The notes under the pieces: generated by a model
The model's database searches: none
Told to the model about the DNA's origin: nothing
What the model saw: the letters and a program-made list of their open reading frames with translations, nothing else
Assembly: GCA_016875395.1 (NCBI GenBank)
Contig: VGRF01000006.1
Location: 1-64,000, forward strand
DNA from: Deltaproteobacteria bacterium
GTDB taxonomy: Bacteria; Myxococcota_A; UBA9160; UBA6930
Direction of reading: 5' to 3'
DNA length: 64,000 nucleotides
Translations under genes and position numbers: made by a program
In this document: positions 1 to 64,000 of the stretch, one piece after another
Position numbering within the stretch: the first letter of the stretch is position 1
How the letters are laid out: the number at the start of each line of letters is the position of its first letter

Positions 1-120
1 CCGTCCGCACTCGAGCCTCGGCAATCTCACGCCGGCAGAGTTTGCCGCGCGAGGTCGATCAACAGAGCAACCAGGGGCCGTTCTCTAGAGACCGTTGGTC
101 CGAGAAATGCCAGCAGGTCA
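1..120 (+). mobile_element. Right end of an IS3-family insertion sequence (partial)
   Basis: The element begins outside the window. Bases 2-88 encode the closing residues of an IS3-type OrfB transposase. After a 32-base tail the sequence ends in GCAGGTCA, whose complement TGACCTGC is a familiar IS3-family terminal sequence. I place the outer end at base 120 on that match. The left end and any target duplication are not visible, so the boundary is an inference. Confidence 0.7.
2..88 (+). CDS. IS3-family transposase OrfB, C-terminal fragment
   Basis: The frame starting at base 2 reads RPHSSLGNLTPAEFAAR and stops at TAG 86-88. The R-P-H-S-x-L-G-x-L-T-P-x-E-F pattern is the conserved end of the DDE integrase core in IS3 OrfB proteins, just after the catalytic Glu. 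Only 28 residues lie inside the window, so it cannot be said whether the full transposase is intact. It sits directly next to the presumed terminal inverted repeat of the element. Confidence 0.75.
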   Translation, partial: RPHSSLGNLTPAEFAARGRSTEQPGAVL

Positions 121-357
121 CACGAGCAGCGCCCACGCGAGGAGCGGCAGCGCGCCGAACGTCGGCTCGTGCGCGGCGTCGTCCGCGGTGTCTTGCGGGA
201 GCCCGCGACGATTGCGCCAGCCGAAGAGCGCGCCGCCGACGGCCGCCCCTGCGATCGCGGCGGGCCCGAAATCGTCGCCGGTGAGCGGGCTCGCGGTGAC
301 GAGCGCGCCGACACCGGCGGCGATCGCGAGCTCTCGCATGAGTCGTTGGTGGCGCAC
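118..357 (-). CDS. Small membrane protein, probably truncated by the IS
   Basis: A 79-residue protein with three hydrophobic stretches (about residues 10-25, 31-47 and 67-79), a likely small inner-membrane protein of unknown function. It lies 44 bases downstream of the PQQ dehydrogenase gene on the same strand and could be cotranscribed with it. ATG 339 is an alternative start. The stop TGA is the complement of bases 118-120, which are exactly the last three bases of the IS3 element. The original C-terminus was therefore probably replaced, and the third hydrophobic stretch ends abruptly. No family is recognised. Confidence 0.45.
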   Translation of the reverse strand: MRHQRLMRELAIAAGVGALVTASPLTGDDFGPAAIAGAAVGGALFGWRNRRGLPQDTADDAAHEPTFGALPLLAWALLV

Positions 358-401
358 GGTTCCTCTTCGGCGGTGCGAATGCGGCGGGTGAGACGGCGCG
401 C

Positions 402-1901
402 TCAGTCTCCGAAGCGACCCAGCACATAGGCCGCGAGCGCGCGGCGCCCGGCTTCATCGAGCGGCGGCGCGGGCATCGGCGGCGTGGGCGCGGCGAAGAA
501 CGTCGTGAGGGAGTCGAGGTCGAAGCGCGCGTGGAGCGCCGTCAGCGGCTTGGTGACCATGCCCGGCGCGGCGACGGCGACGTCGTGGCAAGTGGCGCAT
601 GCGTTCGCACCCCACGCAGCTTCGCCCTGCGCGATGAGCGCCGCGCGCTCACTCGGGTCGAGCGCGGCGAGGGAATCGCGCCCGGCTGCGGCGGCTGCCT
701 GAGGGGCGGGCGCAGCGCCGCCTGCGGGTCCGGTCCCCTTCGGGCGAATCGCATAGATCGCGCCGCCGTAGTCGTCCGACACGTAGATCGTGCCGCTGTT
801 CGGCGCTTCCACGACATCCACCGGCCGCCCGAAGACTTCGTCGTCGACGAGAAAGCCGCTGAGGAAGTCCTCTTGCGTAACCGCGCCGGCAGCGTCCCAG
901 CGCAGCGCGACGACGCGGTATCCGTCCTTGCGCGTGCGGTTCCAGGAGCCGTGCAGCGCAGCGAGTGCGACGCCGCGGTGGCTCGCCGGCTGCGCCGGGT
1001 GCGCCAGGAACGTGATCCCGAGCGGCGCGTTGTGCGCGTTGAACGCAAATGCCGGCGGGATCGAGGCGGCGATGCGCGCCTCCTGGCCGGCGCCGAGATC
1101 TGGGTCCGCGATCCGGTCCCCGTTCGCGACCGGCCAGCCGTAATCCCCGCCGCGCACGACGCGGTTCAGCTCGCAGGGCGGGAAGTCGTCGCCGAGCAGG
1201 TCGCGGCCGTTGTCGGTCGCGAACAGCTCGTTCGTCACCGGCCGCCAGGCGAAGTCCACGGCGTTGCGCAGCCCACGCGCATAAAGCTCGTAGCCGCTGC
1301 CGTCCGGCGCGTACCGCAGCATCGCGGCGCGGCGCTCGTCGTCCTCGAAGCACACGTTGCAGCTCGACCCGACCGTCACGTAGAGCATCCCGTCGGGCCC
1401 GATGCCCACGTTGCGCGACCAGTGATTGCCACCCTCCGGCAGTCCGGACACCACGGTCTCCAGGGCGCCGTCGATCGCGCCCGTCGCGACGTCGAAGCGC
1501 ACCCGGCCCACGGAAGCCGCCTCGCCGACGTAGAGCCAGCCGTCCGGCGACAGCGCGAGGCCGTGGGGGCGCGAGAGGCCGGTCAGCAAGTCCCGGACGG
1601 AGTCCGGCGCGCCGTCCTCGTTCTTGTCGCGCGACAGCAGCACCACGCGCCCCTCGCGGGGAATCGAGCCGATCAGGTCGCCGCGCGGCGTGGCCACCAG
1701 CATCCGCACGCCCGGGACCACGGAGTACAGCGAAACCTCGTATCCGCTCGCGACCTTCAGTCGCCGGGCGCCCTCCGCGCTGGGCGGCTCGCCGCCCCAG
1801 CCGAACAGCGAGTTCATGATCGGGGCATTCACGGCGAACCTGTCGCCGCAGCCGCCGAGGACCGACACGAGAGAGATCACGAGGAGCCAGCGGGTTCGCA
1901 T
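402..1901 (-). CDS. PQQ-dependent sugar dehydrogenase with C-terminal cytochrome c
   Basis: A 499-residue lipoprotein predicted to oxidise a sugar or sorbosone-type substrate in the periplasm with PQQ and to pass electrons to its own haem. The start at 1901 gives a type II signal peptide with lipobox LGGC (Cys18); a longer reading frame would bury it. The middle is a six-bladed glucose/sorbosone dehydrogenase propeller, with visible pieces such as RPHGLALSPDGWLYVGE and GGDYGWPV. The C-terminus carries a single CATCH haem site (435-439) with Met476 as likely sixth ligand. It is transcribed away from rplX. The substrate cannot be told from sequence. Confidence 0.85.
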   Translation of the reverse strand: MRTRWLLVISLVSVLGGCGDRFAVNAPIMNSLFGWGGEPPSAEGARRLKVASGYEVSLYSVVPGVRMLVATPRGDLIGSIPREGRVVLLSRDKNEDGAPDSVRDLLTGLSRPHGLALSPDGWLYVGEAASVGRVRFDVATGAIDGALETVVSGLPEGGNHWSRNVGIGPDGMLYVTVGSSCNVCFEDDERRAAMLRYAPDGSGYELYARGLRNAVDFAWRPVTNELFATDNGRDLLGDDFPPCELNRVVRGGDYGWPVANGDRIADPDLGAGQEARIAASIPPAFAFNAHNAPLGITFLAHPAQPASHRGVALAALHGSWNRTRKDGYRVVALRWDAAGAVTQEDFLSGFLVDDEVFGRPVDVVEAPNSGTIYVSDDYGGAIYAIRPKGTGPAGGAAPAPQAAAAAGRDSLAALDPSERAALIAQGEAAWGANACATCHDVAVAAPGMVTKPLTALHARFDLDSLTTFFAAPTPPMPAPPLDEAGRRALAAYVLGRFGD

Positions 1902-1942
1902 AGGCCGCGCAGCATACCGGCGCAAATCCGAGGGGTTGGCGG

Positions 1943-1971
1943 TTGACACCTGCCGCCTCGAACGAAAAACT
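1943..1971 (+). promoter_or_regulatory. Candidate sigma-70 promoter for rplX-rpmG
   Basis: A perfect TTGACA at 1943-1948 is followed after 17 bases by AAAACT at 1966-1971, a weak -10 match. It lies about 80 bases upstream of the rplX ATG in the region divergent from the PQQ dehydrogenase. The long GC-rich leader that follows has no recognised riboswitch. Confidence 0.45.
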
Positions 1972-2053
1972 GCGCCTCCTTTCGGCGGGCCCTGCCTGGG
2001 CTCGCCCGGCACCCGGGGCCGCTCCGCCGGCCCACGTTCGCGAAGGAATCGTC

Positions 2054-2395
2054 ATGGCTCAGCGCATTCGCAAAGGCGACCTCGTTCAGGTGATCGCCGG
2101 CAAGGAACGCCGCGACAAGAAGCAAGGCCGCGTGCTCGAGGTCGACCCCGTCGCCGGGCGCGTGCGCATCGAGGGCGTTCGCATTCAGAAGAAGCACCTG
2201 AAGCCGCAGCGCAGCAAGAAGAACCCCGCGGGCGGCATCATCGAGCGCGAGGGCTTCATCCACGTCTCGAACGTGATGCTGGTCGACCCGAAGACGGGCA
2301 AGCCCGGCCGCGTGGGCTTCGAAGTTCGAGACGGCAAGAAGGTGCGCGTGTTCAAGAAGAGCGGCGAAGTGCTCGCCGAGCCGGCGCGCAAGTGA
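2054..2395 (+). CDS. rplX: 50S ribosomal protein L24
   Basis: A 113-residue L24, which binds 23S rRNA and starts assembly of the large subunit. The KOW-type N-terminus ([17 protein letters not shown]), the central KKHLKPQ and [18 protein letters not shown] segments and the RVGF...DGKKVR end match L24 along its whole length. ATG 2054 was chosen because the homology begins there; upstream codons in frame are leader. In most bacteria rplX sits inside the S10/spc operon between L14 and L5. Here it is followed only by rpmG, so either the gene was relocated or this is a second copy. Confidence 0.93.
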
Positions 2396-2409
2396 TTAGG
2401 GAGTGAACC

Positions 2410-2580
2410 GTGGCCAAGAAGAGCAAGCGCGAGAAGATCAAGCTCGAGTCGACGGCCGGAACCGGCCACTTCTACACGACGAGCAAGAACCGCATCAACA
2501 CGCCGGACAAGATGGAGTTCAAGAAGTACGACCCGGTGGCGCGCAAGCACGTCGTCTACAAGGAAGCCAAGCTGAAGTAG
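2410..2580 (+). CDS. rpmG: 50S ribosomal protein L33
   Basis: A 56-residue L33 with a GTG start preceded by the Shine-Dalgarno sequence GGGAG. The protein reads [18 protein letters not shown], then HFYTTSKN and [10 protein letters not shown], the standard L33 framework. It has no cysteines, so it is the zinc-free (C-minus) form, which is insensitive to zinc starvation. It lies 14 bases after rplX and is presumably cotranscribed. It ends in TAG, which shows that TAG is an ordinary terminator in this genome. Confidence 0.93.
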
Positions 2581-2596
2581 CGCGCGGAGTCGCGGG

Positions 2597-3205
2597 ATGA
2601 AGCTGCACGACAACGCAACGGCTCCGAACCCGCGGCGCGTGCGGATCTTCCTGGCGGAAAAGGGGATCAGCGTCCCCGTCGCGCAGGTCGACATCTCGAA
2701 GTCGGAGAATCGCAGCGGCGAGTTCCGCGCGAAGAATCCGTTCGGGCAGGTGCCCGTGCTCGAGCTCGACGACGGCACCTGCATCTCCGAGAGCGTCGCG
2801 ATCTGCCGCTACTTCGAGGAAGTGCAGCCCGAGCCGCCGCTGTTCGGCATCGGCGCAAAGGAGCGCGCGCTGGTCGAGATGTGGAACCGGCGCATGGAGC
2901 TCGAGCTCTCGATGCCGATCTTCCAGTGCTTCCAGAACACGCACGAGTTCATGAAGAGCCGCATGCCGCAGGTGCCCGAGTTCGGCGCGGTCTCGAAGCA
3001 GCGCGCCGAGCGGGCGCTCGGGATGCTCGACGGCATGCTCGCGGATCGGCGCTTCATCGCGGGCGAGCGCTACTCGATCGCCGACATCACCGCGTTCGTC
3101 GGCGTCGACTTCGCTCGCGTCGTGAAGATCCGGCCCGCGCCCGAGCACACGAACGTGCTGCGCTGGCTCGCCGAGATGAGCGCGCGCCCCAGCGCAAAGG
3201 CGTGA
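2597..3205 (+). CDS. Glutathione S-transferase family protein
   Basis: A 202-residue cytosolic GST. The N-terminal thioredoxin fold shows the cis-proline region GQVPVLELDDG followed by the glutathione-contacting Glu-Ser of CISESVAICRYF. The all-helical C-terminal domain carries the N-capping motif region YSIADITAF. It starts 16 bases after rpmG and may be read from the same transcript. The substrate is unknown; conjugation, thiol reduction or dehalogenation are all possible for this superfamily. Confidence 0.85.
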   Translation: MKLHDNATAPNPRRVRIFLAEKGISVPVAQVDISKSENRSGEFRAKNPFGQVPVLELDDGTCISESVAICRYFEEVQPEPPLFGIGAKERALVEMWNRRMELELSMPIFQCFQNTHEFMKSRMPQVPEFGAVSKQRAERALGMLDGMLADRRFIAGERYSIADITAFVGVDFARVVKIRPAPEHTNVLRWLAEMSARPSAKA

Positions 3206-3213
3206 CGCGGTAG

Positions 3214-3783
3214 CTACTCGCGCGTGAGCTCGAGCCGGCGCGGGTCGAAGATGCCCTTGCGCGCGAGGCCGCGTTCGAGGCGGCGTCCGGCGGCGTCTTC
3301 GATCGCGATCACGTAGGCCATCACCTCGGGCTGCGCGCCGCACTGCTCGCGGTAGACCATGTAGTCCACGCCCACGCGGTAGGCGCCGGCTTGCGGCGCC
3401 GCGAACACGACCTACTCGATGCGCGGCGTCTTCGAGTCGCAGCGCACGTCGGCGACCAGCCGCCCGCCCGCGGCGGCGCGCTCGTTCGCGAAGTAGATCG
3501 TCTCGGCGAGCGGATCGGTCACGTACAGATCGAGGTCTGCCTGCGCGCCGAACGCGAGGCGGATGCGCAGCGCGCCGCCACTGGGGAGCGGCGCCTCGGC
3601 GAGCGCGGCCTCGAGCTGCGCTGCCTCCGCCTCGAGTGCGGGCGTCCACTGCGCGGGTGCCCGCAGCTCGCGCGATTGCGCGCTCGCGAGCGAGGCGAAG
3701 AGCAGCGCGGCGAGCGCAAGGAGCGCGATCGCGGCGGTAACGTGTGCGCGTCGTCTCGCGTTGTGCGCAGGAGGCCTCGTCAT
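3214..3783 (-). pseudogene. Secreted YfaP/DUF2135-like protein interrupted by an in-frame TAG
   Basis: One reading frame runs from ATG 3783 to the stop at 3214 with a TAG at 3412-3414 (codon 124). The first part has a signal peptide (hydrophobic run ending ASLASAQS), an Ala/Glu-rich helix and the start of a beta-sandwich domain (DLDLYVTDPLAETIYFANE). The part after the TAG (VVFAAPQAGAYRVGVDYMVY) continues the same domain, so the two pieces belong together. The DLDLYVTDP pattern resembles DUF2135/YfaP domains of exported proteins. The neighbour on the other strand is the CusF-SCO gene. Sequence error, a real nonsense mutation and readthrough all remain possible. Confidence 0.6.
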
Positions 3784-3853
3784 GACGCGATTCTCGCGTA
3801 TCTCGCTTCGACGCAGGGGGGCGCGCGTGGTCCACGGAAAGATTGCGCTGGGG

Positions 3854-4705
3854 ATGTCCTTGCGTGGCTCGCTGCGGCTCGCACTCGCTCTGGTCGTTGC
3901 GGCAACACTCGGCGCCTGCGACGCGGGCAATCCCGCGGAGAAGCTGCACCGCTACGAGGTCGAGGGCGTCGTGCAGGACGTCGACGACGCGCACAAACAA
4001 GCGCTGATCGACCACGAAGAAGTGCCCGGCGTGATGCCGGCGATGACGATGAGCTTCGACGTGCCCGACGCGGCCGTGTTCGAGAAGCTCGCGCCGGGCC
4101 AGCGCATCGCGTTCACGCTCGAGATTCGCGACCGCGTGTTCCGCATCATCGACGCCGAGGTGCTCGAAGAGAAGGCGGCGCCCGGCCGCCCCGGCGCGAT
4201 CGCGGGCGTCGTCGAGGACCTCGCGCCCGACTTCGCGCTCACTGATCAAGCCGGCGCGGAAGTCACGCTGGCGAGCCTGCGCGGGAAGACGCTGCTGATC
4301 GACTTCATCTACACGCACTGCCCCGGCCCGTGCCCCGTGCTGACCGGCCGCCACGCGCAGATCCAGCGCGAGCTCGCGCCCGAGATTCGCGCGCGCACGC
4401 ACTTCGTCTCGATCAGCCTCGATCCGGAGCGCGACACGCCCGAGGCGATGGCGAGCTACGCGCGCGTTCGCGGCGCGGACCTCGCGAGCTGGTCGTTCCT
4501 CACGGGCGAGCCCGAGCGCGTGCGCGATGTGCTCGCGCGCTACGGCGTGTTCGCGCAGAAGAGCAAGAACCCCGGCGAGGTCGACCACGTCGTGGTGACG
4601 CTGCTCGTCGACGGCAAGGGGCGCGTGGTGAAGCGCCTGTTCGGTGTCGAGGACAGCGTGAAGGACGTGAAGCAGGCGCTCGTCGAGATCGCCTCCGCTT
4701 CCTAG
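3854..4705 (+). CDS. SCO1/SenC-type copper chaperone with N-terminal CusF-like domain
   Basis: A 283-residue lipoprotein (lipobox LGAC, Cys22; start chosen to give this signal). Residues about 33-100 form a CusF-like copper-binding barrel (EVEGVVQDVDD, VPGVMPAMTMSFDVPD, LAPGQRIAFTLEI). Residues about 115-280 form a SCO thioredoxin fold with the CxxxC copper motif THCPGPCP (Cys156, Cys160) and the conserved His245. SCO proteins deliver copper to the CuA centre of cytochrome oxidase; the added Met-rich domain could hand copper over. The stop is followed by the PPOX gene two bases later, so the two are probably cotranscribed. Confidence 0.88.
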   Translation: MSLRGSLRLALALVVAATLGACDAGNPAEKLHRYEVEGVVQDVDDAHKQALIDHEEVPGVMPAMTMSFDVPDAAVFEKLAPGQRIAFTLEIRDRVFRIIDAEVLEEKAAPGRPGAIAGVVEDLAPDFALTDQAGAEVTLASLRGKTLLIDFIYTHCPGPCPVLTGRHAQIQRELAPEIRARTHFVSISLDPERDTPEAMASYARVRGADLASWSFLTGEPERVRDVLARYGVFAQKSKNPGEVDHVVVTLLVDGKGRVVKRLFGVEDSVKDVKQALVEIASAS

Positions 4706-4707
4706 GG

Positions 4708-5160
4708 ATGGAGCTGTCGCCGCGCGCGATCGAGCTGCGCCTCGCGCGAGAGCCGCGCGCGGTGCTCGCGACGCTGCGCGCCGACGGCAGCGCAGCGCTC
4801 GTGCCGATCGTGTTCGCGTGGGTGAGCGGCGCGCTCTGGTCGCCGATCGATGGCAAGCCCAAGCGCGGCGCCGCGCTCGCGCGGGTCGCGAACCTGGCGC
4901 GGGACTCCCGCGTGAGCGTGCTGCTCGACGCCTACGCCGAGGATTGGTCGCGGCTCTGGTGGCTGCGCGTCGAAGGCGTGGCGCGGGCCACCAGCGCCAG
5001 CATCGCGCCTGCGGAGGCGGCGCTGCGCGCGAAGTACTCGCAGTACGCGGCGACACCGCTCCACGTGGGCGCTGCGCAGTTGTTACGGATCGAGCCGGCG
5101 CGCGTGGCGAGCTGGGCGGCGTCAGCCGAGGCGGTGCGCGCCGCAGAGGAGGATCGATGA
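4708..5160 (+). CDS. PPOX-class flavin/F420-binding protein (TIGR03668-like)
   Basis: A 150-residue split-barrel protein of the pyridoxamine-phosphate-oxidase superfamily. The run DGKPKRGAALARVANL followed by DSRVSVLLDAYAEDWSRLWW is typical of the group annotated as F420-dependent TIGR03668. That suggests, but does not prove, that the organism uses deazaflavin F420. The 4-base ATGA overlap with the next gene shows translational coupling. The substrate is unknown. Confidence 0.75.
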   Translation: MELSPRAIELRLAREPRAVLATLRADGSAALVPIVFAWVSGALWSPIDGKPKRGAALARVANLARDSRVSVLLDAYAEDWSRLWWLRVEGVARATSASIAPAEAALRAKYSQYAATPLHVGAAQLLRIEPARVASWAASAEAVRAAEEDR

Positions 5161-6020
5161 GCAGCGTGGCGTTCCTGTGTCTCGGCGCGATGGGCCGCCC
5201 GATGGCGGGCCACCTCGCGCGCGCGGGGCACGCAGTCGTCGCCTACAACCGCACGCGCGGGAAGGCGGAGGCGTGGGCCGCCGAGTACGGCGGGCGCGTC
5301 GCTTCGACGCCGCGGGACGCCGTGAGCGGCGCAGAGTTCGTGTTCGCTTGCACGGGCAACGACGCCGACCTGCGCGAGATCACGCTCGGCGCGCAGGGCG
5401 CCTTCGCCGCGCTCGCGCCCGGCGCGGTGTTCGTGGATCACACGACTGCATCGCCAGCCCTCGCGCGCGAGCTCGCGGCCGAAGCCGAGAAGCGCGGCGC
5501 GCACTTCGTCGACGCGCCGGTCTCGGGCGGGGAAGAGGGCGCGAAGCGCGGGCAGCTGAGCATCATGGCCGGCGGCGACGCCGCGGCCTTCGAGCGCGCG
5601 CGCGAAGTGTTCGCTTGTTATGCCAAGGCTGCGCTCCTGATCGGGCCGAGCGGCGCGGGCCAGCTCACCAAGGCGGTGAACCAGCTCTGCATCGCCGGCG
5701 TGCTGGCGGGCCTCTCCGAAGGCCTCGCGTTCGCGGAGAAGTCCGGCCTCGATCTCACGCGCGTGATCGAGGCGGTCTCGAAAGGCGCGGCACAGTCATG
5801 GCAGCTCGACAACCGCGCGCGCACGATGGCCGAGCGCCGCTACGACTTCGGCTTCGCGGTGGACTGGATGCGCAAAGACCTCGGCATCGCCTTCGCCGAG
5901 GCCGCGCGGATCGGCGCGAGCGTCGACGCCGCGCGCGCGGTCGACGCGCTCTACGCGCAGCTCCAGCGCGGCGGCGGCGGGCGGCGTGACACGTCGAGCT
6001 TGATCGAGGCGGTGCGGTAG
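5157..6020 (+). CDS. Beta-hydroxyacid dehydrogenase (3-hydroxyisobutyrate dehydrogenase family)
   Basis: A 287-residue NAD(P)-dependent dehydrogenase. The N-terminal Rossmann segment CLGAMGRPMAGHLARAGH, the substrate-binding loop DAPVSGGEEGAKRGQL and the catalytic-lysine region GAGQLTKAVNQL are all present in order. Family members reduce or oxidise 3-hydroxyisobutyrate, tartronate semialdehyde, glyoxylate or succinic semialdehyde; the sequence alone does not choose among them. The start overlaps the preceding stop (ATGA), which makes it the last gene of the SCO-PPOX operon. Confidence 0.85.
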   Translation: MSSVAFLCLGAMGRPMAGHLARAGHAVVAYNRTRGKAEAWAAEYGGRVASTPRDAVSGAEFVFACTGNDADLREITLGAQGAFAALAPGAVFVDHTTASPALARELAAEAEKRGAHFVDAPVSGGEEGAKRGQLSIMAGGDAAAFERAREVFACYAKAALLIGPSGAGQLTKAVNQLCIAGVLAGLSEGLAFAEKSGLDLTRVIEAVSKGAAQSWQLDNRARTMAERRYDFGFAVDWMRKDLGIAFAEAARIGASVDAARAVDALYAQLQRGGGGRRDTSSLIEAVR

Positions 6021-6038
6021 GCGCCGCGAGGCGGCGCC
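6020..6038 (+). terminator. GC-rich hairpin after the dehydrogenase gene
   Basis: An 8-base-pair stem GGCGCCGC / GCGGCGCC with a 3-base loop begins at the last base of the stop codon. No U-run follows, so it is only a possible terminator or mRNA 3-prime stabiliser. Confidence 0.35.
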
Positions 6039-6083
6039 GAGCGGAGTCGGCTCCGGCTGAGCTGACGCGCTCGGACAGCGCGG

Positions 6084-6100
6084 CGGCTACGTTGCGCGCC
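6084..6100 (+). promoter_or_regulatory. Candidate ettA promoter (-10 TACGTT), shared 17-mer
   Basis: The 17-mer CGGCTACGTTGCGCGCC lies 25 bases before the ettA start and is repeated exactly at 61272-61288 before the CDF transporter gene. TACGTT fits the TAnnnT pattern of a -10 element. No clear TTGACA is seen at the expected distance. Confidence 0.35.
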
Positions 6101-6125
6101 CTTTCCGCACCGGGAGCTGCGCGCC

Positions 6126-7799
6126 ATGGCCGACTTCGTCTTCACCATGCACGACCTGCGCAAGGTCGTTCCGCCGGATCGCGTGATCCTCGACGGCATC
6201 ACGCTCGCGTTCTTGCCCGGCGCGAAGATCGGCGTGCTCGGGCCCAACGGCTCGGGCAAGAGCTCGCTGCTGCGCATCATGGCGGGCGTCGACAAGGACT
6301 TCCTCGGCGAGGCGCGCCCGCACCCGGCGCTGAAGATCGGATACCTCGCGCAGGAGCCGCAGCTCGATCCCACGAAGGACGTGAAGGGCAACGTCGAAGA
6401 CGGCGTCGCGTCGGTCAAGAACTTGTTGGTGCGCTTCGAAGAGATCAGCGCGAAGTTCGCCGAGCCGCTCGAAGATGACGAGATGAACAAGCTGCTGGAA
6501 GAGCAGGGCCGTCTTCAGGATCAGATCGACGCGGTGAACGGCTGGGAGCTCGATCACACGCTCGAGATCGCGATGGACGCGCTGCGCCTCCCGCCGGGTG
6601 ACGCCGACGTGACGAAGCTCTCGGGCGGCGAGCGCCGCCGCGTCGCGCTGTGCCGCCTGCTGCTGTCGAAGCCGGACATGTTGTTATTGGACGAGCCCAC
6701 GAACCACCTCGACGCCGAGTCGGTGGCGTGGCTCGAGCACTTCCTGCAGGAGTACCCGGGCACCGTCGTGGCCGTCACGCACGACCGCTACTTCCTCGAC
6801 AACGTCGCGGGCTGGATCCTCGAGCTCGATCGCGGGCGCGGCATCCCGTATCAGGGCAACTACACCGGCTGGCTCGAGCAGAAGAAGGCGCGCCTCGCAG
6901 TGGAGGAGAAGCAGGCCGGCGCGCGCCAGCGCACGCTCGATCGCGAGATGGAGTGGATCAAGATGTCGCCGCGCGCGCGGCAGTCGAAGAGCAAGGCGCG
7001 CATCCGCGAGTTCGAGGCGCTGCGCCAGCAAGAGGAAGCGCGCCTGCCCGAGACGGTCGAGATCAACATCCCCGCCGGTCCGCGCCTCGGCGACGTCGTG
7101 ATCGAGTCGAAGAACCTGATGAAGGGCTACGGCGACCGCCTGCTGATCGATGACCTCACGTTCAACCTGCCCGCCGGCGGCATCGTGGGCGTGATTGGCG
7201 CGAACGGCGTGGGCAAGAGCACGCTGTTTCGCATGCTCGTCGGCGAGGAGAAGCCCGACACGGGATCGATCCGCCTCGGCGAGACGGTGAAGCTCGCCTA
7301 CGTGGACCAGAGCCGCGACGCGCTCGCGCCTAACAAGTCCGTGTGGGAGGAGATCAGCGGCGGCGCCGAGCGCATCCCGCTCGGCAAGCGCGAGATCGCA
7401 TCGCGCGCCTATGTCTCGTCGTTCGGATTCAAGGGCGCGGACCAGCAGAAGCGCGTGGGCGAGCTGTCGGGCGGCGAACGCAACCGCGTTCACCTCGCGA
7501 AGCTGCTGAAGAGCGGCGGCAACGTATTGTTACTGGACGAGCCGACCAACGACCTCGACGTCGACACGCTGCGCGCGCTCGAAGACGCGCTGGTCGGCTT
7601 CGCGGGCTGCGTCGTGGTGATCTCCCACGACCGCTGGTTCCTCGACCGCATCGCGACGCACATGCTGGCGTTCGAGGGCGACTCGCACGCCGAGTGGTTC
7701 GAGGGCAACTATCAGGAGTACGAGGCCGACTACAAGCGCCGCAAGGGCGCCGAGGCGGACCAGCCGCACCGCGTGCGCTTCAAGAGCTTGCATCGCTGA
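6126..7799 (+). CDS. ettA: Energy-dependent translational throttle protein EttA (ABC-F)
   Basis: A 557-residue ABC-F protein with two ATP-binding cassettes and no membrane segments. Walker A motifs are GPNGSGKSS and GANGVGKST, each cassette has a LSGGE signature, and both Walker B motifs read LLLLDEPTN. The length, the arm region after the first signature and the linker rich in charged residues match EttA, which binds the ribosomal E site and gates the first peptide bond according to the ATP/ADP ratio. A Shine-Dalgarno-like GGGAG precedes the ATG. Both Walker B leucine runs contain a rare TTA codon. Confidence 0.93.
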
Positions 7800-7800
7800 G

Positions 7801-7821
7801 GTGCTCGGGTGCCCCGAGTAC
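7801..7821 (+). terminator. Stem-loop after ettA
   Basis: GTGCTCGGG and CCCGAGTAC pair over nine bases (one G-U) around a TGC loop, starting directly after the ettA stop codon. No U-run follows. Position and stability suggest a terminator. Confidence 0.45.
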
Positions 7822-7884
7822 GCTGGGCCGCGAGCGAGTGTCTGATCGGCTCGTGCTCCGCGAGCGCGAGGTGCGATCTGTCCC

Positions 7885-7900
7885 TGTGAAGCAGTTCACA
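7885..7900 (+). promoter_or_regulatory. CRP/FNR-family operator TGTGA-N6-TCACA
   Basis: A perfect palindromic half-site pair TGTGA / TCACA separated by six bases. It is centred about 45 bases before a plausible start site, judging from the -10-like TAGAGT at 7927-7932. The only gene downstream on this strand is the truncated hsdM and, through it, the AAA-VWA gene. No CRP-family regulator lies in the window. Confidence 0.4.
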
Positions 7901-7952
7901 CGGAGCGGATCGACGAACAAGCATCGTAGAGTCGTCGTCCTTGAGGTCGCCC

Positions 7953-8780
7953 ATGGCGCGCCCGAAGCAGCCAAAGCCCGCCAACGCCAATACCTCCGAC
8001 CTCGACTTCCGCGCCAAGCTCTGGGCCTCCGCCGACGCGCTCCGTAACAACATGGACGCGGCCGAGTACAAGCACGTCGTGCTGGGCCTGATCTTCCTGA
8101 AGTACATCTCCGACGCCTTCGAGGAGCAGCACGCGAAGCTCATCGCGGAGAAGGCGAGCGGCGCCGATCCCGAGGATCCCGACGAGTACCGCGCCCAGAA
8201 CATCTTCTGGGTTCCCCCCGAGGCGCGCTGGACGCACCTGAAGGCGCAGGCTCGGCAGCCGACGATCGGCCGGCTCGTCGACGACGCGATGGGCGGCATC
8301 GAGCGCGACAACCCGGTGCTGAAGAACGTCCTGCCGAAGGAGTACGCGCGCCCCGCGCTCGACAAGGAGCGACTCGGCCAGCTCATCGACCTGCTCAGCA
8401 ACATCAAGGTGGGCGACGAGGCCAGCCGCGCGAAGGACGTGCTCGGCCGCGTCTACGAGTACTTCCTCTCCCAGTTCGCGGGCGCCGAGGGCAAGAAGGG
8501 CGGCGAGTTCTACACGCCGCGCTGCGTGGTGAAGCTGCTCGTCGAGATGATCGAGCCCTACCGCGGCCGCGTGTACGACCCGTGCTGCGGATCGTCGGGG
8601 ATGTTCGTGCAGTCGCTCGAGTTCATTCGCGCGCACGCGAACGGCAATGGCAACGGCAGCAAGAAGAAGGCGGACGTCTCGATCTACGGGCAGGAGAGCA
8701 ACTACACGACCTGGCGGCTCGCGAAGATGAACCTCGCGATCCGCGGCATCGACGGGCAGATCGCGCACGCGCGCGCATGA
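7953..8780 (+). pseudogene. Type I restriction-modification methyltransferase HsdM, truncated
   Basis: The 275 residues match the start of HsdM: the helical N-terminal domain ([31 protein letters not shown]), the [17 protein letters not shown] linker and SAM-binding motif I ([11 protein letters not shown]). Intact HsdM continues past the final [11 protein letters not shown] with the catalytic NPPF loop and a target-recognition interface. Here the frame ends within a few codons and overlaps the ATG of the next gene. The catalytic motif is absent and no hsdS or hsdR is present, so the fragment cannot methylate DNA. ATG 7953 is chosen; TTG 7941 is an alternative. Confidence 0.85.
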
Positions 8781-10633
8781 CTCCCGCTGACGCCATCGCA
8801 CGGCTTCGCGCCGCGCTCGACGCGGCGATCGTCGGCCACGACGACGCGAAGACGGCGCTCGTGCTCGCGCGGCTCGCGCGCCAGCACGCGTTGTTGATCG
8901 GCCCGAGCGGCTGCGGCAAGAGCGCGCTCGCGGAGGCGTGGCTCGGCGCCGCGGGCGGGAGCGCCGCGCGCATCGCGTTTCATCGCGACACGCGCGCGGC
9001 GGCGCTGCTCGGGGATGTCGCGCTCGTGCGCGAGCCGCACGCGCGCGGCGAGCGCATCGCATTGCGCACGCTGCCGAGTGCGCTCGCGCGCGCCGAGCTG
9101 TGGCATCTCGACGACCTCGAGCGCGCGCCCGGCGAGGCGCTCGCGCCGCTGCTGCGCATGCTCGCCGAGCGCGAGGGCCCGCACGGCGCACTGCCGCTCG
9201 CGAGCGCCGTCGCGACGCTGCTACCGCGCTGGCAGTCGCGCCACGCCGACCCGCCCGAGCCCGCCCAGCTCGACCGCTTCGCGCTGCAGGTGCGCATGCA
9301 CGGCCTCGCGCTCGCGAGCGACCCGACGCAGGCGAGCGCGCTGCTCGCGCGTGCGAGTGAGCTGCAAGCGGATGCGAGGGGGAAAGATCCCGACCCCACG
9401 ACGTGGCACTTCGCGATCGCCGCTTCCCCGGCCGCCGCTGCTCGCGTCGCGCTGCCCGCCGCCGTCCTCGCCGATTGGCACGCGCTTTGGCGCCGCATCG
9501 CGCAGCTGTGCGCGAGCGCGGGCGCGCAGCTTCCCAGCGATCGCGTCGTCGCGGCGATCGGCCTCGCGGTGCTGCGAGCCCACGCGCTGCTGCACGCGCG
9601 CAGCGAAGCCGCGCGCGCGGATCTGCGCGCGGCGCGCTTCATGCTCGCCGCGCGCGTGCCTGAGTCGTTACTGCGCGCGGCCGAGCAGCTCGTGGAGCGC
9701 GCGGCGGCCGGCGAGCTCGCGCCGCCTTCCACGACGCCGCGCGCGGGTCGCGCCGTGGCGGGTGACGCGGGCGGCCGCGCGCGCATACCGCCCACGGAGC
9801 GGCGCGAGGCCGAGCGGAGCGCGCTGCTCTCGCCGCTCGCGCCGCTGCGGCATCGCCCCGAGCCGGCGGACGTGTCGCGCCTGGTGCGCGCGCTCGCAGG
9901 CCGGATCGATCGCGCGAAGGCGGAGCGCGCCGCGGACCCGGGCGGCTCGCCGCGCCGGCGTGCGCCGCTGCGCCGGCTCGACGACGCGCTCGACGCGGAC
10001 GCAGCCGAGCTGCTGCTGTGGGCCGACGGCGCGTGGCCGAGTGGCCCGGCGCTGCTGCGCCGCGAGCGCCGCAGCGAGGGCGGCGCACTCGCGCTGCTGC
10101 GCGACATCTCCGCCTCGATGGAAGGCGCGCGCACGCGGCTCGCGGCGGACGTGATTGCCGGCATCGTGCGCGCCGCAGGGAAGCGGCGCATGCGCATCGG
10201 CTACGTCGAGTTTCATCACGACGCGGAGCCGCTGCTCGTGGACGGCGCGCTCTTTCATCGCCGCACGCGCGCGCTGCTGGAACGCGCGCGGCTCGCTCGC
10301 GCCGAGGGGCGCACGAGCTACGAGGCGCCGCTGCGGGTCGCGCTCGCCGCCCTACGCGCGCTCGGCCAGCGCGGCGGGCACATCGTGCTGCTGACCGACG
10401 GCATGCCGGTCGTCGGCGACGCGCGCGTCACGCGCGAGCGCGCGCTCGCGCAAGAGCTCGGCGCTCGCATTCATACCGTGTTCCTCGGCACCGAAGAGAT
10501 GCCCGCGCTCTTGCCCGAGCTTGCGGGCGAGACGGGTGGCATCTGCTTCCGCGCCGTTCGCGAGCGCTCGCGGGTCACCCTCGTTCCGGCGCAGCCGCCG
10601 CGCGCCGTCGCGCCGCTGCGCGCCGTGCGATAG
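8777..10633 (+). CDS. MoxR-type AAA+ ATPase fused to a VWA domain (CoxD/CoxE-like)
   Basis: A 618-residue protein. The N-terminal third is a MoxR/RavA-like AAA+ module with Walker A GPSGCGKS (42-49) and a Walker B-like LDDLE. An Ala/Arg-rich linker follows, then a von Willebrand A domain (about 435-600) with the MIDAS motif DISAS starting at Asp443 and a later LTDGMP. In carboxydotrophs CoxD (AAA+) and CoxE (VWA) mature the CO dehydrogenase active site; here both domains sit in one chain just before coxSLM. The start overlaps the end of the hsdM remnant by four bases. BchD-like chelatase architecture is the alternative reading. Confidence 0.75.
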
Positions 10634-10644
10634 AGACGCGCGCG

Positions 10645-11589
10645 ATGGACGCCGCCCTCGCACGCGAACGCATCCGCGCCGTAGCCGCACAGCTCGACGC
10701 GTTCGTCGTGGGCCACGACGAGGCGAAACGCGCGCTCGTGCTCGCGCTCGTGTGCCGCGAGCACATCTATCTCGAAGGTCCGCCCGGCGCGGCGAAGACG
10801 CGCATGGCCGAAGTCGCCGCGCGCGCCGCGGGGCTCGGCTTCTTCTTCTATCAGCTGCACCGCGACACGCGGCTCGCCGAGCTCGTGGGCGACACGGTGC
10901 TCGAGCGCGCGCCGCTGCCGAGCGGGGGCGAGCGCATCGCGCAGCGCGTTCTGCCCGGTGGCATCGCGACCGCCGAGGTGTGCGTGCTCGACGACATCTC
11001 GCGCGCGCCCGGCGAGGCGCTCAACGTGTTGTTACGGCTGCTGCAGGAGCGCAAGCTCGGCGACGTCTCGATCCCGCTGCTGACGGCGATCGCCACGAGC
11101 AACCCGCAGCGCGACGAGTACTACAACGAGCCCCTGGACCCCGCGAACCTCGACCGCTTCGCGCTGCAGCTGCGCGTGCCGGGCCTGCTCGGCGCAGAAG
11201 ACCTCGCGCCCGCGCGCGAGCTGGTCGAGCGCGCGGCGTCCGGCGCGCTCGCGGAAGACCCGCGCGCGAGCGCGGTCTGCGATCGCGGCGCGCTCGACGC
11301 CGCATTCGCCGCCATCGCGCGAATCGCGGTCCCGCCGCGCGCGCGCGATGCCCTGCTCGAAGCGCTGCGCATCCTGCGCGCCGAGTACGGCTGCGACGAG
11401 ACGAACTCGCTGCTCACGGACCGCACGTTCCTCGTGAAAGCGGTGAAGCTGCTGCGCGGCAGCGCTTGGCTCGCGGGCCGCAGCGAAGTTGCGAGCGACG
11501 ACCTCGCGGTGCTGCGCTGGATGACCACCTTTCGCGTGCCGGAAGAAGCGCACGAGAAGATCGAGGAAGTGATCGCGCGGGTCGCGTGA
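10645..11589 (+). CDS. MoxR-family AAA+ ATPase
   Basis: A 314-residue cytoplasmic ATPase with the MoxR-style Walker A GPPGAAKT (45-52), Walker B VLDDISRAPGEALNVLLRLLQE and sensor 1 TAIATSNP. MoxR proteins act as chaperones that insert metal cofactors or activate dehydrogenases. It starts 11 bases after the AAA-VWA gene, whose AAA domain is its paralogue (shared VGHDxAK, HRDTR and RAPGEAL segments), and lies upstream of coxS. Tandem duplication followed by VWA capture is a reasonable history. Confidence 0.82.
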   Translation: MDAALARERIRAVAAQLDAFVVGHDEAKRALVLALVCREHIYLEGPPGAAKTRMAEVAARAAGLGFFFYQLHRDTRLAELVGDTVLERAPLPSGGERIAQRVLPGGIATAEVCVLDDISRAPGEALNVLLRLLQERKLGDVSIPLLTAIATSNPQRDEYYNEPLDPANLDRFALQLRVPGLLGAEDLAPARELVERAASGALAEDPRASAVCDRGALDAAFAAIARIAVPPRARDALLEALRILRAEYGCDETNSLLTDRTFLVKAVKLLRGSAWLAGRSEVASDDLAVLRWMTTFRVPEEAHEKIEEVIARVA

Positions 11590-11693
11590 GTCGCACTAGG
11601 CTGCACCGCCCGAAGGGGAGTACCACACCGAGCAACGACCGATCGCAGCTCGTGAAGCCGCAAGCGGCCGAGCGGTGCCCAGCGCCGCAGACC

Positions 11694-11724
11694 GCGCGCA
11701 GCGAGGCGAAGCCGAGCGGAGCTC
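11694..11724 (+). repeat. Dispersed intergenic repeat, copy 1
   Basis: A 31-base unit starting GCGCGCAGCGAG and ending GAGCGGAGCTC, just before the ribosome-binding site of coxS. Near-identical copies lie at 14562-14592, at 32061-32088 on the opposite strand, and in degraded form at 62311-62337. All four lie between genes. Confidence 0.6.
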
Positions 11725-11738
11725 GCAAAGGAGTGGGC

Positions 11739-12209
11739 GTGAAGATCCGTGTGAACGTGAATGGCGAAGCGCAGGAGGACGACGTCGCTCCGCGCACGCT
11801 GCTCGTGCATTGGCTGCGCGAGAACCTCGCCCTGACCGGTACGCACATCGGCTGCGAGACGACGCTGTGCGGCGCGTGCACCGTGCACGTAGACGGCATG
11901 GCGGTGAAGAGCTGCACGATGCTCGCGGTGCAGGCCGACGGCTGCGACGTGCGCACGATCGAGGGCATGGGCGAGCTCGACGCGCTGCATCCCGTGCAGC
12001 GCGGCTTCTGGGAAGAGCACGGGCTCCAGTGCGGCTACTGCACGCCCGGCATGATCATGGCCGCCTCCGCGCTGCTCGCGCAGAACGCGGATCCGAGCGA
12101 GGCGCAGATTCGCCACGCGCTCGAAGGCAACATCTGCCGCTGCACCGGCTATCAGCAGATCGTGAACGCGGTGCAGCACGCGGCGCGGCTCGCGCGGGAG
12201 GGCAAGTGA
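11739..12209 (+). CDS. coxS: Mo hydroxylase iron-sulfur subunit (CoxS-like)
   Basis: A 156-residue protein with two [2Fe-2S] clusters: a plant-ferredoxin-type site (CETTLCGACTVHVDG ... SC) and the helical-domain site (QCGYCTPGMIM ... NICRCTGY). It passes electrons from the molybdenum site of CoxL to the FAD of CoxM. GTG 11739 follows a strong Shine-Dalgarno AAAGGAG. The stop overlaps the coxL start (TGATG). The preceding 149 bases carry no gene but hold repeat copy 1. Confidence 0.9.
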   Translation: MKIRVNVNGEAQEDDVAPRTLLVHWLRENLALTGTHIGCETTLCGACTVHVDGMAVKSCTMLAVQADGCDVRTIEGMGELDALHPVQRGFWEEHGLQCGYCTPGMIMAASALLAQNADPSEAQIRHALEGNICRCTGYQQIVNAVQHAARLAREGK

Positions 12210-14557
12210 TGCCCGTGAAGCCGATCCACGTGGGCGAGCGCATCAAGCGGCGCGAGGACCCGCGCCTGATCCGCGGCATGGCCACCTACACCGATGACGT
12301 GAAGCTGCACGGCATGCTGCACGCGGCGTTCGTGCGCAGTGATTATGCGGCGGGGCGCATCGTGAAGATCGATGCGACGCGCGCACGCGCACTGCCCGGC
12401 GTGGCCGCGATCTACACCGCGGACGACCTGCGCGGAAACGTCGGGCAAACCCCGGCGTGGGTCGTGCTGCCCGGCATGAAGCACGCGCCGCATCCGCTGC
12501 TCGCGGACGGCGAGGTGCGCTACGTCGGCCAGCCCGTCGCGGTGGTCGTGGCGAAGGACAAGTACGCGGCGCGCGATGCGGCGCTGGCGGTCGAGGTCGA
12601 GATCGACTCGCGCGATGCGGCCGTCGATCCCGAAGCGGCGCTGCAGCCTGGCGCGCCGCTCGTGTATCCGGAGTTCGGAACGAACCTCGCCGCGACGATC
12701 TCGAATCCGCACGCCGACACGGAGCGCCTCTTCGCCGAAGCGCACGGCACGCTCACGCTGAAGCTGCTCAATCAGCGCGTTGCGCCGGTGCCGATGGAAG
12801 GGCGAGCGGTCGTCGCGCATTGGGAAGAGGGCCCGCAGAAGCTCACGCTGTGGACCTCGACGCAGACGCCGCACGCCGCGAAGCAGAACGTCGCGATCTG
12901 TCTCGGCATCCCCGAGCTGCGCGTGCGCGTGATCGCGCCGGAAGTCGGCGGCGGCTTCGGGCAGAAGATTCCGACCTACGGCGAGGAGTGCCTCTTGCCG
13001 TGGATCTCGAAGAAGCTGCGCCGCCCCGTGAAGTGGGCGGAGACGCGCACCGAGAACCTCGCGAACGCCGCGCACGGGCGCGGCCAGGTGACGACGCTCG
13101 ACGTCGCCTACGACCGCGACGGGCGCGTGCTCGCGCTGCGCGGCAAGACGATCGCCGAGATGGGCGCCTTCGTTTCGATGCTCGGTGCGCTGATCCCCAC
13201 CTTCACGCATCTGCTCGCCGCGGGTCCGTACACGATTCGCGCCGTGTCGTGGGAGACGAGTTGCGTCTACACGAACACGATGGCGACGGACGCCTACCGC
13301 GGCGCGGGCCGGCCCGAGGCCGCCTATTACGTCGAGCGCGCGATGGACGCGATCGCGGCCAAGCTCGGCCTCGATCGCGTCGAAGTGCGCCGGCGCAATC
13401 TCATCGCGCCGGACGCGTTCCCGTATCACGCGCCGACCGGCGCCGTGTACGACAGCGGGAATTATCAGGCGTGCCTCGAGAAAGCAGTCGCGCGCTTCGA
13501 CTACACGGGCGCGATCGCCGCGCGCGATCGCGCGCGCAGCGAGGGCAAGCTCGCCGGTATCGGTGTCGCGACGTTCACCGAGGTGTGCGGGCTCGGGCCC
13601 AGCACCGGCACCGCGGCGCCCGCACGCGCGGGCTTCTGGGAGAGCGCCGAGCTGCGCGTCGAGCCCACCGGCGCGGTCACCGTAATGACTGGCGCCTCGC
13701 CGCACGGGCAGGGCCAGGAGACGGCGTTCGCGCAGATGGTCGCGGACTACTTCGGCATCGACATCGACTCGGTGAACGTGATCCACGGCGACACCGACGT
13801 CGTGACCCACGGCGTCGGCACCTTCGGCAGCCGCGGCCTCGTGGTCGGCGGCACCGCGGTGCACATGGCGGCGCAGAAGATCCTCGCGAAGGCGAAGCGC
13901 ATCGCCGCGCACCTGCTCGACACCACCGAAGAGCGAGTGAACGTGGACGGCGGCGTCTTCAGCGTGGTCGGCGGGGCGCGCAAGCTCACGTTCGCCGACG
14001 TCGCGAGCGCGGCGCACACCTGGGGCGTGGCGGTGCCGGGCGAGGAGCCGGGCCTCGAAGCCGTCGCGCGCTTCGAGCCGAGCGGCACCACGTTCCCGTT
14101 CGGCGTGCACTTCTGCACCGTGACGATCGACAGAGAGACGGGCCAGCTCGCGATCGAGCGCTTCGTCTCCGTCGACGACGTGGGCAACATCATCAACCCG
14201 CTGCTCGCGGACGGACAGCGCCTCGGCGGAATCATCCAAGGTCTCGGTCAGGCGCTCTGCGAAGAGGTCCGGTACGACGAGAGCGGCCAGCTGATGACCG
14301 CGACGTTCATGGACTACGCGATGCCGCGCGCCGCGATGTTCCCGCGCATCGAGCTCGACTCGACCTGCACGCCGAGCCCGCTCAACCCGCTCGGCGCAAA
14401 GGGCATCGGCGAGCTCGGCACGATCGGGTCAACGCCGTGCCTCGTGTCCGCGGTGCTCGACGCGCTCGCGCCGCTCGGCGTCTCGCACGTGGACATGCCG
14501 CTCAAGCCCGAGAAGCTGTGGCGGCTGATTCAGCAGGCGGGCGCAAGCCGTGCGTAG
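12209..14557 (+). CDS. coxL: Mo hydroxylase large subunit, form II CO dehydrogenase-like
   Basis: A 782-residue molybdopterin-cytosine-dinucleotide subunit of the xanthine dehydrogenase family. Typical segments include GGGFGQKIPTYGEE, the motif AYRGAGR at residues 362-368, and GAKGIGELGTIGS near the end with the catalytic Glu. AYRGAGR marks form II; form I enzymes that truly oxidise CO at high affinity have AYxCSFR. The gene order S-L-M is also that of form II. CO oxidation has been debated for form II, so another aldehyde or N-heterocycle substrate is equally likely. Confidence 0.9.
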   Translation: MPVKPIHVGERIKRREDPRLIRGMATYTDDVKLHGMLHAAFVRSDYAAGRIVKIDATRARALPGVAAIYTADDLRGNVGQTPAWVVLPGMKHAPHPLLADGEVRYVGQPVAVVVAKDKYAARDAALAVEVEIDSRDAAVDPEAALQPGAPLVYPEFGTNLAATISNPHADTERLFAEAHGTLTLKLLNQRVAPVPMEGRAVVAHWEEGPQKLTLWTSTQTPHAAKQNVAICLGIPELRVRVIAPEVGGGFGQKIPTYGEECLLPWISKKLRRPVKWAETRTENLANAAHGRGQVTTLDVAYDRDGRVLALRGKTIAEMGAFVSMLGALIPTFTHLLAAGPYTIRAVSWETSCVYTNTMATDAYRGAGRPEAAYYVERAMDAIAAKLGLDRVEVRRRNLIAPDAFPYHAPTGAVYDSGNYQACLEKAVARFDYTGAIAARDRARSEGKLAGIGVATFTEVCGLGPSTGTAAPARAGFWESAELRVEPTGAVTVMTGASPHGQGQETAFAQMVADYFGIDIDSVNVIHGDTDVVTHGVGTFGSRGLVVGGTAVHMAAQKILAKAKRIAAHLLDTTEERVNVDGGVFSVVGGARKLTFADVASAAHTWGVAVPGEEPGLEAVARFEPSGTTFPFGVHFCTVTIDRETGQLAIERFVSVDDVGNIINPLLADGQRLGGIIQGLGQALCEEVRYDESGQLMTATFMDYAMPRAAMFPRIELDSTCTPSPLNPLGAKGIGELGTIGSTPCLVSAVLDALAPLGVSHVDMPLKPEKLWRLIQQAGASRA

Positions 14558-14561
14558 CGCG

Positions 14562-14592
14562 GCGCGCAGCGAGCCGAAGGCGAGCGAAGCTC
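14562..14592 (+). repeat. Dispersed intergenic repeat, copy 2
   Basis: This copy shares GCGCGCAGCGAG and the closing GAGCGAAGCTC with copy 1, with a few G/C swaps in between. It fills the short gap between coxL and coxM. Confidence 0.6.
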
Positions 14593-14611
14593 ACCAGATT
14601 GGAGCCGCACG

Positions 14612-15475
14612 ATGATCCCGGCGGAATTCGACTACGCCGCGCCGCGCACGCTCGACGAAGCGGTGCGGCTGTTGTCAGGGACCGAGGGCGCGAAGGTGCT
14701 CGGCGGCGGCATGAGCCTGATTCCCGCGCTGAAACACCGCCTCGCCGAGGCGCCGCTGCTCGTGGATCTCGGCCGCGTCGCGGGGCTCGACGCGATCGCG
14801 GTGAGCGGGGGCCGCATCCGCATCGGCGGACGCGCGACGCACGCCGCCGTGATGACGCACCCCGAGCTCGCGCGCGTGCACGCCTTCGCCGAAGCCGGCG
14901 CCGTGCTCGCCGACCCGCAGGTGCGCAACCGCGGCACGCTCGGCGGCTCGCTCGTGCACGCCGACCCCGCAGCCGACTGGCCGGCGGTCTTCATCGCCCT
15001 CGGCGGCGAAGCGACGCTCGTGTCCGCGACAGGCACGCGCACGGTCGCCGCGGATGCGTTCTTCCAGAGCCTGATGACGAGCGCCGTGCAGGAAGGCGAG
15101 ATCCTGAGCGAAGTGAGCTTCCCCGTTCCCAACCACAAGACCGGCACGGCCTACACGAAGCTGCGCCAGCCCGCGTCGGGCTTCGCGATCGTGGGCGTCG
15201 CCGCGTGCATCACCGCAGAGCGCACCGGCGTGATCGACGACGCGCGCATCGGCGTCACGGGCGTGAACGGCGTGCCGTTCCGCTCGAAGTCGCTCGAAGC
15301 GAAGCTGCGCGGCAAGGCCGTCAGCGGCCCGGCGCTGCGCGCGTTCTGCGCGGAGATCGCGGAGGCGGACCCGCTCGAGGACATGCACGCCTCGGCGGAG
15401 TATCGGCGGCACCTGTTAGGGGTGTTCGCGGCGAGGACGATCGAGCGGGCGATTCAGAGGGCGCAGCAGGGGTAG
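14612..15475 (+). CDS. coxM: Mo hydroxylase FAD subunit (CoxM-like)
   Basis: A 287-residue FAD-binding subunit. The two flavin-contacting loops are visible: LGGGMSLIPALKHR near residue 30 and NRGTLGGSLVHADPAADWP near residue 110. The CO-dehydrogenase flavoprotein C-terminal domain follows. It takes electrons from CoxS and passes them to quinone or another acceptor. The gene is 54 bases after coxL and converges on the deacetylase gene. Confidence 0.9.
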   Translation: MIPAEFDYAAPRTLDEAVRLLSGTEGAKVLGGGMSLIPALKHRLAEAPLLVDLGRVAGLDAIAVSGGRIRIGGRATHAAVMTHPELARVHAFAEAGAVLADPQVRNRGTLGGSLVHADPAADWPAVFIALGGEATLVSATGTRTVAADAFFQSLMTSAVQEGEILSEVSFPVPNHKTGTAYTKLRQPASGFAIVGVAACITAERTGVIDDARIGVTGVNGVPFRSKSLEAKLRGKAVSGPALRAFCAEIAEADPLEDMHASAEYRRHLLGVFAARTIERAIQRAQQG

Positions 15476-15493
15476 GAGCCGCACGACGCAAGC

Positions 15494-16597
15494 TCAGCGG
15501 ATGGCGCTGAGCAGCCCCTCCGCGCGTCGAATCGCCGCGTCCTGATGCGGCTGCAAGTCCTGCCCGCCCATGCCGGCGAAGAACTCGAGGAACGGATCTG
15601 CGACGCCGGTCCGGATGCCCGACAGCTCCTCGATCACGGCGAGCCAGCAGAACGGAACGTGCGCGGTCGAGTAGCCGCCTTCGTGCGAGAGGATCAGGCG
15701 CCCGCCGCAAAGCTCGTCGGCCGCGGCCAGCAGCGACTGCGCGAGCGCGCGGAAGGTCGCGCTCGTCGCGAGCATGCGGCCGAGCGGATCCATCGCGCCG
15801 CCGTCGAAGCCCGACGCGACGAAGATCGCTTCGGGGCGGAAGCGGCGCAGCGCGGGCACCACCACGCGCTCGAAAGCGGCGACGTAAGCGCCGTGCCCGG
15901 AGCCGGGCGGGAGCGGCAGGTTCAGGTTGAAGCCCTTGCCTGCGCCTTCGCCGTCGTGCTCGAAGAAGCCGCGGCCGGCGGGGAAGTAATTGTCCTGGTG
16001 CAGCGAGATCGTGAGCACGCTCGGGTCGCGCAGGAACGCGCTCTCGGTGCCGTTGCCGTGGTGCACGTCCCAGTCGACCACGGCGACGCGCGAGAGCCCG
16101 CGCTGTTCGCGCGCGTGCTTCACCGCGATCGCGACGTTGGAGAAGATGCAGAAGCCCATCCCGAGATCGGACTCGGCGTGGTGGCCGGGCGGGCGCACGA
16201 GCGCGTAGACGTTGCGCACGCGGCCGTCGAGCACCGCGTCCGTCGCCGCGAGCGTCCCGCCTGCGGAGAGCAGGGCGATCTCGTAGCTGCCAGGCCCGAA
16301 CGGTGTGAGCGCGCCCGCGTCGCCGCCGTTCTCGGCGCTGAGCTTCTTCACGCGCTCCACGTACTCGCGCGTGTGGACGCGCAGGATCTCGTGCTCGCTC
16401 GCCATGCGCGGCTCGATGCGTTCGAGTCGCGCGAGCAGCCCCGACACTTCGAGCAGGCCCTTCAGCCTGCGCTTGGTGTCGGGGTTCTCGGCGTGGCGAT
16501 CCGGCTCGACCATCCCGCCGGCAGGAATGAAGCCCGCCGCCGAGCGAGTGTCGTGCCAGAGATATCGCTCGTGAAAGACGAAGCCAGTTCGAGCCAC
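15494..16597 (-). CDS. Histone-deacetylase-family amidohydrolase
   Basis: A 367-residue zinc hydrolase of the arginase/deacetylase fold. The hallmark sites are present: the double His of PPGHHAE, the zinc-binding Asp and His of VVDWDVHHGNGT, and the second zinc Asp region SGFDGGAMDPLG. Bacterial members deacetylate acetylpolyamines, acetoin-related substrates or small amides; the length fits class II HDAC-like proteins. It lies just downstream of the TonB receptor on the same strand, 13 bases apart. Confidence 0.87.
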   Translation of the reverse strand: MARTGFVFHERYLWHDTRSAAGFIPAGGMVEPDRHAENPDTKRRLKGLLEVSGLLARLERIEPRMASEHEILRVHTREYVERVKKLSAENGGDAGALTPFGPGSYEIALLSAGGTLAATDAVLDGRVRNVYALVRPPGHHAESDLGMGFCIFSNVAIAVKHAREQRGLSRVAVVDWDVHHGNGTESAFLRDPSVLTISLHQDNYFPAGRGFFEHDGEGAGKGFNLNLPLPPGSGHGAYVAAFERVVVPALRRFRPEAIFVASGFDGGAMDPLGRMLATSATFRALAQSLLAAADELCGGRLILSHEGGYSTAHVPFCWLAVIEELSGIRTGVADPFLEFFAGMGGQDLQPHQDAAIRRAEGLLSAIR

Positions 16598-16610
16598 TCT
16601 TGCGCCGCCT

Positions 16611-19115
16611 TCAGAACTTGTAGGTGAAGTCGATGCCGTACGTGCGGGGCGCGCCGCGCTGGAAGTAGTCGAGCAGGAAAGGATTGATGTTGAGTCCGTA
16701 CACGTTGTAGTACTCGTCGGTCAGGTTCTTCACCCAGCCCGCGATCGTGTAGTGCTCCGAGTCCCACGCGAGTCGCATGTTGAGCAGCCAGTAGGGCTTG
16801 CTGCCTGCGTCGAGCTGCGGCGAAGCCGGAATGCGGCCCTAGTACATGTCGTACTGCCAGTTGCCCATGTAGTTCGCGTCGAAGCGGGCGATCAGCGAGC
16901 CGGCTTCGCGCTGCAGCAGCGTGAAGTCGTTGCCGATCGTGAACGTGAAGTCCGGCGCGTTCTGGAACTCGTTGCCGCAGATGTCGACGTTCGTGACCTG
17001 GTTCAAGATCTGGCCGTCGTCATACAGCGTGTCGAGCCAACCAAACGAGGAGTCGACACGCCACCAATCGGCGAGTTGGCCGAGCAGCTCCGCCTCGATG
17101 CCGTAGAGCCGGCCGTCGACGTTGCGCAGGTACGACGTGACCTGGATGACTTCCTGGATCTGCTGGTTCTTGTAGTCGTAGTAGAAGAAGGCGCCGTTCA
17201 GCTGCACGCGATCGCCGAACAGGCGCGACTTGAGTCCGACCTCGTAGGCGTCCACTTGCTCCGGGTCCGCGAGGTACACCTGGCTCGTGCCCTGATAAGC
17301 GAGCGCGTTGTATGCACCGGCGCGGTAGCCGCGGCTGTAGCTCACGTAGGTCGAGATCGAGTCAGTGATTTGGAAGCGCCCGATCACGCGCCCCGTCACG
17401 CGGCGCGTCTGCTCGCTCTGCTCCACGGCCGGCAGGCTCGGGTCGTACGGGAAGCTGTACGGCACCGTCGTCGCCACGATCGCGCTGCGATCCGAGCTCA
17501 TCACGTAGGTCTTGCCGTCGTAGTACTCGAGCGTGTCCCACGTGTACCGGATGCCGGCGATCAGGGTGAACCACTCGGTGAGGTCGTATTCCGCCTCGGT
17601 GTAGAGCGCGAAGGACGGGCGCGAGAGCTTGTAGAACTGGTCGAGCTGCACGGGCGAGAGCGGCAGCGCGTTCACACCGGGAATGCAGTTCACCGGATCG
17701 ATGAAGCCCCGGCCGTCCCACCATCCCGTCGCGGCGAACGGGCGATCGCTCGCGGCGATGCCGAAGGCCGGTGCCAGCACCGAGAACAGCGCGCCGCCGA
17801 CCGGCACCGAGCCGCAGGCCGCAGTGCCGTCCGGAATGGACGCGATACCGACCGCGAGTGGCGCATTGAAGAAGCCCACGGGCACGCCGAAGTCTTCGAC
17901 GAGGAAGTTGAAGAAGTCGGGCTGATTATGGGTCTTCGTGCGATCGCGGCCGGCATAGAAGCCGCCCACGACCCTCAGGCGATCACCCGTGTAGTTCACG
18001 CGCAGATCTTGGTTCCAGCTCTTGCTGCGCGTGTCGTAACGGATCGCGCACATGTTGTACGGCGAGCCGTCGCAGTCGAAGGGCAAGAGGTCGTAGTGCG
18101 CGACGTCGAAGCCCGTGATGGACGTGAAGTCGATCGTGTCGTTGAGCGAGTAGTTCAGCGTCAGAACGCCACCGCTCGTCGACGTGTAGTACTCGCCCTG
18201 CGTGTCGGCCTCGACCTCGTTCTTGCGCAGCGCGCGTCCCGGTGTCGCGCCCTTCGGTCGCGCGGGATTGAAGCGGTTGTACCCGAGCAGCATCGTGCCG
18301 TCGGGGTTCTGGCCGATGCCGACGGGCGCGTCGCCGCGCGGGTCGTCCTGCGAGGTGTAGAGCTTGAACGTCGCTTCGAAGTCCTCGCTGGGCGCCCACA
18401 ACAAGGTGAGGCGAGCGCCGAACGAGTCGGTGGTGCCGTAGTCGCGGCCATCGAAGGGATCCTTCGTGTAGCCGTCGCCCTGCGTGATCTGGCCGGCGAC
18501 GCGCACGCCGAGCTGCCCCTCGATCAGCGTGTATTCGGCGGCGCCCGCGAGTCGCCACGTGCTTTAGTTCGCGTAGCCCGCGCTCACTTCGCCCGTCGCT
18601 TCGCCGAGGCTCGGCTTCTTCGTGAAGAAGTTCACCGCGCCGCCCGTGGTGTTGCGGCCGAACAGCGTGCCCTGCGGGCCGCGCACGACCTCGATGCGCT
18701 CGAGGTCGAAGAGCTGCCCGCCGTGGCTCGCGCGCAGGCTCTGGTAGACCTCGTCGACGTACACGCCGACCGGCGAGGCCGTCGTCGAGTTGAACTCGTT
18801 GGCTACCGAGATGCCGCGCAGCGAGAAGTTCGGCTGCGTCTTCCCGTAGGCCGTCGTGACCTGAAGATTCGGCAGCGCGCCCATCAGGTCCATCGTGTTC
18901 GTGATGTTGCGGTCGACGAGGTCGTCGCCTGTCAGCGCGGAGATCGCGATTGGCACGTCCTGGACGTCCTGCGCGCGCTTCGTCGCCGTCACGACGATCT
19001 CTTCGAGGCCTTCGTCTTCGGGAGCTGGTGCGGCTTCTTGCGCGAGCGCAGCCGAGGCAAGTGCGATGAATGACACGCTCACGCGCCGCGCGAGCGAACG
19101 GCGAACGTCGAGCAT
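16611..19115 (-). pseudogene. TonB-dependent receptor with two in-frame stop codons
   Basis: A single frame of 835 codons runs from ATG 19115 to TGA 16611. It starts with a signal peptide (SFIALASAALAQ), then a TonB box (EEIVVTATK) and plug domain (VRGPQGTLFGRNTTGGAVNF), continues through beta-barrel strands and ends in an aromatic residue (YGIDFTYKF). TAA at 18564-18566 (codon 184) replaces what looks like a Tyr in GYAN-STWRL, and TAG at 16839-16841 (codon 759) interrupts MY-GRIPASPQLD. The flanking sequence on both sides of each stop is normal barrel sequence. As written the receptor would not be made. The plug resembles receptors for siderophores or other bulky substrates; the ligand is unknown. 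Confidence 0.85.
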
Positions 19116-19132
19116 CGTGGTCCCCCTGCCGA

Positions 19133-19149
19133 GCGGCGCCGAGCGCCGC
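19133..19149 (-). terminator. GC-rich hairpin after the monooxygenase gene
   Basis: Stem GCGGCGC / GCGCCGC with a 3-base loop, 66 bases past the stop of the Baeyer-Villiger monooxygenase gene and just ahead of the TonB receptor start. It could end the upstream operon. No U-run is present. Confidence 0.3.
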
Positions 19150-19215
19150 AAAGAATCCAAGCGGCTTCCTACCACAGCGTGCGCGCGCGGCGCACCGGAC
19201 TGTGCGTGGGTCCTC

Positions 19216-20817
19216 TCAGGTAATCGCGAACCCCTCGTACCCGTTGCGGCGGACTTCCTCACACTTCGCGCGATACGGCGGCACGCCGAGATAGGGCATG
19301 AACACGCGCGGCTTCCCCGGCACGTTGCTGCCGAGATACCAGGAGTTGCAGTTCGGGTAGAGCGAGGTGTGCGCGACTTCGTTCACGTGCACGACCCACG
19401 CGTCCTCGGCGTCCTTGCGCGCGTCGATGCGCTTCGCTCCGCGCTTTCGGAGATCGTCGATGCAGCGCGCGATCCAGTTCACGTGATGCTCGATCGACGG
19501 AAGCATGTTGCTGAGCACGGAGGGGCTGCCGGGTCCGGTGATCATGAAGTAGTTCGGGAAGCCCTCAGTCGCGACGCCGAGATACGTCGTCGGACCCGCC
19601 TCCCACTTCTCGCGCAGGCTGCGCCCGCCGCGCCCTCGGATGTCGACGCGCACGAGCGAGCCCGTCATCGCGTCGAAGCCCGTCGCGAACACGATGCAGT
19701 CGACCTCGTACTCGCGGCCGCCCGTGACGAGGCCGTTCAGCGTGATGCGCTCGATCGGGGCGTCCTTGACCGAGACCAACGTGACGTTGGGCCGGTTGTA
19801 GGTGGCGTAGTAACCCGTATCGACGCACAGCCGCTTGCAGCCCACGGGCGTCTTCGGGCATAACAACTCCGCCGTCGCGGGATCCTTCACGATGCTGCGG
19901 ATCTTGCTGCGGAGGAACTCGGCTGCCGTCTCGTTCGCCTTCGCGTCGAACATCAGGTCCGCGTAGGCGCCGAGAAAGCCGAGGCCGCCGTACGCCCAGC
20001 GTGCCTCGTACTCCGCCTCGCGCTCGGCGTCGCTCACCGAGAACGCGGTCGCGGGGTTGTCGCGGAAGTCGGCGCCGAAGCCGCGCTGCGCCGCCTCCGC
20101 GCGGAACGCCGCGTAGTTCGCGCGCACACGCTCCTCGACTTCGCGCGGCATCGGCCCGTTATGCGCGGGCACCGAGTAATTGGGCGTGCGCTGGAACACC
20201 GTGAGGTGTGCGGCTTGCTCTGCGATCAGCGGGATGGACTGAATGGCGGAGGAACCCGTGCCGATCACGGCGACGCGCTTGCCCGTGAAGTCGGGCGGCG
20301 TCTGCGGCCAGTTGCCCGTGTGGTACTTCGCGCCGCGGAACGACTCGAGGCCCGGGAACTTCGGTGTGTTCGTCGACGAGAGGCACCCCACCGCCATGAT
20401 GAAGAAGCGCGCGCGCAGCGCGTCGCCGCGGCTCGTGCGCACGGCGTACTCGTCGCGCGCCTCGTCGTAGTGCGCACTCTCGACGCGCGTGTTCAGCACG
20501 ATGTCGCGGCGCAGGTCGAAGCGGTCCGCGACGTGATCGACGTAGCGCAGCAGCTCGGCCTGCGTCGCGTAGCGCTCGCTCCAGCGCCACTCGTCCTGCA
20601 GCTTCTCGTCGAACGCGTACGAGTACTGCACGCTCTCGATGTCGACGCGCGCGCCGGGATAGCGATTCCAGAACCACGTGCCGCCGATGCCGCTGCCCGC
20701 CTCGAACACGCGCGCGGAGAGGCCGAGCGCGCGCAGCTTGTGCAGCATGTAGAGGCCGGCGAGGCCCGCGCCCACGATCACGGCGTCGAGGGTTTCAGCG
20801 GGCTGGCTTGTGCTCAT
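19216..20817 (-). CDS. Baeyer-Villiger-type flavin monooxygenase
   Basis: A 533-residue FAD/NADPH enzyme. It has the FAD dinucleotide loop VGAGLAGLYMLHKL, the Baeyer-Villiger fingerprint FRGAKYHTGNWP and the NADPH loop IGTGSSAIQSIP. Such enzymes insert oxygen next to a ketone to form an ester or lactone, for example in cyclohexanone, phenylacetone or steroid breakdown. It closes a minus-strand operon with SDR, VOC, sulfotransferase and MBL genes, which suggests a catabolic route for a cyclic or steroidal ketone. Confidence 0.88.
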   Translation of the reverse strand: MSTSQPAETLDAVIVGAGLAGLYMLHKLRALGLSARVFEAGSGIGGTWFWNRYPGARVDIESVQYSYAFDEKLQDEWRWSERYATQAELLRYVDHVADRFDLRRDIVLNTRVESAHYDEARDEYAVRTSRGDALRARFFIMAVGCLSSTNTPKFPGLESFRGAKYHTGNWPQTPPDFTGKRVAVIGTGSSAIQSIPLIAEQAAHLTVFQRTPNYSVPAHNGPMPREVEERVRANYAAFRAEAAQRGFGADFRDNPATAFSVSDAEREAEYEARWAYGGLGFLGAYADLMFDAKANETAAEFLRSKIRSIVKDPATAELLCPKTPVGCKRLCVDTGYYATYNRPNVTLVSVKDAPIERITLNGLVTGGREYEVDCIVFATGFDAMTGSLVRVDIRGRGGRSLREKWEAGPTTYLGVATEGFPNYFMITGPGSPSVLSNMLPSIEHHVNWIARCIDDLRKRGAKRIDARKDAEDAWVVHVNEVAHTSLYPNCNSWYLGSNVPGKPRVFMPYLGVPPYRAKCEEVRRNGYEGFAIT

Positions 20818-20862
20818 GGGAACTCCTTCGCGGAGCGACTGGGTAGCGCGAGTGCGTGCGTC

Positions 20863-21690
20863 TCACGGCATGTATGCGCCGCCGCTCACGCTCACGAGCT
20901 GACCTGTTAGGTGCGCGGCTCGCTCGCTCGCGAGGAACATCGTGAGCCAGGCGATGTCTTCGGGGCGCCCGATACGGCGGATCGGCTGATTGTCGACGTT
21001 GAAGAGCTCGCCTCTCTCTGCAGCCGCGGCCATGCGCTCGGGGGTTCCGAAGACTTCGAAGCCGAATTTGTTCCAGAAGCTGCCCGCGCCGACGTGCTCC
21101 TTCTCGTGCGGCACGATCCAGCCCGGCGCGACGCAGTTCACGCGAACGTTCGAGGCGCCCCATTCGAACGCGACGGCCTTCGAGAACGACATCACGAAAC
21201 CCTTGGTGCCCGCGTACGTCGCGACCATGTTGCCCGCGCCGCCGATCAGCGCGGAGTTCGAGGTGATGTTCACGATCGAGCCGCGCCCCCGCGCGACCAT
21301 GCCCGCGCCGACGACGCGCGTGCAGTGGAACACGCCCCACACGTTGAGATTCACCTCCCACTCGGCCTCGTCCATCGGCTTCTCGAGAAACGCGCGCGGG
21401 TAGGCGACTCCGCCGGCGTTGTTGACCAGCACGTCGATCGGCCCGAAGCGGCGCTCGGTCTCGGCCGCCATCGCCTCCACCGAGGCTTTGCTCGTCACGT
21501 CGGTCTGCACGAGCGCGGCTTTGCCTGCGAGGCCCGCGCACGCGTCGGCGACCTCTTGCCCCTTGGCGGCGTCGCGCGTCGCGATCGCGACGTTCGCGCC
21601 CTCGCGCGCGAACTCGAGCACGAGCCCGCGCCCGATGCCGCCGCTGCCGCCCGTAACCACGACCGTCTTGCCCGCGAGACCGAGGTCCAT
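20863..21690 (-). CDS. Short-chain dehydrogenase/reductase
   Basis: A 275-residue classical SDR with the cofactor loop VTGGSGGIGRG, the NNAG motif and the catalytic Ser...Tyr-x-x-x-Lys (TSNSAL, then YAGTK). The ATG overlaps the preceding stop by one base (TGATG), so translation is coupled to the VOC gene. It could supply the ketone for the following monooxygenase by oxidising an alcohol; this is inferred from context only. Confidence 0.85.
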   Translation of the reverse strand: MDLGLAGKTVVVTGGSGGIGRGLVLEFAREGANVAIATRDAAKGQEVADACAGLAGKAALVQTDVTSKASVEAMAAETERRFGPIDVLVNNAGGVAYPRAFLEKPMDEAEWEVNLNVWGVFHCTRVVGAGMVARGRGSIVNITSNSALIGGAGNMVATYAGTKGFVMSFSKAVAFEWGASNVRVNCVAPGWIVPHEKEHVGAGSFWNKFGFEVFGTPERMAAAAERGELFNVDNQPIRRIGRPEDIAWLTMFLASERAAHLTGQLVSVSGGAYMP

Positions 21691-22181
21691 CACGTCTCCT
21701 GCGTCTGCGGCGCGCTCGCCATCTCCAACACCTCGATCAGCACGCCGTCGCGGCTCGCGTGCTCGAGGTAGGCCCACTTCGCGAAGCCCATGTCGTGCTG
21801 CCAGATCGGCGCGAAGCCCTCGCCCGCCAGCGCGGCGACCGCGGCGGCGCAATCGGGCACGCGGTAGCGCACGTGGTGGATGCCCTCGCGGCCCGCCTTC
21901 AAGAACTCGGTGTGGGCGGACTCGCCCGACGTGATCTCGATGAACTCCATCTCGAGCTCACCCGCGCTGCCGTAGGCGATGCGCATGCTCACGTCGGTCG
22001 GGACGCCGCGATACAGCACACCTGTTAGGGCCGATTCCATCACCGAGAACGGGCCGAACAGCGCGCCATAGCGCTGCATCGTCTCGTCGAGGTCGCGCAC
22101 CACGAAGCCGACCTGGTCGATCGGCGGCAGCTCCACGTTGCCGATGCGGCGCGGTCCCTTGGCGAGGTCGACGGTGGCCAT
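21690..22181 (-). CDS. VOC-fold (glyoxalase/methylmalonyl-CoA epimerase-like) protein
   Basis: A 163-residue vicinal-oxygen-chelate protein. The opening IDQVGFVVRDLDETMQRY, the middle IEITSGESAHTEFL and the HHVRYRVPD segment fit methylmalonyl-CoA epimerase or glyoxalase relatives with two beta-alpha-beta-beta-beta units. It sits inside the operon between the sulfotransferase and the SDR. The reaction is not assignable. Confidence 0.75.
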   Translation of the reverse strand: MATVDLAKGPRRIGNVELPPIDQVGFVVRDLDETMQRYGALFGPFSVMESALTGVLYRGVPTDVSMRIAYGSAGELEMEFIEITSGESAHTEFLKAGREGIHHVRYRVPDCAAAVAALAGEGFAPIWQHDMGFAKWAYLEHASRDGVLIEVLEMASAPQTQET

Positions 22182-22190
22182 GGCAGCTCC

Positions 22191-23444
22191 TCAGTTCTCG
22201 ACGCGCACGCCGAAGCGCAGGGTGTACTCCGCGAACCGCTTGCGCACCTCGGCGGGCTCGACCCCGAAGTCGCCCTTCAGGTCGTAGATCACTTGCCCGT
22301 GCTTCCCGCGCGGGTTCGCGGCCATGAACGCGTCGAGCTGGCCGCGCGCGGCGGGTGTCATCGGCAGCGCTGCCTTCTCGTAGATGCGCGCCACCGTGCC
22401 GACGTCGTCGGCCATGAACTCGTGGAAGCGCACGTCGATCACCTGCGCGGCGGGCAGCGCGTCGCGGTCGCGCAGGCACGCCCCTAACAGCTTCGCGACG
22501 CGGTCGATCCAGTAGTCGGCGAGGCCCGCGAGGTCGACCTGCTTGCGCCGCATGCGGTCGCCATAGCAGAGCATCGTGATCGCACTGCGGATCACGCTCA
22601 CCGGATCGCGGTGCGTGATCACGATCGTGGCGTCGGGGAACACGTCGAGCAGCGCGGGGAGCTGCTCGAGGTGCTGCGGCGACTTCAGCACCCAGCGGTT
22701 CGGGCCGCGCAGCCACGTGAGCGCCTGCAGCACGCGCTTCATGTAGGCGTAGTGCGGGCGCTGATCGAGCGTGAGGTAGTGGTCGCGCCAGCGCGGGGGG
22801 CGGCACAGCCACTCGAGGAGGTACGACGCGAAGTCGAGCTCTTCGAGCTCGATCTCTTCGTGGATGTGCTCGGGCGGCATGTCGTGCATGGCCACGATCA
22901 GCGGCATGTTCGCGACCATCTGCTGGTACGACTCGTTGCAGCGCGCCCAGCGCGGATCGCGTCCATCGCGACCGGGCGCCTCGCCGCGAATCGGCACCGG
23001 CTCCATCGACTCCCAGTACGGCAGCGAGCGCAGCCGCGTGTCGGCGCCGATCAGGTTGAGCAGGTGCGTCGTGCCGGTGCGCGGCATGCCGGCCACGATC
23101 AGCGGGCGCTCGATCTTGGTTTCGAGAATCTCCGGGTGGCGCCGTAACAAGTCCTCGAAGCGCAGCCGGTTCTCGGCGTAGCGCAGCACGTTCGCGAACA
23201 CGCCGAGGCGGCCGAGCGCGTTCAGGCCCGTGTCCTCCTCGATCGACGCGCACTGAATCGCGAGCCGCTCGCGGAAATCCGGCGCGCCGAAGTCGGCGAG
23301 CCCTGTCTTCGCGCGCGCAGCGCCGAGGATCGTCTCCACGTCGAAGCGCACGCGCTGCTTCTCCGCGAGCTCGACAGCCGCGCGCTGCACGGGCGTCAGC
23401 ACCGGATTCGCGAGGTCGCTGATGCGGATGTCGCTCGCGCTCAC
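22191..23444 (-). CDS. PAPS-dependent sulfotransferase family protein
   Basis: A 417-residue sulfotransferase. The 5-prime-phosphosulfate loop reads GMPRTGTTHLLNLI and the 3-prime-phosphate motif is ITHRDPVSVIRSAI. GTG 23444 is chosen because it overlaps the stop of the MBL gene (GTGA) and begins the homologous region. Proteins of this type move sulfate from PAPS to hydroxyl groups of small molecules or lipids. Its neighbour encodes a sulfatase-like MBL protein. Confidence 0.85.
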   Translation of the reverse strand: MSASDIRISDLANPVLTPVQRAAVELAEKQRVRFDVETILGAARAKTGLADFGAPDFRERLAIQCASIEEDTGLNALGRLGVFANVLRYAENRLRFEDLLRRHPEILETKIERPLIVAGMPRTGTTHLLNLIGADTRLRSLPYWESMEPVPIRGEAPGRDGRDPRWARCNESYQQMVANMPLIVAMHDMPPEHIHEEIELEELDFASYLLEWLCRPPRWRDHYLTLDQRPHYAYMKRVLQALTWLRGPNRWVLKSPQHLEQLPALLDVFPDATIVITHRDPVSVIRSAITMLCYGDRMRRKQVDLAGLADYWIDRVAKLLGACLRDRDALPAAQVIDVRFHEFMADDVGTVARIYEKAALPMTPAARGQLDAFMAANPRGKHGQVIYDLKGDFGVEPAEVRKRFAEYTLRFGVRVEN

Positions 23445-24694
23445 GGCTTCTCCCCGAGCGCGGCGGCGAGCTGCGCGATCTGATGCTCGAGCCAGCGCGT
23501 CTCCCAGAAGTTGGTGGTTCGCGAGAGCAGCGTGCGGTGCGCCGCGAGGCTCGCGCGCAGCGCGCCCTCGTGCTGCGCGTCCGCCGCGAGCGCGGCTTCG
23601 GCGAGATGCAGCGCCTCGACGGGCGCGCTCTCCGCCTTCTTCAGCGCCGCCTCCGCCACCGCGCTCGCTCCCCCCGCGAGCGCGACGAGCTCCGGCGACA
23701 CGCTCCAGTAGGGCGTGTCGTAGAGCTCGGTCGTCGATCGTCCGTGGAACCAGCCTTGGTACTGCTCCCAGATCGCGCGCGCGGACCACGGCACCTTCCC
23801 GTAGCCCTCGCCGGCTTCGAGGTGTGCGGGCAGGCGGATCTCGCGCATCGCGCTCCACACGTCGCCGCCGGAGTTCATGCGCCGCACGATCTCGTCGTGC
23901 ACGTACAGCGTCGCGTCGCGCATGCGCGTGATCTCGGCGCGGATCGTGTCCTTACCCTCGACCGGGCCGTGGTGGCCGACGCACAGCAGCTCGGCGTCGA
24001 AGCTCAGTAACAACTCGAGCGTCGCGACGTACTCGAGCGCATCGCGATAGCGGTCGCCGCGGATCGTCACGAGGTTCGGGAAGTGGCCGAAGAGCGCGCC
24101 GAACACGTTGCCGGCGAAGAGCACCTTGTGTTGCGGCAGCCACACCACGAGCGAATCGCGCGTCTCGGCGCCGTTGCATGCGATGCACTCGAACGCGACG
24201 CCGCCGAGCTCGAAGTGGAAGCGCTCGCGGAACAGCACGTCAGGCCGCGGCTGCGACTGCCGCGGCGGCGGCGCGCCGCCCGCGCCCTGCATCCCGCGAA
24301 ACGCCTGCGCGAACGCGAAGAACGAGCGGCGCTGGCGGAAGGGCGCGAGGCGCGCGTCGTAGCTCTGGTGCTCGGTGTTGTTCGCCTGCGCGACGACGAG
24401 CGTGCCCGCCTCGCGGAAGTGGTCGACGCCGCCGACGTGATCGACGTGCCCTTGCGTGAGCACGATGTACTTCACCGGCCCGCTGTCGATCGAGTCGAAG
24501 TAGCGCTTGTGGATGGGCGCCTCGAAACCCATGCCGGTGTTGATCACGACGCGGCCCGCGGGCGTCACGACGAGGAACGCGTTCGAGTAGCCCTCGGAGA
24601 GCGCGATGAAGTCGTTCATGCGCCGGTTGCGCACGGTCGTCGCCGGCAACATGGAGAACGCGTCGGGGCGCGAGCGCCAGAGCGGTTCGGGCAT
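23441..24694 (-). CDS. Metallo-beta-lactamase-fold protein, alkylsulfatase-like
   Basis: A 417-residue MBL-fold hydrolase, first gene of the minus-strand operon. The metal motif reads TQGHVDHVGG, so the first His of HxHxDH is replaced by Gln. Later features (CNGAETRDSLVVWLPQHKVLFAGNVFG, CVGHHGP) and the C-terminal part WEQYQGWFHGRSTTELYDTPYW resemble alkylsulfatases of the SdsA1 type, which have a dimerisation and sterol-carrier-like tail. The Gln may change metal occupancy or activity. A secretion signal is not evident. Confidence 0.72.
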   Translation of the reverse strand: MPEPLWRSRPDAFSMLPATTVRNRRMNDFIALSEGYSNAFLVVTPAGRVVINTGMGFEAPIHKRYFDSIDSGPVKYIVLTQGHVDHVGGVDHFREAGTLVVAQANNTEHQSYDARLAPFRQRRSFFAFAQAFRGMQGAGGAPPPRQSQPRPDVLFRERFHFELGGVAFECIACNGAETRDSLVVWLPQHKVLFAGNVFGALFGHFPNLVTIRGDRYRDALEYVATLELLLSFDAELLCVGHHGPVEGKDTIRAEITRMRDATLYVHDEIVRRMNSGGDVWSAMREIRLPAHLEAGEGYGKVPWSARAIWEQYQGWFHGRSTTELYDTPYWSVSPELVALAGGASAVAEAALKKAESAPVEALHLAEAALAADAQHEGALRASLAAHRTLLSRTTNFWETRWLEHQIAQLAAALGEKP

Positions 24695-24761
24695 GGGAGC
24701 TCCTGCGCGCGGGGGAGGGCGCGCACGCTAGGGCAGCGCGCTGCGCACGGGCAGGCCGCTC

Positions 24762-24767
24762 TAAGAT
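24762..24767 (+). promoter_or_regulatory. Candidate -10 element of a leaderless hmgA promoter
   Basis: TAAGAT ends six bases before the hmgA ATG, the spacing expected if transcription starts at or next to the start codon. No Shine-Dalgarno sequence is visible upstream of hmgA. A similar TACGTT-GCGCGCC-ATG arrangement precedes the CDF gene at 61276. No -35 consensus is seen. Confidence 0.4.
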
Positions 24768-24773
24768 GCGCGC

Positions 24774-25976
24774 ATGCCGCACTACCGCGCCGTCGGCGAG
24801 ATCTCGCGCAAGCGTCACACGCAGTTCCGCACTGCAGAGGGCGCGCTGCTCTACGAGGAACTCGTGGGCGAGCAAGGATTCTCTGCGGACTCGGCGCTGC
24901 TCTATCACCGCAGACTCCCGAGCGCGATCGTGGATTCGCAGCCATGGGCGCTGCGCGATCCCGCGCTCGCCGCGAACCACCCGCTGCGGCCGCGGCATTT
25001 CCGGCTGCCGGATCTGTTCCCGCCGCCGCTGTGGAGCGCGACCGATGCGGTCACGGGTCGCCGCACGATTCTCGGCAACGGCGACGTGCGCATCGCGTAC
25101 GTCGTCGCGGCGGCGCCGTCGCCGCTCTATCGCAACGCGTGCGGCGACGAGTGCGTGTTCGTGCAGTCGGGCGAGGCCGAGGTCGAGACGAGCTTCGGGG
25201 CGCTCGCGGTCGGTGCGGGCGACTACGTCGTGCTGCCGCGCGGCACGCTGCAGCGCTGGCTGCCGCGCGGCGAAGAGCCGCTGCGCGCGTTCGCGATCGA
25301 GGCGGAATCGCACATCGCGCCGCCGCGCCGCTATCGCAGCGAGATGGGCCAGCTGCTCGAGCACGCGCCGTACTGCGAGCGCGATCTCCGCGCGCCCGCG
25401 GCGCCGCTGCTCGCCGAAGGGCGCGACGTACAGGTCTACGTGAAGCACCGCGGCGCGCGCGGTGAGCTGTTAGGGAGCATCGTCACGATGGCGGAGCATC
25501 CCTTCGACGTCGTCGGCTGGGACGGCTGCCTCTATCCCTACGTCTTCAACGTCCACGACTTCGAGCCGCTCACGGGCCGCGTGCATCAACCGCCCCCCGT
25601 GCATCAAGTGTTCGAGGGCCGCGGCTTCGTCGTCTGCAACTTCGTGCCGCGCAAGCTCGACTACCACCCGCTCGCGATTCCCGCGCCGTACTACCACGCG
25701 AACGTCGATAGCGACGAGGTGCTGTTCTACGTCGCGGGAAATTACGACGCGCGGCGTGGCTCCGGCATCGCGGCGGGCTCCGTCTCGTTGCACCCGAATG
25801 GCCACACGCACGGCCCGCAGCCCGGCGCGTACGAGGGCAGCATCGGCCGCGAGCGCGCCGACGAGCTCGCCGTCATGGTCGACACCTTCGCGCCGCTCGC
25901 GCTCGGCGAGGGCGCGCGCGCGTGCGAAGACGCGCTCTACGCGTGGTCGTGGAGCGGGCGAGGGCCGGCGGCGTGA
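24774..25976 (+). CDS. hmgA: Homogentisate 1,2-dioxygenase
   Basis: A 400-residue cupin dioxygenase that opens the ring of homogentisate to maleylacetoacetate in tyrosine and phenylalanine breakdown. Family blocks are clear: MPHYRAVGEISRKRHTQF, VVGWDGCLYPYVFNVHDFEP, YYHANVDSDEVLFYVAGNY and the iron-binding end SLHPNGHTHGPQPG. It overlaps the fumarylacetoacetase start (GTGA), so the last two steps of the pathway are coupled. No maleylacetoacetate isomerase lies next to them; the GST at 2597 is a remote candidate only. Confidence 0.92.
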   Translation: MPHYRAVGEISRKRHTQFRTAEGALLYEELVGEQGFSADSALLYHRRLPSAIVDSQPWALRDPALAANHPLRPRHFRLPDLFPPPLWSATDAVTGRRTILGNGDVRIAYVVAAAPSPLYRNACGDECVFVQSGEAEVETSFGALAVGAGDYVVLPRGTLQRWLPRGEEPLRAFAIEAESHIAPPRRYRSEMGQLLEHAPYCERDLRAPAAPLLAEGRDVQVYVKHRGARGELLGSIVTMAEHPFDVVGWDGCLYPYVFNVHDFEPLTGRVHQPPPVHQVFEGRGFVVCNFVPRKLDYHPLAIPAPYYHANVDSDEVLFYVAGNYDARRGSGIAAGSVSLHPNGHTHGPQPGAYEGSIGRERADELAVMVDTFAPLALGEGARACEDALYAWSWSGRGPAA

Positions 25977-27199
25977 GCGCGGTCGAGGCGTGGGTTTCGA
26001 TCCCACCGCGTTCCGCGTTCCCGCTCGCGAATCTGCCGTTCGGAGTGTTCTCGACGCCCGACGATTCGAGGCCGCGCATCGGCGTCGCGATCGGGTCTCA
26101 GATCCTCGACGCCGGTGCGCTCGCGGCGCGCGAGAACGCGCCCTTCGCGAGCGCGCTCGCCGCGCCCACGCTGAACGCGTTCCTCGCGCTCGGCCGCAGC
26201 GCATGGAGCGATGTGCGCGCGTGGCTTACGCAGCGCCTCGGCGGCGAGGCGCTGCGCGCCGTGGTCGAGCCGCTGCTCGTTCCCCAACAGCGCGCGCGCA
26301 TGCACCTGCCGTTCGAGGTTGCGGACTTCGTGGACTTCTACGCGAGCGAGCACCACGCCGCGAATCTCGGGCGCATCCTTCGCCCTGGGCAGGAGCCACT
26401 GCTGCCGAACTGGAAGCACCTGCCGGTCGGCTACCACGGCCGCGCGGGAACCGTGGTCGTGTCGGGCAGCGAGATTGTTAGGCCGTGCGGCCAGCGCAAG
26501 GCGCCGGATGCGGCGGCGCCCACGTACGGCCCGAGCGAGCGGCTCGACTTCGAGGCGGAAGTGGGGTTCGTGGTGGGCGTGCCGAGTGCGCAGGGCGAGC
26601 CAGTTCCGCTGGCACGCTTTCGCGAGCACGTGTTCGGCGTCTGCCTGGTGAACGACTGGAGCGCGCGCGACATCCAGGCCTTCGAGTACGTGCCGCTCGG
26701 GCCGTTCCTCGGCAAGTCGTTCGCGACGTCGATTTCGCCGTGGATCGTGCCGCTCGAAGCGCTCGCAGCCGCGCGCACTTCGCCGCCTCCTCGCACGCAG
26801 GCGTTGCTGCCGCATCTCGACGACGCCGAGCTCCCGTTCGCGCTCGACCTCGAGCTCGAGGTGCGCCTGAACGGCCATCTGATCGCGCGCCCGCCGTTCG
26901 CGAGCATGTACTGGACGGCGCCGCAGATGCTCGCGCACACGACGTCGAACGGAGCGAGCCTGCGCACCGGCGACCTGTTCGCTTCGGGCACCGTCAGCGG
27001 GCCCGACAAGCGCCAGCGCGGTTCGCTGATCGAGCTCAGCTGGGGCGGCACACAACCCGTGCTGCTGCCGAGCGGCGCCTCGCGCACGTTCCTCGAAGAC
27101 GGCGACGAGCTCACGATCACGGCGAGCGCGCCGGGTCTGCACGGCGAGCGCATCGGCCTTGGCGAAGTGCGCGGGCGCATCGCGCCTGCGAGGTGTTAG
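25973..27199 (+). CDS. fahA: Fumarylacetoacetase
   Basis: A 408-residue enzyme that splits fumarylacetoacetate into fumarate and acetoacetate. Recognisable blocks are DFYASEHHAANLGRILRPG, LPNWKHLPVGYHGRAGTVV, LDFEAEVGFVVG (metal-binding Glu), VNDWSARDIQAFEYVPLGPF and LGKSFATSISPWIVPLEAL. The GTG start overlaps the hmgA stop. The stop TAG is embedded in one of the recurrent TGTTAGGG octamers. Confidence 0.93.
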   Translation: MSAVEAWVSIPPRSAFPLANLPFGVFSTPDDSRPRIGVAIGSQILDAGALAARENAPFASALAAPTLNAFLALGRSAWSDVRAWLTQRLGGEALRAVVEPLLVPQQRARMHLPFEVADFVDFYASEHHAANLGRILRPGQEPLLPNWKHLPVGYHGRAGTVVVSGSEIVRPCGQRKAPDAAAPTYGPSERLDFEAEVGFVVGVPSAQGEPVPLARFREHVFGVCLVNDWSARDIQAFEYVPLGPFLGKSFATSISPWIVPLEALAAARTSPPPRTQALLPHLDDAELPFALDLELEVRLNGHLIARPPFASMYWTAPQMLAHTTSNGASLRTGDLFASGTVSGPDKRQRGSLIELSWGGTQPVLLPSGASRTFLEDGDELTITASAPGLHGERIGLGEVRGRIAPARC

Positions 27200-27213
27200 G
27201 GAAGGGGCGAGCG

Positions 27214-27564
27214 ATGGCGATTCAGGGAGTCTTCTACGTCTACGCCGCGGTGTCGGACCTCGCGCGCGCGAAGAAGTTCTACGGCGAGACGCTCGGCTTT
27301 CGCCTGAACACGGACGAGCCTTACGTCGGCGGGTTCTGGTTCGGGAGCGGATATCTCGTCATCGGCGCGATGGCGCCCGCCACCGGATCCGGTGGCACGC
27401 ACGTCGCGGTGCGCGTCGACGACGTGGACGCCGAGCATTCGCGCCTCGCGCAGCGCGGCGTCGCGGTTGGCCCCGTGCAGGATCAGCCGTGGGGCGAGCG
27501 GAACTTCCGCTTCAGCGATCCCGACGGGAACGTGTGGGTGTACGCGCAGCCGATCGAAACCTGA
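27214..27564 (+). CDS. VOC-fold protein (glyoxalase/bleomycin-resistance type)
   Basis: A 116-residue single-domain VOC protein (FYVYAAVSDLARAKKFYGETLGF ... GERNFRFSDPDGNVWVYAQP). It is 14 bases after fahA with a purine-rich ribosome-binding site (GGAAGGGG), so it is probably the third gene of the homogentisate operon. The substrate is unknown. Confidence 0.78.
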   Translation: MAIQGVFYVYAAVSDLARAKKFYGETLGFRLNTDEPYVGGFWFGSGYLVIGAMAPATGSGGTHVAVRVDDVDAEHSRLAQRGVAVGPVQDQPWGERNFRFSDPDGNVWVYAQPIET

Positions 27565-27578
27565 CGCTCGGTTCCGCG

Positions 27579-28895
27579 TCAGCGCGAGGTCGCCGCTCCC
27601 TCTCGCAGCCGGCGTGAAATCAGCTCTGCAGCGAGCTCGTGCCCGCGCTCGTTCCAGTGCACGTCGTCGAGAAGGTACGGATGCGAGCCCGCCTCGACCT
27701 CGCGTCTCAGCACGGGCGTGGTGTCGAGGAAGTCGATCCCCTGGCTCTCCGCCCAAGCGGCCACGCGCTCGTTGAGCCGCGCGTCCTTCCAGCGTGCCAC
27801 GAGGCTTCCTTCCGGGATCTCGAGGAGACCCTGATAGACCTCGAACTTGCGCGGGATGTAGACCACGAGGAAGCGCGCACCGATCTCCCGCGCTCTGCCC
27901 TGCGCCGCGAGCAGGGTCTCGGTCCCCGTGCGCCATTGGTGCTCGCTCGGAGATTGCGTGGCGTGCCCAAAGATCACGAGCTCGCGCTCCCCGCTCGCGC
28001 GCCGGAAGTGGGCGGTGTGAAGCACGCTCGCGGATCGGCGGGCTCCCAGCGCGCGCGAGAGTGCCAGCAGCCCGCTGCGGACGAACGAGCGCTGGCGGAA
28101 CGGAGGCTTCGGCGGGGCCTCGTCCACGCGCTCGAGCATGCGCTCGAATTCCTCGACGTCCCGGAAGTCGTTGCCCCCGAACAAAAACCACAACACGACG
28201 CGCGGCCGCAACGGGAGCCCGAAGCGCTCCAGCACGATCAGCTCTTGGCGGAAGCCGTATGCGCTCTGCCCCAGGTTGGCGACGGTCGCCCCGATCCGCC
28301 GCGCGACTTGTTCGCTCACGGTGTGCTCGCGTGCGACGAGCACGCCCTCGACGAACGAGTCGCCAATCGCCACGACATCGGCGCGCGCCAGCGTCGTGTC
28401 GTTGCGAAAGCCGTTCGCGTCGTAACGCATCTCCACGTGGTAACCGGGCAGATTCGCGGGACCGAAGTGCGCGAGGTTCCCCGGCACTTCGCCTGAGAAC
28501 GTCGAGTTCGGCCAGTGCACGTGGATCAGCTCGGGATCCCGGCGGTTCACACGGTCCGTGAGTTGCTGGAGCGTGGTCTGCGGGTCCAGTCGGAACGTGG
28601 CGCTCCAGTTGTGCCCGGCGAGCGCCGTCGCCTCTGCGAGGCCGAGGCAAGCGACGACGACGAGCGTCGCGGCCAGGAATCCGAGTGCGCGCTCGCGAAC
28701 GCGTTCGGTCGCAACGAGGATCGAGCTCGCGCCGAGCGCGCACCACGAAGCGATGCTGCAGGCGAGGAACGCGTCGAGGCTCCAGCGCCCGAGCAGCACG
28801 CCTCCCCGCCGCTGCGAGGCGATCCACAGCGCTGCGGTTCCGCCTAACAAGAGCAGCGCGAAGACGCGCCGCAGGCGCGGATCAGCGAGCGACAC
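27579..28895 (-). CDS. Membrane-anchored SGNH hydrolase/acyltransferase-like protein
   Basis: A 438-residue protein with three N-terminal membrane segments (about residues 10-27, 38-58 and 70-92) followed by a periplasmic SGNH domain. Block I is VAIGDSFVEG, block III FGGND and block V DDVHWNERGH, giving a complete Ser-Asp-His set. AlgJ/AlgX-like or DltD-like proteins of this fold transfer or remove acyl groups on exported polymers. It is the last gene of the surface-modification operon and overlaps the acyl carrier protein gene by 14 bases. Confidence 0.75.
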   Translation of the reverse strand: MSLADPRLRRVFALLLLGGTAALWIASQRRGGVLLGRWSLDAFLACSIASWCALGASSILVATERVRERALGFLAATLVVVACLGLAEATALAGHNWSATFRLDPQTTLQQLTDRVNRRDPELIHVHWPNSTFSGEVPGNLAHFGPANLPGYHVEMRYDANGFRNDTTLARADVVAIGDSFVEGVLVAREHTVSEQVARRIGATVANLGQSAYGFRQELIVLERFGLPLRPRVVLWFLFGGNDFRDVEEFERMLERVDEAPPKPPFRQRSFVRSGLLALSRALGARRSASVLHTAHFRRASGERELVIFGHATQSPSEHQWRTGTETLLAAQGRAREIGARFLVVYIPRKFEVYQGLLEIPEGSLVARWKDARLNERVAAWAESQGIDFLDTTPVLRREVEAGSHPYLLDDVHWNERGHELAAELISRRLREGAATSR

Positions 28896-29127
28896 GGCGA
28901 CCGATCAGCGCCGCGAGATCCCCGACGCTCGCGAGTGAGGCGACCTCTCCGGTCCGAAACCGCACGCCGAACGCGTCCTCGATCTCGACCATCAGCTCGA
29001 CGTTCGCCAGCGAGTCCCAGCCCGGGACGTCGGCAGCCACGGTCTCGGCGCCGATCGTGAGCGATGCGTCGCCGAAGAAGCGCACGATCGTCTCGAGCAG
29101 CACGTGCAGGATCTCCGCCTCGTTCAT
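28882..29127 (-). CDS. Acyl carrier protein of the surface-modification operon
   Basis: An 81-residue ACP. The phosphopantetheine site is the Ser39 of GWDSLANVEL, flanked by the usual four-helix pattern (ILHVLLETIVRFF, LMVEIEDAFGVRF). It overlaps the FkbH-like gene (ATGA) and the SGNH gene, so all three are translated together. FkbH enzymes load a D-glyceryl group onto such a free-standing ACP. In the Dlt system the equivalent part is DltC. A phosphopantetheinyl transferase is not present locally. Confidence 0.85.
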   Translation of the reverse strand: MNEAEILHVLLETIVRFFGDASLTIGAETVAADVPGWDSLANVELMVEIEDAFGVRFRTGEVASLASVGDLAALIGRRVAR

Positions 29128-30944
29128 CCGGGAACTCCTCGTCGGTCGATCGCGATGAAGTGGCTCGGCGGCCGGAAGGAGGCGAGCTCGAGCTCGTAAG
29201 CGATCTCGTGGTCCGACGCGGCCGCGCGCACGAAGCCGAGGTCGTCGAACAACGTGCGCACGAGCTCGTTGCGCCCCGTCGGAACGAACCGGCCGCGCAG
29301 CCGCGCGTGCCCGCGTGCGGACGCGAGAGCCGCCAGCTCGGTCACGACCAAGTGCTCGACGCCGCGCTTGAGAACGCGACAACTCATCAGCCAATCGTCG
29401 ATGCGGAGGGTGTCTCCGAGGCTGGTCGCCGTGACGACGCCGACGAGCCCGTGATCGCCGAAGCGGTCCGCGAGCCGAACCGTCAGCGACATACCCTCCG
29501 GTCGCTCGATCCACGCGCGCAACTCGGCCTCCGTGAAGCGCCGCGTCGTGAGATTGAACTGATTCGTCTTGTTCGCGAGCTGGAGCACGCGCGCGAACGA
29601 GGTGTCGTCGATCGGGGCAAGCTGCGCGCGCATCTCGAGCGACGCGAGGAACTCCGAGAGGTCCATCGTCTGCGAAAGTGCGCGCGCCGCGGACCGCCGC
29701 TCGTACTGGCCGGCGCGCGCGCGATCGTCCGCCGTGACCTCCGCCGCTTCGAACCAGCGGCTCGCGTCCAGCGCCGCCGCGTAGTCCGCGGGATCGGCGG
29801 GCATGTCGAGCACGGCGACCTCGGGCAGCGCCCGTCGAACCTGCTCGCGCTCGGCCGGGTTGTCGTCCACGAAAACCAGCGCGCTCGGATGCAGCGATAG
29901 GTCTTCGGCGATGGCGCGTAGGGAGTCACTCTTCGGATCCCACGAGGCTCGGAAGGCGGCGAAGTCGCTCAGCTTGAGAACGCACTCCGGGTGACGCTCG
30001 AACGGTGCGCGCGCGTTCTCCAATTCGTTCTTGCTGCACACCGCGAGCAGGACGCCGCGCTCGCGCAACGCACGCACGTGTTGCTGAAACGACTTGAAAG
30101 CCTCGCCCCGCGGCGTTCCCTCTCCCAGCTCGATGCCCGCGACGCCCGCGTCGCCTACCACGCCTCCCCACAGGGTCTCATCGAGGTCGAGCACGAGGCA
30201 CTTCCTCGCTCCACCCAGACGGGCGGCAATCACCGCTGCGACACTCCGCACGTACTCCGGCACCCAGGCGTGAGCGATCGGTTGCTTCGCTTCGTACCAC
30301 AGCCGTGCGTCGCGCCAGCGAGTCGCGCCGTGCAACGCCGCGAGCGCGGCGCTGTCGACGATGTGAACGCCGGGCGGTGCGAGATCCCCGAGCGCGAGGT
30401 TCAGTCGCTGCAGGAAATTCCCCGGATCGCCCGGGGTGCGCGCCGCGAGATTTCCGAGCGGCCGCTCGCGCAGGGCGGGGAAGTTGTCGAGCAAGACCTC
30501 CGATCCACTGCGAGCGCGAAAGGACTCCGCCGCCCCTAACAACAGGCGCGCCGCGCGCTCGGCCACCGCGCTCGCTTCCGAAGCGCTGGCGAGCGCGTCC
30601 GGCCACTCGGGGACATCCTGCGCCGTGAGCACCGCGAGCACGAAGCGCGGCCGCGACCGCGCTACCTAGCTGTCTGCGTCGAGCAGCTGCTGAAGGGCCG
30701 ACGAGTAGGGCGGCAGCTCGATCGCGGCCGAAATGCCTCGAGCGATCAGCGCGAGATCGAGCTGCTGGGCCAGGAAGTCGCGAGTCGCCCGCCCGATGAT
30801 CGAGAGCGTGATCTCCTGCACGGGGATCTGCGGCGCTCCGCCTGCGCGAAGACGCGCGAGTTGCCGCGCCAAGCGCCGGAACTCAGTCGCTTCGGTCGCC
30901 CCGTTCGCTGCAGTCTGCAGCGCTTTCCAGCTCTCTTCCTGCAT
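29124..30944 (-). pseudogene. FkbH-like HAD-family glyceryl transferase with an in-frame TAG
   Basis: One frame of 607 codons from ATG 30944. The N-terminal part (ITLSIIGRATRDFLAQQLDLALIARG ... LLDADS) is the typical FkbH entry domain and is cut from the rest by TAG at 30666-30668 (codon 93). After it come the HAD motif LVLDLDETLWGGVVGD, the FVDDNPAERE motif, and a C-terminal GNAT-like domain (FGDHGLVGVV, LMSCRVLKRGVEH). FkbH proteins convert 1,3-bisphosphoglycerate to D-glyceryl-S-ACP. The start overlaps the upstream gene by 62 bases. If the TAG is real, the catalytic part could only arise by readthrough or internal initiation. Confidence 0.82.
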
Positions 30945-32001
30945 CTAGCCTCGCGATCTCGTCGGCGACGTACGCAGAGAGGCGGAGGCTCGCAGAGTGC
31001 GTCGGATGCGACCAGTCGAAGAACTCCTCGTCGCCGAGGAACTCGCGAAGGTCGATGAAGGGCAGATCTGCCGCGGCCTCACATAACAAGTTCCGGTACG
31101 TGTCCTCGTGGCCTGGGGCGTAGAACCCCGACCGCAGCCAGCCGCCCTCCGGCATCCTCACGACCAGGATCCGCGCGCCCGTGCGCTTCGCGATTTCGCG
31201 GATGCGCAGAAAAGCGCGCAACACCCCGTCGCGTCGAGTGCTTGGATCGAGGGTGCGCATCGCCGCGTAGAGACCGCTCCCGCTTCGAGACCACTCGTAG
31301 TACTGGGCCTTGTCGTGCGGGGCGCGCATCGCGTACCGCGCATCGACGAGGCCGGATACGAGGAGCTTCTTCTCGAGCTGCTGCCGCGAACCGTGCGCGC
31401 CCAGCCAGGCTCGCACGGACGCGACCGTGGCGCGGAAGCGTGCGCTCGAATGCGCCGCAAGGCGGAGCCGCGCGAGCGCAGCCTCGGGTCGCGACTTGCG
31501 CACGAGTTGCTGGGGCCGGGACGTCTCGTCCAACGAGAACAGCGAGCTGTAGCGGTCGATCGCGATGGGAAGCGGGCGCTCGCCCGGTGCGTGCCCGAGC
31601 GTGAAGCGAGGTGCGAGTGCGAGCACGAGAACGTCGCCGATCGCATCCTCGCCGTAGGCGCGCTCGACGTACTCGAGCTGTGTCACCGCGTCGTCGAGGG
31701 TCGAGAAGCTGAGAGAGTCGTTCAGGAACCCGTCGAACTTCGCCCGGGTGCGGAAGGCTTCCGGCCAGAATGCCTCGCGCGACTCCGAGGGACCGAGGAC
31801 GTGCAGCGTGCGCCGCGCGGAGGTCCGGTAACGCGACGGCTCGAAGAGCAGCATCCACTCCTCTTCGCGCCACAGATGCGCGCCGAGGTCGGCCTCTGCC
31901 CAGTCCGCGGCCCGATCGGCCAGCGCGCACACACCCACCCAGCTCGCAGCGCACAGCGCGAGCACGAGCGCGAGCGAACGCGCGCGCTGGCTAGAAGCCA
32001 T
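30883..32001 (-). CDS. DltD-like exported SGNH protein
   Basis: A 372-residue protein with one N-terminal membrane segment (about residues 8-28) and an extracytoplasmic SGNH-like domain. The nucleophile loop is LGPSESREAFW and the C-terminal Asp-His pair lies in FDWSHPTHSASLRLS. In the Dlt pathway DltD takes D-alanine from the DltX tyrosine to teichoic acid; the domain arrangement and neighbourhood suggest the same step here on another polymer. It is separated from the upstream peptide gene by 194 bases that contain repeat copy 3. Confidence 0.65.
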   Translation of the reverse strand: MASSQRARSLALVLALCAASWVGVCALADRAADWAEADLGAHLWREEEWMLLFEPSRYRTSARRTLHVLGPSESREAFWPEAFRTRAKFDGFLNDSLSFSTLDDAVTQLEYVERAYGEDAIGDVLVLALAPRFTLGHAPGERPLPIAIDRYSSLFSLDETSRPQQLVRKSRPEAALARLRLAAHSSARFRATVASVRAWLGAHGSRQQLEKKLLVSGLVDARYAMRAPHDKAQYYEWSRSGSGLYAAMRTLDPSTRRDGVLRAFLRIREIAKRTGARILVVRMPEGGWLRSGFYAPGHEDTYRNLLCEAAADLPFIDLREFLGDEEFFDWSHPTHSASLRLSAYVADEIARLDAGRELESAADCSERGDRSD

Positions 32002-32060
32002 CTCAGTCCTCCCTTCGCCGGGCGCGCGTCTTTGTCCGCCTGGCTTGCTCGCGCGTTCGT

Positions 32061-32088
32061 CTCCGCTCGCCTGCGGCTCGCTGCGCGC
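32061..32088 (-). repeat. Dispersed intergenic repeat, copy 3
   Basis: Read on the minus strand this 28-base stretch starts GCGCGCAGCGAGCCG and ends GGCGAGCGGAG, nearly identical to copies 1 and 2. It lies in the 194-base gap (32002-32195) of the surface-modification operon; nothing else is recognised in that gap. Confidence 0.6.
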
Positions 32089-32195
32089 TCCGCTTGCGCT
32101 TCGCTCGAAGTATCGACGGATACGCCTTCGCTCGCGCGCCTCGCCAGCCGGCCAAATCCGCGCGCCGGGCTCGGTCCGGAATTCTGCGATGGCTT

Positions 32196-32294
32196 CTAGA
32201 ACGCGCGGTAGACGAAGTCAACGTCGCCTCGCGCGAAGACGGTCAGGAGCGCGAGCTGCGCGAGGAGCAAACCGATACGCCATGCGAGGCTCAT
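32196..32294 (-). CDS. DltX-like micropeptide with C-terminal FxYxxF motif
   Basis: A 32-residue peptide starting one base after the MBOAT stop codon, with a GGAGGG-type ribosome-binding site inside the end of the MBOAT gene. A single hydrophobic helix (WRIGLLLAQLALLTVFA) is followed by a polar stretch and ends in DFVYRAF at the very C-terminus. F-V-Y-R-A-F fits the FxYxxF motif of DltX, whose Tyr carries the D-alanyl group between the MBOAT DltB and DltD. Size, topology, motif placement and position beside an MBOAT gene all agree. Homology cannot be proven at this length. Confidence 0.75.
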   Translation of the reverse strand: MSLAWRIGLLLAQLALLTVFARGDVDFVYRAF

Positions 32295-32295
32295 G

Positions 32296-33492
32296 TCACC
32301 CTCCGATCCGAGTCCACAATGAGGCCAGGTCATCCGGCGTCAGCACGAAGAAGACGTACGCGCTTGCCGTGAGCAGGAGCGTGCAGGCGGTGCCGACGAC
32401 GCTCCACCAGCGACGCGCGCGCAAGCTCCGCAGGCCCGCCGCACCCAGGCGACTCTCGAGGATCGACTCGAGCGTGCGGTAGGCGACCTGAATCAAGGCG
32501 TGCACTCCACCGAACAGCACGAACGAGAGCGTCGTCCCGTGCCAAACGCCGGCGACGAGCATGGTGCCGGCGATCGCCAAGTTGCGCGCGGCGAGCCGAT
32601 GGCCGCGCAACCTGCGCATGCGGAGTAGGGCGGTGTAGAGGGGGTGAAACACATAGTCCGTGAGCCACTCGGTGAGCGAGCGATGAACGCGCAGCCAGTA
32701 CTGCGCGATGTTCGGCGAAAGGAACGGGAACCGGAAATTCTCGGGCGGAGCGACGCCCATCAAGCGGCCGATCCCGATCACGATGTCGCAGTATCCGGAG
32801 AAGTCCAGGTAGAGGTAGACGTAGAAGATCCACGCGCCGCTCAGCACCTCGAACGGCCCCAGTCCCTCGATGCCTTCGCCCGGGAGCAACGCCCATCTCG
32901 CGACGAAGTCCGCGAGCACCCACTTCTTGAGGTAACCGCGCAGCACGCGATTCACGGCATCGACGTGGGCGCCGAGATCGGCGGAAAGCGGATCGCGCTC
33001 GCCATTCCACTGCGCTGCGAAGTCTTGGAAGCGCTGGATCGGACCCAACAAGAACGTGGTGAAGTTGAAGCAATACGCGAGATAAGCCGGCAGCGTGAGG
33101 CCATCGAGCCGCCCACCCGCCGAGTCCACGACGACGTGGAGGATCTTGAACAGCAAGTAGCTGAGGCCGGCGACCGCGAGCAGCGGGCTCCAAGCTCCCT
33201 CCGGAAGCGCGTACAGGACGAGGTCGTAGCCGCGCAGATAGGCGAACAGCGCGACGAGTGCGGCGACGCAAGCGGCGGTGAGCCGCGCCCGCGCGCGTGC
33301 GAGCAGCGCGAACGCGTAGCCGAGCAGCGTGAAGCCCAGTACGACGGCGGCGCCGAGCGGCGAGACGAACGTGCTCGCGTAGTACGCGGAGCCGGCCAGG
33401 AAGCCAGCGATGCGCCCTGGGCCCCGCACGAAGCGCACCCAGAAGATCAGCGCCACGGCGAGCGCCACGAACTCGAGCGAGAGCAGGTTCAT
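32296..33492 (-). CDS. MBOAT-family O-acyltransferase (DltB-like)
   Basis: A 398-residue polytopic membrane protein. The membrane-bound O-acyltransferase core is clear: FLLGPIQRFQDF, the YLDFSGYCDIVIGIGRLMG segment, NFRFPFLSPNIAQYWLRVHRSLTEWL, and the catalytic His318 in AGVWHGTTLSFVLFGG. It would move an acyl group from a cytoplasmic ACP thioester across the membrane. It overlaps the upstream AttH-like gene by four bases and is followed by the DltX-like peptide. This places it in the DltB/PatA/AlgI branch rather than the sterol or lipid branch. Confidence 0.88.
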   Translation of the reverse strand: MNLLSLEFVALAVALIFWVRFVRGPGRIAGFLAGSAYYASTFVSPLGAAVVLGFTLLGYAFALLARARARLTAACVAALVALFAYLRGYDLVLYALPEGAWSPLLAVAGLSYLLFKILHVVVDSAGGRLDGLTLPAYLAYCFNFTTFLLGPIQRFQDFAAQWNGERDPLSADLGAHVDAVNRVLRGYLKKWVLADFVARWALLPGEGIEGLGPFEVLSGAWIFYVYLYLDFSGYCDIVIGIGRLMGVAPPENFRFPFLSPNIAQYWLRVHRSLTEWLTDYVFHPLYTALLRMRRLRGHRLAARNLAIAGTMLVAGVWHGTTLSFVLFGGVHALIQVAYRTLESILESRLGAAGLRSLRARRWWSVVGTACTLLLTASAYVFFVLTPDDLASLWTRIGG

Positions 33493-34442
33493 CCGGCCCC
33501 GTTTCCGAAGAGACTGTTACGGAAGAACGCGCGCGCTGCCGGAGCGCTCCAGTTGTCGTGGTCTTCGCCGTATGCCGTGACGCCGTCGAACCGCCACTCG
33601 GTGAGGCAGTTCACCGTGAACAGGTTCGGATTGAGGTGCAGCCCGAGCTTGTTGAGGCAGCGCCCCTCGGCGTGAAGCGAGCGGCCGAGCTCGTCCGCGC
33701 CGTCGATCACGACGCGCAGTGGGAACCCCGTCACCGCGTCGCGCTCCACGACTTCGCGTTTGCCGCTGGCGAGCTTCGACCACACGCCATCCCGTAACAA
33801 GTACCCGTGGATCGAGTTGCAGCCCTGGCCGAAGTCCATCGTGATGGTGTGGAAGGCGTCGCGCTCGCTCGCGGTTGCGTAGCTGTAGCCGCCGCGCTTC
33901 GCAGGCGTGCCGGTCAGGCCGGGGCCGAACTGCGAGCGCACGCCCCAGGAGCGGTCGCGGAAGCCGAACGCGTCGACGCGAATCGTCTCGCCGCGCAGCA
34001 CGAGCGTGCCCTGATAACGGCCAGGCTGGTCGAGGTGGCCGTGGCCCAAGTAGTTAGGGCGCGCGACGGCGGTGAACGTCAGATCGAGGTGGACCTCGTC
34101 GCCGCCGTCGGGGTCGTCGTAGCCGATCGCGTACTTCGCGAGCGGCTCCTCGCAGCGGATGCGGATGCCGTTCGGCAGCGCGAGATCGGAGAGCTTCGCG
34201 TCCTGCGCGAGCGGCAGGTGCCAGAAGTTCTTCGCGTAGACGCAGTTCCAGAGCTGGTCGCCACGCGCATCCCAGAAGTAAGCGCCGCCCGCGGCGACGT
34301 TCTGGTTGCGCTGGAAGAACGGATACAGCTGCCCTGATAAGCGCCGTTCCGGCACCGTGAAGGTGAACCAGCAGGTCTCGGTCCAGTACGGGTCCGCCGA
34401 CGTCGGCGCGTGAAACTCGTCGTCGGCGTGCGGAGCGCTCAC
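33489..34442 (-). CDS. AttH/CrtC-like lipocalin-fold protein
   Basis: A 317-residue soluble protein, mostly predicted beta-strand, with segments such as HLDLTFTAVARPNYLGHGH, the charged GFRDRSWGVRSQFGPG and a late LTEWRFDGVTAYGEDHDNW. The FRDRSWG pattern occurs in AttH/carotenoid-hydratase-like and DUF7064-type proteins of two lipocalin-like halves. The function is unknown. GTG 34442 overlaps the SnoaL-like stop and its own stop overlaps the MBOAT start, so it is translationally coupled on both sides. Confidence 0.6.
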   Translation of the reverse strand: MSAPHADDEFHAPTSADPYWTETCWFTFTVPERRLSGQLYPFFQRNQNVAAGGAYFWDARGDQLWNCVYAKNFWHLPLAQDAKLSDLALPNGIRIRCEEPLAKYAIGYDDPDGGDEVHLDLTFTAVARPNYLGHGHLDQPGRYQGTLVLRGETIRVDAFGFRDRSWGVRSQFGPGLTGTPAKRGGYSYATASERDAFHTITMDFGQGCNSIHGYLLRDGVWSKLASGKREVVERDAVTGFPLRVVIDGADELGRSLHAEGRCLNKLGLHLNPNLFTVNCLTEWRFDGVTAYGEDHDNWSAPAARAFFRNSLFGNGAG

Positions 34443-34984
34443 TTCTTCTTGGCCTTCGCGACCTTTCTCGCGGGCGCCTTCTTCGCCGCGGCCTTCTTCG
34501 CCGCCGGCTTCGCGCTCGCAGCGCGCTTCTGCATCGCCGCCTCCGGGTTCGTGAACTCCGCCGGCATGTTGTGCGTGAAGCACTTTTCCTCGGCGCGCTT
34601 CGTGATGCGCCAGCCATCGAGCGTGCGCAGATACTCGTCGTGGTACCAGAGCCCGCAGAAGAACACGCGGTCTTGGTTGCCGCCTCGCAACACCATCGGG
34701 TTCCAGCAGATCGTCTTCGCCGTCGCGCGGTTGCCTGATAACTGGACGCGGCTCGTCGCGACCATGTGCTGTAAGCCGCCGAACATCGCGAGGGCTTGGC
34801 GGAGGAACGCCTTGGTCTCTTCGAGCCCGCCCGCGCTGCCGCCGAACGCGGTGTAGTCGATGAACGCGTCCCTCGTGAACACCTTGTCGAGCGCGTCGAA
34901 ATCGCGCGTGTCGATGGCGTGGCTGTAGGCAGCCTGCAGGTCGTCGATCTCGAGGCGGTCCGAAAGCTCTTGCAGCGACTTCAC
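34439..34984 (-). CDS. SnoaL/NTF2-like protein with lysine-alanine-rich tail
   Basis: A 181-residue protein. Residues 1-140 form an NTF2-like cone (LQELSDRLEIDDLQAAYSHAIDTRD, then WRITKRAEEKCF), as in SnoaL-type cyclases and hydratases. The last 30 residues are almost only Lys and Ala (for example AAKKAAAKKAPARKVAKAKKK in part), resembling a histone H1 tail. GTG 34984 is preceded by the strong Shine-Dalgarno GGAGGAAT. It is the first gene of the operon leading to the MBOAT. The tail may bind nucleic acid or anionic polymers. Confidence 0.75.
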   Translation of the reverse strand: MKSLQELSDRLEIDDLQAAYSHAIDTRDFDALDKVFTRDAFIDYTAFGGSAGGLEETKAFLRQALAMFGGLQHMVATSRVQLSGNRATAKTICWNPMVLRGGNQDRVFFCGLWYHDEYLRTLDGWRITKRAEEKCFTHNMPAEFTNPEAAMQKRAASAKPAAKKAAAKKAPARKVAKAKKK

Positions 34985-35079
34985 TGGTGAATTCCTCCGT
35001 GGCACGCAACGAAAGCGCGGCTGGCGCCGCGGCGCGAGCCCTTCGCTGGGCGCGTTAGCGTGCTCGCACGGAGTGCTCG

Positions 35080-35949
35080 ATGCGGCTCGACGGACGCGTA
35101 GCGATCGTGACGGGCGCGGGCCGCGGCATCGGCGCCGCGACCGCACGCGAGCTCGCGCGGCTCGGCGCCGCGGTCGTGGTGAACGACCTCGATGCACCGG
35201 AAGCGGAGCGCGTCGCGGGCGAGATCGCGGCCGCGGGCGGTCGCGCGGTCGCGTGCATCGAGTCGGTCACGGATCGCTCGGGTGCCGCGCGCATCCTCGC
35301 GGCGGCGGAGGCGCTCGGCGGCGTCGACATCCTCGTCAACAACGCGGGCCTCTCGTCGTTCATGCCGCTCGCGCAGCTCGACGCCGATCACTTCGAGCGC
35401 GTGGTCGATTCGCACCTGTTAGGGACGTTCCTGTGCACGCGCGCCGTGCTGCCGCGCATGCTGGCGCAGAAGCGCGGCCGCATCGTGAACCTCGTCTCGC
35501 GCGCGGGCCTCGTGGGCTCGCCGAACACCGCGGCTTACGCGGCGGGGAAGGGCGGCGTGTTCGCGTTCACGAACGTGGCGGCGCGCGACCTCGCTGGCAC
35601 CGGCGTCACGGTGAACGCGCTCAATCCCGCCGCCACCCACACGCGCATGGTCACTGGCGCGCTCGACGCGCTCGGCGCCCGCGGCGGCGCCGACACCGCG
35701 CGCGCGGATGCACTGCGCGCTGCGCTGCAGGATCCGCGCGACATCGCGTGCGCGATCGCGGCGCTGTGCGCGGACGAGGCGGCGCACGTCACGGGGCAGG
35801 TGTTCTTCGTCGCGAAGGGCGAGCTCGGCCTGTTCGCCCCGCTCGCCGTCACGCAACACGAGCCACGGCGCGCAGGCTGGAGCGCGGACGACGCGCTCGC
35901 GGCGCTCGCGAAGTTCTCGCTGCACCCGCTCGAGGAGCCGTATCGATGA
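35080..35949 (+). CDS. Short-chain dehydrogenase/reductase
   Basis: A 289-residue SDR: cofactor loop VTGAGRGIGAAT, NNAG, catalytic region NLVSRAGLVGSPNTAAYAAGK and the VTGQVF segment near the C-terminus. It is divergent from the SnoaL operon (95-base shared control region) and convergent with the next SDR. The extended C-terminus, about 40 residues beyond the fold, is typical of some steroid or acyl-CoA pathway SDRs. The substrate is unknown. Confidence 0.83.
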   Translation: MRLDGRVAIVTGAGRGIGAATARELARLGAAVVVNDLDAPEAERVAGEIAAAGGRAVACIESVTDRSGAARILAAAEALGGVDILVNNAGLSSFMPLAQLDADHFERVVDSHLLGTFLCTRAVLPRMLAQKRGRIVNLVSRAGLVGSPNTAAYAAGKGGVFAFTNVAARDLAGTGVTVNALNPAATHTRMVTGALDALGARGGADTARADALRAALQDPRDIACAIAALCADEAAHVTGQVFFVAKGELGLFAPLAVTQHEPRRAGWSADDALAALAKFSLHPLEEPYR

Positions 35950-35974
35950 CGCGTGGGGTGCGTGAGGGCTTGCC

Positions 35975-36727
35975 TCAGCTCGCTGCGAAGCCGCCGCACA
36001 CCGCGAGCGTCGCGCCCGTCACGTAGCTCGCCTGCGCGCTCGCGAGGAACAGCACGGCGGGCGCGATTTCCTCGGGCACGCCGCGGCGCCCCATCGGGAT
36101 CTTCGCCATCTCGGCGGCCTCGATCTCCGGGAACGACTTCATCGGCGTCGTCATGTTCGAGTCTGTCAGGCCCGGCGCCACCGCGTTCACGCGCACGTTC
36201 TGCTTCGCCCACTGCACGGCGAGATTGCGTGTGAGCGCGACCACGCCGGCCTTCGCGGAGCCGTAGCCCGGCACGATCGGCACCGCGCGGAACGAGGCCA
36301 TGCTCGCGAGGTTGATGATCGAGCCGCCGCCGGCGAGCGCGCTCGCGCTGAGCAGCGGCTTGCACGCGAGCGAGAAGCGCCACGCGCTGAACAGGTTCAC
36401 GCGCACCGAGTCCTCGAACACGTCCACGTCCCACTCGCTCGGCTGGAACGGGAAGTTCGCGCCGGCGTTGTTCACGAGCACGTCGAGCGCGCCGAGCGAG
36501 CCGGCCACGCGCGCGATGCCCGCCTTGTCGCGCACGTCGAGCTGTGAGTACGAGAAGCGCGCGAGGTCGTGCGGGTACTCGCGCGCGCTCGCCTTGGTGC
36601 CGGTAATCGCGACCTGCGCGCCGGCGTCCGCGAACGCACGCGCGATGCCGAGGCCGATGCCGTTCGAGCCGCCCGTCACGAGCACGCGCGCAGCGCCGAA
36701 GTCGAAGCGCGAGGTGTTGCTCGCCAC
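35975..36727 (-). CDS. Short-chain dehydrogenase/reductase
   Basis: A 250-residue classical SDR: VTGGSNGIGLGIA, NNAGANFPF, catalytic Ser and Tyr-x-x-x-Lys (NLASMASF, YGSAK) and the VNAVAPGLTDS loop. GTG 36727 is two bases after the stop of the 3-hydroxyacyl-CoA dehydrogenase gene. It is the last gene of a four-gene minus-strand operon (enoyl-CoA hydratase, SDR, HADH, SDR). Confidence 0.83.
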   Translation of the reverse strand: MASNTSRFDFGAARVLVTGGSNGIGLGIARAFADAGAQVAITGTKASAREYPHDLARFSYSQLDVRDKAGIARVAGSLGALDVLVNNAGANFPFQPSEWDVDVFEDSVRVNLFSAWRFSLACKPLLSASALAGGGSIINLASMASFRAVPIVPGYGSAKAGVVALTRNLAVQWAKQNVRVNAVAPGLTDSNMTTPMKSFPEIEAAEMAKIPMGRRGVPEEIAPAVLFLASAQASYVTGATLAVCGGFAAS

Positions 36728-36729
36728 GG

Positions 36730-37473
36730 CTACTTCTTCCAGCCCGTCGTGGCGCCCTTCACCATCGCGAACGGGCCGACGGGCCAGCGAAAGCAGTCGA
36801 CCATCAGCGCGTTCACCTGCTCGTGCGTGGCGACGCCTTCCTCCACGACGCGCGCCGCCTCGCGCAGCATCGCGCCGTAGATGCGGTTCGCGACGAAGCC
36901 CCACGCGAGTGGCTGGTCCTTCACGACGATGGGGTTCTTGCCGCAGCGCTTCGCCACTTCGACCACCGTCTCCGTAACAACCGGGTCGGTCTGCGCGAAG
37001 GTGACGATCTCCGCGAACTTCATCACGTACGCGGGCGACGCCCAGTGCCACACGATCGCCCGCCCCGGGCGCCCGGTGGCGCCCGCGATCGCGGCGAGCG
37101 GGAAGCCCGAGGTGTTGCTCGCGAGGATCGCGTGCTCCGGCGCCGCGGCGTCGAGGTCGCGGAAGACGCGCATCTTCAGATCGAGGCGCTCGGGCACGCA
37201 CTCGATCACGAGATCGCAGCTCGCCGCCGCCGCGAAATCCGTGGTCCACGTGATGCGCGCGCGCGCGGAGTCTGCGTCCGCTGCGCTGAGCTTCCCGATC
37301 GCGACGGCGCCGCCGATGCCGAAGCGCCCGCTCGCGGCGTCCTGCTTGCCGCGCTCGAGCGCGTCGGCGGCGATGTCGCTGCACACGACCTGATAACCGG
37401 CGACCGCACAGCTCTGGGCGATGCCACCGCCCATCACGCCCGCACCGATCACGCCGATCTTCGAAATGCTCAT
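36730..37473 (-). CDS. 3-hydroxyacyl-CoA dehydrogenase family protein, short C-terminal domain
   Basis: A 247-residue NAD-dependent dehydrogenase. The Rossmann start GVIGAGVMGGGIAQS, the VIECVPERLDLK segment, the catalytic His-Glu pair (HWASPAYVMKFAEIV) and FVANRIYGAMLREA are all present. The usual helical C-terminal domain ends early, soon after WPVGPFAMV, so 30-50 residues normally involved in dimerisation are missing. It belongs to the beta-oxidation-like operon. It overlaps the upstream SDR gene (ATGA). Confidence 0.82.
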   Translation of the reverse strand: MSISKIGVIGAGVMGGGIAQSCAVAGYQVVCSDIAADALERGKQDAASGRFGIGGAVAIGKLSAADADSARARITWTTDFAAAASCDLVIECVPERLDLKMRVFRDLDAAAPEHAILASNTSGFPLAAIAGATGRPGRAIVWHWASPAYVMKFAEIVTFAQTDPVVTETVVEVAKRCGKNPIVVKDQPLAWGFVANRIYGAMLREAARVVEEGVATHEQVNALMVDCFRWPVGPFAMVKGATTGWKK

Positions 37474-38222
37474 TGGATGACGAAGCCTCCGTCGGCGACG
37501 ACGTACGCGCCGGTGATGAAGCTCGCGCGCGGCGAGCACAGGAACGAGATCAGCTCGGCGATCTCGTCGGGCGTGCCGTAGCGCCCGACCGGCGCGACGC
37601 GGCCGACGCGCTCGAAGATCTCGGGCGGCATCGCGCCCCGCGTCATCGCGGTGTCGGTGTTGCCGGGGCCGACGGCATTGCAGCGGATGCCCTGCTTCGC
37701 GTAGTCGAGCGCGACCACTTTCGTGAGCCCGACGACGCCGTGCTTGCTCGCGACGTACGCCGGAATCCCCGCGTTCGCGATCTGACCCATCATCGAGCTG
37801 AGGTTCACGATCGCGCCGCCGCCGCTCGCGAGCATCGCCGGCACGGCGTAGCGAATCGCGTAGAACGTCCCGGACAGGTTGATCGCGAGGCAGCGCTGCC
37901 ACTCGTCGAGCGGGTACTCGTGCGTCGCGACCATCGGCGGCGAGATGCCCGCGCTGTTCACGAGCGCGTCGAGGCGCCCGAGCTCCGCGACCGCACGCTG
38001 CACCATCGCCTCCACCTGCGCGGGCTGCGCCACGTCGCACGCGATCGCGATGGCGCGCGCGCCGCTCGCGCGCAGCTGCTCGGCGACGTCGCCCGCGCGC
38101 TTCGCGTCGAAGTCCGCGACCGCGATGCTCGCGCCCTCGCGCGCCATCACGCGCGCCGTCGCGGCGCCGATGCCGCTCGCGCCGCCGGTGATCAGCGCGA
38201 CTCTCCCTGATAACTCGGCCAA
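37470..38222 (-). CDS. Short-chain dehydrogenase/reductase (TTG start)
   Basis: A 250-residue SDR: ITGGASGIGAATARV, a variant NSAG in place of NNAG, catalytic NLSSMMGQIANAGIPAYVASK and GPGNTDTAM. No ATG or GTG lies near the homologous N-terminus. TTG 38222 follows a good Shine-Dalgarno GGAGG at the right spacing, so it is taken as the start. Transcribed with the HADH and SDR genes that follow. Confidence 0.8.
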   Translation of the reverse strand: MAELSGRVALITGGASGIGAATARVMAREGASIAVADFDAKRAGDVAEQLRASGARAIAIACDVAQPAQVEAMVQRAVAELGRLDALVNSAGISPPMVATHEYPLDEWQRCLAINLSGTFYAIRYAVPAMLASGGGAIVNLSSMMGQIANAGIPAYVASKHGVVGLTKVVALDYAKQGIRCNAVGPGNTDTAMTRGAMPPEIFERVGRVAPVGRYGTPDEIAELISFLCSPRASFITGAYVVADGGFVIQ

Positions 38223-38275
38223 GGCGCTTCCTCCGCTTCCCGCCCGTTCGTCGCGGGGGGCGGGCGGAGCTTGCC

Positions 38276-38947
38276 TCAACCGAGCGCTGGCTTCTGCCGC
38301 AGCGCCGCGAGCACGTGGGGATAGAGGTCGCTCTTGATGCGCTTCATCACCGGGTGCGCCTTCGCGGCGAGCGGCGCGGCGATCGCGAGCGCGCGCGGCA
38401 AGAGCTCGCTCTCGGGCAGCGCCTCTTCGACGATGCCCGCGGCCTGCGCGTCGGCGCCGCCGTAACGCCGGCCCGTCGCGAGCACCTCGTGCACGGTCTG
38501 GCCGGGGAGGCGCGCGGCGAGCAGCGCGGTCATGCCGGGGTGCAGCGGCGCGCGCATGTCGATCTCGGGCATGCAGAAGAAGCCGCGGTCGGCGCGCATG
38601 AGGCGGTAGTCGTGCGCGACGAGCAGCTGGGCGCCCGCGCCGAACGCGTGCCCGTTGCAGGCGCTCACCGTCGTGCACGGCAGCGTCAGCACGCGCGCGA
38701 GCACTGCGAGCACCGAGGCGATGTAGTCGGGGAACGAGTCCTTGCGCTCGCGAAACGCCCAGTCGAGATCGAGCCCGTTCGAGTAGAACTTGCCCGTGCC
38801 GGTCGTGACGAGCGCCTTTGGTCCCTCAGCGCGTTCCACCTCGTCGAGCGCAGCGTTCCAGGCCGCGACGCTGTCGTCGCGAAAGCGATTCTCCGCGTCG
38901 TTCATGCGCAGCACGAAAACGGCGCCGTCGCGCGAGAGGTCGATCAT
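38276..38947 (-). CDS. Enoyl-CoA hydratase/isomerase family protein
   Basis: A 223-residue crotonase-fold protein. The oxyanion-hole strands are GTGKFYSNGLDLDW and ACNGHAFGAGAQLLVAHDYRL. The second catalytic Glu position is at MPEIDMRAPLHPG. It is shorter than standard hydratases (about 255 residues) because the C-terminal trimerisation helices are reduced; it resembles the Delta3,Delta2-enoyl-CoA isomerase branch. First gene of the beta-oxidation-like operon. Confidence 0.8.
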   Translation of the reverse strand: MIDLSRDGAVFVLRMNDAENRFRDDSVAAWNAALDEVERAEGPKALVTTGTGKFYSNGLDLDWAFRERKDSFPDYIASVLAVLARVLTLPCTTVSACNGHAFGAGAQLLVAHDYRLMRADRGFFCMPEIDMRAPLHPGMTALLAARLPGQTVHEVLATGRRYGGADAQAAGIVEEALPESELLPRALAIAAPLAAKAHPVMKRIKSDLYPHVLAALRQKPALG

Positions 38948-38967
38948 CGAGTCTCCAGAGTGCCGGT

Positions 38968-39025
38968 CATTTCGCCCCGGCCGGAATGAGCGCTTCGCGT
39001 GAGACATTCCGGCCGGGCCGAAATG
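38968..39025. repeat. Twin palindromic elements between dapL and the crotonase gene
   Basis: Two copies of a 21-base near-palindrome of the form CATT-CGGCC-GG-AATG lie at 38968-38988 and 39005-39025. They are inverted relative to each other with one mismatch and a 16-base spacer. The second is flanked by GAGA/TCTC, which extends it to 29 bases. They could fold as two small hairpins or one long stem. Terminator, REP-type element or operator are all possible. Confidence 0.55.
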
Positions 39026-39044
39026 TCTCATCGATGGGTGCCGG

Positions 39045-40283
39045 CTACGCGCGCCCGAACGCCCTCGTGATGCGCGCGATCGCCTCGTTCACGTTCGCGC
39101 GCGAGTTGAACGCGCTGAGGCGGAAGTAGCCCTCGCCGTGCGGGCCGAAGCCCGAGCCCGGCGTGCCGACGACGTGCGCTTGCCTGAGCAGGCGATCGAA
39201 GAGGTCCCACGAGCTCAGCCCATCGGGCGTGCGCATCCACAGGTAGGGCGCGTGCACGCCGCCGAACACGCTGAAGCCCGCGGCGCCGAGCCCTTCGCGC
39301 AGCGTGCGCGCGTTCTCGAGGTAGAACGCCACCTGCTCGAGCGTCTGCTTCAACCCCTCGGGCGAGTACACCGCTTCGGCGGCGCGCTGCGTCACGTACG
39401 GCACGCCGTTGAACTTGGTCGAGTGCCGCCGCGCCCACAGCCCGTGCAGCGGCACGCGCTCGCCGCTCGCGGTCGTGCCCGTCACTTCCTTCGGCACCAC
39501 CGTGAACGCGCAGCGCACACCCGTGAAGCCCGCGCGCTTGCTGAAGCTCCGCATCTCGATCGCGACGCTGCGCGCGCCCGGGATCTCGTAGATCGAGCGC
39601 GGCAGCGCGTCGTCGGTGACGTAGGCCTCGTAAGCCGCGTCGAAGATGATCACGGCGTCGTTCGCCTGTGCCCAGCGCACCCAGCGCTCCAGCAGCGCGC
39701 GGCTCATCACGGCGCCGGTCGGGTTGTTAGGTGAGCACAGGTAGACGAGATCGGCGCGTTCGCTCGGCGGCTCGGGCGCGAAACCGCTCGCTTCGGTGCA
39801 CGGGATGTAGGTTACGCCCGCGAAGCGGCCCGTGCCGTCCGCGGCGCCCGTGCGCCCGGCCATCACGTTGCTGTCGACGTACACCGGGTACACCGGATCG
39901 CTCACGGCGATCCGGCAGTCGACGCCGAAGATCTCCTGGATGTTGCCGCTGTCCTGTTTTGCGCCATCCGACACGAAGATCTCGTCCGCCGCGACCTCGA
40001 CGCCGCGCGAGGCGAAGTCGTGCTTGCGGATCGCCTCGAGCAAGAACGCCTCGCCATGATCCGGCGGATAGCCGCGGAAGCCCTCGCGCGTGCCCATCTC
40101 GGTCACGGCCTTGTGCATCGCCTCGGTCACCGCGGGCACGAGCGGCTCGGTGACGTCGCCGATGCCGAGGCGAATCACCTTCGCGTCGGGGTTGGCCGCC
40201 TGGAAGGCTCGCACGCGTCGCCCGATCTCGGGGAAGAGATAACCAGCCTGGAGCTTTCGGTAGTTCTCATTGATGCGCGTCAT
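39045..40283 (-). CDS. dapL: LL-diaminopimelate aminotransferase
   Basis: A 412-residue fold-type I PLP aminotransferase that converts tetrahydrodipicolinate directly to LL-diaminopimelate for lysine and peptidoglycan. The DapL start [55 protein letters not shown] and the PLP lysine in [16 protein letters not shown] are diagnostic. ATG 40283 is chosen because homology begins there. This one-step route is found in plants, Chlamydiae and several bacterial phyla, and it replaces dapD/C/E. Confidence 0.92.
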
Positions 40284-40457
40284 GCGCGGAACATACGGAG
40301 GCGTCTTTTTCGTCGCAGCTGTGCAGAGCTCGGCTCGCTTTTTCCGACACCTCCCCAATTTGGGTGACGCGAGTGACTCCGAGCCACGCTTGACTCTGCC
40401 CGCGTCTCCTCACGGAGACGGGCGCAGCGGCGGAGAGGCACCCTACGCCGAGGCGTC

Positions 40458-40485
40458 ACGCCGGCCAGGGCAACCTGGCCGGCGT
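40458..40485 (-). terminator. Strong stem-loop after the FAD-linked oxidase gene
   Basis: A perfect 12-base-pair stem (ACGCCGGCCAGG / CCTGGCCGGCGT) with a 4-base loop, 26 bases past the stop of the oxidase gene. There is no U-run, which is common for very GC-rich genomes. The rest of 40284-40511 is the dapL upstream region; no other feature is seen there. Confidence 0.55.
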
Positions 40486-40511
40486 CACACGCCCCCCTCC
40501 GGCGGGAGTTG

Positions 40512-42131
40512 TTAGGCCGGATCGATCAGCACGCCTGGGTTCAGCACCGCGTGCGGGTCGAGCGCCTTCTTCGCCGCGCGCAGCGCGCTGGCGAACAGCT
40601 CGGGGCGCTGCTGGTCGTACCACGGGCGGTGATCGCGGCCGACGGCGTGGTGGTGCGTGATGGTGCCGCCCGCAGCGATCAGAGCCTCGCTGGCCGCGGC
40701 CTTGATCTCGCCCCACTGCGCGAGCTCGCTGCCGTGTCGCGACGGCGCGCTGATCGAGTAGTAGGGCGCGGGTCCGTCGGGGTAGACGTGCGTGAAGCGG
40801 CACGAGACGGTGCCCGCGCCGCACACGCGCGCGACCGCGTCGCGCGTCGCCGTCATCACGCGCGCGTGGAAGTCGCGGAAGCGGTTCCACGGAATCGCCG
40901 TCTCGAACGTCTCCATGATCACCGCATACGGCGCCATCGCGTCGCGCGCGTACGGCGCGCGCAGGAACGCATTGCGCCACGCGCCCGCGGCGCCGTCGCG
41001 ATCGCCGCCGCCGCTGTCGCCCGCGGTCTCGCGCGTCGTCGCCTTGCTCTCGTCGAACTCGCCGCCGTGCGCGCGGCACAGCTCGAGCGCGCGCTTCATC
41101 CACGGCTCGAGGGCATGGTCCGCCGACTCGAAGCCGAGCACGAGCACGGAGTGAGTGCCGTCGCCCGCGCCGGAGCCGAGCGCTTCCTGCGCATCGAGCA
41201 GGCGGCAGTTCGCGGGATAGAGGCCCGCCTGCGAGATCGCGCGCACGGCTTCGGCCGCGCGGAAGAAGCCGTCGTCGCCGCGGAACAGCACGGACGCGCC
41301 CGCGCGGAACGTGGGCCGATCCTGTACGCGCATCCACGCTTCCGTAATCACTCCGAGAATTCCCTCGGAGCCGATGAACATGCGGTCGGGGCTCGGGCCC
41401 GCGCCCGAGCCGGGCAGGCGGCGCGACTCGAGCACGCCGCGCGGCGTCACGACTCGGAGCGACTCCACGAAGTCGTCGATGTGCGTGTAGAGCGAGGCGT
41501 AGTGGCCGCCGCCGCGCGTCGCGATCCAGCCGCCGAGCGTCGAGAACTCGAACGACTGCGGGAAGTGGCGAAGCGTCAGCCGATGAGGCCGCAGCTGGTC
41601 TTCGAGCGCCGGGCCGTAGGCGCCCGCCTGGATGCGCGCGGCGCGCGAGGTGCGGTCGACCTCGAGCACGCGGCCCATGCGCGAGAGATCGAGCGAGAGG
41701 ACGCCGCGGTACGCGGGCAGATTCGTCTCGACGCCGCCGACGACCGAGGAGCCGCCGCCGTACGGGATCGCCGCGATGCCAGCGCTGCCGCACCAATCGA
41801 GCAGCGCGGCGACGTCGGCCTCGTTGTTAGGGAACGCCACGAAATCCGGCGGCTCGGGGAACTCGCCGCGGAAGCCGCGCACGATGTCGCGGAACGACTT
41901 GCCGTAGTGGTGCCCCGCGCGCTCCGCGGGCACATCGCTCAGCAGCGCGCGCAGCGCACTCGGCGCCGCGACGCGGGGCGCGCGCAGCCGGAGCGCCTCC
42001 CGCGTGGGAAACGGCCGCGGGCCATCGAGGGCGCGCCCGAAGCGCGCCGCGAGCGACTTCGCCATCGCCGCGCCCTGCTCGGGTGTCGGCCGCGCCTCCT
42101 CGATCCCCCAGCCCCAGAAGCTGCGCGGCAT
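40512..42131 (-). CDS. FAD-linked oxidase, alkyldihydroxyacetonephosphate-synthase-like
   Basis: A 539-residue VAO-family flavoprotein. The FAD domain shows PYGGGSSVVGGVE and FSTLGGWIATRGGGHYASLYTHIDD; the C-terminal cap ends with the conserved GTITHHHAVGRDHRPWY and LDPHAVLNPG. The double/triple His segment and overall length match alkylglycerone-phosphate synthase (AGPS), which makes the ether bond of ether lipids. Bacterial relatives may have other roles, and no acyl-DHAP partner gene is nearby. The stop codon TAA is part of a CCTAACA motif. Confidence 0.8.
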   Translation of the reverse strand: MPRSFWGWGIEEARPTPEQGAAMAKSLAARFGRALDGPRPFPTREALRLRAPRVAAPSALRALLSDVPAERAGHHYGKSFRDIVRGFRGEFPEPPDFVAFPNNEADVAALLDWCGSAGIAAIPYGGGSSVVGGVETNLPAYRGVLSLDLSRMGRVLEVDRTSRAARIQAGAYGPALEDQLRPHRLTLRHFPQSFEFSTLGGWIATRGGGHYASLYTHIDDFVESLRVVTPRGVLESRRLPGSGAGPSPDRMFIGSEGILGVITEAWMRVQDRPTFRAGASVLFRGDDGFFRAAEAVRAISQAGLYPANCRLLDAQEALGSGAGDGTHSVLVLGFESADHALEPWMKRALELCRAHGGEFDESKATTRETAGDSGGGDRDGAAGAWRNAFLRAPYARDAMAPYAVIMETFETAIPWNRFRDFHARVMTATRDAVARVCGAGTVSCRFTHVYPDGPAPYYSISAPSRHGSELAQWGEIKAAASEALIAAGGTITHHHAVGRDHRPWYDQQRPELFASALRAAKKALDPHAVLNPGVLIDPA

Positions 42132-42176
42132 GTGGCGCCTCCTACGGTTTCGCGACTCGCGGCTTCGGGCCGCCCG

Positions 42177-43217
42177 CTACTTCTTCCCCGCCGCCTTCTT
42201 CTTCCCGCTCTTCTTCTTCGCCCCCGCCTTCGGCTTCTTCGCGGGCGCCTTCTTCATCGCCGCGGCCCGCTTCTTCCCGCCGCCGCTGCGCACGTTCGGG
42301 GTGCGCGCCTGCTTGGGCGCCGGCGCGCCGCCCGGCGCGAGGGCGCGCAGCAGCGCGAGATCGGGGCCGGGCTCGCCGTCGGGGCGGAAGGGCTGGATGC
42401 ACACGTGGTCGGCGCCGGCGTCGAAGTGCGCCTGGATGTGGGCGCGAATCGCGTCCTCGCTGCCCCAGCACACGATCGCGTCGATCAGGCGATCGCTGCC
42501 GCCGCCTTGCCAGTCCGCGTCTTCGAAGCCGAGCGTGCGCCAGTTCTCATAATAATTCGGCAGCGAGAGGTAGATGCCGAGGTTCTTGCGCGCGACGGCG
42601 CGAGCCTTCACCGGGTTCGTCTCGCGCAGCACCATCTGCTCGGGCGCGAGCGTCGGGCCGGCGCCCATGATCGCGCGCGCGCGCCGCGTGTGTTCCGGCG
42701 TGACGTTGTAAGGATGGGCGCCTGCGGTTCGCTCGGCGGCGAGCTTCAGCATGTTCTCGCGCAGCGCGGCCAGCACGATCGGCGCCTCGGCGGCGGGCCG
42801 CGGCCCGAGGTAGAGCGCCTTCGCCATCGCATCGAGGTAGCTCCGCATCGTCGTCACGGGCTTGCCGTAGTCGTGGCCGCGCATGCCCGCGACCATCGGC
42901 TTGTGCGAGACGCCGAGGCCGAGCACGAGCCGGCCGCCCGTCAGCTCCGCGACGGAGTGTTGGATCGCGTTCATCGCCATCGGGTCGCGCGCGTAGATGT
43001 TCGCGATGCCCGTCGCGAACACGAGCTTCTTCGTGTGGTTCGCGAGATGGCAGATCAGCGCGAAGGGATCGCGCGCGACGGCCTCGGGCGTCCACAGCGC
43101 GCTGTAGCCGAGGCTCTCGATCTCGGCGGCGAACTCCGCGGCCTTCGCAGCCGGATACGAGTCGATCGAGGTCCAGACACCGAGCTTTCCGAGAATCTCC
43201 GCGTTGCGCGCGACCAT
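42177..43217 (-). CDS. LLM-class flavin/F420-dependent oxidoreductase with lysine-rich tail
   Basis: A 346-residue luciferase-like TIM barrel (LGKLGVWTSIDSYPAAKAAEFAAEI in part, GYSALWTPEAVARDPF, ATGIANIYARDPMAM, LGLGVSHKPMVAGMRGHDYGKP). The pattern fits TIGR03620-type enzymes of actinobacteria, which use F420. The last 35 residues are a Lys/Ala/Gly tail similar to that of the SnoaL-like protein at 34439. ATG 43217 has a GAAGGAA ribosome-binding site; ATG 43235 is possible. The substrate is unknown. Confidence 0.78.
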   Translation of the reverse strand: MVARNAEILGKLGVWTSIDSYPAAKAAEFAAEIESLGYSALWTPEAVARDPFALICHLANHTKKLVFATGIANIYARDPMAMNAIQHSVAELTGGRLVLGLGVSHKPMVAGMRGHDYGKPVTTMRSYLDAMAKALYLGPRPAAEAPIVLAALRENMLKLAAERTAGAHPYNVTPEHTRRARAIMGAGPTLAPEQMVLRETNPVKARAVARKNLGIYLSLPNYYENWRTLGFEDADWQGGGSDRLIDAIVCWGSEDAIRAHIQAHFDAGADHVCIQPFRPDGEPGPDLALLRALAPGGAPAPKQARTPNVRSGGGKKRAAAMKKAPAKKPKAGAKKKSGKKKAAGKK

Positions 43218-43311
43218 GAGCGTTCCTTCGTGCATGAGATGTGAGGCGCGCGACTCTACTGCGGGCGCATTGCGAAGTGCAGCGCGCGCGGTCGTCGTGC
43301 AAGATCGCGCG

Positions 43312-43914
43312 GTGCGCCGCGCTCTCCTCGTCATCGCTCTCGCCGCCGTCGCGGCGCCGCTCGGGTGGCACGCGAGCGATCGCGTCGAACAGAACGACGC
43401 GTTCTGCACCGCGTGCCATCTCCCGACGGGCGCGCCGCTGCACGAGGAGAACGCGCGCGACTTCGCGGCGCGGCCCGCGGTCTCGCTCGCGGTCGCGCAC
43501 GCCATAGCCGGAAACGAGGCGCGCGCAGACGGCGCGTTCCGCTGCATCGACTGCCACGGCGGCACGGGCTTCGCGGGCCGCGCGCGCGTGAAGCTGCTCT
43601 CGCTGCGCGACGCCGCGATCTACCTCACGGGCCGCTTCGACGAGCCGCACGGCATGACGTGGCCGCTGCGCGACGAGGACTGCCGCAGCTGCCACGCCGA
43701 ATTCGCGAGCGAGGGCGCTGCGTCCGAGAGCTGGGAGGCGGCGCCATTTCACTCGCTCGCGGTGCACAACCGCGAGCTCGGCGTGGACTGTGTGGAGTGT
43801 CACGTCGCGCACGAGCGCGGCGGGCTCGCAGATCGCAACTTCTTGCACCCCGAACCGGTGCGCGCGCAGTGCGCGCGATGTCATCCTGAGTTCGAGGAGG
43901 AGACAGGCTCATGA
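43312..43914 (+). CDS. Membrane-anchored pentahaem cytochrome c (NapC/NirT-like)
   Basis: A 200-residue protein with one N-terminal membrane helix (LLVIALAAVAAPLG) and five CxxCH sites: CTACH, CIDCH, CRSCH, CVECH and CARCH. Anchored multihaem proteins of the NapC/NirT/NrfH type draw electrons from the quinol pool for periplasmic enzymes. GTG 43312 is inferred from the signal anchor. Its stop overlaps the next ATG (ATGA), which starts an electron-transfer operon with a monohaem protein and a PQQ dehydrogenase. Confidence 0.78.
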   Translation: MRRALLVIALAAVAAPLGWHASDRVEQNDAFCTACHLPTGAPLHEENARDFAARPAVSLAVAHAIAGNEARADGAFRCIDCHGGTGFAGRARVKLLSLRDAAIYLTGRFDEPHGMTWPLRDEDCRSCHAEFASEGAASESWEAAPFHSLAVHNRELGVDCVECHVAHERGGLADRNFLHPEPVRAQCARCHPEFEEETGS

Positions 43915-44708
43915 GATTCTCTGCATTCACCGCAGGCCTCGCGCTCGCCACGAGCGCGTACGCGTATCCGGGCGGCACGCCCGACTGGCAGACCGACGCC
44001 GCGCCCTACTGCGCGAGCTGTCACTCCTCCGCGAACGCCGACATGATGAACGGCGCGCCGCCCGAGCGCGCGCAGAAGGAGCTCGCGGCGAACAAGCACA
44101 TCGCGTTGATCCAGGCCGGCGAGGGCGGCTATCAGGCGCTGAGCGCGGCCGAGCGCGCGCTGCTCGCCGAGCACGTGCGCGCGGTCGACGCGAACACGAG
44201 CGTGAGGATCGAGTCGCCACCGAAGGTCGCGATCAACGGCGAGCTGCGCGTCTCGGTGGGCGTGACGGGCGGCGCAGGCCCCGTGGTCGGCGTCGCGCTC
44301 GTCGACACGCCGCAGCGCTGGCTCGCGCGCCCGGCGACGGCGGTGGGTTGGTTCGTGTCGCAGGAGCCGCAGATCCTCGGCCAAGACTTCCAGCAGCAAA
44401 CGGACTGGCTCGCGAAACGGCCGCTCTCGCTGATGCGAAATCTCGCTTACGTGAACGTCACCGGCCTGCGCTCGGACGCGGTGAAAGCGGACTGGGCGCG
44501 CGCGCAGGTGGTGTGGACGCTGCGCGCGCCGAGCCGGCCAGGGAAGTATCCGCTCGCCGCGGCGCTCTGGTACGGCACCGAGAAGGCTTCGCCGCTCGGC
44601 GTGGTCACCGATCCGATTCGCGGGCGCATGCTGCGCGGCGGCGTCGCGGGGCACTCGGGCCGAATCTTGTTCAGCACTCCGCTCAGCATCGAGGTCACGG
44701 TCAAGTAA
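43911..44708 (+). CDS. Periplasmic monohaem c-type protein
   Basis: A 265-residue exported protein with a signal peptide ending ATSAYAYPGG and one haem site CASCH near residue 36. The remainder is a beta-rich domain without a named family (KVAINGELRVSVGVTGG, RAQVVWTLRAPSRPGKYPLAAALWYG), which resembles a reeler- or Ig-like fold. It overlaps the pentahaem gene upstream and the PQQ dehydrogenase downstream by four and one bases, so it probably works in the same electron path. Confidence 0.7.
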   Translation: MRFSAFTAGLALATSAYAYPGGTPDWQTDAAPYCASCHSSANADMMNGAPPERAQKELAANKHIALIQAGEGGYQALSAAERALLAEHVRAVDANTSVRIESPPKVAINGELRVSVGVTGGAGPVVGVALVDTPQRWLARPATAVGWFVSQEPQILGQDFQQQTDWLAKRPLSLMRNLAYVNVTGLRSDAVKADWARAQVVWTLRAPSRPGKYPLAAALWYGTEKASPLGVVTDPIRGRMLRGGVAGHSGRILFSTPLSIEVTVK

Positions 44709-46897
44709 TGCGCGCCACACTCGCGACTTTGCTCTCGTTCGTGATCGTCGCCTCGCTCACCGCTTGCGGTGGCGACGACGAGACGCCGCCTCCGGTCGCG
44801 CGCGAGAGGCAGGCGCCTCCGCCGCCGCCCGGCGTCGAGGCCGTCGACGATGCGCGCCTCGTGGCCGCCGGCGGCGAGAAGGAAAGCTGGCTGACCTACG
44901 GCCGCACGTACGACGAGCAGCGCTACTCGCCGCTCGCGCAGATCGACGCCGAGAACGTCGCGCAGCTCGGCCTCGCGTTCTCGTACGACACGCACACGAC
45001 GCGCGGCCTCGAGGCGACGCCGATCGTGGTGGGGGGCGTGATCTACACGACCGGCTCGTGGTCGATCGTGTACGCGGTCGACGCGAAGACGGGCAAAGAG
45101 ATCTGGCGCTACGACCCGCAGGTGCCGGGCGAGTTCGGCCCGAAGGCGTGCTGCGACGTCGTGAACCGCGGCGTCGCGGTCTACAAGGGCAAGGTCTACG
45201 TGGGCGCGCTCGACGGCCGCCTGATCGCGCTCGACGCGAAGACCGGCATTCCCGCGTGGGAGAAACTCACGGTCGACCAGAGCAAGCCCTACACGGTCAC
45301 GATGGCGCCGCGAGTTGTTAAGGGGAAGGTGATCATCGGCAACGGCGGCGCCGAGCTCGGCGTGCGCGGCTACGTCTCGGCCTACGACGCCGAGAGCGGC
45401 GAGCTCGTCTGGCGCTTCTACACCGTGCCGGGCGATCCGAAGCAGCCGCAGGAGAACCCCGCGCTCGACAAGGCGCTGCCGACGTGGACGGGCGACGTGT
45501 GGCATCAGGTCGGCGGCGGCGGAACGGTGTGGGACGCGATCGCGTTCGATCCCGAGCTCGACCTGCTGTACGTCGGCACGGGCAACGGCTCGCCGTGGAG
45601 CCGCCACATCCGCAGCCCGCAGGGCGGCGACAACCTCTACGTGTGCTCGATCCTCGCGCTGCGGCCGGACACGGGCGAGCTCGTGTGGCACTACCAGACC
45701 ACGCCGGCCGATACGTGGGACTACACGTCCACGCAGCACATCATGCTCGCGGACCTCGAGATCGGCGGCGCCGCGCGCAAGGTGCTGATGCAAGCGCCGA
45801 AGAACGGCTTCTTCTACGTGCTCGACCGCGCGACGGGCGAGCTGATCTCCGCCGAGGACTACGTCGAGGTGACGTGGGCGACGGGCATCGACAAGGCGAC
45901 GGGACGCCCGATCGAGGCCCCCGGCGCGGACTACCGCGAGAACTCGGTGGTCGTGCGCCCGTCGACGCTCGGCGGTCACAACTGGCAGCCGATGTCGTTC
46001 AACCCGGAGCTTGGCCTCGTCTACATCCCGGCCAACGACATTCCCTGGGCGTTCGGCGTCGACGAGGATTTCCGTCACAAGCCCGGTCAGTGGAACCTCG
46101 GCGTCTCCGCGAAGATCGCCTCGGAGATGCCGCGCGACATCGTGTCTGGCCGCCTGATCGCGTGGGATCCCGTGGGTCAGAAGAAGGTGTGGGAAGTGCC
46201 GTATCCGGAGGCGTGGAACGGCGGAACGCTCGCGACCGCGGGCGGCCTCGTGTTCCAAGGCACCGCGCACGGAACCTTTGCGGCGTACGACGCGGCGAGC
46301 GGGAAGAAGCTGTGGGAGATGGCCGCGGGCACCGGCGTGATGGCCGGCCCGACCAGCTACGAGCTCGACGGCGAGCAGTACGTCGCCGTGATGGCGGGCT
46401 GGGGCGGCGCGTTCGGGCTCGCCGGCGGCGATGCGGCGGCGTCGGCGCACGAGCTCGCGGGCAAGAATCAGAACGATGGCCGCCTGCTCGTCTTCAAGCT
46501 CGGCGGCACGGCGCAGATCCCGGTCACCGCGGCGATCGCGCGCGAGGTCGCGGCGATCGCGGGCGATCTCGACCCCGAGAAGGTGAAGCTCGGGACCTAC
46601 GCGTATCACACGTGGTGCTGGGAGTGTCACGGCATCGGCGGCGTCGCGGGCGGCGTGCTGCCGGATCTGCGCACCTCCACTCTCTTCTTCTCCGACGCGC
46701 TGGAGCCGATCGTGTTCGAAGGCTCGCTGGCCGCGAAGGGCATGCCGAACTTGTCGGCGTGGGTGACGAAGGAGGATCTCGAGCTGATCCGCATCTACAT
46801 CACCGCGAAGCGCAACGAGCTCGCCGCGAAGCAGGCGGGCGGCGCAGCGCCTGCGCCGAGCACAGACGCGGCGCCCGCTGCGGCCGGAGGCCGATAA
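44708..46897 (+). CDS. PQQ-dependent quinohaemoprotein alcohol dehydrogenase (lipoprotein)
   Basis: A 729-residue enzyme. The signal peptide ends in a lipobox (SLTAC). The eight-bladed PQQ propeller begins WLTYGRTYDEQRYSPL, has the vicinal disulfide Cys-Cys in KACCDVVNRG next to PQQ, and the propeller repeats AFDPELDLLYVGTGNGSPW and LGGHNWQPMSFNPELGLVYIPAND. A C-terminal cytochrome domain carries CWECH with a Met ligand in KGMPNLS. This is a type II alcohol dehydrogenase, which passes electrons from PQQ to its haem and then presumably to the two upstream cytochromes. Confidence 0.9.
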   Translation: MRATLATLLSFVIVASLTACGGDDETPPPVARERQAPPPPPGVEAVDDARLVAAGGEKESWLTYGRTYDEQRYSPLAQIDAENVAQLGLAFSYDTHTTRGLEATPIVVGGVIYTTGSWSIVYAVDAKTGKEIWRYDPQVPGEFGPKACCDVVNRGVAVYKGKVYVGALDGRLIALDAKTGIPAWEKLTVDQSKPYTVTMAPRVVKGKVIIGNGGAELGVRGYVSAYDAESGELVWRFYTVPGDPKQPQENPALDKALPTWTGDVWHQVGGGGTVWDAIAFDPELDLLYVGTGNGSPWSRHIRSPQGGDNLYVCSILALRPDTGELVWHYQTTPADTWDYTSTQHIMLADLEIGGAARKVLMQAPKNGFFYVLDRATGELISAEDYVEVTWATGIDKATGRPIEAPGADYRENSVVVRPSTLGGHNWQPMSFNPELGLVYIPANDIPWAFGVDEDFRHKPGQWNLGVSAKIASEMPRDIVSGRLIAWDPVGQKKVWEVPYPEAWNGGTLATAGGLVFQGTAHGTFAAYDAASGKKLWEMAAGTGVMAGPTSYELDGEQYVAVMAGWGGAFGLAGGDAAASAHELAGKNQNDGRLLVFKLGGTAQIPVTAAIAREVAAIAGDLDPEKVKLGTYAYHTWCWECHGIGGVAGGVLPDLRTSTLFFSDALEPIVFEGSLAAKGMPNLSAWVTKEDLELIRIYITAKRNELAAKQAGGAAPAPSTDAAPAAAGGR

Positions 46898-46901
46898 CGA
46901 G

Positions 46902-48176
46902 ATGAAGCTGCCCGCGCTCCCGCCGGTCGAGTCCGTCGACTTATCAGGGATCGATTTCTGGCTGCGCCCGGTCGCGGAGCGCGAAGCCGCCTTCGCGTCG
47001 CTCCGCAAGCACAAGCCGGTTTCGTTCCACCAGGAGTTCGAGCCGCCTCCGGGCGCGCCGTTCCCGCGCGGGCCGGGTTATTGGGCGATCACGAAGCACC
47101 GCGACATTCTCGAAGTGAGCCGTACGCCCGAGGTGTTCTGCTCCGGCAAGGGCACGAACATCATGGACCTGCCGCCGCAGTTCAACGAGTTCTTCGGCTC
47201 GATGATCAACATGGACGACCCGCGGCACGGCCGGCTGCGGCGCATCGTCTCGCGCGGCTTCACTCCGCGCGCGCTCGGTCGCCTCGAGCCGCTCGTGCAG
47301 AAGCGCGCGCAGCAGACGATCGACCGCGTGATCGACCGCGGCGAGTGCGACTTCGTCACCGACATCGCCGCGCCGCTCCCGCTCGAGCTCGTGTGCGACT
47401 TGATGGGCATCCCCGAGAGCGAGACGGCGAGCGTCTTCGCGCACACCAACGTGATCCTCGGTCTCGGCGACCCGGAGTACGTGAAGCCGGGCACGAGCCC
47501 GATCGTCGCGGCGCTCACCTCGGGCAAAGCGCTCGCGGATCTGATGAACGAGCTGGCGCAGCACAAAGCTGGCAAGGGCGCCGACGACCTGACGACCGCG
47601 CTGCTCGACGCCGAGGTCGACGGCGAGACGCTCACGCACCAGGAGCTCGCCTCCTTCTTCGTGCTGCTCGTCGTCGCCGGCAACGAAACCACGCGCAACG
47701 CGATCAGTCACGGCATGAAGGCGCTCTTCGACAACCCCGACCAGCGCCGCAAGTGGGCCGCCGACTTCGATCGCCACGTCGACACCGCCGTGGAAGAGAT
47801 CGTGCGCTGGGCCTCGCCCGTGATCCACTTCCGCCGCACCGCGACGTGCGACACCGAGTTATCAGGGCAGCCGATCAAGGCCGGCGACAAAGTCGTGATG
47901 TGGTACGCCAGCGGCAACCGCGACGAAGACGCGTTCGCGCGCCCCTACGACTTCGACATCGCGCGCACGCCCAACGAGCACGTCGGCTTCGGCGGCCCCG
48001 GCCCGCACTTCTGCCTCGGCGCCCAGCTCGCCCGCCGCGAAATGCGCGTGATGTTCCGCGAGATCTTCCGCCGCCTGCCCGACCTCCAAATCAAGAGCGA
48101 GCCGGAGATGCTGCGGAGCAACTTCATCCATGGGATCAAGCGGATGAAGTGCGCGTGGGGGAAGCGGGCGAGTTGA
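46902..48176 (+). CDS. Cytochrome P450
   Basis: A 424-residue soluble P450. The oxygen-binding I-helix is VVAGNETTRN, the ExxR motif is EEIVRW followed by the HFRRTA strand, and the haem loop is FGGPGPHFCLGAQLARRE with Cys371 as ligand. Class I bacterial P450s of this pattern (CYP125/CYP142/CYP108-like) hydroxylate terpenes, steroids or alkyl chains. It starts four bases after the PQQ dehydrogenase stop, so its alcohol product could be the substrate of that enzyme. No ferredoxin gene is adjacent. Confidence 0.9.
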   Translation: MKLPALPPVESVDLSGIDFWLRPVAEREAAFASLRKHKPVSFHQEFEPPPGAPFPRGPGYWAITKHRDILEVSRTPEVFCSGKGTNIMDLPPQFNEFFGSMINMDDPRHGRLRRIVSRGFTPRALGRLEPLVQKRAQQTIDRVIDRGECDFVTDIAAPLPLELVCDLMGIPESETASVFAHTNVILGLGDPEYVKPGTSPIVAALTSGKALADLMNELAQHKAGKGADDLTTALLDAEVDGETLTHQELASFFVLLVVAGNETTRNAISHGMKALFDNPDQRRKWAADFDRHVDTAVEEIVRWASPVIHFRRTATCDTELSGQPIKAGDKVVMWYASGNRDEDAFARPYDFDIARTPNEHVGFGGPGPHFCLGAQLARREMRVMFREIFRRLPDLQIKSEPEMLRSNFIHGIKRMKCAWGKRAS

Positions 48177-48226
48177 AAATCGCGACGGAGGCGAGTCCGA
48201 CGCTCCGCCTTCTAGAGGAAGGGGCA

Positions 48227-48841
48227 ATGCATGCGCTTGCGCATGCCGCGAGGCTTCTAGAGGACGCGGCGCTACTGCACTCCGCCGCTCGCTACTCCAG
48301 CGCGTTCCACCTGGCCGTGATGGCGCGAGAGGAACTTGGGAGAAGCCATCTACTCGAAGCGCAGGCGGCGGATGTTCGCGAACGCGGAGGCGAAGTCGAT
48401 CTGGCCGAGTTGGCCAAGAAGCTCCGCCACCACGAGCAAAAGCTCGCTGCCGGAATCGCAACGTTCGAGCTCGAGATACCGGCCAGTCAAATGGAGGAAC
48501 GTACGGCGGCGTTGGCCTCCGGGGATCAGGGCCGGATCCGAGCGGCGCAAGCGGTAGTTCGCGCCCATGTCGAGAAGACCAAGGAACGCGCTCCACGAGA
48601 ACTCCATCGCCGCTGCTTGAGATCCCAGTACGTGGAGTTGAACGCCGCGCGGGACGGTTGGGAGCTGCCGACCAGCTTTACCAGCGAAGAGAGTCGCGTC
48701 TTGATCATCACGGTTACCGCCGAGATCGCGAACGTCCTACTCGCTGTGCGAGAACTTTCCGTGGTCTCGGCGATCGCGATCCCCGACATGGGTCTGTTCA
48801 CGGCGGCGATCCACCGACTACTCAATGAGCCAACGGCGTAA
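48227..48841 (+). CDS. AbiV-family abortive infection protein
   Basis: A 204-residue helical protein. The repeating pattern HALAHAARLLEDAALLHSAARYSSAFHLAVMAREELGRS is that of AbiV-type phage-resistance proteins, which block phage protein synthesis after infection. ATG 48227 has a strong ribosome-binding site (GAGGAAGGGG); TTG 48173, overlapping the P450 stop, would add 18 residues that also look like AbiV. Its codon usage is less GC-extreme than that of its neighbours (CTA, AGA, TTG, CGA appear), which points to transfer. No partner defence gene is adjacent. Confidence 0.68.
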   Translation: MHALAHAARLLEDAALLHSAARYSSAFHLAVMAREELGRSHLLEAQAADVRERGGEVDLAELAKKLRHHEQKLAAGIATFELEIPASQMEERTAALASGDQGRIRAAQAVVRAHVEKTKERAPRELHRRCLRSQYVELNAARDGWELPTSFTSEESRVLIITVTAEIANVLLAVRELSVVSAIAIPDMGLFTAAIHRLLNEPTA

Positions 48842-49942
48842 GTGCGAACCCACCCCTACCGCATCATCCTCTGGGGCACCGGCTTCGTCGGCGGGGCGGT
48901 GCTGCGCGCGCTCGCGGGGCACTCCGGGTTCGAGGTCGTCGCGGTGATCGTGAACGATCCCGCGAAGGACCGGCGCGACATCGGGGAGCTGTTAGGCACG
49001 GGGCGGACGGGCATCGTGGCGACGCGTGACGCGGCGCGGGCGCTCGCGATCGAGGCGGACGCGGTCGCGTACTTCGGGCCGAACGGGATGCACGCCGAGG
49101 CGAACCTGCGCAACGTCACCGCGGCGCTGCGTGCGGGGAAGAACGTGGTGGACACGACGACCGGCGCGCTGCAGAACCCGGAGCGCGCGCCGGCGCCGCT
49201 GCGCGAGGCGATCGAGGCGGCGTGCCGCGAAGGCGGCGTCTCGTTCTTCTCGACGGGCATCGACCCCGGCTTCGGCAACGACCTCCTGCCCCTCACGTTG
49301 TTAGGGCTGTGCGGACAAGCCGAGAGCGTCCACGCGACCGAGTTCATCGTGGGCGGCGATTATCCGGACCAAGCCAGCCTGCGCATGATGGGCCTCATGT
49401 CGGACATGAGCGCGCCGCCGCTGCTCACCGCGATGCCGGGGCTGATGACGCAGATCTGGGGCGCGCCGCTCTACACGATCGCGGAGGCGATGGGCGTGGC
49501 CGTGGAGTCGACGCGCGAGCACTACGAGCGCTGGGGCACGGACGTGGCGCTCGAGTTCCCGCTCGGGCGCGTGGAGCCGGGGCAGTGCGCGGCGCATCGC
49601 ATCCGCCTCGAGGGCATCGTCCTCGGCGAGCCGCGCATCGTGATCGATCACGTGCACCGCATGGTCGAAGGCGCCGCGCCCGAGTGGCCGAAGCCGCACC
49701 TGCACCCCGCGCACGCGAACCGCGTCGTGATTCGCGGCCAACCGAACATCGAGCTCGAAGCGCTGATCGAGAGCGCGGACAGCGCGAGCAGCAACGCGGG
49801 CGGCTGCCTCGCGACGGGTATGCGCGCGATCAACGCGATCCCCTCGGTGTGCGCCGCGCCGCCGGGCATCGTGTCGCCGCTCGATCTGCCGCTGATCGCG
49901 CTGCCGGGCACGCTGCGCGCGCGGACGGCGTGGGGTGGTTGA
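48842..49942 (+). CDS. Dihydrodipicolinate-reductase-like NAD(P) protein
   Basis: A 366-residue dehydrogenase with the Rossmann start RIILWGTGFVGGAVLRAL and a DapB-like N-terminal domain (VIVNDPAKDRRDIGELLG, KNVVDTTTGAL, STGIDPGFGNDLLPL). Long proteins of this kind (about 350 residues) include 2,4-diaminopentanoate dehydrogenase and many mycobacterial homologues linked to lipid or steroid genes. GTG 48842 directly follows the AbiV stop. The true substrate is unknown; DapB itself is about 100 residues shorter. Confidence 0.75.
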   Translation: MRTHPYRIILWGTGFVGGAVLRALAGHSGFEVVAVIVNDPAKDRRDIGELLGTGRTGIVATRDAARALAIEADAVAYFGPNGMHAEANLRNVTAALRAGKNVVDTTTGALQNPERAPAPLREAIEAACREGGVSFFSTGIDPGFGNDLLPLTLLGLCGQAESVHATEFIVGGDYPDQASLRMMGLMSDMSAPPLLTAMPGLMTQIWGAPLYTIAEAMGVAVESTREHYERWGTDVALEFPLGRVEPGQCAAHRIRLEGIVLGEPRIVIDHVHRMVEGAAPEWPKPHLHPAHANRVVIRGQPNIELEALIESADSASSNAGGCLATGMRAINAIPSVCAAPPGIVSPLDLPLIALPGTLRARTAWGG

Positions 49943-50039
49943 CATCCCCAAGTCGGGAAAACCAGCAGCAGGGCATGGACCATTCCGAATCGCTCGGCAT
50001 CATGCCGCGCGCAGCCCCTGGTGCCGTGGATTCGCACAT

Positions 50040-50369
50040 ATGGATCAGCGTTACGACCGCCGCCGCGCAGCGCGCATTCCGACTCGCTTCGTCGCGACCT
50101 ACTCCTCGCAGTGCCGGGAGGGCACGGGCCTCCTCAAGAACGTCTCACGCACCGGCGCGCTCATCGAGACGAAGCAGGTCGTGCGCGCGATCGGCGCCGC
50201 GGTGCGCGCCGAGGTCGTGGTAGGCGACGACCACCGCGTGAGCGTCAGCGGAGTCGTCGCGCGCTTCGACGAGCGCGAGTTCGCGATTCGCTTCGACGGC
50301 GTGACTGCAGAGCTGCTCGAGTTGCTGCATGCATTAGGCGTCGGGGAAGAAGACACCGGCGTGCGCTGA
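50040..50369 (+). CDS. PilZ-domain protein
   Basis: A 109-residue single PilZ domain, a receptor for cyclic di-GMP. The RxxxR ligand motif lies in DRRRAARIPTRF and the second motif (D/N)xSxxG appears as NVSRTG. Valine/arginine-rich beta-strands follow. ATG 50040 is chosen because the domain starts there. Its last 36 bases overlap, tail to tail, the end of the MNIO/DUF2063 gene on the other strand. Confidence 0.8.
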   Translation: MDQRYDRRRAARIPTRFVATYSSQCREGTGLLKNVSRTGALIETKQVVRAIGAAVRAEVVVGDDHRVSVSGVVARFDEREFAIRFDGVTAELLELLHALGVGEEDTGVR

Positions 50370-51843
50370 AGCCTCGCCGCGGTCGGCCCACGGCGCACGG
50401 GACAGCGCGACGACCGCACCCGCGCGGCTCGCCTGCACGAGCGCGACGACCGCGGGCTCCGCGGACTCGTCGCCGCCTGCCGCAGCGCAAGCCTCCGCGA
50501 AGCTCGCTCCGCGTATCAGCGCGCGGAGCGCATCGGCGCCGCGCGGATCGAGCGCGTCCGTAACGACGAGGCCCGCCGCGCGCACCACGAGAGAGTCAGC
50601 GCGCGAGCGCCTCGGCAGCGGCGGCTTCTCGCCGAGAGCGACCGCACGCACGCAAGGCGCCACATCGTGGCTGCAGTGCACGACGCGCAGCGATGCTGCC
50701 AGGCGGAAGCGTGCGTCGGGCCAGTGCTCCGGCGCGAGCTCGCAGAGCGCACGCGCTTCGAGGCCGGGCGGCTCGTCGGGAGCTTCCTGCGCCTCGAGCT
50801 GGGCCTGCTCGAGTCGCGCGAGATAGGAGAGCCTCGCGCGGAATCGCGTACGAGTCGGCCAACGCGAACCCCTCGATGAAGCCGGCGAGTGCCCGCCCAT
50901 GACGAGCGTAGTCGTGCGTGCTCGGCGGATGCGCGGCGGCGTACTCATCCGCGAGCGCCGTGAAGTCTCGCGGCGTGAGCACGCGCGCGAGCGTGGGAAA
51001 GTTCGCGGCGAGCGCGGCTCGCAGGTTCGTGGTGTAGGCGTCGCTGTAGACGCGCAGACCGCGCGCGGCGCTGACGGGGCACTGCGCGTCGAGCAACGCA
51101 GTGAGGCCAGGCGTCGCGTGATCGAAGCGCAGCGGCTTCTCGACGGCGCGCTGCCAGAAGTCGCGCTGCTGTGCGGCCCAAGCGCCGGTCGGCGCAGCGA
51201 GCGAGCCCAGCCGGATACGGTGCGCGCGGCGCGCGCGCGGCTGCACGCGACTCTCCGGGGTGTTCGCCTCGTGCCAGATCTCGCGCGCGCGATCGAGCTC
51301 GCCAATCAGCTGCGGCAGCTCCGGGATCGCGTCGTCGCGCTCGAGCATCACGTGCGCGTGCGGGAAGCGGCGCACGACTTGGTTGAACAGCGCCCATACG
51401 TCGTCGTGAATCTCGGCGCCGTGCGTGTCGATGCGCACCTCCGGCTGCACCTCGCGCACGCGCGCGGCGACGTGGCGCAGCGCTTCGTCGGTGCAGGGCA
51501 GGGGGAGCAGCTCGTGGCTGTTCACGCTCGCGACGCCGGTCCAGCACAGGTGATCGGAGATCCAGCGCGCGCGCGTGCGCTCAGCGAGCTCGCGAACTTT
51601 GCGCAGATGAGTGCGATCGAGCGCGTCGACCGAGCCGAGATTCATCGAGACGCCGTGAAGCACCGCGGGATACGCCGCCGCGAGCTGCTCGGTGAGTGCA
51701 GCAGCCCGCGGCGGGACGTCCAAGTGATTCTCCGTGAGCAGCTCGAGGAAGCCGAGCGGTGGGCGCGTCCGCAGGATCTCGTGCGCATGCTGCGCACGCA
51801 GGCCGAGGCCGAGACCCAGGTCGGGCGAGCCGAAACGATTCAC
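50334..51843 (-). pseudogene. Fused MNIO (DUF692, BufB-like) and DUF2063 (BufC-like) gene, damaged
   Basis: From GTG 51843 the frame encodes an MNIO oxidase start (LGLGLRAQHAHEIL, LELLTENHL, LHGVSMNLGSVD, WISDHLCW), then at residues 133-134 (about base 51445) jumps to RIDTHGAEIHDDVW and MLERDD. The roughly 90 residues that carry the EN, LDxxN and HxAGH metal motifs are absent. The DUF2063 partner domain follows in the same chain (FWQRAVEKPLRFDHATPG, DAYTTNLRAALAANFPTLARVL). Near 50826-50835 the frame must shift by one base to continue (SYLARLEQAQLEAQEAPDE to the TAA at 50334). MNIO and DUF2063 are normally separate proteins that oxidise Cys of a precursor; here they are fused and apparently inactive. 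Confidence 0.8.
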
Positions 51844-51855
51844 CGCGGCTCCGCG

Positions 51856-52104
51856 CTACTCGGCCGCCGCGGCTTCACCATTGCAGCCGTTGGCGCCGTT
51901 GCAGCCATTCGCCTCGGCGTGCTCGCCGGCTCTCGCGGTTTCGCCGTTGCAGCCGTTGGCGCCGTTGCAGCCGTTGGCCTCCGCGGTGTCGCCCTCGGCC
52001 GTCGCGCCGTCGCTGCAGCCGAGCGCGAGAGCGGCGCCGGCAACGATGCCGGCGAGCGCGGCCGCCTGTGCGAGGCGGATGCGCTTGTTCGTGGTTCGCT
52101 TCAT
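51856..52104 (-). CDS. Cys-repeat RiPP precursor (bufferin/HvfA-like)
   Basis: An 82-residue precursor just upstream of the MNIO gene (12-base gap containing GCGGAG). Residues 1-30 are a Sec signal with a possible lipobox ending LALGC (Cys30). The rest is low complexity with NGCNG at 44-48, 50-54, 66-70 and 72-76, arranged as two copies of ANGCNGANGCNG. Copper-handling MNIO peptides such as HvfA have comparable Cys repeats (EGKCG) after a signal peptide. The expected product would have four modified cysteines. It ends in TAG and has a GGAG ribosome-binding site. Confidence 0.78.
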   Translation of the reverse strand: MKRTTNKRIRLAQAAALAGIVAGAALALGCSDGATAEGDTAEANGCNGANGCNGETARAGEHAEANGCNGANGCNGEAAAAE

Positions 52105-52276
52105 GACGGGTCTCCTGTGCGCGCGGCGCGCGCGTAGCCGGCGGGATGATTCGCCGCGCGGTTCGCGCGCATGGACGCCGTGAGCGCCGCACCGGTAACG
52201 CGCGTGACTCCGCGCGCTCGCGCGCATCCGAGGGGCGAACTCACGCGCGCCTCGCCGGGCGCAACCAGGAGTCGCC

Positions 52277-52774
52277 ATGTCGAAGCTTCTCGCCCTCTCT
52301 CGCGCGCTGCTCGGTCTTGCGGATCGCCTCGCCTTCGCGCCGCCGCTGATCGCGCGGCTCGTCGTCGGCGTCGTCTTCGCGCACTCGGGCTGGGGCAAGC
52401 TGCACAACCTCGATCAGGTCGCGCAGTTCTTCGCGAGCCTCGGCATTCCCTTCGCCGAGCTGCAGGCGCCCTTCGTGGCGGGCGTCGAGCTCGGCTGCGG
52501 CCTGCTCGTGTTGTTAGGGCTAGCGACGCGGATCGCGGCGATCCCGCTGATCGGCACGATGGTCGTCGCGCTCGCCACCGCGCTCGCGCCGAAGATCACC
52601 GGCGTGAACGCGCTGTTCGGTCTCTCCGAGTTCCTCTACATCGCGCTGCTCGCGCAGCTCGCGATCGGCGGCGGCGGTGCGCTTTCGCTCGACGCGCTCG
52701 TCGCGCCGAAGCTCGGCCTCGGGCGCGCGTCGCGAGGCGCTGGCGGCATGCCCGGCGCCATGGTGCGGGCGTAG
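52277..52774 (+). CDS. DoxX-family membrane protein (BufD-like)
   Basis: A 165-residue protein with four hydrophobic helices; LIARLVVGVVFAHSGWGKLHNL and the following FFASLGIPF are the DoxX signature. DoxX proteins accompany bufferin-type MNIO operons (BufD) and other sulfur or quinone redox systems. It is divergent from the precursor gene across a 172-base intergenic region, a likely shared control region in which no clear promoter is recognised. ATG 52277 has the ribosome-binding site AGGAG. Confidence 0.82.
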   Translation: MSKLLALSRALLGLADRLAFAPPLIARLVVGVVFAHSGWGKLHNLDQVAQFFASLGIPFAELQAPFVAGVELGCGLLVLLGLATRIAAIPLIGTMVVALATALAPKITGVNALFGLSEFLYIALLAQLAIGGGGALSLDALVAPKLGLGRASRGAGGMPGAMVRA

Positions 52775-52797
52775 GCGAGTCTCGAGCGGAGCGGGCC

Positions 52798-53055
52798 ATG
52801 TTGCGGATCACGCGCTGCGCCGGCGCGGACGGCGCGCTGTCGCTTCGCCTCGAAGGGCGGCTCGCGGCGAGCGATCTGCCCGCGCTCGCGAGCGCGGTCG
52901 CTACGCACGCGCCGCGCGCCGTGGCGCTCGATCTCAGCGAGCTGCGCGCGCTCGACAATCCCGCGCGCGCGTGGCTCGAGGCGCTGATCGCGTCGGGCGC
53001 GCGCGTCACCGCCGCGACGCCGTTCATCGCGCGCCTGCTCGGCGCGCGCGGCTGA
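52798..53055 (+). CDS. STAS-like (anti-anti-sigma fold) protein
   Basis: An 85-residue protein whose strands and helices (LSLRLEGRLAASDLPALASAV, AVALDLSELRALDNPARAWLEALI, GARVTAATPFIARLLG) follow the STAS fold. The usual phosphorylated Ser or Thr after the DLS segment is replaced by the DN of LDNPA, so switching by phosphorylation is doubtful. It begins 23 bases after the DoxX stop and may be read from the same transcript. Confidence 0.55.
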   Translation: MLRITRCAGADGALSLRLEGRLAASDLPALASAVATHAPRAVALDLSELRALDNPARAWLEALIASGARVTAATPFIARLLGARG

Positions 53056-53458
53056 GCGCGGCAGTTCAGCGCGAGCGAGCAGCATGCGTAACTCCGCTTG
53101 CCCCTCGGCGAGGCGCGCGCCCCGGCCCGCGGGTCCCACCCAGCGCAATCCCTCGCGCGTCCGGATCGGAGCGGCGCGCAGGAGCGAGCCCGGTGACCGC
53201 GCGGAGTCGGTGCCGGCCGTCGCCGAGGAGGGGTCGTTCCTGGCGGCGCCGCACCCGGCGTGGTCGATCTCCGAGGGTTCGGGCCGCAGAAACTCGGTGC
53301 CGGTCGGCTCGCTCTGCCATGCTGCTCCGGCGGGTGGTCACGTCACTTCCGCGTAACCGAGAGGCCAATCTTCGCGTCAACCGTGTGTCATCTTGGGCGC
53401 TGCGCGCCGACACAGCCTGGTGTCGTGGGGGCCGGAGCCTCTCGGTTTGGAGTCCGCC
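53056..53458. other. 403-base region without a gene
   Basis: I see no convincing coding sequence here. The last 100 bases hold the inverted repeat described separately and must contain the promoter of the sigma-54 activator gene. Confidence 0.5.
53355..53447 (+). promoter_or_regulatory. Separated 11-base inverted repeat upstream of the sigma-54 activator
   Basis: AACCGAGAGGC at 53355-53365 and its exact complement GCCTCTCGGTT at 53437-53447 are 71 bases apart. The second arm ends 11 bases before the start codon. It could be a pair of operator half-sites bound with looping, or a long-range mRNA hairpin that hides the ribosome-binding region. Confidence 0.35.
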
Positions 53459-55606
53459 ATGAGCGAAGCCGTCGCGTCCGATTCCGGCGCCCGTGCTCTG
53501 CGAAAGTGGAACGCGGAGCTCGCCTATCGCTCGATCGTCGAAGCCACCGCCGACCGCGCTGGCCTCGACTTCATGCGTCAGCTCGTGAAGAACCTCGCGC
53601 AGTCGTTGGGGGTGCAACACGCCTTCGTGGCGGAGTTCGCGGGCGCCGAAGACCGCGTGCGCACGCTCGCGTTCTGGAGCGGCGGCGACTGGCGCGCGAA
53701 CGTGGAGTACCGCCTCTCGGGCACGCCCTGCGAAAACGTGATCGCCGGCAAGTTCTGCCTCTACCCCGACGGCGTGCAGCAACGCTTCCCGTACGACGCC
53801 GACCTCGTGACGCTCGGCGCGCGCAGCTATCTCGGCGTGCCGCTGAAGGGTGCGCAAGGCCAGACGTTCGGCCACCTCGCGGTGCTCGACAGCGAGCCGA
53901 TGGCGGAATCGCCGCGCGACCTCGCGCTGTTCGAGGTGTTCGCGAATCGCGCGCGCGTCGAGATGGAGCGCCTGCACGCCGAGGCGGTGATGCAGCACGC
54001 GCTGCGCGAGCTCGAGGTGCGGCTCGAGACCACGCGGCGCGACCTGCTCGGCGCGCAGCAGAGTCTCGATCTCGCCTACGGCGAGCTGCAGGCGCTGCTC
54101 GCGATCAACCAGTCGAGCACGAAGCATCTGCGCCGCGCGGATCTCTTCGCCGAGCTCGCGCGCTCGGTGAAGCCGCTGCTCGCGTGCGAGCGCTTCGGCA
54201 TCGAGGTGCCGACGGGGCCCGAGAGCCTGCGCGTGCACGTGCTCGCGCTGGATCAGCCCGCGCGCGGGCCGATGATCGAGGAGTTCCCGTCCGCGGGAAC
54301 GGCTTGTCGCTGGGCGCAGGAGCAGCGTCAGCGGTACGTGGCTGCCTCGCGCGACGAGCTGCGCGCGCGCTTCCCGATGACCCACGTCGTGATGGAGCGC
54401 GAGGGCATGGAGTCGCTCGTGGCGCTGCCGCTGATTCGCGAGGACCGCAGCTTCGGCGCGCTCTTCTTCATGTCGACGCACGTCAACGCCTACGCCGAGA
54501 TTCCCGCGGAGCTGCTCGATCGCGTGGCGAGCGCGGTCGCGGTCGCGGTGGACAACTGCTTCGCGTACGAGCAGGTCGCCGCGCTGCGCGACAAGCTCGA
54601 GAGCGAGAACGCGTACCTGCAGGAAGAGATCAAGCAGGCTCACGACGCGAGCGGCTTCGTCGGCCGTTCGCCCGCGATCGAGAAGGTGCTCGCGCTGATC
54701 GACACCGTGGCGCCGACGCAGGCGACGGTGCTGATCCTCGGCGAAACCGGCACGGGCAAGGAGCTGATCGCGCGCGCGCTGCACGAGCGCAGTCCGCGGC
54801 GCGAGCGGCCGCTCGTGAAGGTGAACTGCTCGGCGATCTCGGCGGGGCTCGTCGAGAGCGAGCTGTTCGGCCACGTGCGCGGCGCGTTCACGGGCGCGAC
54901 CGCGAGCCGCGTCGGCCGCTTCGAGGTAGCGAGCGGCGGCACGATCTTCCTCGACGAAGTGGGCGAGCTACCGCTCGAGACGCAGGTGAAGTTGTTACGG
55001 GTGCTGCAGGAGCGCGAGATCGAGCCGGTCGGCAGCAACCAGTCGCGCAAGGTGGACGTGCGCGTGATCGCCGCGACGAATCGCGATCTCGCCGCGGAGG
55101 TGGAGGCAGGGCGCTTCCGAAAGGATCTCTACTTCCGCCTCAACGTCGTGCCCATCGAAGTGCCGCCGCTGCGCGAGCGCGAGGGCGACGCCGAGCTGCT
55201 CGCGCTCTTCTTCGCGGAGCGCTTCGCGCGCGAGCTCGGCAAGCGCGTGGACTCGATCGAGCCCGAGTCGCTCGCGCGTCTGCGCGCGTATGACTGGCCC
55301 GGCAACGTGCGCGAGCTCTCGAACGTGATCGAACGCGCGGTCGTGCTGATGCGCGGCGCGACGCTCGCGATCGACGCCGAGTTCCTGCCGAAGCGCGCGC
55401 CGGCGCCCGCGCGACGCGAGGCGCACGAGCCGATCGCGATCGAAGGCGAGACGCTCGAGGCGAGCCAGCGCCGCCACATCCTCGAAGCGCTCGAAGCGAC
55501 GGTCTGGCGCGTCGAGGGCGCAAGCGGCGCCGCCGCGCGCCTCGGCATCAACGCGAGCACGCTGCGCAGCCGCATGAAGAAGCTCGGAATCGCGCGCGAG
55601 GGGTGA
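53459..55606 (+). CDS. GAF-containing sigma-54-dependent transcriptional activator
   Basis: A 715-residue regulator of the NtrC/FhlA group. It has two GAF sensor domains (about residues 30-160 and 220-375) joined by a coiled coil, then the AAA+ activator domain with Walker A GETGTGKE, the sigma-54 contact loop ESELFGHVRGAFTGAT and Walker B GGTIFLDEVGEL, and a Fis-type helix-turn-helix at the end (GAAARLGINASTLRSRMKKLGI). There is no receiver domain, so it probably senses a small ligand. Its targets are unknown; no clear -24/-12 promoter was found nearby. Confidence 0.9.
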   Translation: MSEAVASDSGARALRKWNAELAYRSIVEATADRAGLDFMRQLVKNLAQSLGVQHAFVAEFAGAEDRVRTLAFWSGGDWRANVEYRLSGTPCENVIAGKFCLYPDGVQQRFPYDADLVTLGARSYLGVPLKGAQGQTFGHLAVLDSEPMAESPRDLALFEVFANRARVEMERLHAEAVMQHALRELEVRLETTRRDLLGAQQSLDLAYGELQALLAINQSSTKHLRRADLFAELARSVKPLLACERFGIEVPTGPESLRVHVLALDQPARGPMIEEFPSAGTACRWAQEQRQRYVAASRDELRARFPMTHVVMEREGMESLVALPLIREDRSFGALFFMSTHVNAYAEIPAELLDRVASAVAVAVDNCFAYEQVAALRDKLESENAYLQEEIKQAHDASGFVGRSPAIEKVLALIDTVAPTQATVLILGETGTGKELIARALHERSPRRERPLVKVNCSAISAGLVESELFGHVRGAFTGATASRVGRFEVASGGTIFLDEVGELPLETQVKLLRVLQEREIEPVGSNQSRKVDVRVIAATNRDLAAEVEAGRFRKDLYFRLNVVPIEVPPLREREGDAELLALFFAERFARELGKRVDSIEPESLARLRAYDWPGNVRELSNVIERAVVLMRGATLAIDAEFLPKRAPAPARREAHEPIAIEGETLEASQRRHILEALEATVWRVEGASGAAARLGINASTLRSRMKKLGIAREG

Positions 55607-55671
55607 GAGGAGCCGGCCTTTACAGCCACCGCGCCGCCGCCGACTCTCGCCCGCCCCTGCCGGAGGCTCGC

Positions 55672-56343
55672 GTGGTCCCGCTGCACGTCGCGATTCCAGG
55701 CTTCGTCGTCGCCTTGACGGCTCTTCACCTGTGGGCGCACTTCGCGCAGCACGGCGTGTTCAACTGGAACCACGCGGTACTCGCGTGTTTTCTCGTCGTG
55801 AACTTCATGATCAACCTGTGGGAGCTCGTGCTGCACGGCGAGGCGGACCAGATCACCCGCGAGTACGAGGCGACGCGGCAGCCGTACAAGGGCCGCGAAG
55901 CCGTGCGCGCCGCGGAGTACTTCACGTCGAGCGTGCCGCTCTCGAAGCTGTTCCTGCCGCGCACGTGGACGGGCGTGTGGTCGAGCTACGCGCTCTACGA
56001 CCCCGGCTATGCGGACCGGCGCTCGTTCGGCTGGAACATCGACGTCGGGAACGCGTGGTCGACCGTGATCCCGGCGGGCATCTTCGCGTGGGGCATGACG
56101 TTCGACCTGCTGTCGCCGCGCCTGCTCGGCGCGCTCGGCGTCGCCGTGTTCTGGCAGATGTTCTATGGGACGTGCGTCTACTTCTTCCAGTTCTTCAACA
56201 ACAAGCGGCACGTCGGCCACTCGGTCGCATCGATCTTCGCGGTGGTGGTCTGCACGAACGTGCTCTGGTTCGTGTTCCCGCTGTGGGCGCTCGCGCTGTG
56301 CGTGAACCTGATCGAGACGAACAGCCTCGCGATCTTTCGCTGA
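55672..56343 (+). CDS. Unrecognised polytopic membrane protein
   Basis: A 223-residue inner-membrane protein with about six hydrophobic segments. Conserved-looking loops include WNHAVLACFLVVNFMINLWELVL, RTWTGVWSSYALYDPGYADRRSFG and WQMFYGTCVYFFQFFNNKR. I cannot assign a family. GTG 55672 follows the ribosome-binding site GGAGG, 65 bases after the sigma-54 regulator stop; a longer frame would overlap the regulator. It may be cotranscribed with the TIGR01777 epimerase gene. Confidence 0.65.
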   Translation: MVPLHVAIPGFVVALTALHLWAHFAQHGVFNWNHAVLACFLVVNFMINLWELVLHGEADQITREYEATRQPYKGREAVRAAEYFTSSVPLSKLFLPRTWTGVWSSYALYDPGYADRRSFGWNIDVGNAWSTVIPAGIFAWGMTFDLLSPRLLGALGVAVFWQMFYGTCVYFFQFFNNKRHVGHSVASIFAVVVCTNVLWFVFPLWALALCVNLIETNSLAIFR

Positions 56344-56373
56344 CGCCCGGAGCGAGCGCATGACGGACGCGCG

Positions 56374-57336
56374 ATGAAGCTCGTGATTCCCGGCGGCGCC
56401 GGACACGTCGGCCAGGTCGTCGCGAAGGCGTTCGCGGGCGAAGGGCACGAGGTCGTCGTGCTGTCGCGTTCGCCGAACGCAGTGGGCGCGACCGGGCCGG
56501 TGCGAGTCGTCGCGTGGGACGGCGAGACGGTGGGGCCTTGGGCGCGCGAGCTCGAGGGTGCGGACGCGCTGCTGAATCTCGCGGGGCACACGGTCGACTG
56601 CCGCTACACGCCCGCGAATCGCGCACGCATCCTGAGCTCGCGCGTCGCCTCGACGCGCGCGCTCGGCGAGGCGGTCGCGCGCTGCGCGCAGCCGCCGCGC
56701 GTGTGGCTGCAAGCGAGCACCGCGACGATCTACGCGCACACGCTCGGCGCCGCTTGGGACGAGTCCGGTGTGTTAGGGGGAGGCGAGCCCGGCGCTCCCG
56801 ACACGTGGCGCTTCAGCATCGACGTCGCGAAGCGTTGGGAGGCGGCGTTCGAGGCGGCGCCGACGCCGCACACGCGCAAGCTCGCGCTGCGCACCGCGAT
56901 GACGATGTCGCCCACGCGCGGAAGCGTGTTCGCCGTGCTCTCCCGCCTCGCGCGTTTCGGGCTCGGCGGCGCGGTCGCCGGCGGACGGCAGTTCGTGAGC
57001 TGGGTGCACGGCGAAGACTTCGTGAGCGCGCTGCGCTTCTTGATCGCGCACGGCGAGATCTCCGGCGCGGTGAACGTCGCGTCGCCGAATCCGCTGCCGT
57101 ACGCGGAGTTCATGCGCGCGCTGCGCAGCGCGTGGGGCATGCCGATCGGCCTGCCGGCGACGCGCTGGATGCTCGAGATGGCGGCGTTCGCGCTGCGCAC
57201 CGAGTCCGAGCTCGTGCTGAAGAGCCGCCGCGTCGTGCCAGGACGCTTGCTACAAGCCGGCTTCGCGTTCGCGCATCCCGATTGGCCGCGCGCGGCTGCC
57301 GATCTCGTCGCGCGGCTCCGAGCCCGCAGTCATTAG
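56374..57336 (+). CDS. TIGR01777-type NAD-dependent epimerase/dehydratase-like protein
   Basis: A 320-residue extended-SDR protein. The cofactor loop IPGGAGHVGQVVAKAF, ALLNLAGHTVDCRYTPANR, the segment LQASTATIYAH and the late FVSWVHGEDFVSALRFLI plus C-terminal DUF1731-like end are typical. Such proteins (YfcH family) have no settled substrate. It is eight bases upstream of the peptidase gene and probably cotranscribed with it. Confidence 0.8.
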   Translation: MKLVIPGGAGHVGQVVAKAFAGEGHEVVVLSRSPNAVGATGPVRVVAWDGETVGPWARELEGADALLNLAGHTVDCRYTPANRARILSSRVASTRALGEAVARCAQPPRVWLQASTATIYAHTLGAAWDESGVLGGGEPGAPDTWRFSIDVAKRWEAAFEAAPTPHTRKLALRTAMTMSPTRGSVFAVLSRLARFGLGGAVAGGRQFVSWVHGEDFVSALRFLIAHGEISGAVNVASPNPLPYAEFMRALRSAWGMPIGLPATRWMLEMAAFALRTESELVLKSRRVVPGRLLQAGFAFAHPDWPRAAADLVARLRARSH

Positions 57337-57344
57337 GAGTCTTC

Positions 57345-59399
57345 ATGTTCCGCCGAGTCGCCGCTCTCGTTCTCGCTTCTCATGCTGCCTTCGCGGCGGA
57401 GCCGGCCGCGCCGCCACCCGATCCCGCGCGGCTTCAGGCGCGCGACGTATTCGATCTCGAGCACGCGGTCGACCCGCAGATCTCTCCCCACGGCCGGCGC
57501 GTCGCCTACGTGCGCATGAGCTTCGACGTCCGCAAGGACGCGCCGCGGGCGAACCTGTGGATCGTCGACGCGAACGGCGCGAACCATCGCCCGCTGCTCT
57601 CCGGCGCCGACAGCCACGGTTCGCCGCGCTGGTCGCCGGACGGCACGCGCCTCGCATACGTGTCGGAGTCGGGCGGAAGCGCGCAGCTGCACGTGCGTTG
57701 GCTCGACACGGGCGACACCGCAGTTGTTACGGACCTGGTCGAGTCGCCCGCCGATCTCGCGTGGTCGCCCGACGGGCACTGGCTCGCGTTCACGATGCTC
57801 GTGCGCGCGCCGCTGGAGCCGCTCGCGCCGCCGCCGCAGGCGCCGGAGGGAGCGACCTGGTCGCCGCCCGTGACGACGATCGACCGACTCGTGTTTCGCG
57901 CGGACGGCTCGGGCTTTCTCGAGCGCGGCTTCACGCACGTCTTCGTCGCGCCGGCGGACGGCGGCGCCGCGCGTCAGCTCACGAGCGGCGATTTCGATCA
58001 CGGCGGCCCGCTCTCTTGGAGCCCCGACGGCCGCACGCTGCTGGTCGCGGCGAACCGCAAGGCGGACTGGGAGATCGACGCGAACGAGAGCGAGATCTTC
58101 GCGCTCGACGTCGCGAGCGGCGCACTGACGCAGCTCACCGACCGCGACGGCCCCGACTTCAACCCCGTGTTCGCACCGGACGGAAAACGCATCGCGTACC
58201 TCGGCTACGACGATCGCCTCCAGTTTCATCAGGCGACGCGCCTCTACGTGATGGACGCGAACGGCGCGAATGGGCGCGAGCTGAACGCGCGCTTCGACGA
58301 GGACGTGTTCGACCCGCGCTGGTCGCCCGACGGTCGCAGCATCCTCTTCATGCACGACGCGCGCGGCATTCGGAAGCTGTCGTCGGTCACGCTCGACGGC
58401 CGAATGCGCGAGATTGCGAGCGGGCTCGGCGGCAACGACCTCGGGCGCCCGTACACGACGGGCAGCTTCAGCGTCGCGCGCAGCGGCGCGCTGGCGTTCA
58501 CCGCGTCGACGCCGCAGCGGCCCGCAGACGTCGCGGTCGTTACGGGCGGCGCGCGCAGCAGCGTCACCGCGCTGAACGAGGACCTGCTCGCGCACAAGCG
58601 CCTCGGCGAGCTGCGCGAGCTCACCTGGAAGTCGTCGCACGATGGCCGCGAGATCCAAGGCTGGCTCGTCACGCCTCCGAGCTTCGACGCGACGCAGAAG
58701 TACCCGCTGATTCTGGAGATCCACGGCGGACCGGTGACGGCATACGGTCCGACGTTCGCGACCGAGATTCAGCGCTACGCCGCGGCGGGCTACGTCGTGC
58801 TCTACGCGAACCCGCGCGGCAGCACGAGCTACGGCGAAGCCTTCGCGAACCTCATCCATCACGCCTATCCGGGCAACGACTACGAGGACCTGATGAGCGG
58901 CGTCGACGCCGCGGTCGCGCTCGGCTTCGTCGACCCTGACAACCTGTTCGTCACGGGCGGCTCGGGCGGCGGTGTGCTCACGGCGTGGATCGTGGGCAAG
59001 ACCTCGCGCTTTCGCGCCGCGGTCGTCGCCAAGCCTGTGATCAACTGGTCGAGCATGGTGCTCACGTCCGACGGCGCTCCGTTCTTCTACCGCTACTGGT
59101 TCTCGAAGCCGCCGTGGGAGGCGCCCGACGAGTACTGGCGCCGCTCGCCGCTCTCGCTGGTCGGGAACGTCACGACGCCGACCATGCTGATCACCGGCGA
59201 GGAGGATTGGCGCACGCCGATCGGCGAGAGCGAGCAGTACTACGCCGCGCTGAAGCTGCGCGGAGTCGAGACGCTGCTCGTGCGCGTGCCCGAGGCGTCG
59301 CACGACTTCGCGGCGCGACCGTCCCTCTTGATCGCGAAGACCGACAACATCGTCGCGTGGTTCGAGCGCTTCCGCGCGAAGCCGGAGGCCGCGCAGTGA
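57345..59399 (+). CDS. Exported S9-family prolyl oligopeptidase
   Basis: A 684-residue peptidase with a signal peptide (LVLASHAAFAAEP), a TolB-like beta-propeller (repeated SPDG motifs, for example RWSPDGTRLAYVS and SWSPDGRTLLVAA) and an alpha/beta-hydrolase domain. The nucleophile lies in TGGSGGGVLTAW, the acid in TGEEDWRTP and the His in PEASHDFAARP. It likely hydrolyses dipeptides or oligopeptides in the periplasm (acylaminoacyl-peptidase or DPP-type). The stop overlaps the next lipoprotein gene (GTGA). Confidence 0.88.
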   Translation: MFRRVAALVLASHAAFAAEPAAPPPDPARLQARDVFDLEHAVDPQISPHGRRVAYVRMSFDVRKDAPRANLWIVDANGANHRPLLSGADSHGSPRWSPDGTRLAYVSESGGSAQLHVRWLDTGDTAVVTDLVESPADLAWSPDGHWLAFTMLVRAPLEPLAPPPQAPEGATWSPPVTTIDRLVFRADGSGFLERGFTHVFVAPADGGAARQLTSGDFDHGGPLSWSPDGRTLLVAANRKADWEIDANESEIFALDVASGALTQLTDRDGPDFNPVFAPDGKRIAYLGYDDRLQFHQATRLYVMDANGANGRELNARFDEDVFDPRWSPDGRSILFMHDARGIRKLSSVTLDGRMREIASGLGGNDLGRPYTTGSFSVARSGALAFTASTPQRPADVAVVTGGARSSVTALNEDLLAHKRLGELRELTWKSSHDGREIQGWLVTPPSFDATQKYPLILEIHGGPVTAYGPTFATEIQRYAAAGYVVLYANPRGSTSYGEAFANLIHHAYPGNDYEDLMSGVDAAVALGFVDPDNLFVTGGSGGGVLTAWIVGKTSRFRAAVVAKPVINWSSMVLTSDGAPFFYRYWFSKPPWEAPDEYWRRSPLSLVGNVTTPTMLITGEEDWRTPIGESEQYYAALKLRGVETLLVRVPEASHDFAARPSLLIAKTDNIVAWFERFRAKPEAAQ

Positions 59400-59629
59400 G
59401 GGCGCTCGCGCTCGCGTCCGCACTGCTCGCGAGCGCGTGCGTCAGCGGCGCGCGCGACGACATGCAGCTCGCGCGCGACGCGTACGAGCGCTGCGTCGCC
59501 GCCGAAGGCGAGCGCGCGTGCACCGCGCAGAAGGAGCGCATGCTCGCGGCGGAGCGCGCCTACGCGGAGCAGGCGCAGCGCGCTTGGGGATGCAGCCCCG
59601 CGCACGCGGACTGCCCGCCCCGGCGCTGA
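59396..59629 (+). CDS. Small lipoprotein
   Basis: A 77-residue protein. GTG 59396 overlaps the peptidase stop. The N-terminus is a short lipoprotein signal (ALALASALLASAC). The mature part is a charged helix with four further cysteines (RCVAAEGERACTAQKERM, WGCSPAHADCPP), which may form disulfides. No family is recognised. Its coupling to the S9 peptidase suggests a partner at the periplasmic face. Confidence 0.55.
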   Translation: MRALALASALLASACVSGARDDMQLARDAYERCVAAEGERACTAQKERMLAAERAYAEQAQRAWGCSPAHADCPPRR

Positions 59630-59639
59630 CGGCGCCTAA

Positions 59640-60161
59640 CTACTCGCCGCGCAGCCAGCCGGGTGGAGCTCCGGCACGATGCGCGCGCTCGCTCAGCGCC
59701 TCGCGTTCCGCCTGCGCGCTCGCGAGGGCCGTGCGCGCCTCCGCGCATTTCTGCGCTTCCTCTCGCTCCTCGCGCCGTTTTCGGCTGCCGTCGCCCGGCG
59801 AGAGATTCACGTGATCGGTTGCGCATGCAGCGACGATGGGACTGAGCGACGCGACGAGCGCATCGAGCCGGCTCGTCTCGCCGCGCCACTCCCCTTCGCC
59901 CCAGCCGTCGTAGAGCTCGAGTTGCGGCGGCGCGGCCTTGTCCCTCGCGGGAGCGGCGGGAACGCGTGTGACCGCGCCAAGCTCCTTCGCGAGGAACGTC
60001 TTTGCGCTGCTGCGAGATTTCTCCGGCACGCGGGCGAGTTGGTCCGTGTAGTGGACGCTGCCGTCGTCGCTCGTCCACGCGTAGAGGATGCGTTCCTCCT
60101 CGGCGCAGAGCGGCGTGCCGAGCAGGAGCGCGAGACCGAGCGCGACGACGAGGCGGGTCAC
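59640..60161 (-). CDS. DUF4124-like exported protein
   Basis: A 173-residue protein with a signal peptide (VVALGLALLLGTPLCAEE) and a DUF4124-like start (ILYAWTSDDGSVHYTDQLARVPEKSR), a module common in exported proteins of proteobacteria. The C-terminal half is Glu/Arg-rich coiled coil with two cysteines. Function unknown. It converges on the lipoprotein gene. Confidence 0.65.
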   Translation of the reverse strand: MTRLVVALGLALLLGTPLCAEEERILYAWTSDDGSVHYTDQLARVPEKSRSSAKTFLAKELGAVTRVPAAPARDKAAPPQLELYDGWGEGEWRGETSRLDALVASLSPIVAACATDHVNLSPGDGSRKRREEREEAQKCAEARTALASAQAEREALSERAHRAGAPPGWLRGE

Positions 60162-60270
60162 AGCAGAACTCTCATGACGCGACTCATCGGACGCCGGGGC
60201 CGCGGCCTAGAGCCGCGTCCCGCGCGCTTGCATTTCGCAGGCAACAGGACGGCAAAAGGCGCGACGGGGG

Positions 60271-60489
60271 TTACGGGCGCATGAACTCGAAGTCGGCATC
60301 GGGGTCGAGGCCCTTGCCAGCGAACTCGAGCTCGCTCGCGATGTCGCGCCAGTCGCGCGTTTGCTGCCAAAGCGCGAGCACCTCGTGCAAAGCGATGCGG
60401 CCGATCACGTCGCCAGGGATGCCGCGCGCTTGCGCCTCCGTCATCAGGGCGTCGAAGTGTTTCTTGACGAGCACGCGATCGTCAGTCAC
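60271..60489 (-). CDS. Small conserved-looking cytoplasmic protein
   Basis: A 72-residue, mainly helical protein (VLVKKHFDALMTEAQARGIPGDVIGRIALHEVLALWQ in part). GTG 60489 follows a strong Shine-Dalgarno GGAGG and is preferred over ATG 60522. No family is recognised. The codon pattern is that of a real gene, but no partner is evident. Confidence 0.5.
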   Translation of the reverse strand: MTDDRVLVKKHFDALMTEAQARGIPGDVIGRIALHEVLALWQQTRDWRDIASELEFAGKGLDPDADFEFMRP

Positions 60490-60609
60490 GAGCGAATCCT
60501 CCGCTCGGAATCGCGAACGCAAATCGCGCGCCAGCGCGAGAGCGCCGAAGCTGCGCGTGGAAGCCTGGCGCGCGAGGCGAATCGGCTCAGCGCGGGGCGG
60601 CGTGCCTCG

Positions 60610-61176
60610 TCAGCATGGGGTGACGCGAATCAGCACCGTGTGCGGGTTCGGTCGCGAGCTCTCGATCTGCGGGCGCTGGCCGCTGGTGAGCTCGCCGAAG
60701 AGCTCGAGGAATCCTTCGGCGGCATGCAGAGCGGCGTCGGGGTAGTCGCGCGCTTCGCTGATCACGATCTCCACGACTCCGCTCGCCCCAGCGCGCGTGT
60801 CCCACTTCATGAAGTCGTAGATCATCCGCGCGATGCCCGTGAAGATCTGCACGCCTTTCAGGTCGAGTCCGCCCGACGCCTGCGCGAATCCCTGATAAGC
60901 TCCGCCGAGCAGGCGCTTGCCCGCCTCGCGGCCGCGATGGCGCAGGTAAGCGATGGGATCCTCGGGGCTCTCGGCGCGCGCGAGCAGCTCGAGGCAGCGC
61001 GCGTAGCTCGCGATCGGGACCCAGCTCACGGGCGTGATCAGCGTGTCGAGCAGGCCGCGGTCCTTTTCGGTGAGGCCCGCGTCGACTTCCTCGACGTCGA
61101 TTCGCCCTTCGTCGATCAATCGAAGCACGTCCGCCTGTACCGAGACGAACGCCGAACCCTTCACTGACGCCGCCAT
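60610..61176 (-). CDS. Conserved protein, possibly TIGR02265/DUF2378-like
   Basis: A 188-residue protein beginning MAASVKGSAFVSVQADVLRLIDEG, with LLDTLITPVSWVPIASYARCLELL and a later region that reads as alternating helix and strand. The KGSAF start and the VSWVPIASY segment resemble a family expanded in myxobacteria (TIGR02265), but the match is weak. It is divergent from the CDF transporter across 112 bases. Function unknown. Confidence 0.5.
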   Translation of the reverse strand: MAASVKGSAFVSVQADVLRLIDEGRIDVEEVDAGLTEKDRGLLDTLITPVSWVPIASYARCLELLARAESPEDPIAYLRHRGREAGKRLLGGAYQGFAQASGGLDLKGVQIFTGIARMIYDFMKWDTRAGASGVVEIVISEARDYPDAALHAAEGFLELFGELTSGQRPQIESSRPNPHTVLIRVTPC

Positions 61177-61271
61177 GTCGCCCCCAGGTCGGCTGCTGGC
61201 ATCGGCGCGCGTCGCGGCGAGCTTGAACTCGCCTGGAATCGAAAGTCGTTTCCAACTGCACCGTTCTTCCA

Positions 61272-61288
61272 CGGCTACGTTGCGCGCC
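61272..61288 (+). promoter_or_regulatory. Candidate leaderless promoter of the CDF gene
   Basis: The 17-mer CGGCTACGTTGCGCGCC, also present upstream of ettA, ends directly at the ATG. If TACGTT (61276-61281) is the -10 element, transcription starts at about the first base of the start codon. No ribosome-binding site is seen. Confidence 0.4.
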
Positions 61289-62299
61289 ATGGGGATCGAC
61301 CACGCCGCCCGCCGCCGCGCAGCCTGGATCTCGCTCGTGGTCGGCGCCGCGATCTTCGTGGGCAAGATCGTCACGTGGCAGCTGACCGGCTCGGTCGCGG
61401 TGCTCTCGGACGCGCTCGAGTCCACCGTGAACATCGCCGCCGCCGCGCTGCTCGTGTTCAGCATGTTCGTCGCGGCGCGGCCCGCGGACCGCGACCACCC
61501 CTACGGCCACGGCAAGGTCGAGTTCCTCTCGGCCGGCATCGAGGGCGCGCTGATCGTGGTCGCCGCGGTGTTGATCGCCGTCGAGGCGATCGGGCAGCTG
61601 ATCCGCGGCGGCGCGCCGCACGACTTGAACCTCGCGCTCGTCATGCTGGCCGCGCTGTCTGCCGGCAACGCGCTGCTCGGCTTCTACTTGTTACGGACGG
61701 GCCGCGCCGCGCAGTCGCTCGCCTTGATCGCGGACGGCAAGCACGTGCTCGCCGACGTCTGGACGAGCGCCGGCGTCCTGGTGGGACTCGCGGCCGTGAA
61801 GCTCACCGGGATCGTGTGGCTCGACCCCGCGGTTGCGCTCGCGGTGGCGGCGAACATCGTGCGCGAGGGCTTCCGGCTCGCGCGCAGCGCGGTGCGCGGG
61901 CTGATGGACGAGGCGGATCCCGAGCTGCTGAACCGCCTCGTCGCGACGCTCGCGCGCGAGCGCGCGCCTCACGAGATCGACGTGCACGGCCTGCGCGCGT
62001 GGCGCTCGGGTGCGCTCGTGCACGCGGACCTTCACCTCGTCGTCCCGCGTTACTACGACGCGGAGCGCCTGCACGAAGTCAGCGAAGAGGTAGAGGAACG
62101 GCTGCTGGCCGGCCTCGCCGAGCCGGGCGAGGCGGTCGTTCACTTCGACCCGTGCGGGCCCGTGCACTGCGCGAGCTGCGAGGTGCCGGCCTGCCGCGTG
62201 CGCGGCGCCGCGTTCAAGGAACGCGCGCCGCTGAGTGTGCTGCACGCGACGCGCACCGATCCCGACGCGGACCACGCGAAGCGGGCTGCGAGGCACTGA
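61289..62299 (+). CDS. Cation diffusion facilitator (CDF) metal transporter
   Basis: A 336-residue antiporter that exports Zn, Fe, Co or Ni against protons. Six membrane helices carry the metal sites SDALES (helix 2) and the HxxxD of DGKHVLADV (helix 5). The cytosolic C-terminal domain (EIDVHGLRAWRSGALVHADLHL) is typical. An unusual Cys/His-rich end (PVHCASCEVPAC) may be an extra metal-sensing site. Metal choice cannot be read from sequence. Confidence 0.88.
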   Translation: MGIDHAARRRAAWISLVVGAAIFVGKIVTWQLTGSVAVLSDALESTVNIAAAALLVFSMFVAARPADRDHPYGHGKVEFLSAGIEGALIVVAAVLIAVEAIGQLIRGGAPHDLNLALVMLAALSAGNALLGFYLLRTGRAAQSLALIADGKHVLADVWTSAGVLVGLAAVKLTGIVWLDPAVALAVAANIVREGFRLARSAVRGLMDEADPELLNRLVATLARERAPHEIDVHGLRAWRSGALVHADLHLVVPRYYDAERLHEVSEEVEERLLAGLAEPGEAVVHFDPCGPVHCASCEVPACRVRGAAFKERAPLSVLHATRTDPDADHAKRAARH

Positions 62300-62310
62300 G
62301 CACGCGAAGC

Positions 62311-62337
62311 ACGCAGCGCGGCGAAGCCGAGCGAGTC
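62311..62337 (+). repeat. Dispersed intergenic repeat, degraded copy 4
   Basis: ACGCAGCGCGGCGAAGCC followed by GAGCGAGTC, related to the three copies at 11694, 14562 and 32061. It lies in the 55-base gap between the CDF and HupE-like genes. Confidence 0.4.
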
Positions 62338-62354
62338 GAGGCACTGCTGCTGCG

Positions 62355-63458
62355 CTACGCGCCTACCGCGCGCTCCCAGAGCCACACGCTCGCGAGCGCG
62401 GCGACCGCGAGCGAGCCGCCCGCGAGCGCGAAGCGCGGGTAGAGCGCGCTCCGCCGCAGCGCGAGAGCGAGCGGCAGGAATGCGGCGACGATCGCGAGCT
62501 GGCCGAGCTCGACGCCGGCGTTGAACGCGACCAGCGCGAGGGTCCGCGCGCCGGCCGGGAGGCCGAGGTCGATCAGCACGCTCGCGAAGCCGAGCCCGTG
62601 CACGAGGCCGAAGCCGAACGCGATCGCCCAGCGCGGCGCGCGCAGGAACGGGCGCAGGTTGTCGAGCGCGGCGAGCACGATCGACGCAGCGATCGCGGAC
62701 TCGACCCAGCGCGACGGGAGTGCGACCACGTCGAGCGCTGCGAGCGCGAGCGTGATCGAGTGCGCGAGGGTGAACGCGGTGACGACGCGCAGCACGTCGA
62801 GCGCCGCCGCGCGTGCGCTCTCGACCGCGCGCCAACGGCCGGCCTCGCGGCGCACGACCGCGGGCAGCAGCAGGCACAGCAAGAACAGCACGTGATCGAT
62901 GCCGATCCAGATGTGCCACACGCCCTCGCGCAGGAAGTCGTTGAGCGTGCGCCACGTGCTCGCGGGCTCCGTCAGCGCGAAGCGCGGCGCCGCGGGTGAG
63001 AGCACGGCGCTGCTCGCGGAGCCGCCATGGGAGGTGCGCAGCAGCCCGCGGTGCTGCGGATCCAGCGCGAAGAGCAGGTCGTACTCGAGCGCGATGTCGC
63101 GCGCGCTCGCGCACGTCGCGTCGAGCGCGAGCACGGCGTAGGCGCCATCCGTGTGCCGGTCGACCTGGTGCGAGGCGATGCGCGCACGGCACGGCGAGTC
63201 GCTCGCGCTGATGCGCAGGTGCGAGAGCGCGTACGCGTCGATCGCAGCGCGCTGCTCGCGCAGCTCGCCCCAGCTGATCGCGCCGTCCGCATTCGCGTCG
63301 AGGCCGACCGCGAGCTCGAGGTCGCGCAGCGCGATGTCCCAGCGGCCCGACACGCGGGCGCCGTCGACCGTGAGCGAGAGGTATGCGTCGCTCGCCTTGT
63401 GCGCATGTGCGCTCGCGGCGACGAGGAGCAGCGCGAGGACGCGGAGGATCGGCTTCAT
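62355..63458 (-). CDS. HupE/UreJ-like membrane protein with EF-hand loop
   Basis: A 367-residue protein with a signal peptide (LALLLVAASAHA) and an exported N-terminal domain. That domain contains a complete EF-hand-type calcium loop DANADGAISWGE (54-65). The C-terminal half has about six to seven membrane helices with the HupE/UreJ family-2 pattern (GIDHVLFLLCLLLP, TAFTLAHSITLALA, FGFGLVHGLGFAS). Conserved His residues in the membrane part suggest metal transport, perhaps nickel or cobalt, but this is not shown for this subfamily. Confidence 0.8.
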   Translation of the reverse strand: MKPILRVLALLLVAASAHAHKASDAYLSLTVDGARVSGRWDIALRDLELAVGLDANADGAISWGELREQRAAIDAYALSHLRISASDSPCRARIASHQVDRHTDGAYAVLALDATCASARDIALEYDLLFALDPQHRGLLRTSHGGSASSAVLSPAAPRFALTEPASTWRTLNDFLREGVWHIWIGIDHVLFLLCLLLPAVVRREAGRWRAVESARAAALDVLRVVTAFTLAHSITLALAALDVVALPSRWVESAIAASIVLAALDNLRPFLRAPRWAIAFGFGLVHGLGFASVLIDLGLPAGARTLALVAFNAGVELGQLAIVAAFLPLALALRRSALYPRFALAGGSLAVAALASVWLWERAVGA

Positions 63459-63580
63459 CGCAGCTCCTTCGCGCGCGCGGCGAGCGCCTGGATGCGGGCA
63501 TCTTCGAGTCGCGAGCTTGCGACCAGCGCGAGCGCGGGCTGCGCGGCCGCGCGCTCGCGCGTCGCGAGCGCGGCTACCGC

Positions 63581-63799
63581 GTGGCTCGAGTGCCGCTGCC
63601 CGCGTGCGGCGGCTTCGTCGCGCGCATCGAACAGCCCGAGCCGTGCGCGGCGCGCTGGGATCGCTTCGTCGCGCGGGAGCTCGGCTGGCCCCGCTCGCGA
63701 GTGGAGCGCGAGGCGGCGCGCGGCGCGCTGCGCGTGAATGGCGCGGGTGATCTGCGGCGCGTCGTCGCAGACGGCGACGAGCTCAGCTGCGCGTCATGA
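63581..63799 (+). CDS. Possible small S4-domain protein
   Basis: A 72-residue protein read from GTG 63581. Its second half (RWDRFVARELGWPRSRVEREAARGALRVNG, then VVADGDEL) fits the S4 RNA-binding fold, where an Arg-rich helix is followed by a VNG turn and GDEL. It ends six bases inside the convergent symporter gene. No ribosome-binding site stands out, so support is moderate. Confidence 0.4.
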   Translation: MARVPLPACGGFVARIEQPEPCAARWDRFVARELGWPRSRVEREAARGALRVNGAGDLRRVVADGDELSCAS

Positions 63800-64000
63800 C
63801 GACTTCGCGCGCGCGAACGCCCCCGCCTTCAGCCGCGCGAAGTAGTCGCGCGCGGCGGCGTCGATCTTGCCGGAGAGCATCACGACACCGACGAGGTTCG
63901 GGAACGCCATGCCGAGGATCATCAGGTCGCCGAAGTCGAGCACCGCCTGTGCTGCGAACACGGCGCCGGCCCAGGTGAAGAGCAGGAAGACGAGCTTGTA
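63794..64000 (-). CDS. Alanine/glycine:cation symporter (AGCS), C-terminal part
   Basis: The last 68 residues of a membrane transporter that begins beyond the right edge. LVFLLFTWAGAVFAAQAVLDFGDLMILGMAFPNLVGVVML and the end DYFARLKAG match the final helices of sodium:alanine symporters (the LDFxDxMI-x-PN pattern). Only the C-terminus is visible, so completeness and substrate cannot be judged. Confidence 0.65.
   Translation of the reverse strand, partial: YKLVFLLFTWAGAVFAAQAVLDFGDLMILGMAFPNLVGVVMLSGKIDAAARDYFARLKAGAFARAKSS

Follow-up and report, generated by a model that had tools for sequence, protein, structure and literature searches.

Several described systems share parts with the locus reported here. 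The closest is Dlt (DltA, DltB, DltC, DltD, and DltX), which D-alanylates teichoic acid and comprises a carrier protein, a DltB-type MBOAT, a one-helix microprotein with a C-terminal FxYxxF motif, and a DltD-fold SGNH protein. In the O-acetylation systems PatA/PatB and AlgI/AlgX, the Tyr hexapeptide motif forms the C-terminus of the MBOAT itself, and acyl-CoA serves as the donor without any carrier protein (PMC12148441). Acyl-Tyr formation has been demonstrated in PatA/PatB, and a 2025 account describes the non-Dlt MBOAT/SGNH pathways as having neither a carrier protein nor a DltX-like microprotein (PMC12148441). FkbH-family enzymes paired with a stand-alone ACP, for their part, are known from the glyceryl-ACP systems of polyketide and tetronate biosynthesis (Mad7/Mad8 and Mad14/Mad12). 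We searched the open literature for FkbH with MBOAT, for FkbH with glyceryl polysaccharide or O-antigen, and for MBOAT with SGNH and acyl carrier protein, and found no such system described. The statement made in an earlier sequence-only reading of this DNA, that it knew of no described system with such a combination, holds for the literature searched, where the individual components appear but not their association.

The stretch of DNA analysed here (the window; 64,000 nucleotides) carries, at positions 27579-33492 of the minus strand, genes for a DltB-type MBOAT, a microprotein, an SGNH protein (SGNH2), an FkbH enzyme, a free ACP, and a membrane SGNH protein (SGNHm), listed in the table below. 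All the genes named in the sequence-only reading were found there on the one strand. The claim that their ends mostly overlap is correct for the FkbH and ACP genes (4 nt) and for those of ACP and SGNHm (14 nt). The MBOAT and microprotein genes, however, are 1 nt apart, and 194 nt separate the microprotein from SGNH2. Those 194 nt are the sequence of a repeat of approximately 210 bp that occurs elsewhere in the genome and had been overlooked. Upstream, on the same strand, a gene of the Rv3169/DUF7064-7065 family (33489-35009) shares 4 nt with the start of the MBOAT gene.

Features of the minus-strand cluster, with the evidence for each assignment
Feature	Position	Strand	Evidence
Membrane-anchored second SGNH/AlgX-like protein (SGNHm), Ser180, Asp411/His413	27579..28895	-	PF13472 and PF16822 (ALGX)
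Free acyl carrier protein	28882..29127	-	PF00550; DSL Ser39; synteny with the ACPs of L062, L063, and L065
FkbH-type HAD/GNAT enzyme (glyceryl-ACP forming family), in-frame TAG at 30666-30668	29124..30944	-	TIGR01686, 308 bits; PDB 3slr, 176 bits; motifs
DltD-like SGNH acyltransferase (SGNH2; modelled), N-terminal membrane anchor, Ser72/Asp329/His332	30883..32001	-	Invariant triad in orthologues; AlphaFold2 model; Foldseek; DltD alignment
MITE-like repeat, approximately 210 bp, terminal inverted repeats (CTAGAAGCCATC)	31991..32200		Inverted-repeat search; genome matches; boundaries
DltX-like microprotein, 32 residues, one TM helix, C-terminus DFVYRAF, putative acyl-shuttle Tyr29	32196..32294	-	Conserved beside split MBOATs; purifying selection in relatives; fused versions in sister MBOATs
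DltB-type MBOAT O-acyltransferase, 398 residues, catalytic His318, no fused C-terminal motif	32296..33492	-	PF03062, 60 bits; TIGR04091 (DltB), 159.9 bits; PDB matches; tree

Compared with Dlt, the operon has an additional membrane SGNH protein, and FkbH takes the place of DltA: profile searches of the genes of 27579-35009 returned no AMP-binding (DltA-like ligase) gene. Since DltA is absent, this is not a Dlt system, yet by analogy it would work like one, and with FkbH instead of DltA, an acyl group other than that of Dlt is to be expected. Within the same order, a Dlt-like locus in another genome (G030; L031, 5597-10105) likewise has an ACP, an MBOAT of DltB size (395 residues), a 41-residue peptide ending in FDYGRF, and an SGNH-like protein, but carries an adenylating-ligase-like gene where the window has FkbH. 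Unlike the Mad-type systems, the locus has no polyketide synthase or tetronate genes, and FkbH and its ACP are apparently coupled to a membrane acyl relay instead. In the window, no polysaccharide genes were seen around the operon; the adjacent genes have metabolic functions or encode a TonB receptor, and this receptor points to an outer membrane.

By sequence, the MBOAT belongs to the DltB family, although its score against the NCBIfam DltB model (TIGR04091, the best-scoring model) lies under the equivalog cut-off of 375 bits. The only solved relatives that a sequence search of the PDB gave are two DltB structures (6bug and 8jem, E 2e-34), and the histidine of the WHG motif is residue 318, as had been proposed. 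The protein ends in SLWTRIGG and the Tyr motif sits on a separate ORF, so that the MBOAT does not have the fused hexapeptide of the AlgI/PatA type. In a quick tree, in which long branches were flagged by the program, the window MBOAT clusters with those of 3 loci that also share its synteny (L062, L063, and L065; support 100). One clade of this tree (SH-aLRT 100) unites all MBOATs that have the motif on a separate peptide ("split") with Streptococcus thermophilus DltB and 4 re-fused proteins (L088, L097, L130, and L080). Most fused MBOATs are AlgI/PatA-like and fall in another clade; linkage to FkbH occurs in both.

The 32-residue peptide noted in the sequence-only reading (MSLAWRIGLLLAQLALLTVFARGDVDFVYRAF) is present, begins 1 nt past the MBOAT stop, and has the two features of a Dlt-type microprotein, namely one TM helix and a C-terminal FxYxxF motif (FVYRAF). 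A 32-codon ORF is by itself weak evidence, and one could suppose that it arose by chance and that its ending is a coincidence. Three lines of evidence refute this reading and leave it a negligible probability. First, the 300 kb of sequence surrounding 15 split loci contain 2,859 short ORFs, of which 16 have the motif ending, and 15 of those 16 are the microproteins; the terminal Tyr motif is thus far above chance beside split MBOATs. Second, codon changes in the close pair L067/L069 indicate purifying selection, with 17 synonymous vs 2 non-synonymous changes in frame; reading the other frames gives 2/18 and 2/17. Third, helix and motif are fused onto the 4 re-fused DltB-clade MBOATs named above, all beside FkbH, and such fusion in a branch of the same clade ties microprotein and MBOAT together functionally. 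In all microproteins examined, a single hydrophobic helix precedes the C-terminal motif. The Tyr is invariant in 21 of the 21 compared, partly by construction, since the search itself relied on the motif pattern; this does not apply to the lack of MBOATs without a motif, described below. The microprotein is therefore real, and general across FkbH loci with a split MBOAT.

For SGNH2, the putative catalytic triad (Ser72, Asp329, and His332) is invariant in the orthologues L062, L063, and L065. The protein has no Pfam match, and a profile search against PDB sequences gave nothing beyond a weak match to AlgX. The relation to DltD comes from the structure model, as the sequence search yielded that AlgX match alone: Foldseek with the AlphaFold2 model (pLDDT 70.7) retrieved DltD (6pfx, E 3e-4) as well as PatB, and the model aligns to DltD 7dxm over 270 residues (Z 13.6), which is one of the longest of the alignments listed. 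Together with the conserved triad, this modelling agrees with the DltD-like SGNH protein of the sequence-only reading, and SGNH2 would accordingly be of the DltD type. The DltD-like partners at other split loci also have weak or no matches to the Pfam SGNH models. SGNHm, in contrast to SGNH2, matches both PF13472 and ALGX, as expected for the membrane SGNH protein that had been read there; a counterpart occupies the same place in L065 and, with weak likeness, in L062.

With the window MBOAT alone as the query against genome contigs, no relative was found, and FkbH was therefore used to survey other genomes. A first survey took the 80 FkbH loci nearest to that of the window among 84,980 genomes and counted an MBOAT if it lay within 10 kb; a second, unbiased survey drew its FkbH loci from 379 genomes belonging to the same phylum as the window. 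Both rest on similarity and proximity, and the 2 samples share at least one contig (L070 and L152). An MBOAT was present at 46 of the 80 nearest loci, in at least 12 phyla. Of these 46 proteins, 30 themselves end in the Tyr motif, and 2 more are fused cases (L134, with a frameshift, and L080, ending in SVYKGY). Another 13 have no terminal motif and a separate short motif ORF nearby (12 found by the search and L066 by eye), while the remaining locus (L114) is cut by a contig end. Besides the window, the phylum sample comprised 45 FkbH loci, and 18 of these have an MBOAT: the motif is fused in 11 and on a separate microprotein in 6, while 1 (L156) is cut by a contig end. With the window counted, the figure is 19 of 46. 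A short ORF ending in xxYxxF was present near the MBOAT at 20 FkbH loci that have no fused motif. Neither survey gave an FkbH-linked MBOAT with a readable C-terminal side but neither a fused motif nor a nearby microprotein. The search for small Tyr-motif ORFs proposed in the sequence-only reading, when run, thus returned a fused motif or a separate peptide wherever the sequence could be read.

The gene order recurs at other loci. L062 has MBOAT-peptide-SGNH-MaoC-SDR-FkbH-ACP-SGNHm, L065 (Planctomycetota) the same order minus MaoC-SDR, and L063 (Ruegeria atlantica) MBOAT-peptide-SGNH-FkbH-ACP. A second arrangement, FkbH-ACP-SGNH-peptide-MBOAT, occurs in L052, from the window's own family, and also in Acidobacteriota and Verrucomicrobiota. 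Many fused-type MBOATs likewise adjoin FkbH and ACP. In further contrast to Dlt, the FkbH-linked loci are mostly found in diderm phyla, in some cases beside polysaccharide genes: the Ruegeria locus is followed by rmlCBDA genes and an AT3-SGNH gene, and in Edaphobacter (L069), from reading the sequences, an EPS cluster surrounds the locus.

The FkbH of the window scores 308.1 bits against TIGR01686, above the curated cut-off of 146.65, and the DxDxT, DDN, and SCRVL motifs are conserved (LDLDETLW, FVDDN, and LMSCRVL). Its identity as an FkbH-type HAD/GNAT enzyme is therefore as had been read, but the gene is not a single open frame. A TAG at 30668-30666, overlooked before, splits one FkbH frame within the N-terminal domain into 92 codons (30944-30666) and 513 codons (30665-29124). 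All ten relatives read have a sense codon at this position. If the TAG is not simply a mistake of the assembly, this organism may have the pathway switched off, or may require readthrough or restart. The repeat between the microprotein and SGNH2 is a second irregularity. Across the genome, 57 matches to it were found, with dozens of full or partial copies, the best of which are 92-98% identical. Its exact insertion point is the CTAG at the stop codon of the microprotein; the microprotein is intact and keeps this stop codon, and the present ATG of SGNH2 comes from the repeat.

Taken together, the TAG and the repeat could mean that the locus is decaying in this genome, with FkbH a pseudogene and the relay inactive or otherwise fed here, while the family is functional elsewhere. 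We consider this a tentative alternative, and the less probable course. The MBOAT, microprotein, SGNH2, ACP, and SGNHm genes are all intact, the HAD and GNAT parts of FkbH are contained in the uninterrupted 513-codon frame, and the repeat has preserved one stop codon and supplied a start codon. Draft genomes, moreover, may contain single-base errors.

We thus favour the reading that the operon probably encodes an MBOAT/SGNH acyl relay that is fed by a carrier protein and works like Dlt, with FkbH replacing the adenylating DltA. The case for the relay itself, which derives from homology and conservation, is strong. As inferred from its family, FkbH would take D-1,3-bisphosphoglycerate, remove phosphate, and load glycerate on the phosphopantetheine of the ACP, which is a PP-binding carrier with the DSL serine (Ser39) previously pointed out. 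By homology to DltB/DltX and PatA, the MBOAT would then take the acyl group from the ACP at the cytoplasmic side and esterify it to Tyr29 of the microprotein (FVYRAF) at the outer face. From this Tyr, the group would pass to Ser72 of the DltD-fold SGNH2 and on to a hydroxyl group of a glycan that belongs to the envelope or is exported, a sequence of steps analogous to the MBOAT-to-Tyr-to-SGNH-Ser chemistry of PatA/PatB and AlgI/AlgX. Unlike those systems, the window has a separate peptide and an ACP. SGNHm may be a further transferase or an acceptor-specific partner. The transfer from ACP to a peptide Tyr had already been suggested in the sequence-only reading, and the motif survey, the DltB-only PDB relatives of the MBOAT, and the SGNH2 model on DltD all support it.

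Most characterised non-Dlt MBOAT/SGNH pairs use acyl-CoA (PMC12148441), and the MBOAT and SGNH proteins could in principle perform ordinary O-acetylation from acetyl-CoA, with the adjacent FkbH and ACP serving an unrelated pathway. This is very unlikely, given that the FkbH-ACP-MBOAT linkage recurs at the frequencies found in both surveys and that DltB, the closest characterised MBOAT, receives its acyl group from a carrier protein.

From the FkbH family, the most likely cargo of the relay is glyceryl. In 4 loci, however, the operon also contains genes for a MaoC dehydratase and an SDR (L062, 8465-9623; L052, 11580-12699; L074, 14254-15406; and L099, 8540-9692), which suggests that some members of the family convert glyceryl-ACP into a different acyl group; with these two enzymes, the product might, for example, be lactyl-ACP. 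Known FkbH systems do oxidise and methylate glyceryl-ACP further (PMC7489565). The same relay could therefore carry a non-glyceryl group, obtained by such conversion, by epimerisation or oxidation, or because FkbH loads a related acid. This seems unlikely, as the window operon and most split loci have no MaoC/SDR genes, which are also equally common at FkbH loci without an MBOAT. As constant members of the system, the MaoC/SDR and VOC genes were rejected: they occur in a minority of loci and are not specific to those with an MBOAT. VOC (epimerase-like) genes lie beside the FkbH-MBOAT loci L083, L085, L093, L111, L066, and L129, and could epimerise D-glyceryl to L-glyceryl, as the L-glycerate of gellan requires. 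For the glyceryl relay, the genomic context in relatives (rmlCBDA in Ruegeria and the EPS genes in Edaphobacter) suggests an envelope or exported glycan as the acceptor.

In many bacteria, a small acid unit, probably glycerate, appears to cross the membrane via a carrier, an MBOAT, and a 30-50-residue peptide ending in a Tyr motif. Whether FkbH-ACP-MBOAT-SGNH constitutes a widespread, undescribed pathway that esterifies bacterial surface polysaccharides with glyceryl (or FkbH-derived) groups, with split and fused forms and as a second carrier-fed class beside Dlt, is in our judgement evenly balanced. In contrast to the 2025 account (PMC12148441), ACP and microprotein genes occur here across many phyla, linked to an enzyme which, judging by its family, would draw the acyl group from glycolysis. 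Such a pathway would connect central metabolism in a general way with the decoration of surface polymers, and would account for many unannotated genes of 30-50 codons. The exopolysaccharide gellan carries L-glycerate (PMC9104527). The pathway could include the enzymes that add L-glycerate to gellan-type polymers, and the question of which enzymes add glycerate to such polymers would become testable.

Two further loci deserve mention. In L057 (8218-11019), FkbH-ACP is followed by a hexapeptide-type acyltransferase, and FkbH-ACP may thus also feed cytoplasmic sugar acylation. Sinorhizobium meliloti, a relative amenable to experiment, has on pSymB an operon MBOAT-SGNH-ACP-FkbH, in which the MBOAT has a fused PPFLYQGF end (L185, 11242-12713, in strain 1021 at approximately 631.2-632.7 kb; and L186). 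The ACP SMb20651 of S. meliloti was considered as the ACP of such an operon, which was not supported, its partner being a ligase (PMC7232532). In the pSymB operon, the gene that lies between MBOAT and ACP and so occupies the place of SGNH carries the annotation "TonB-dependent receptor" but gave no Pfam match, and the FkbH gene is apparently frameshifted in strain 1021 and intact in other strains.
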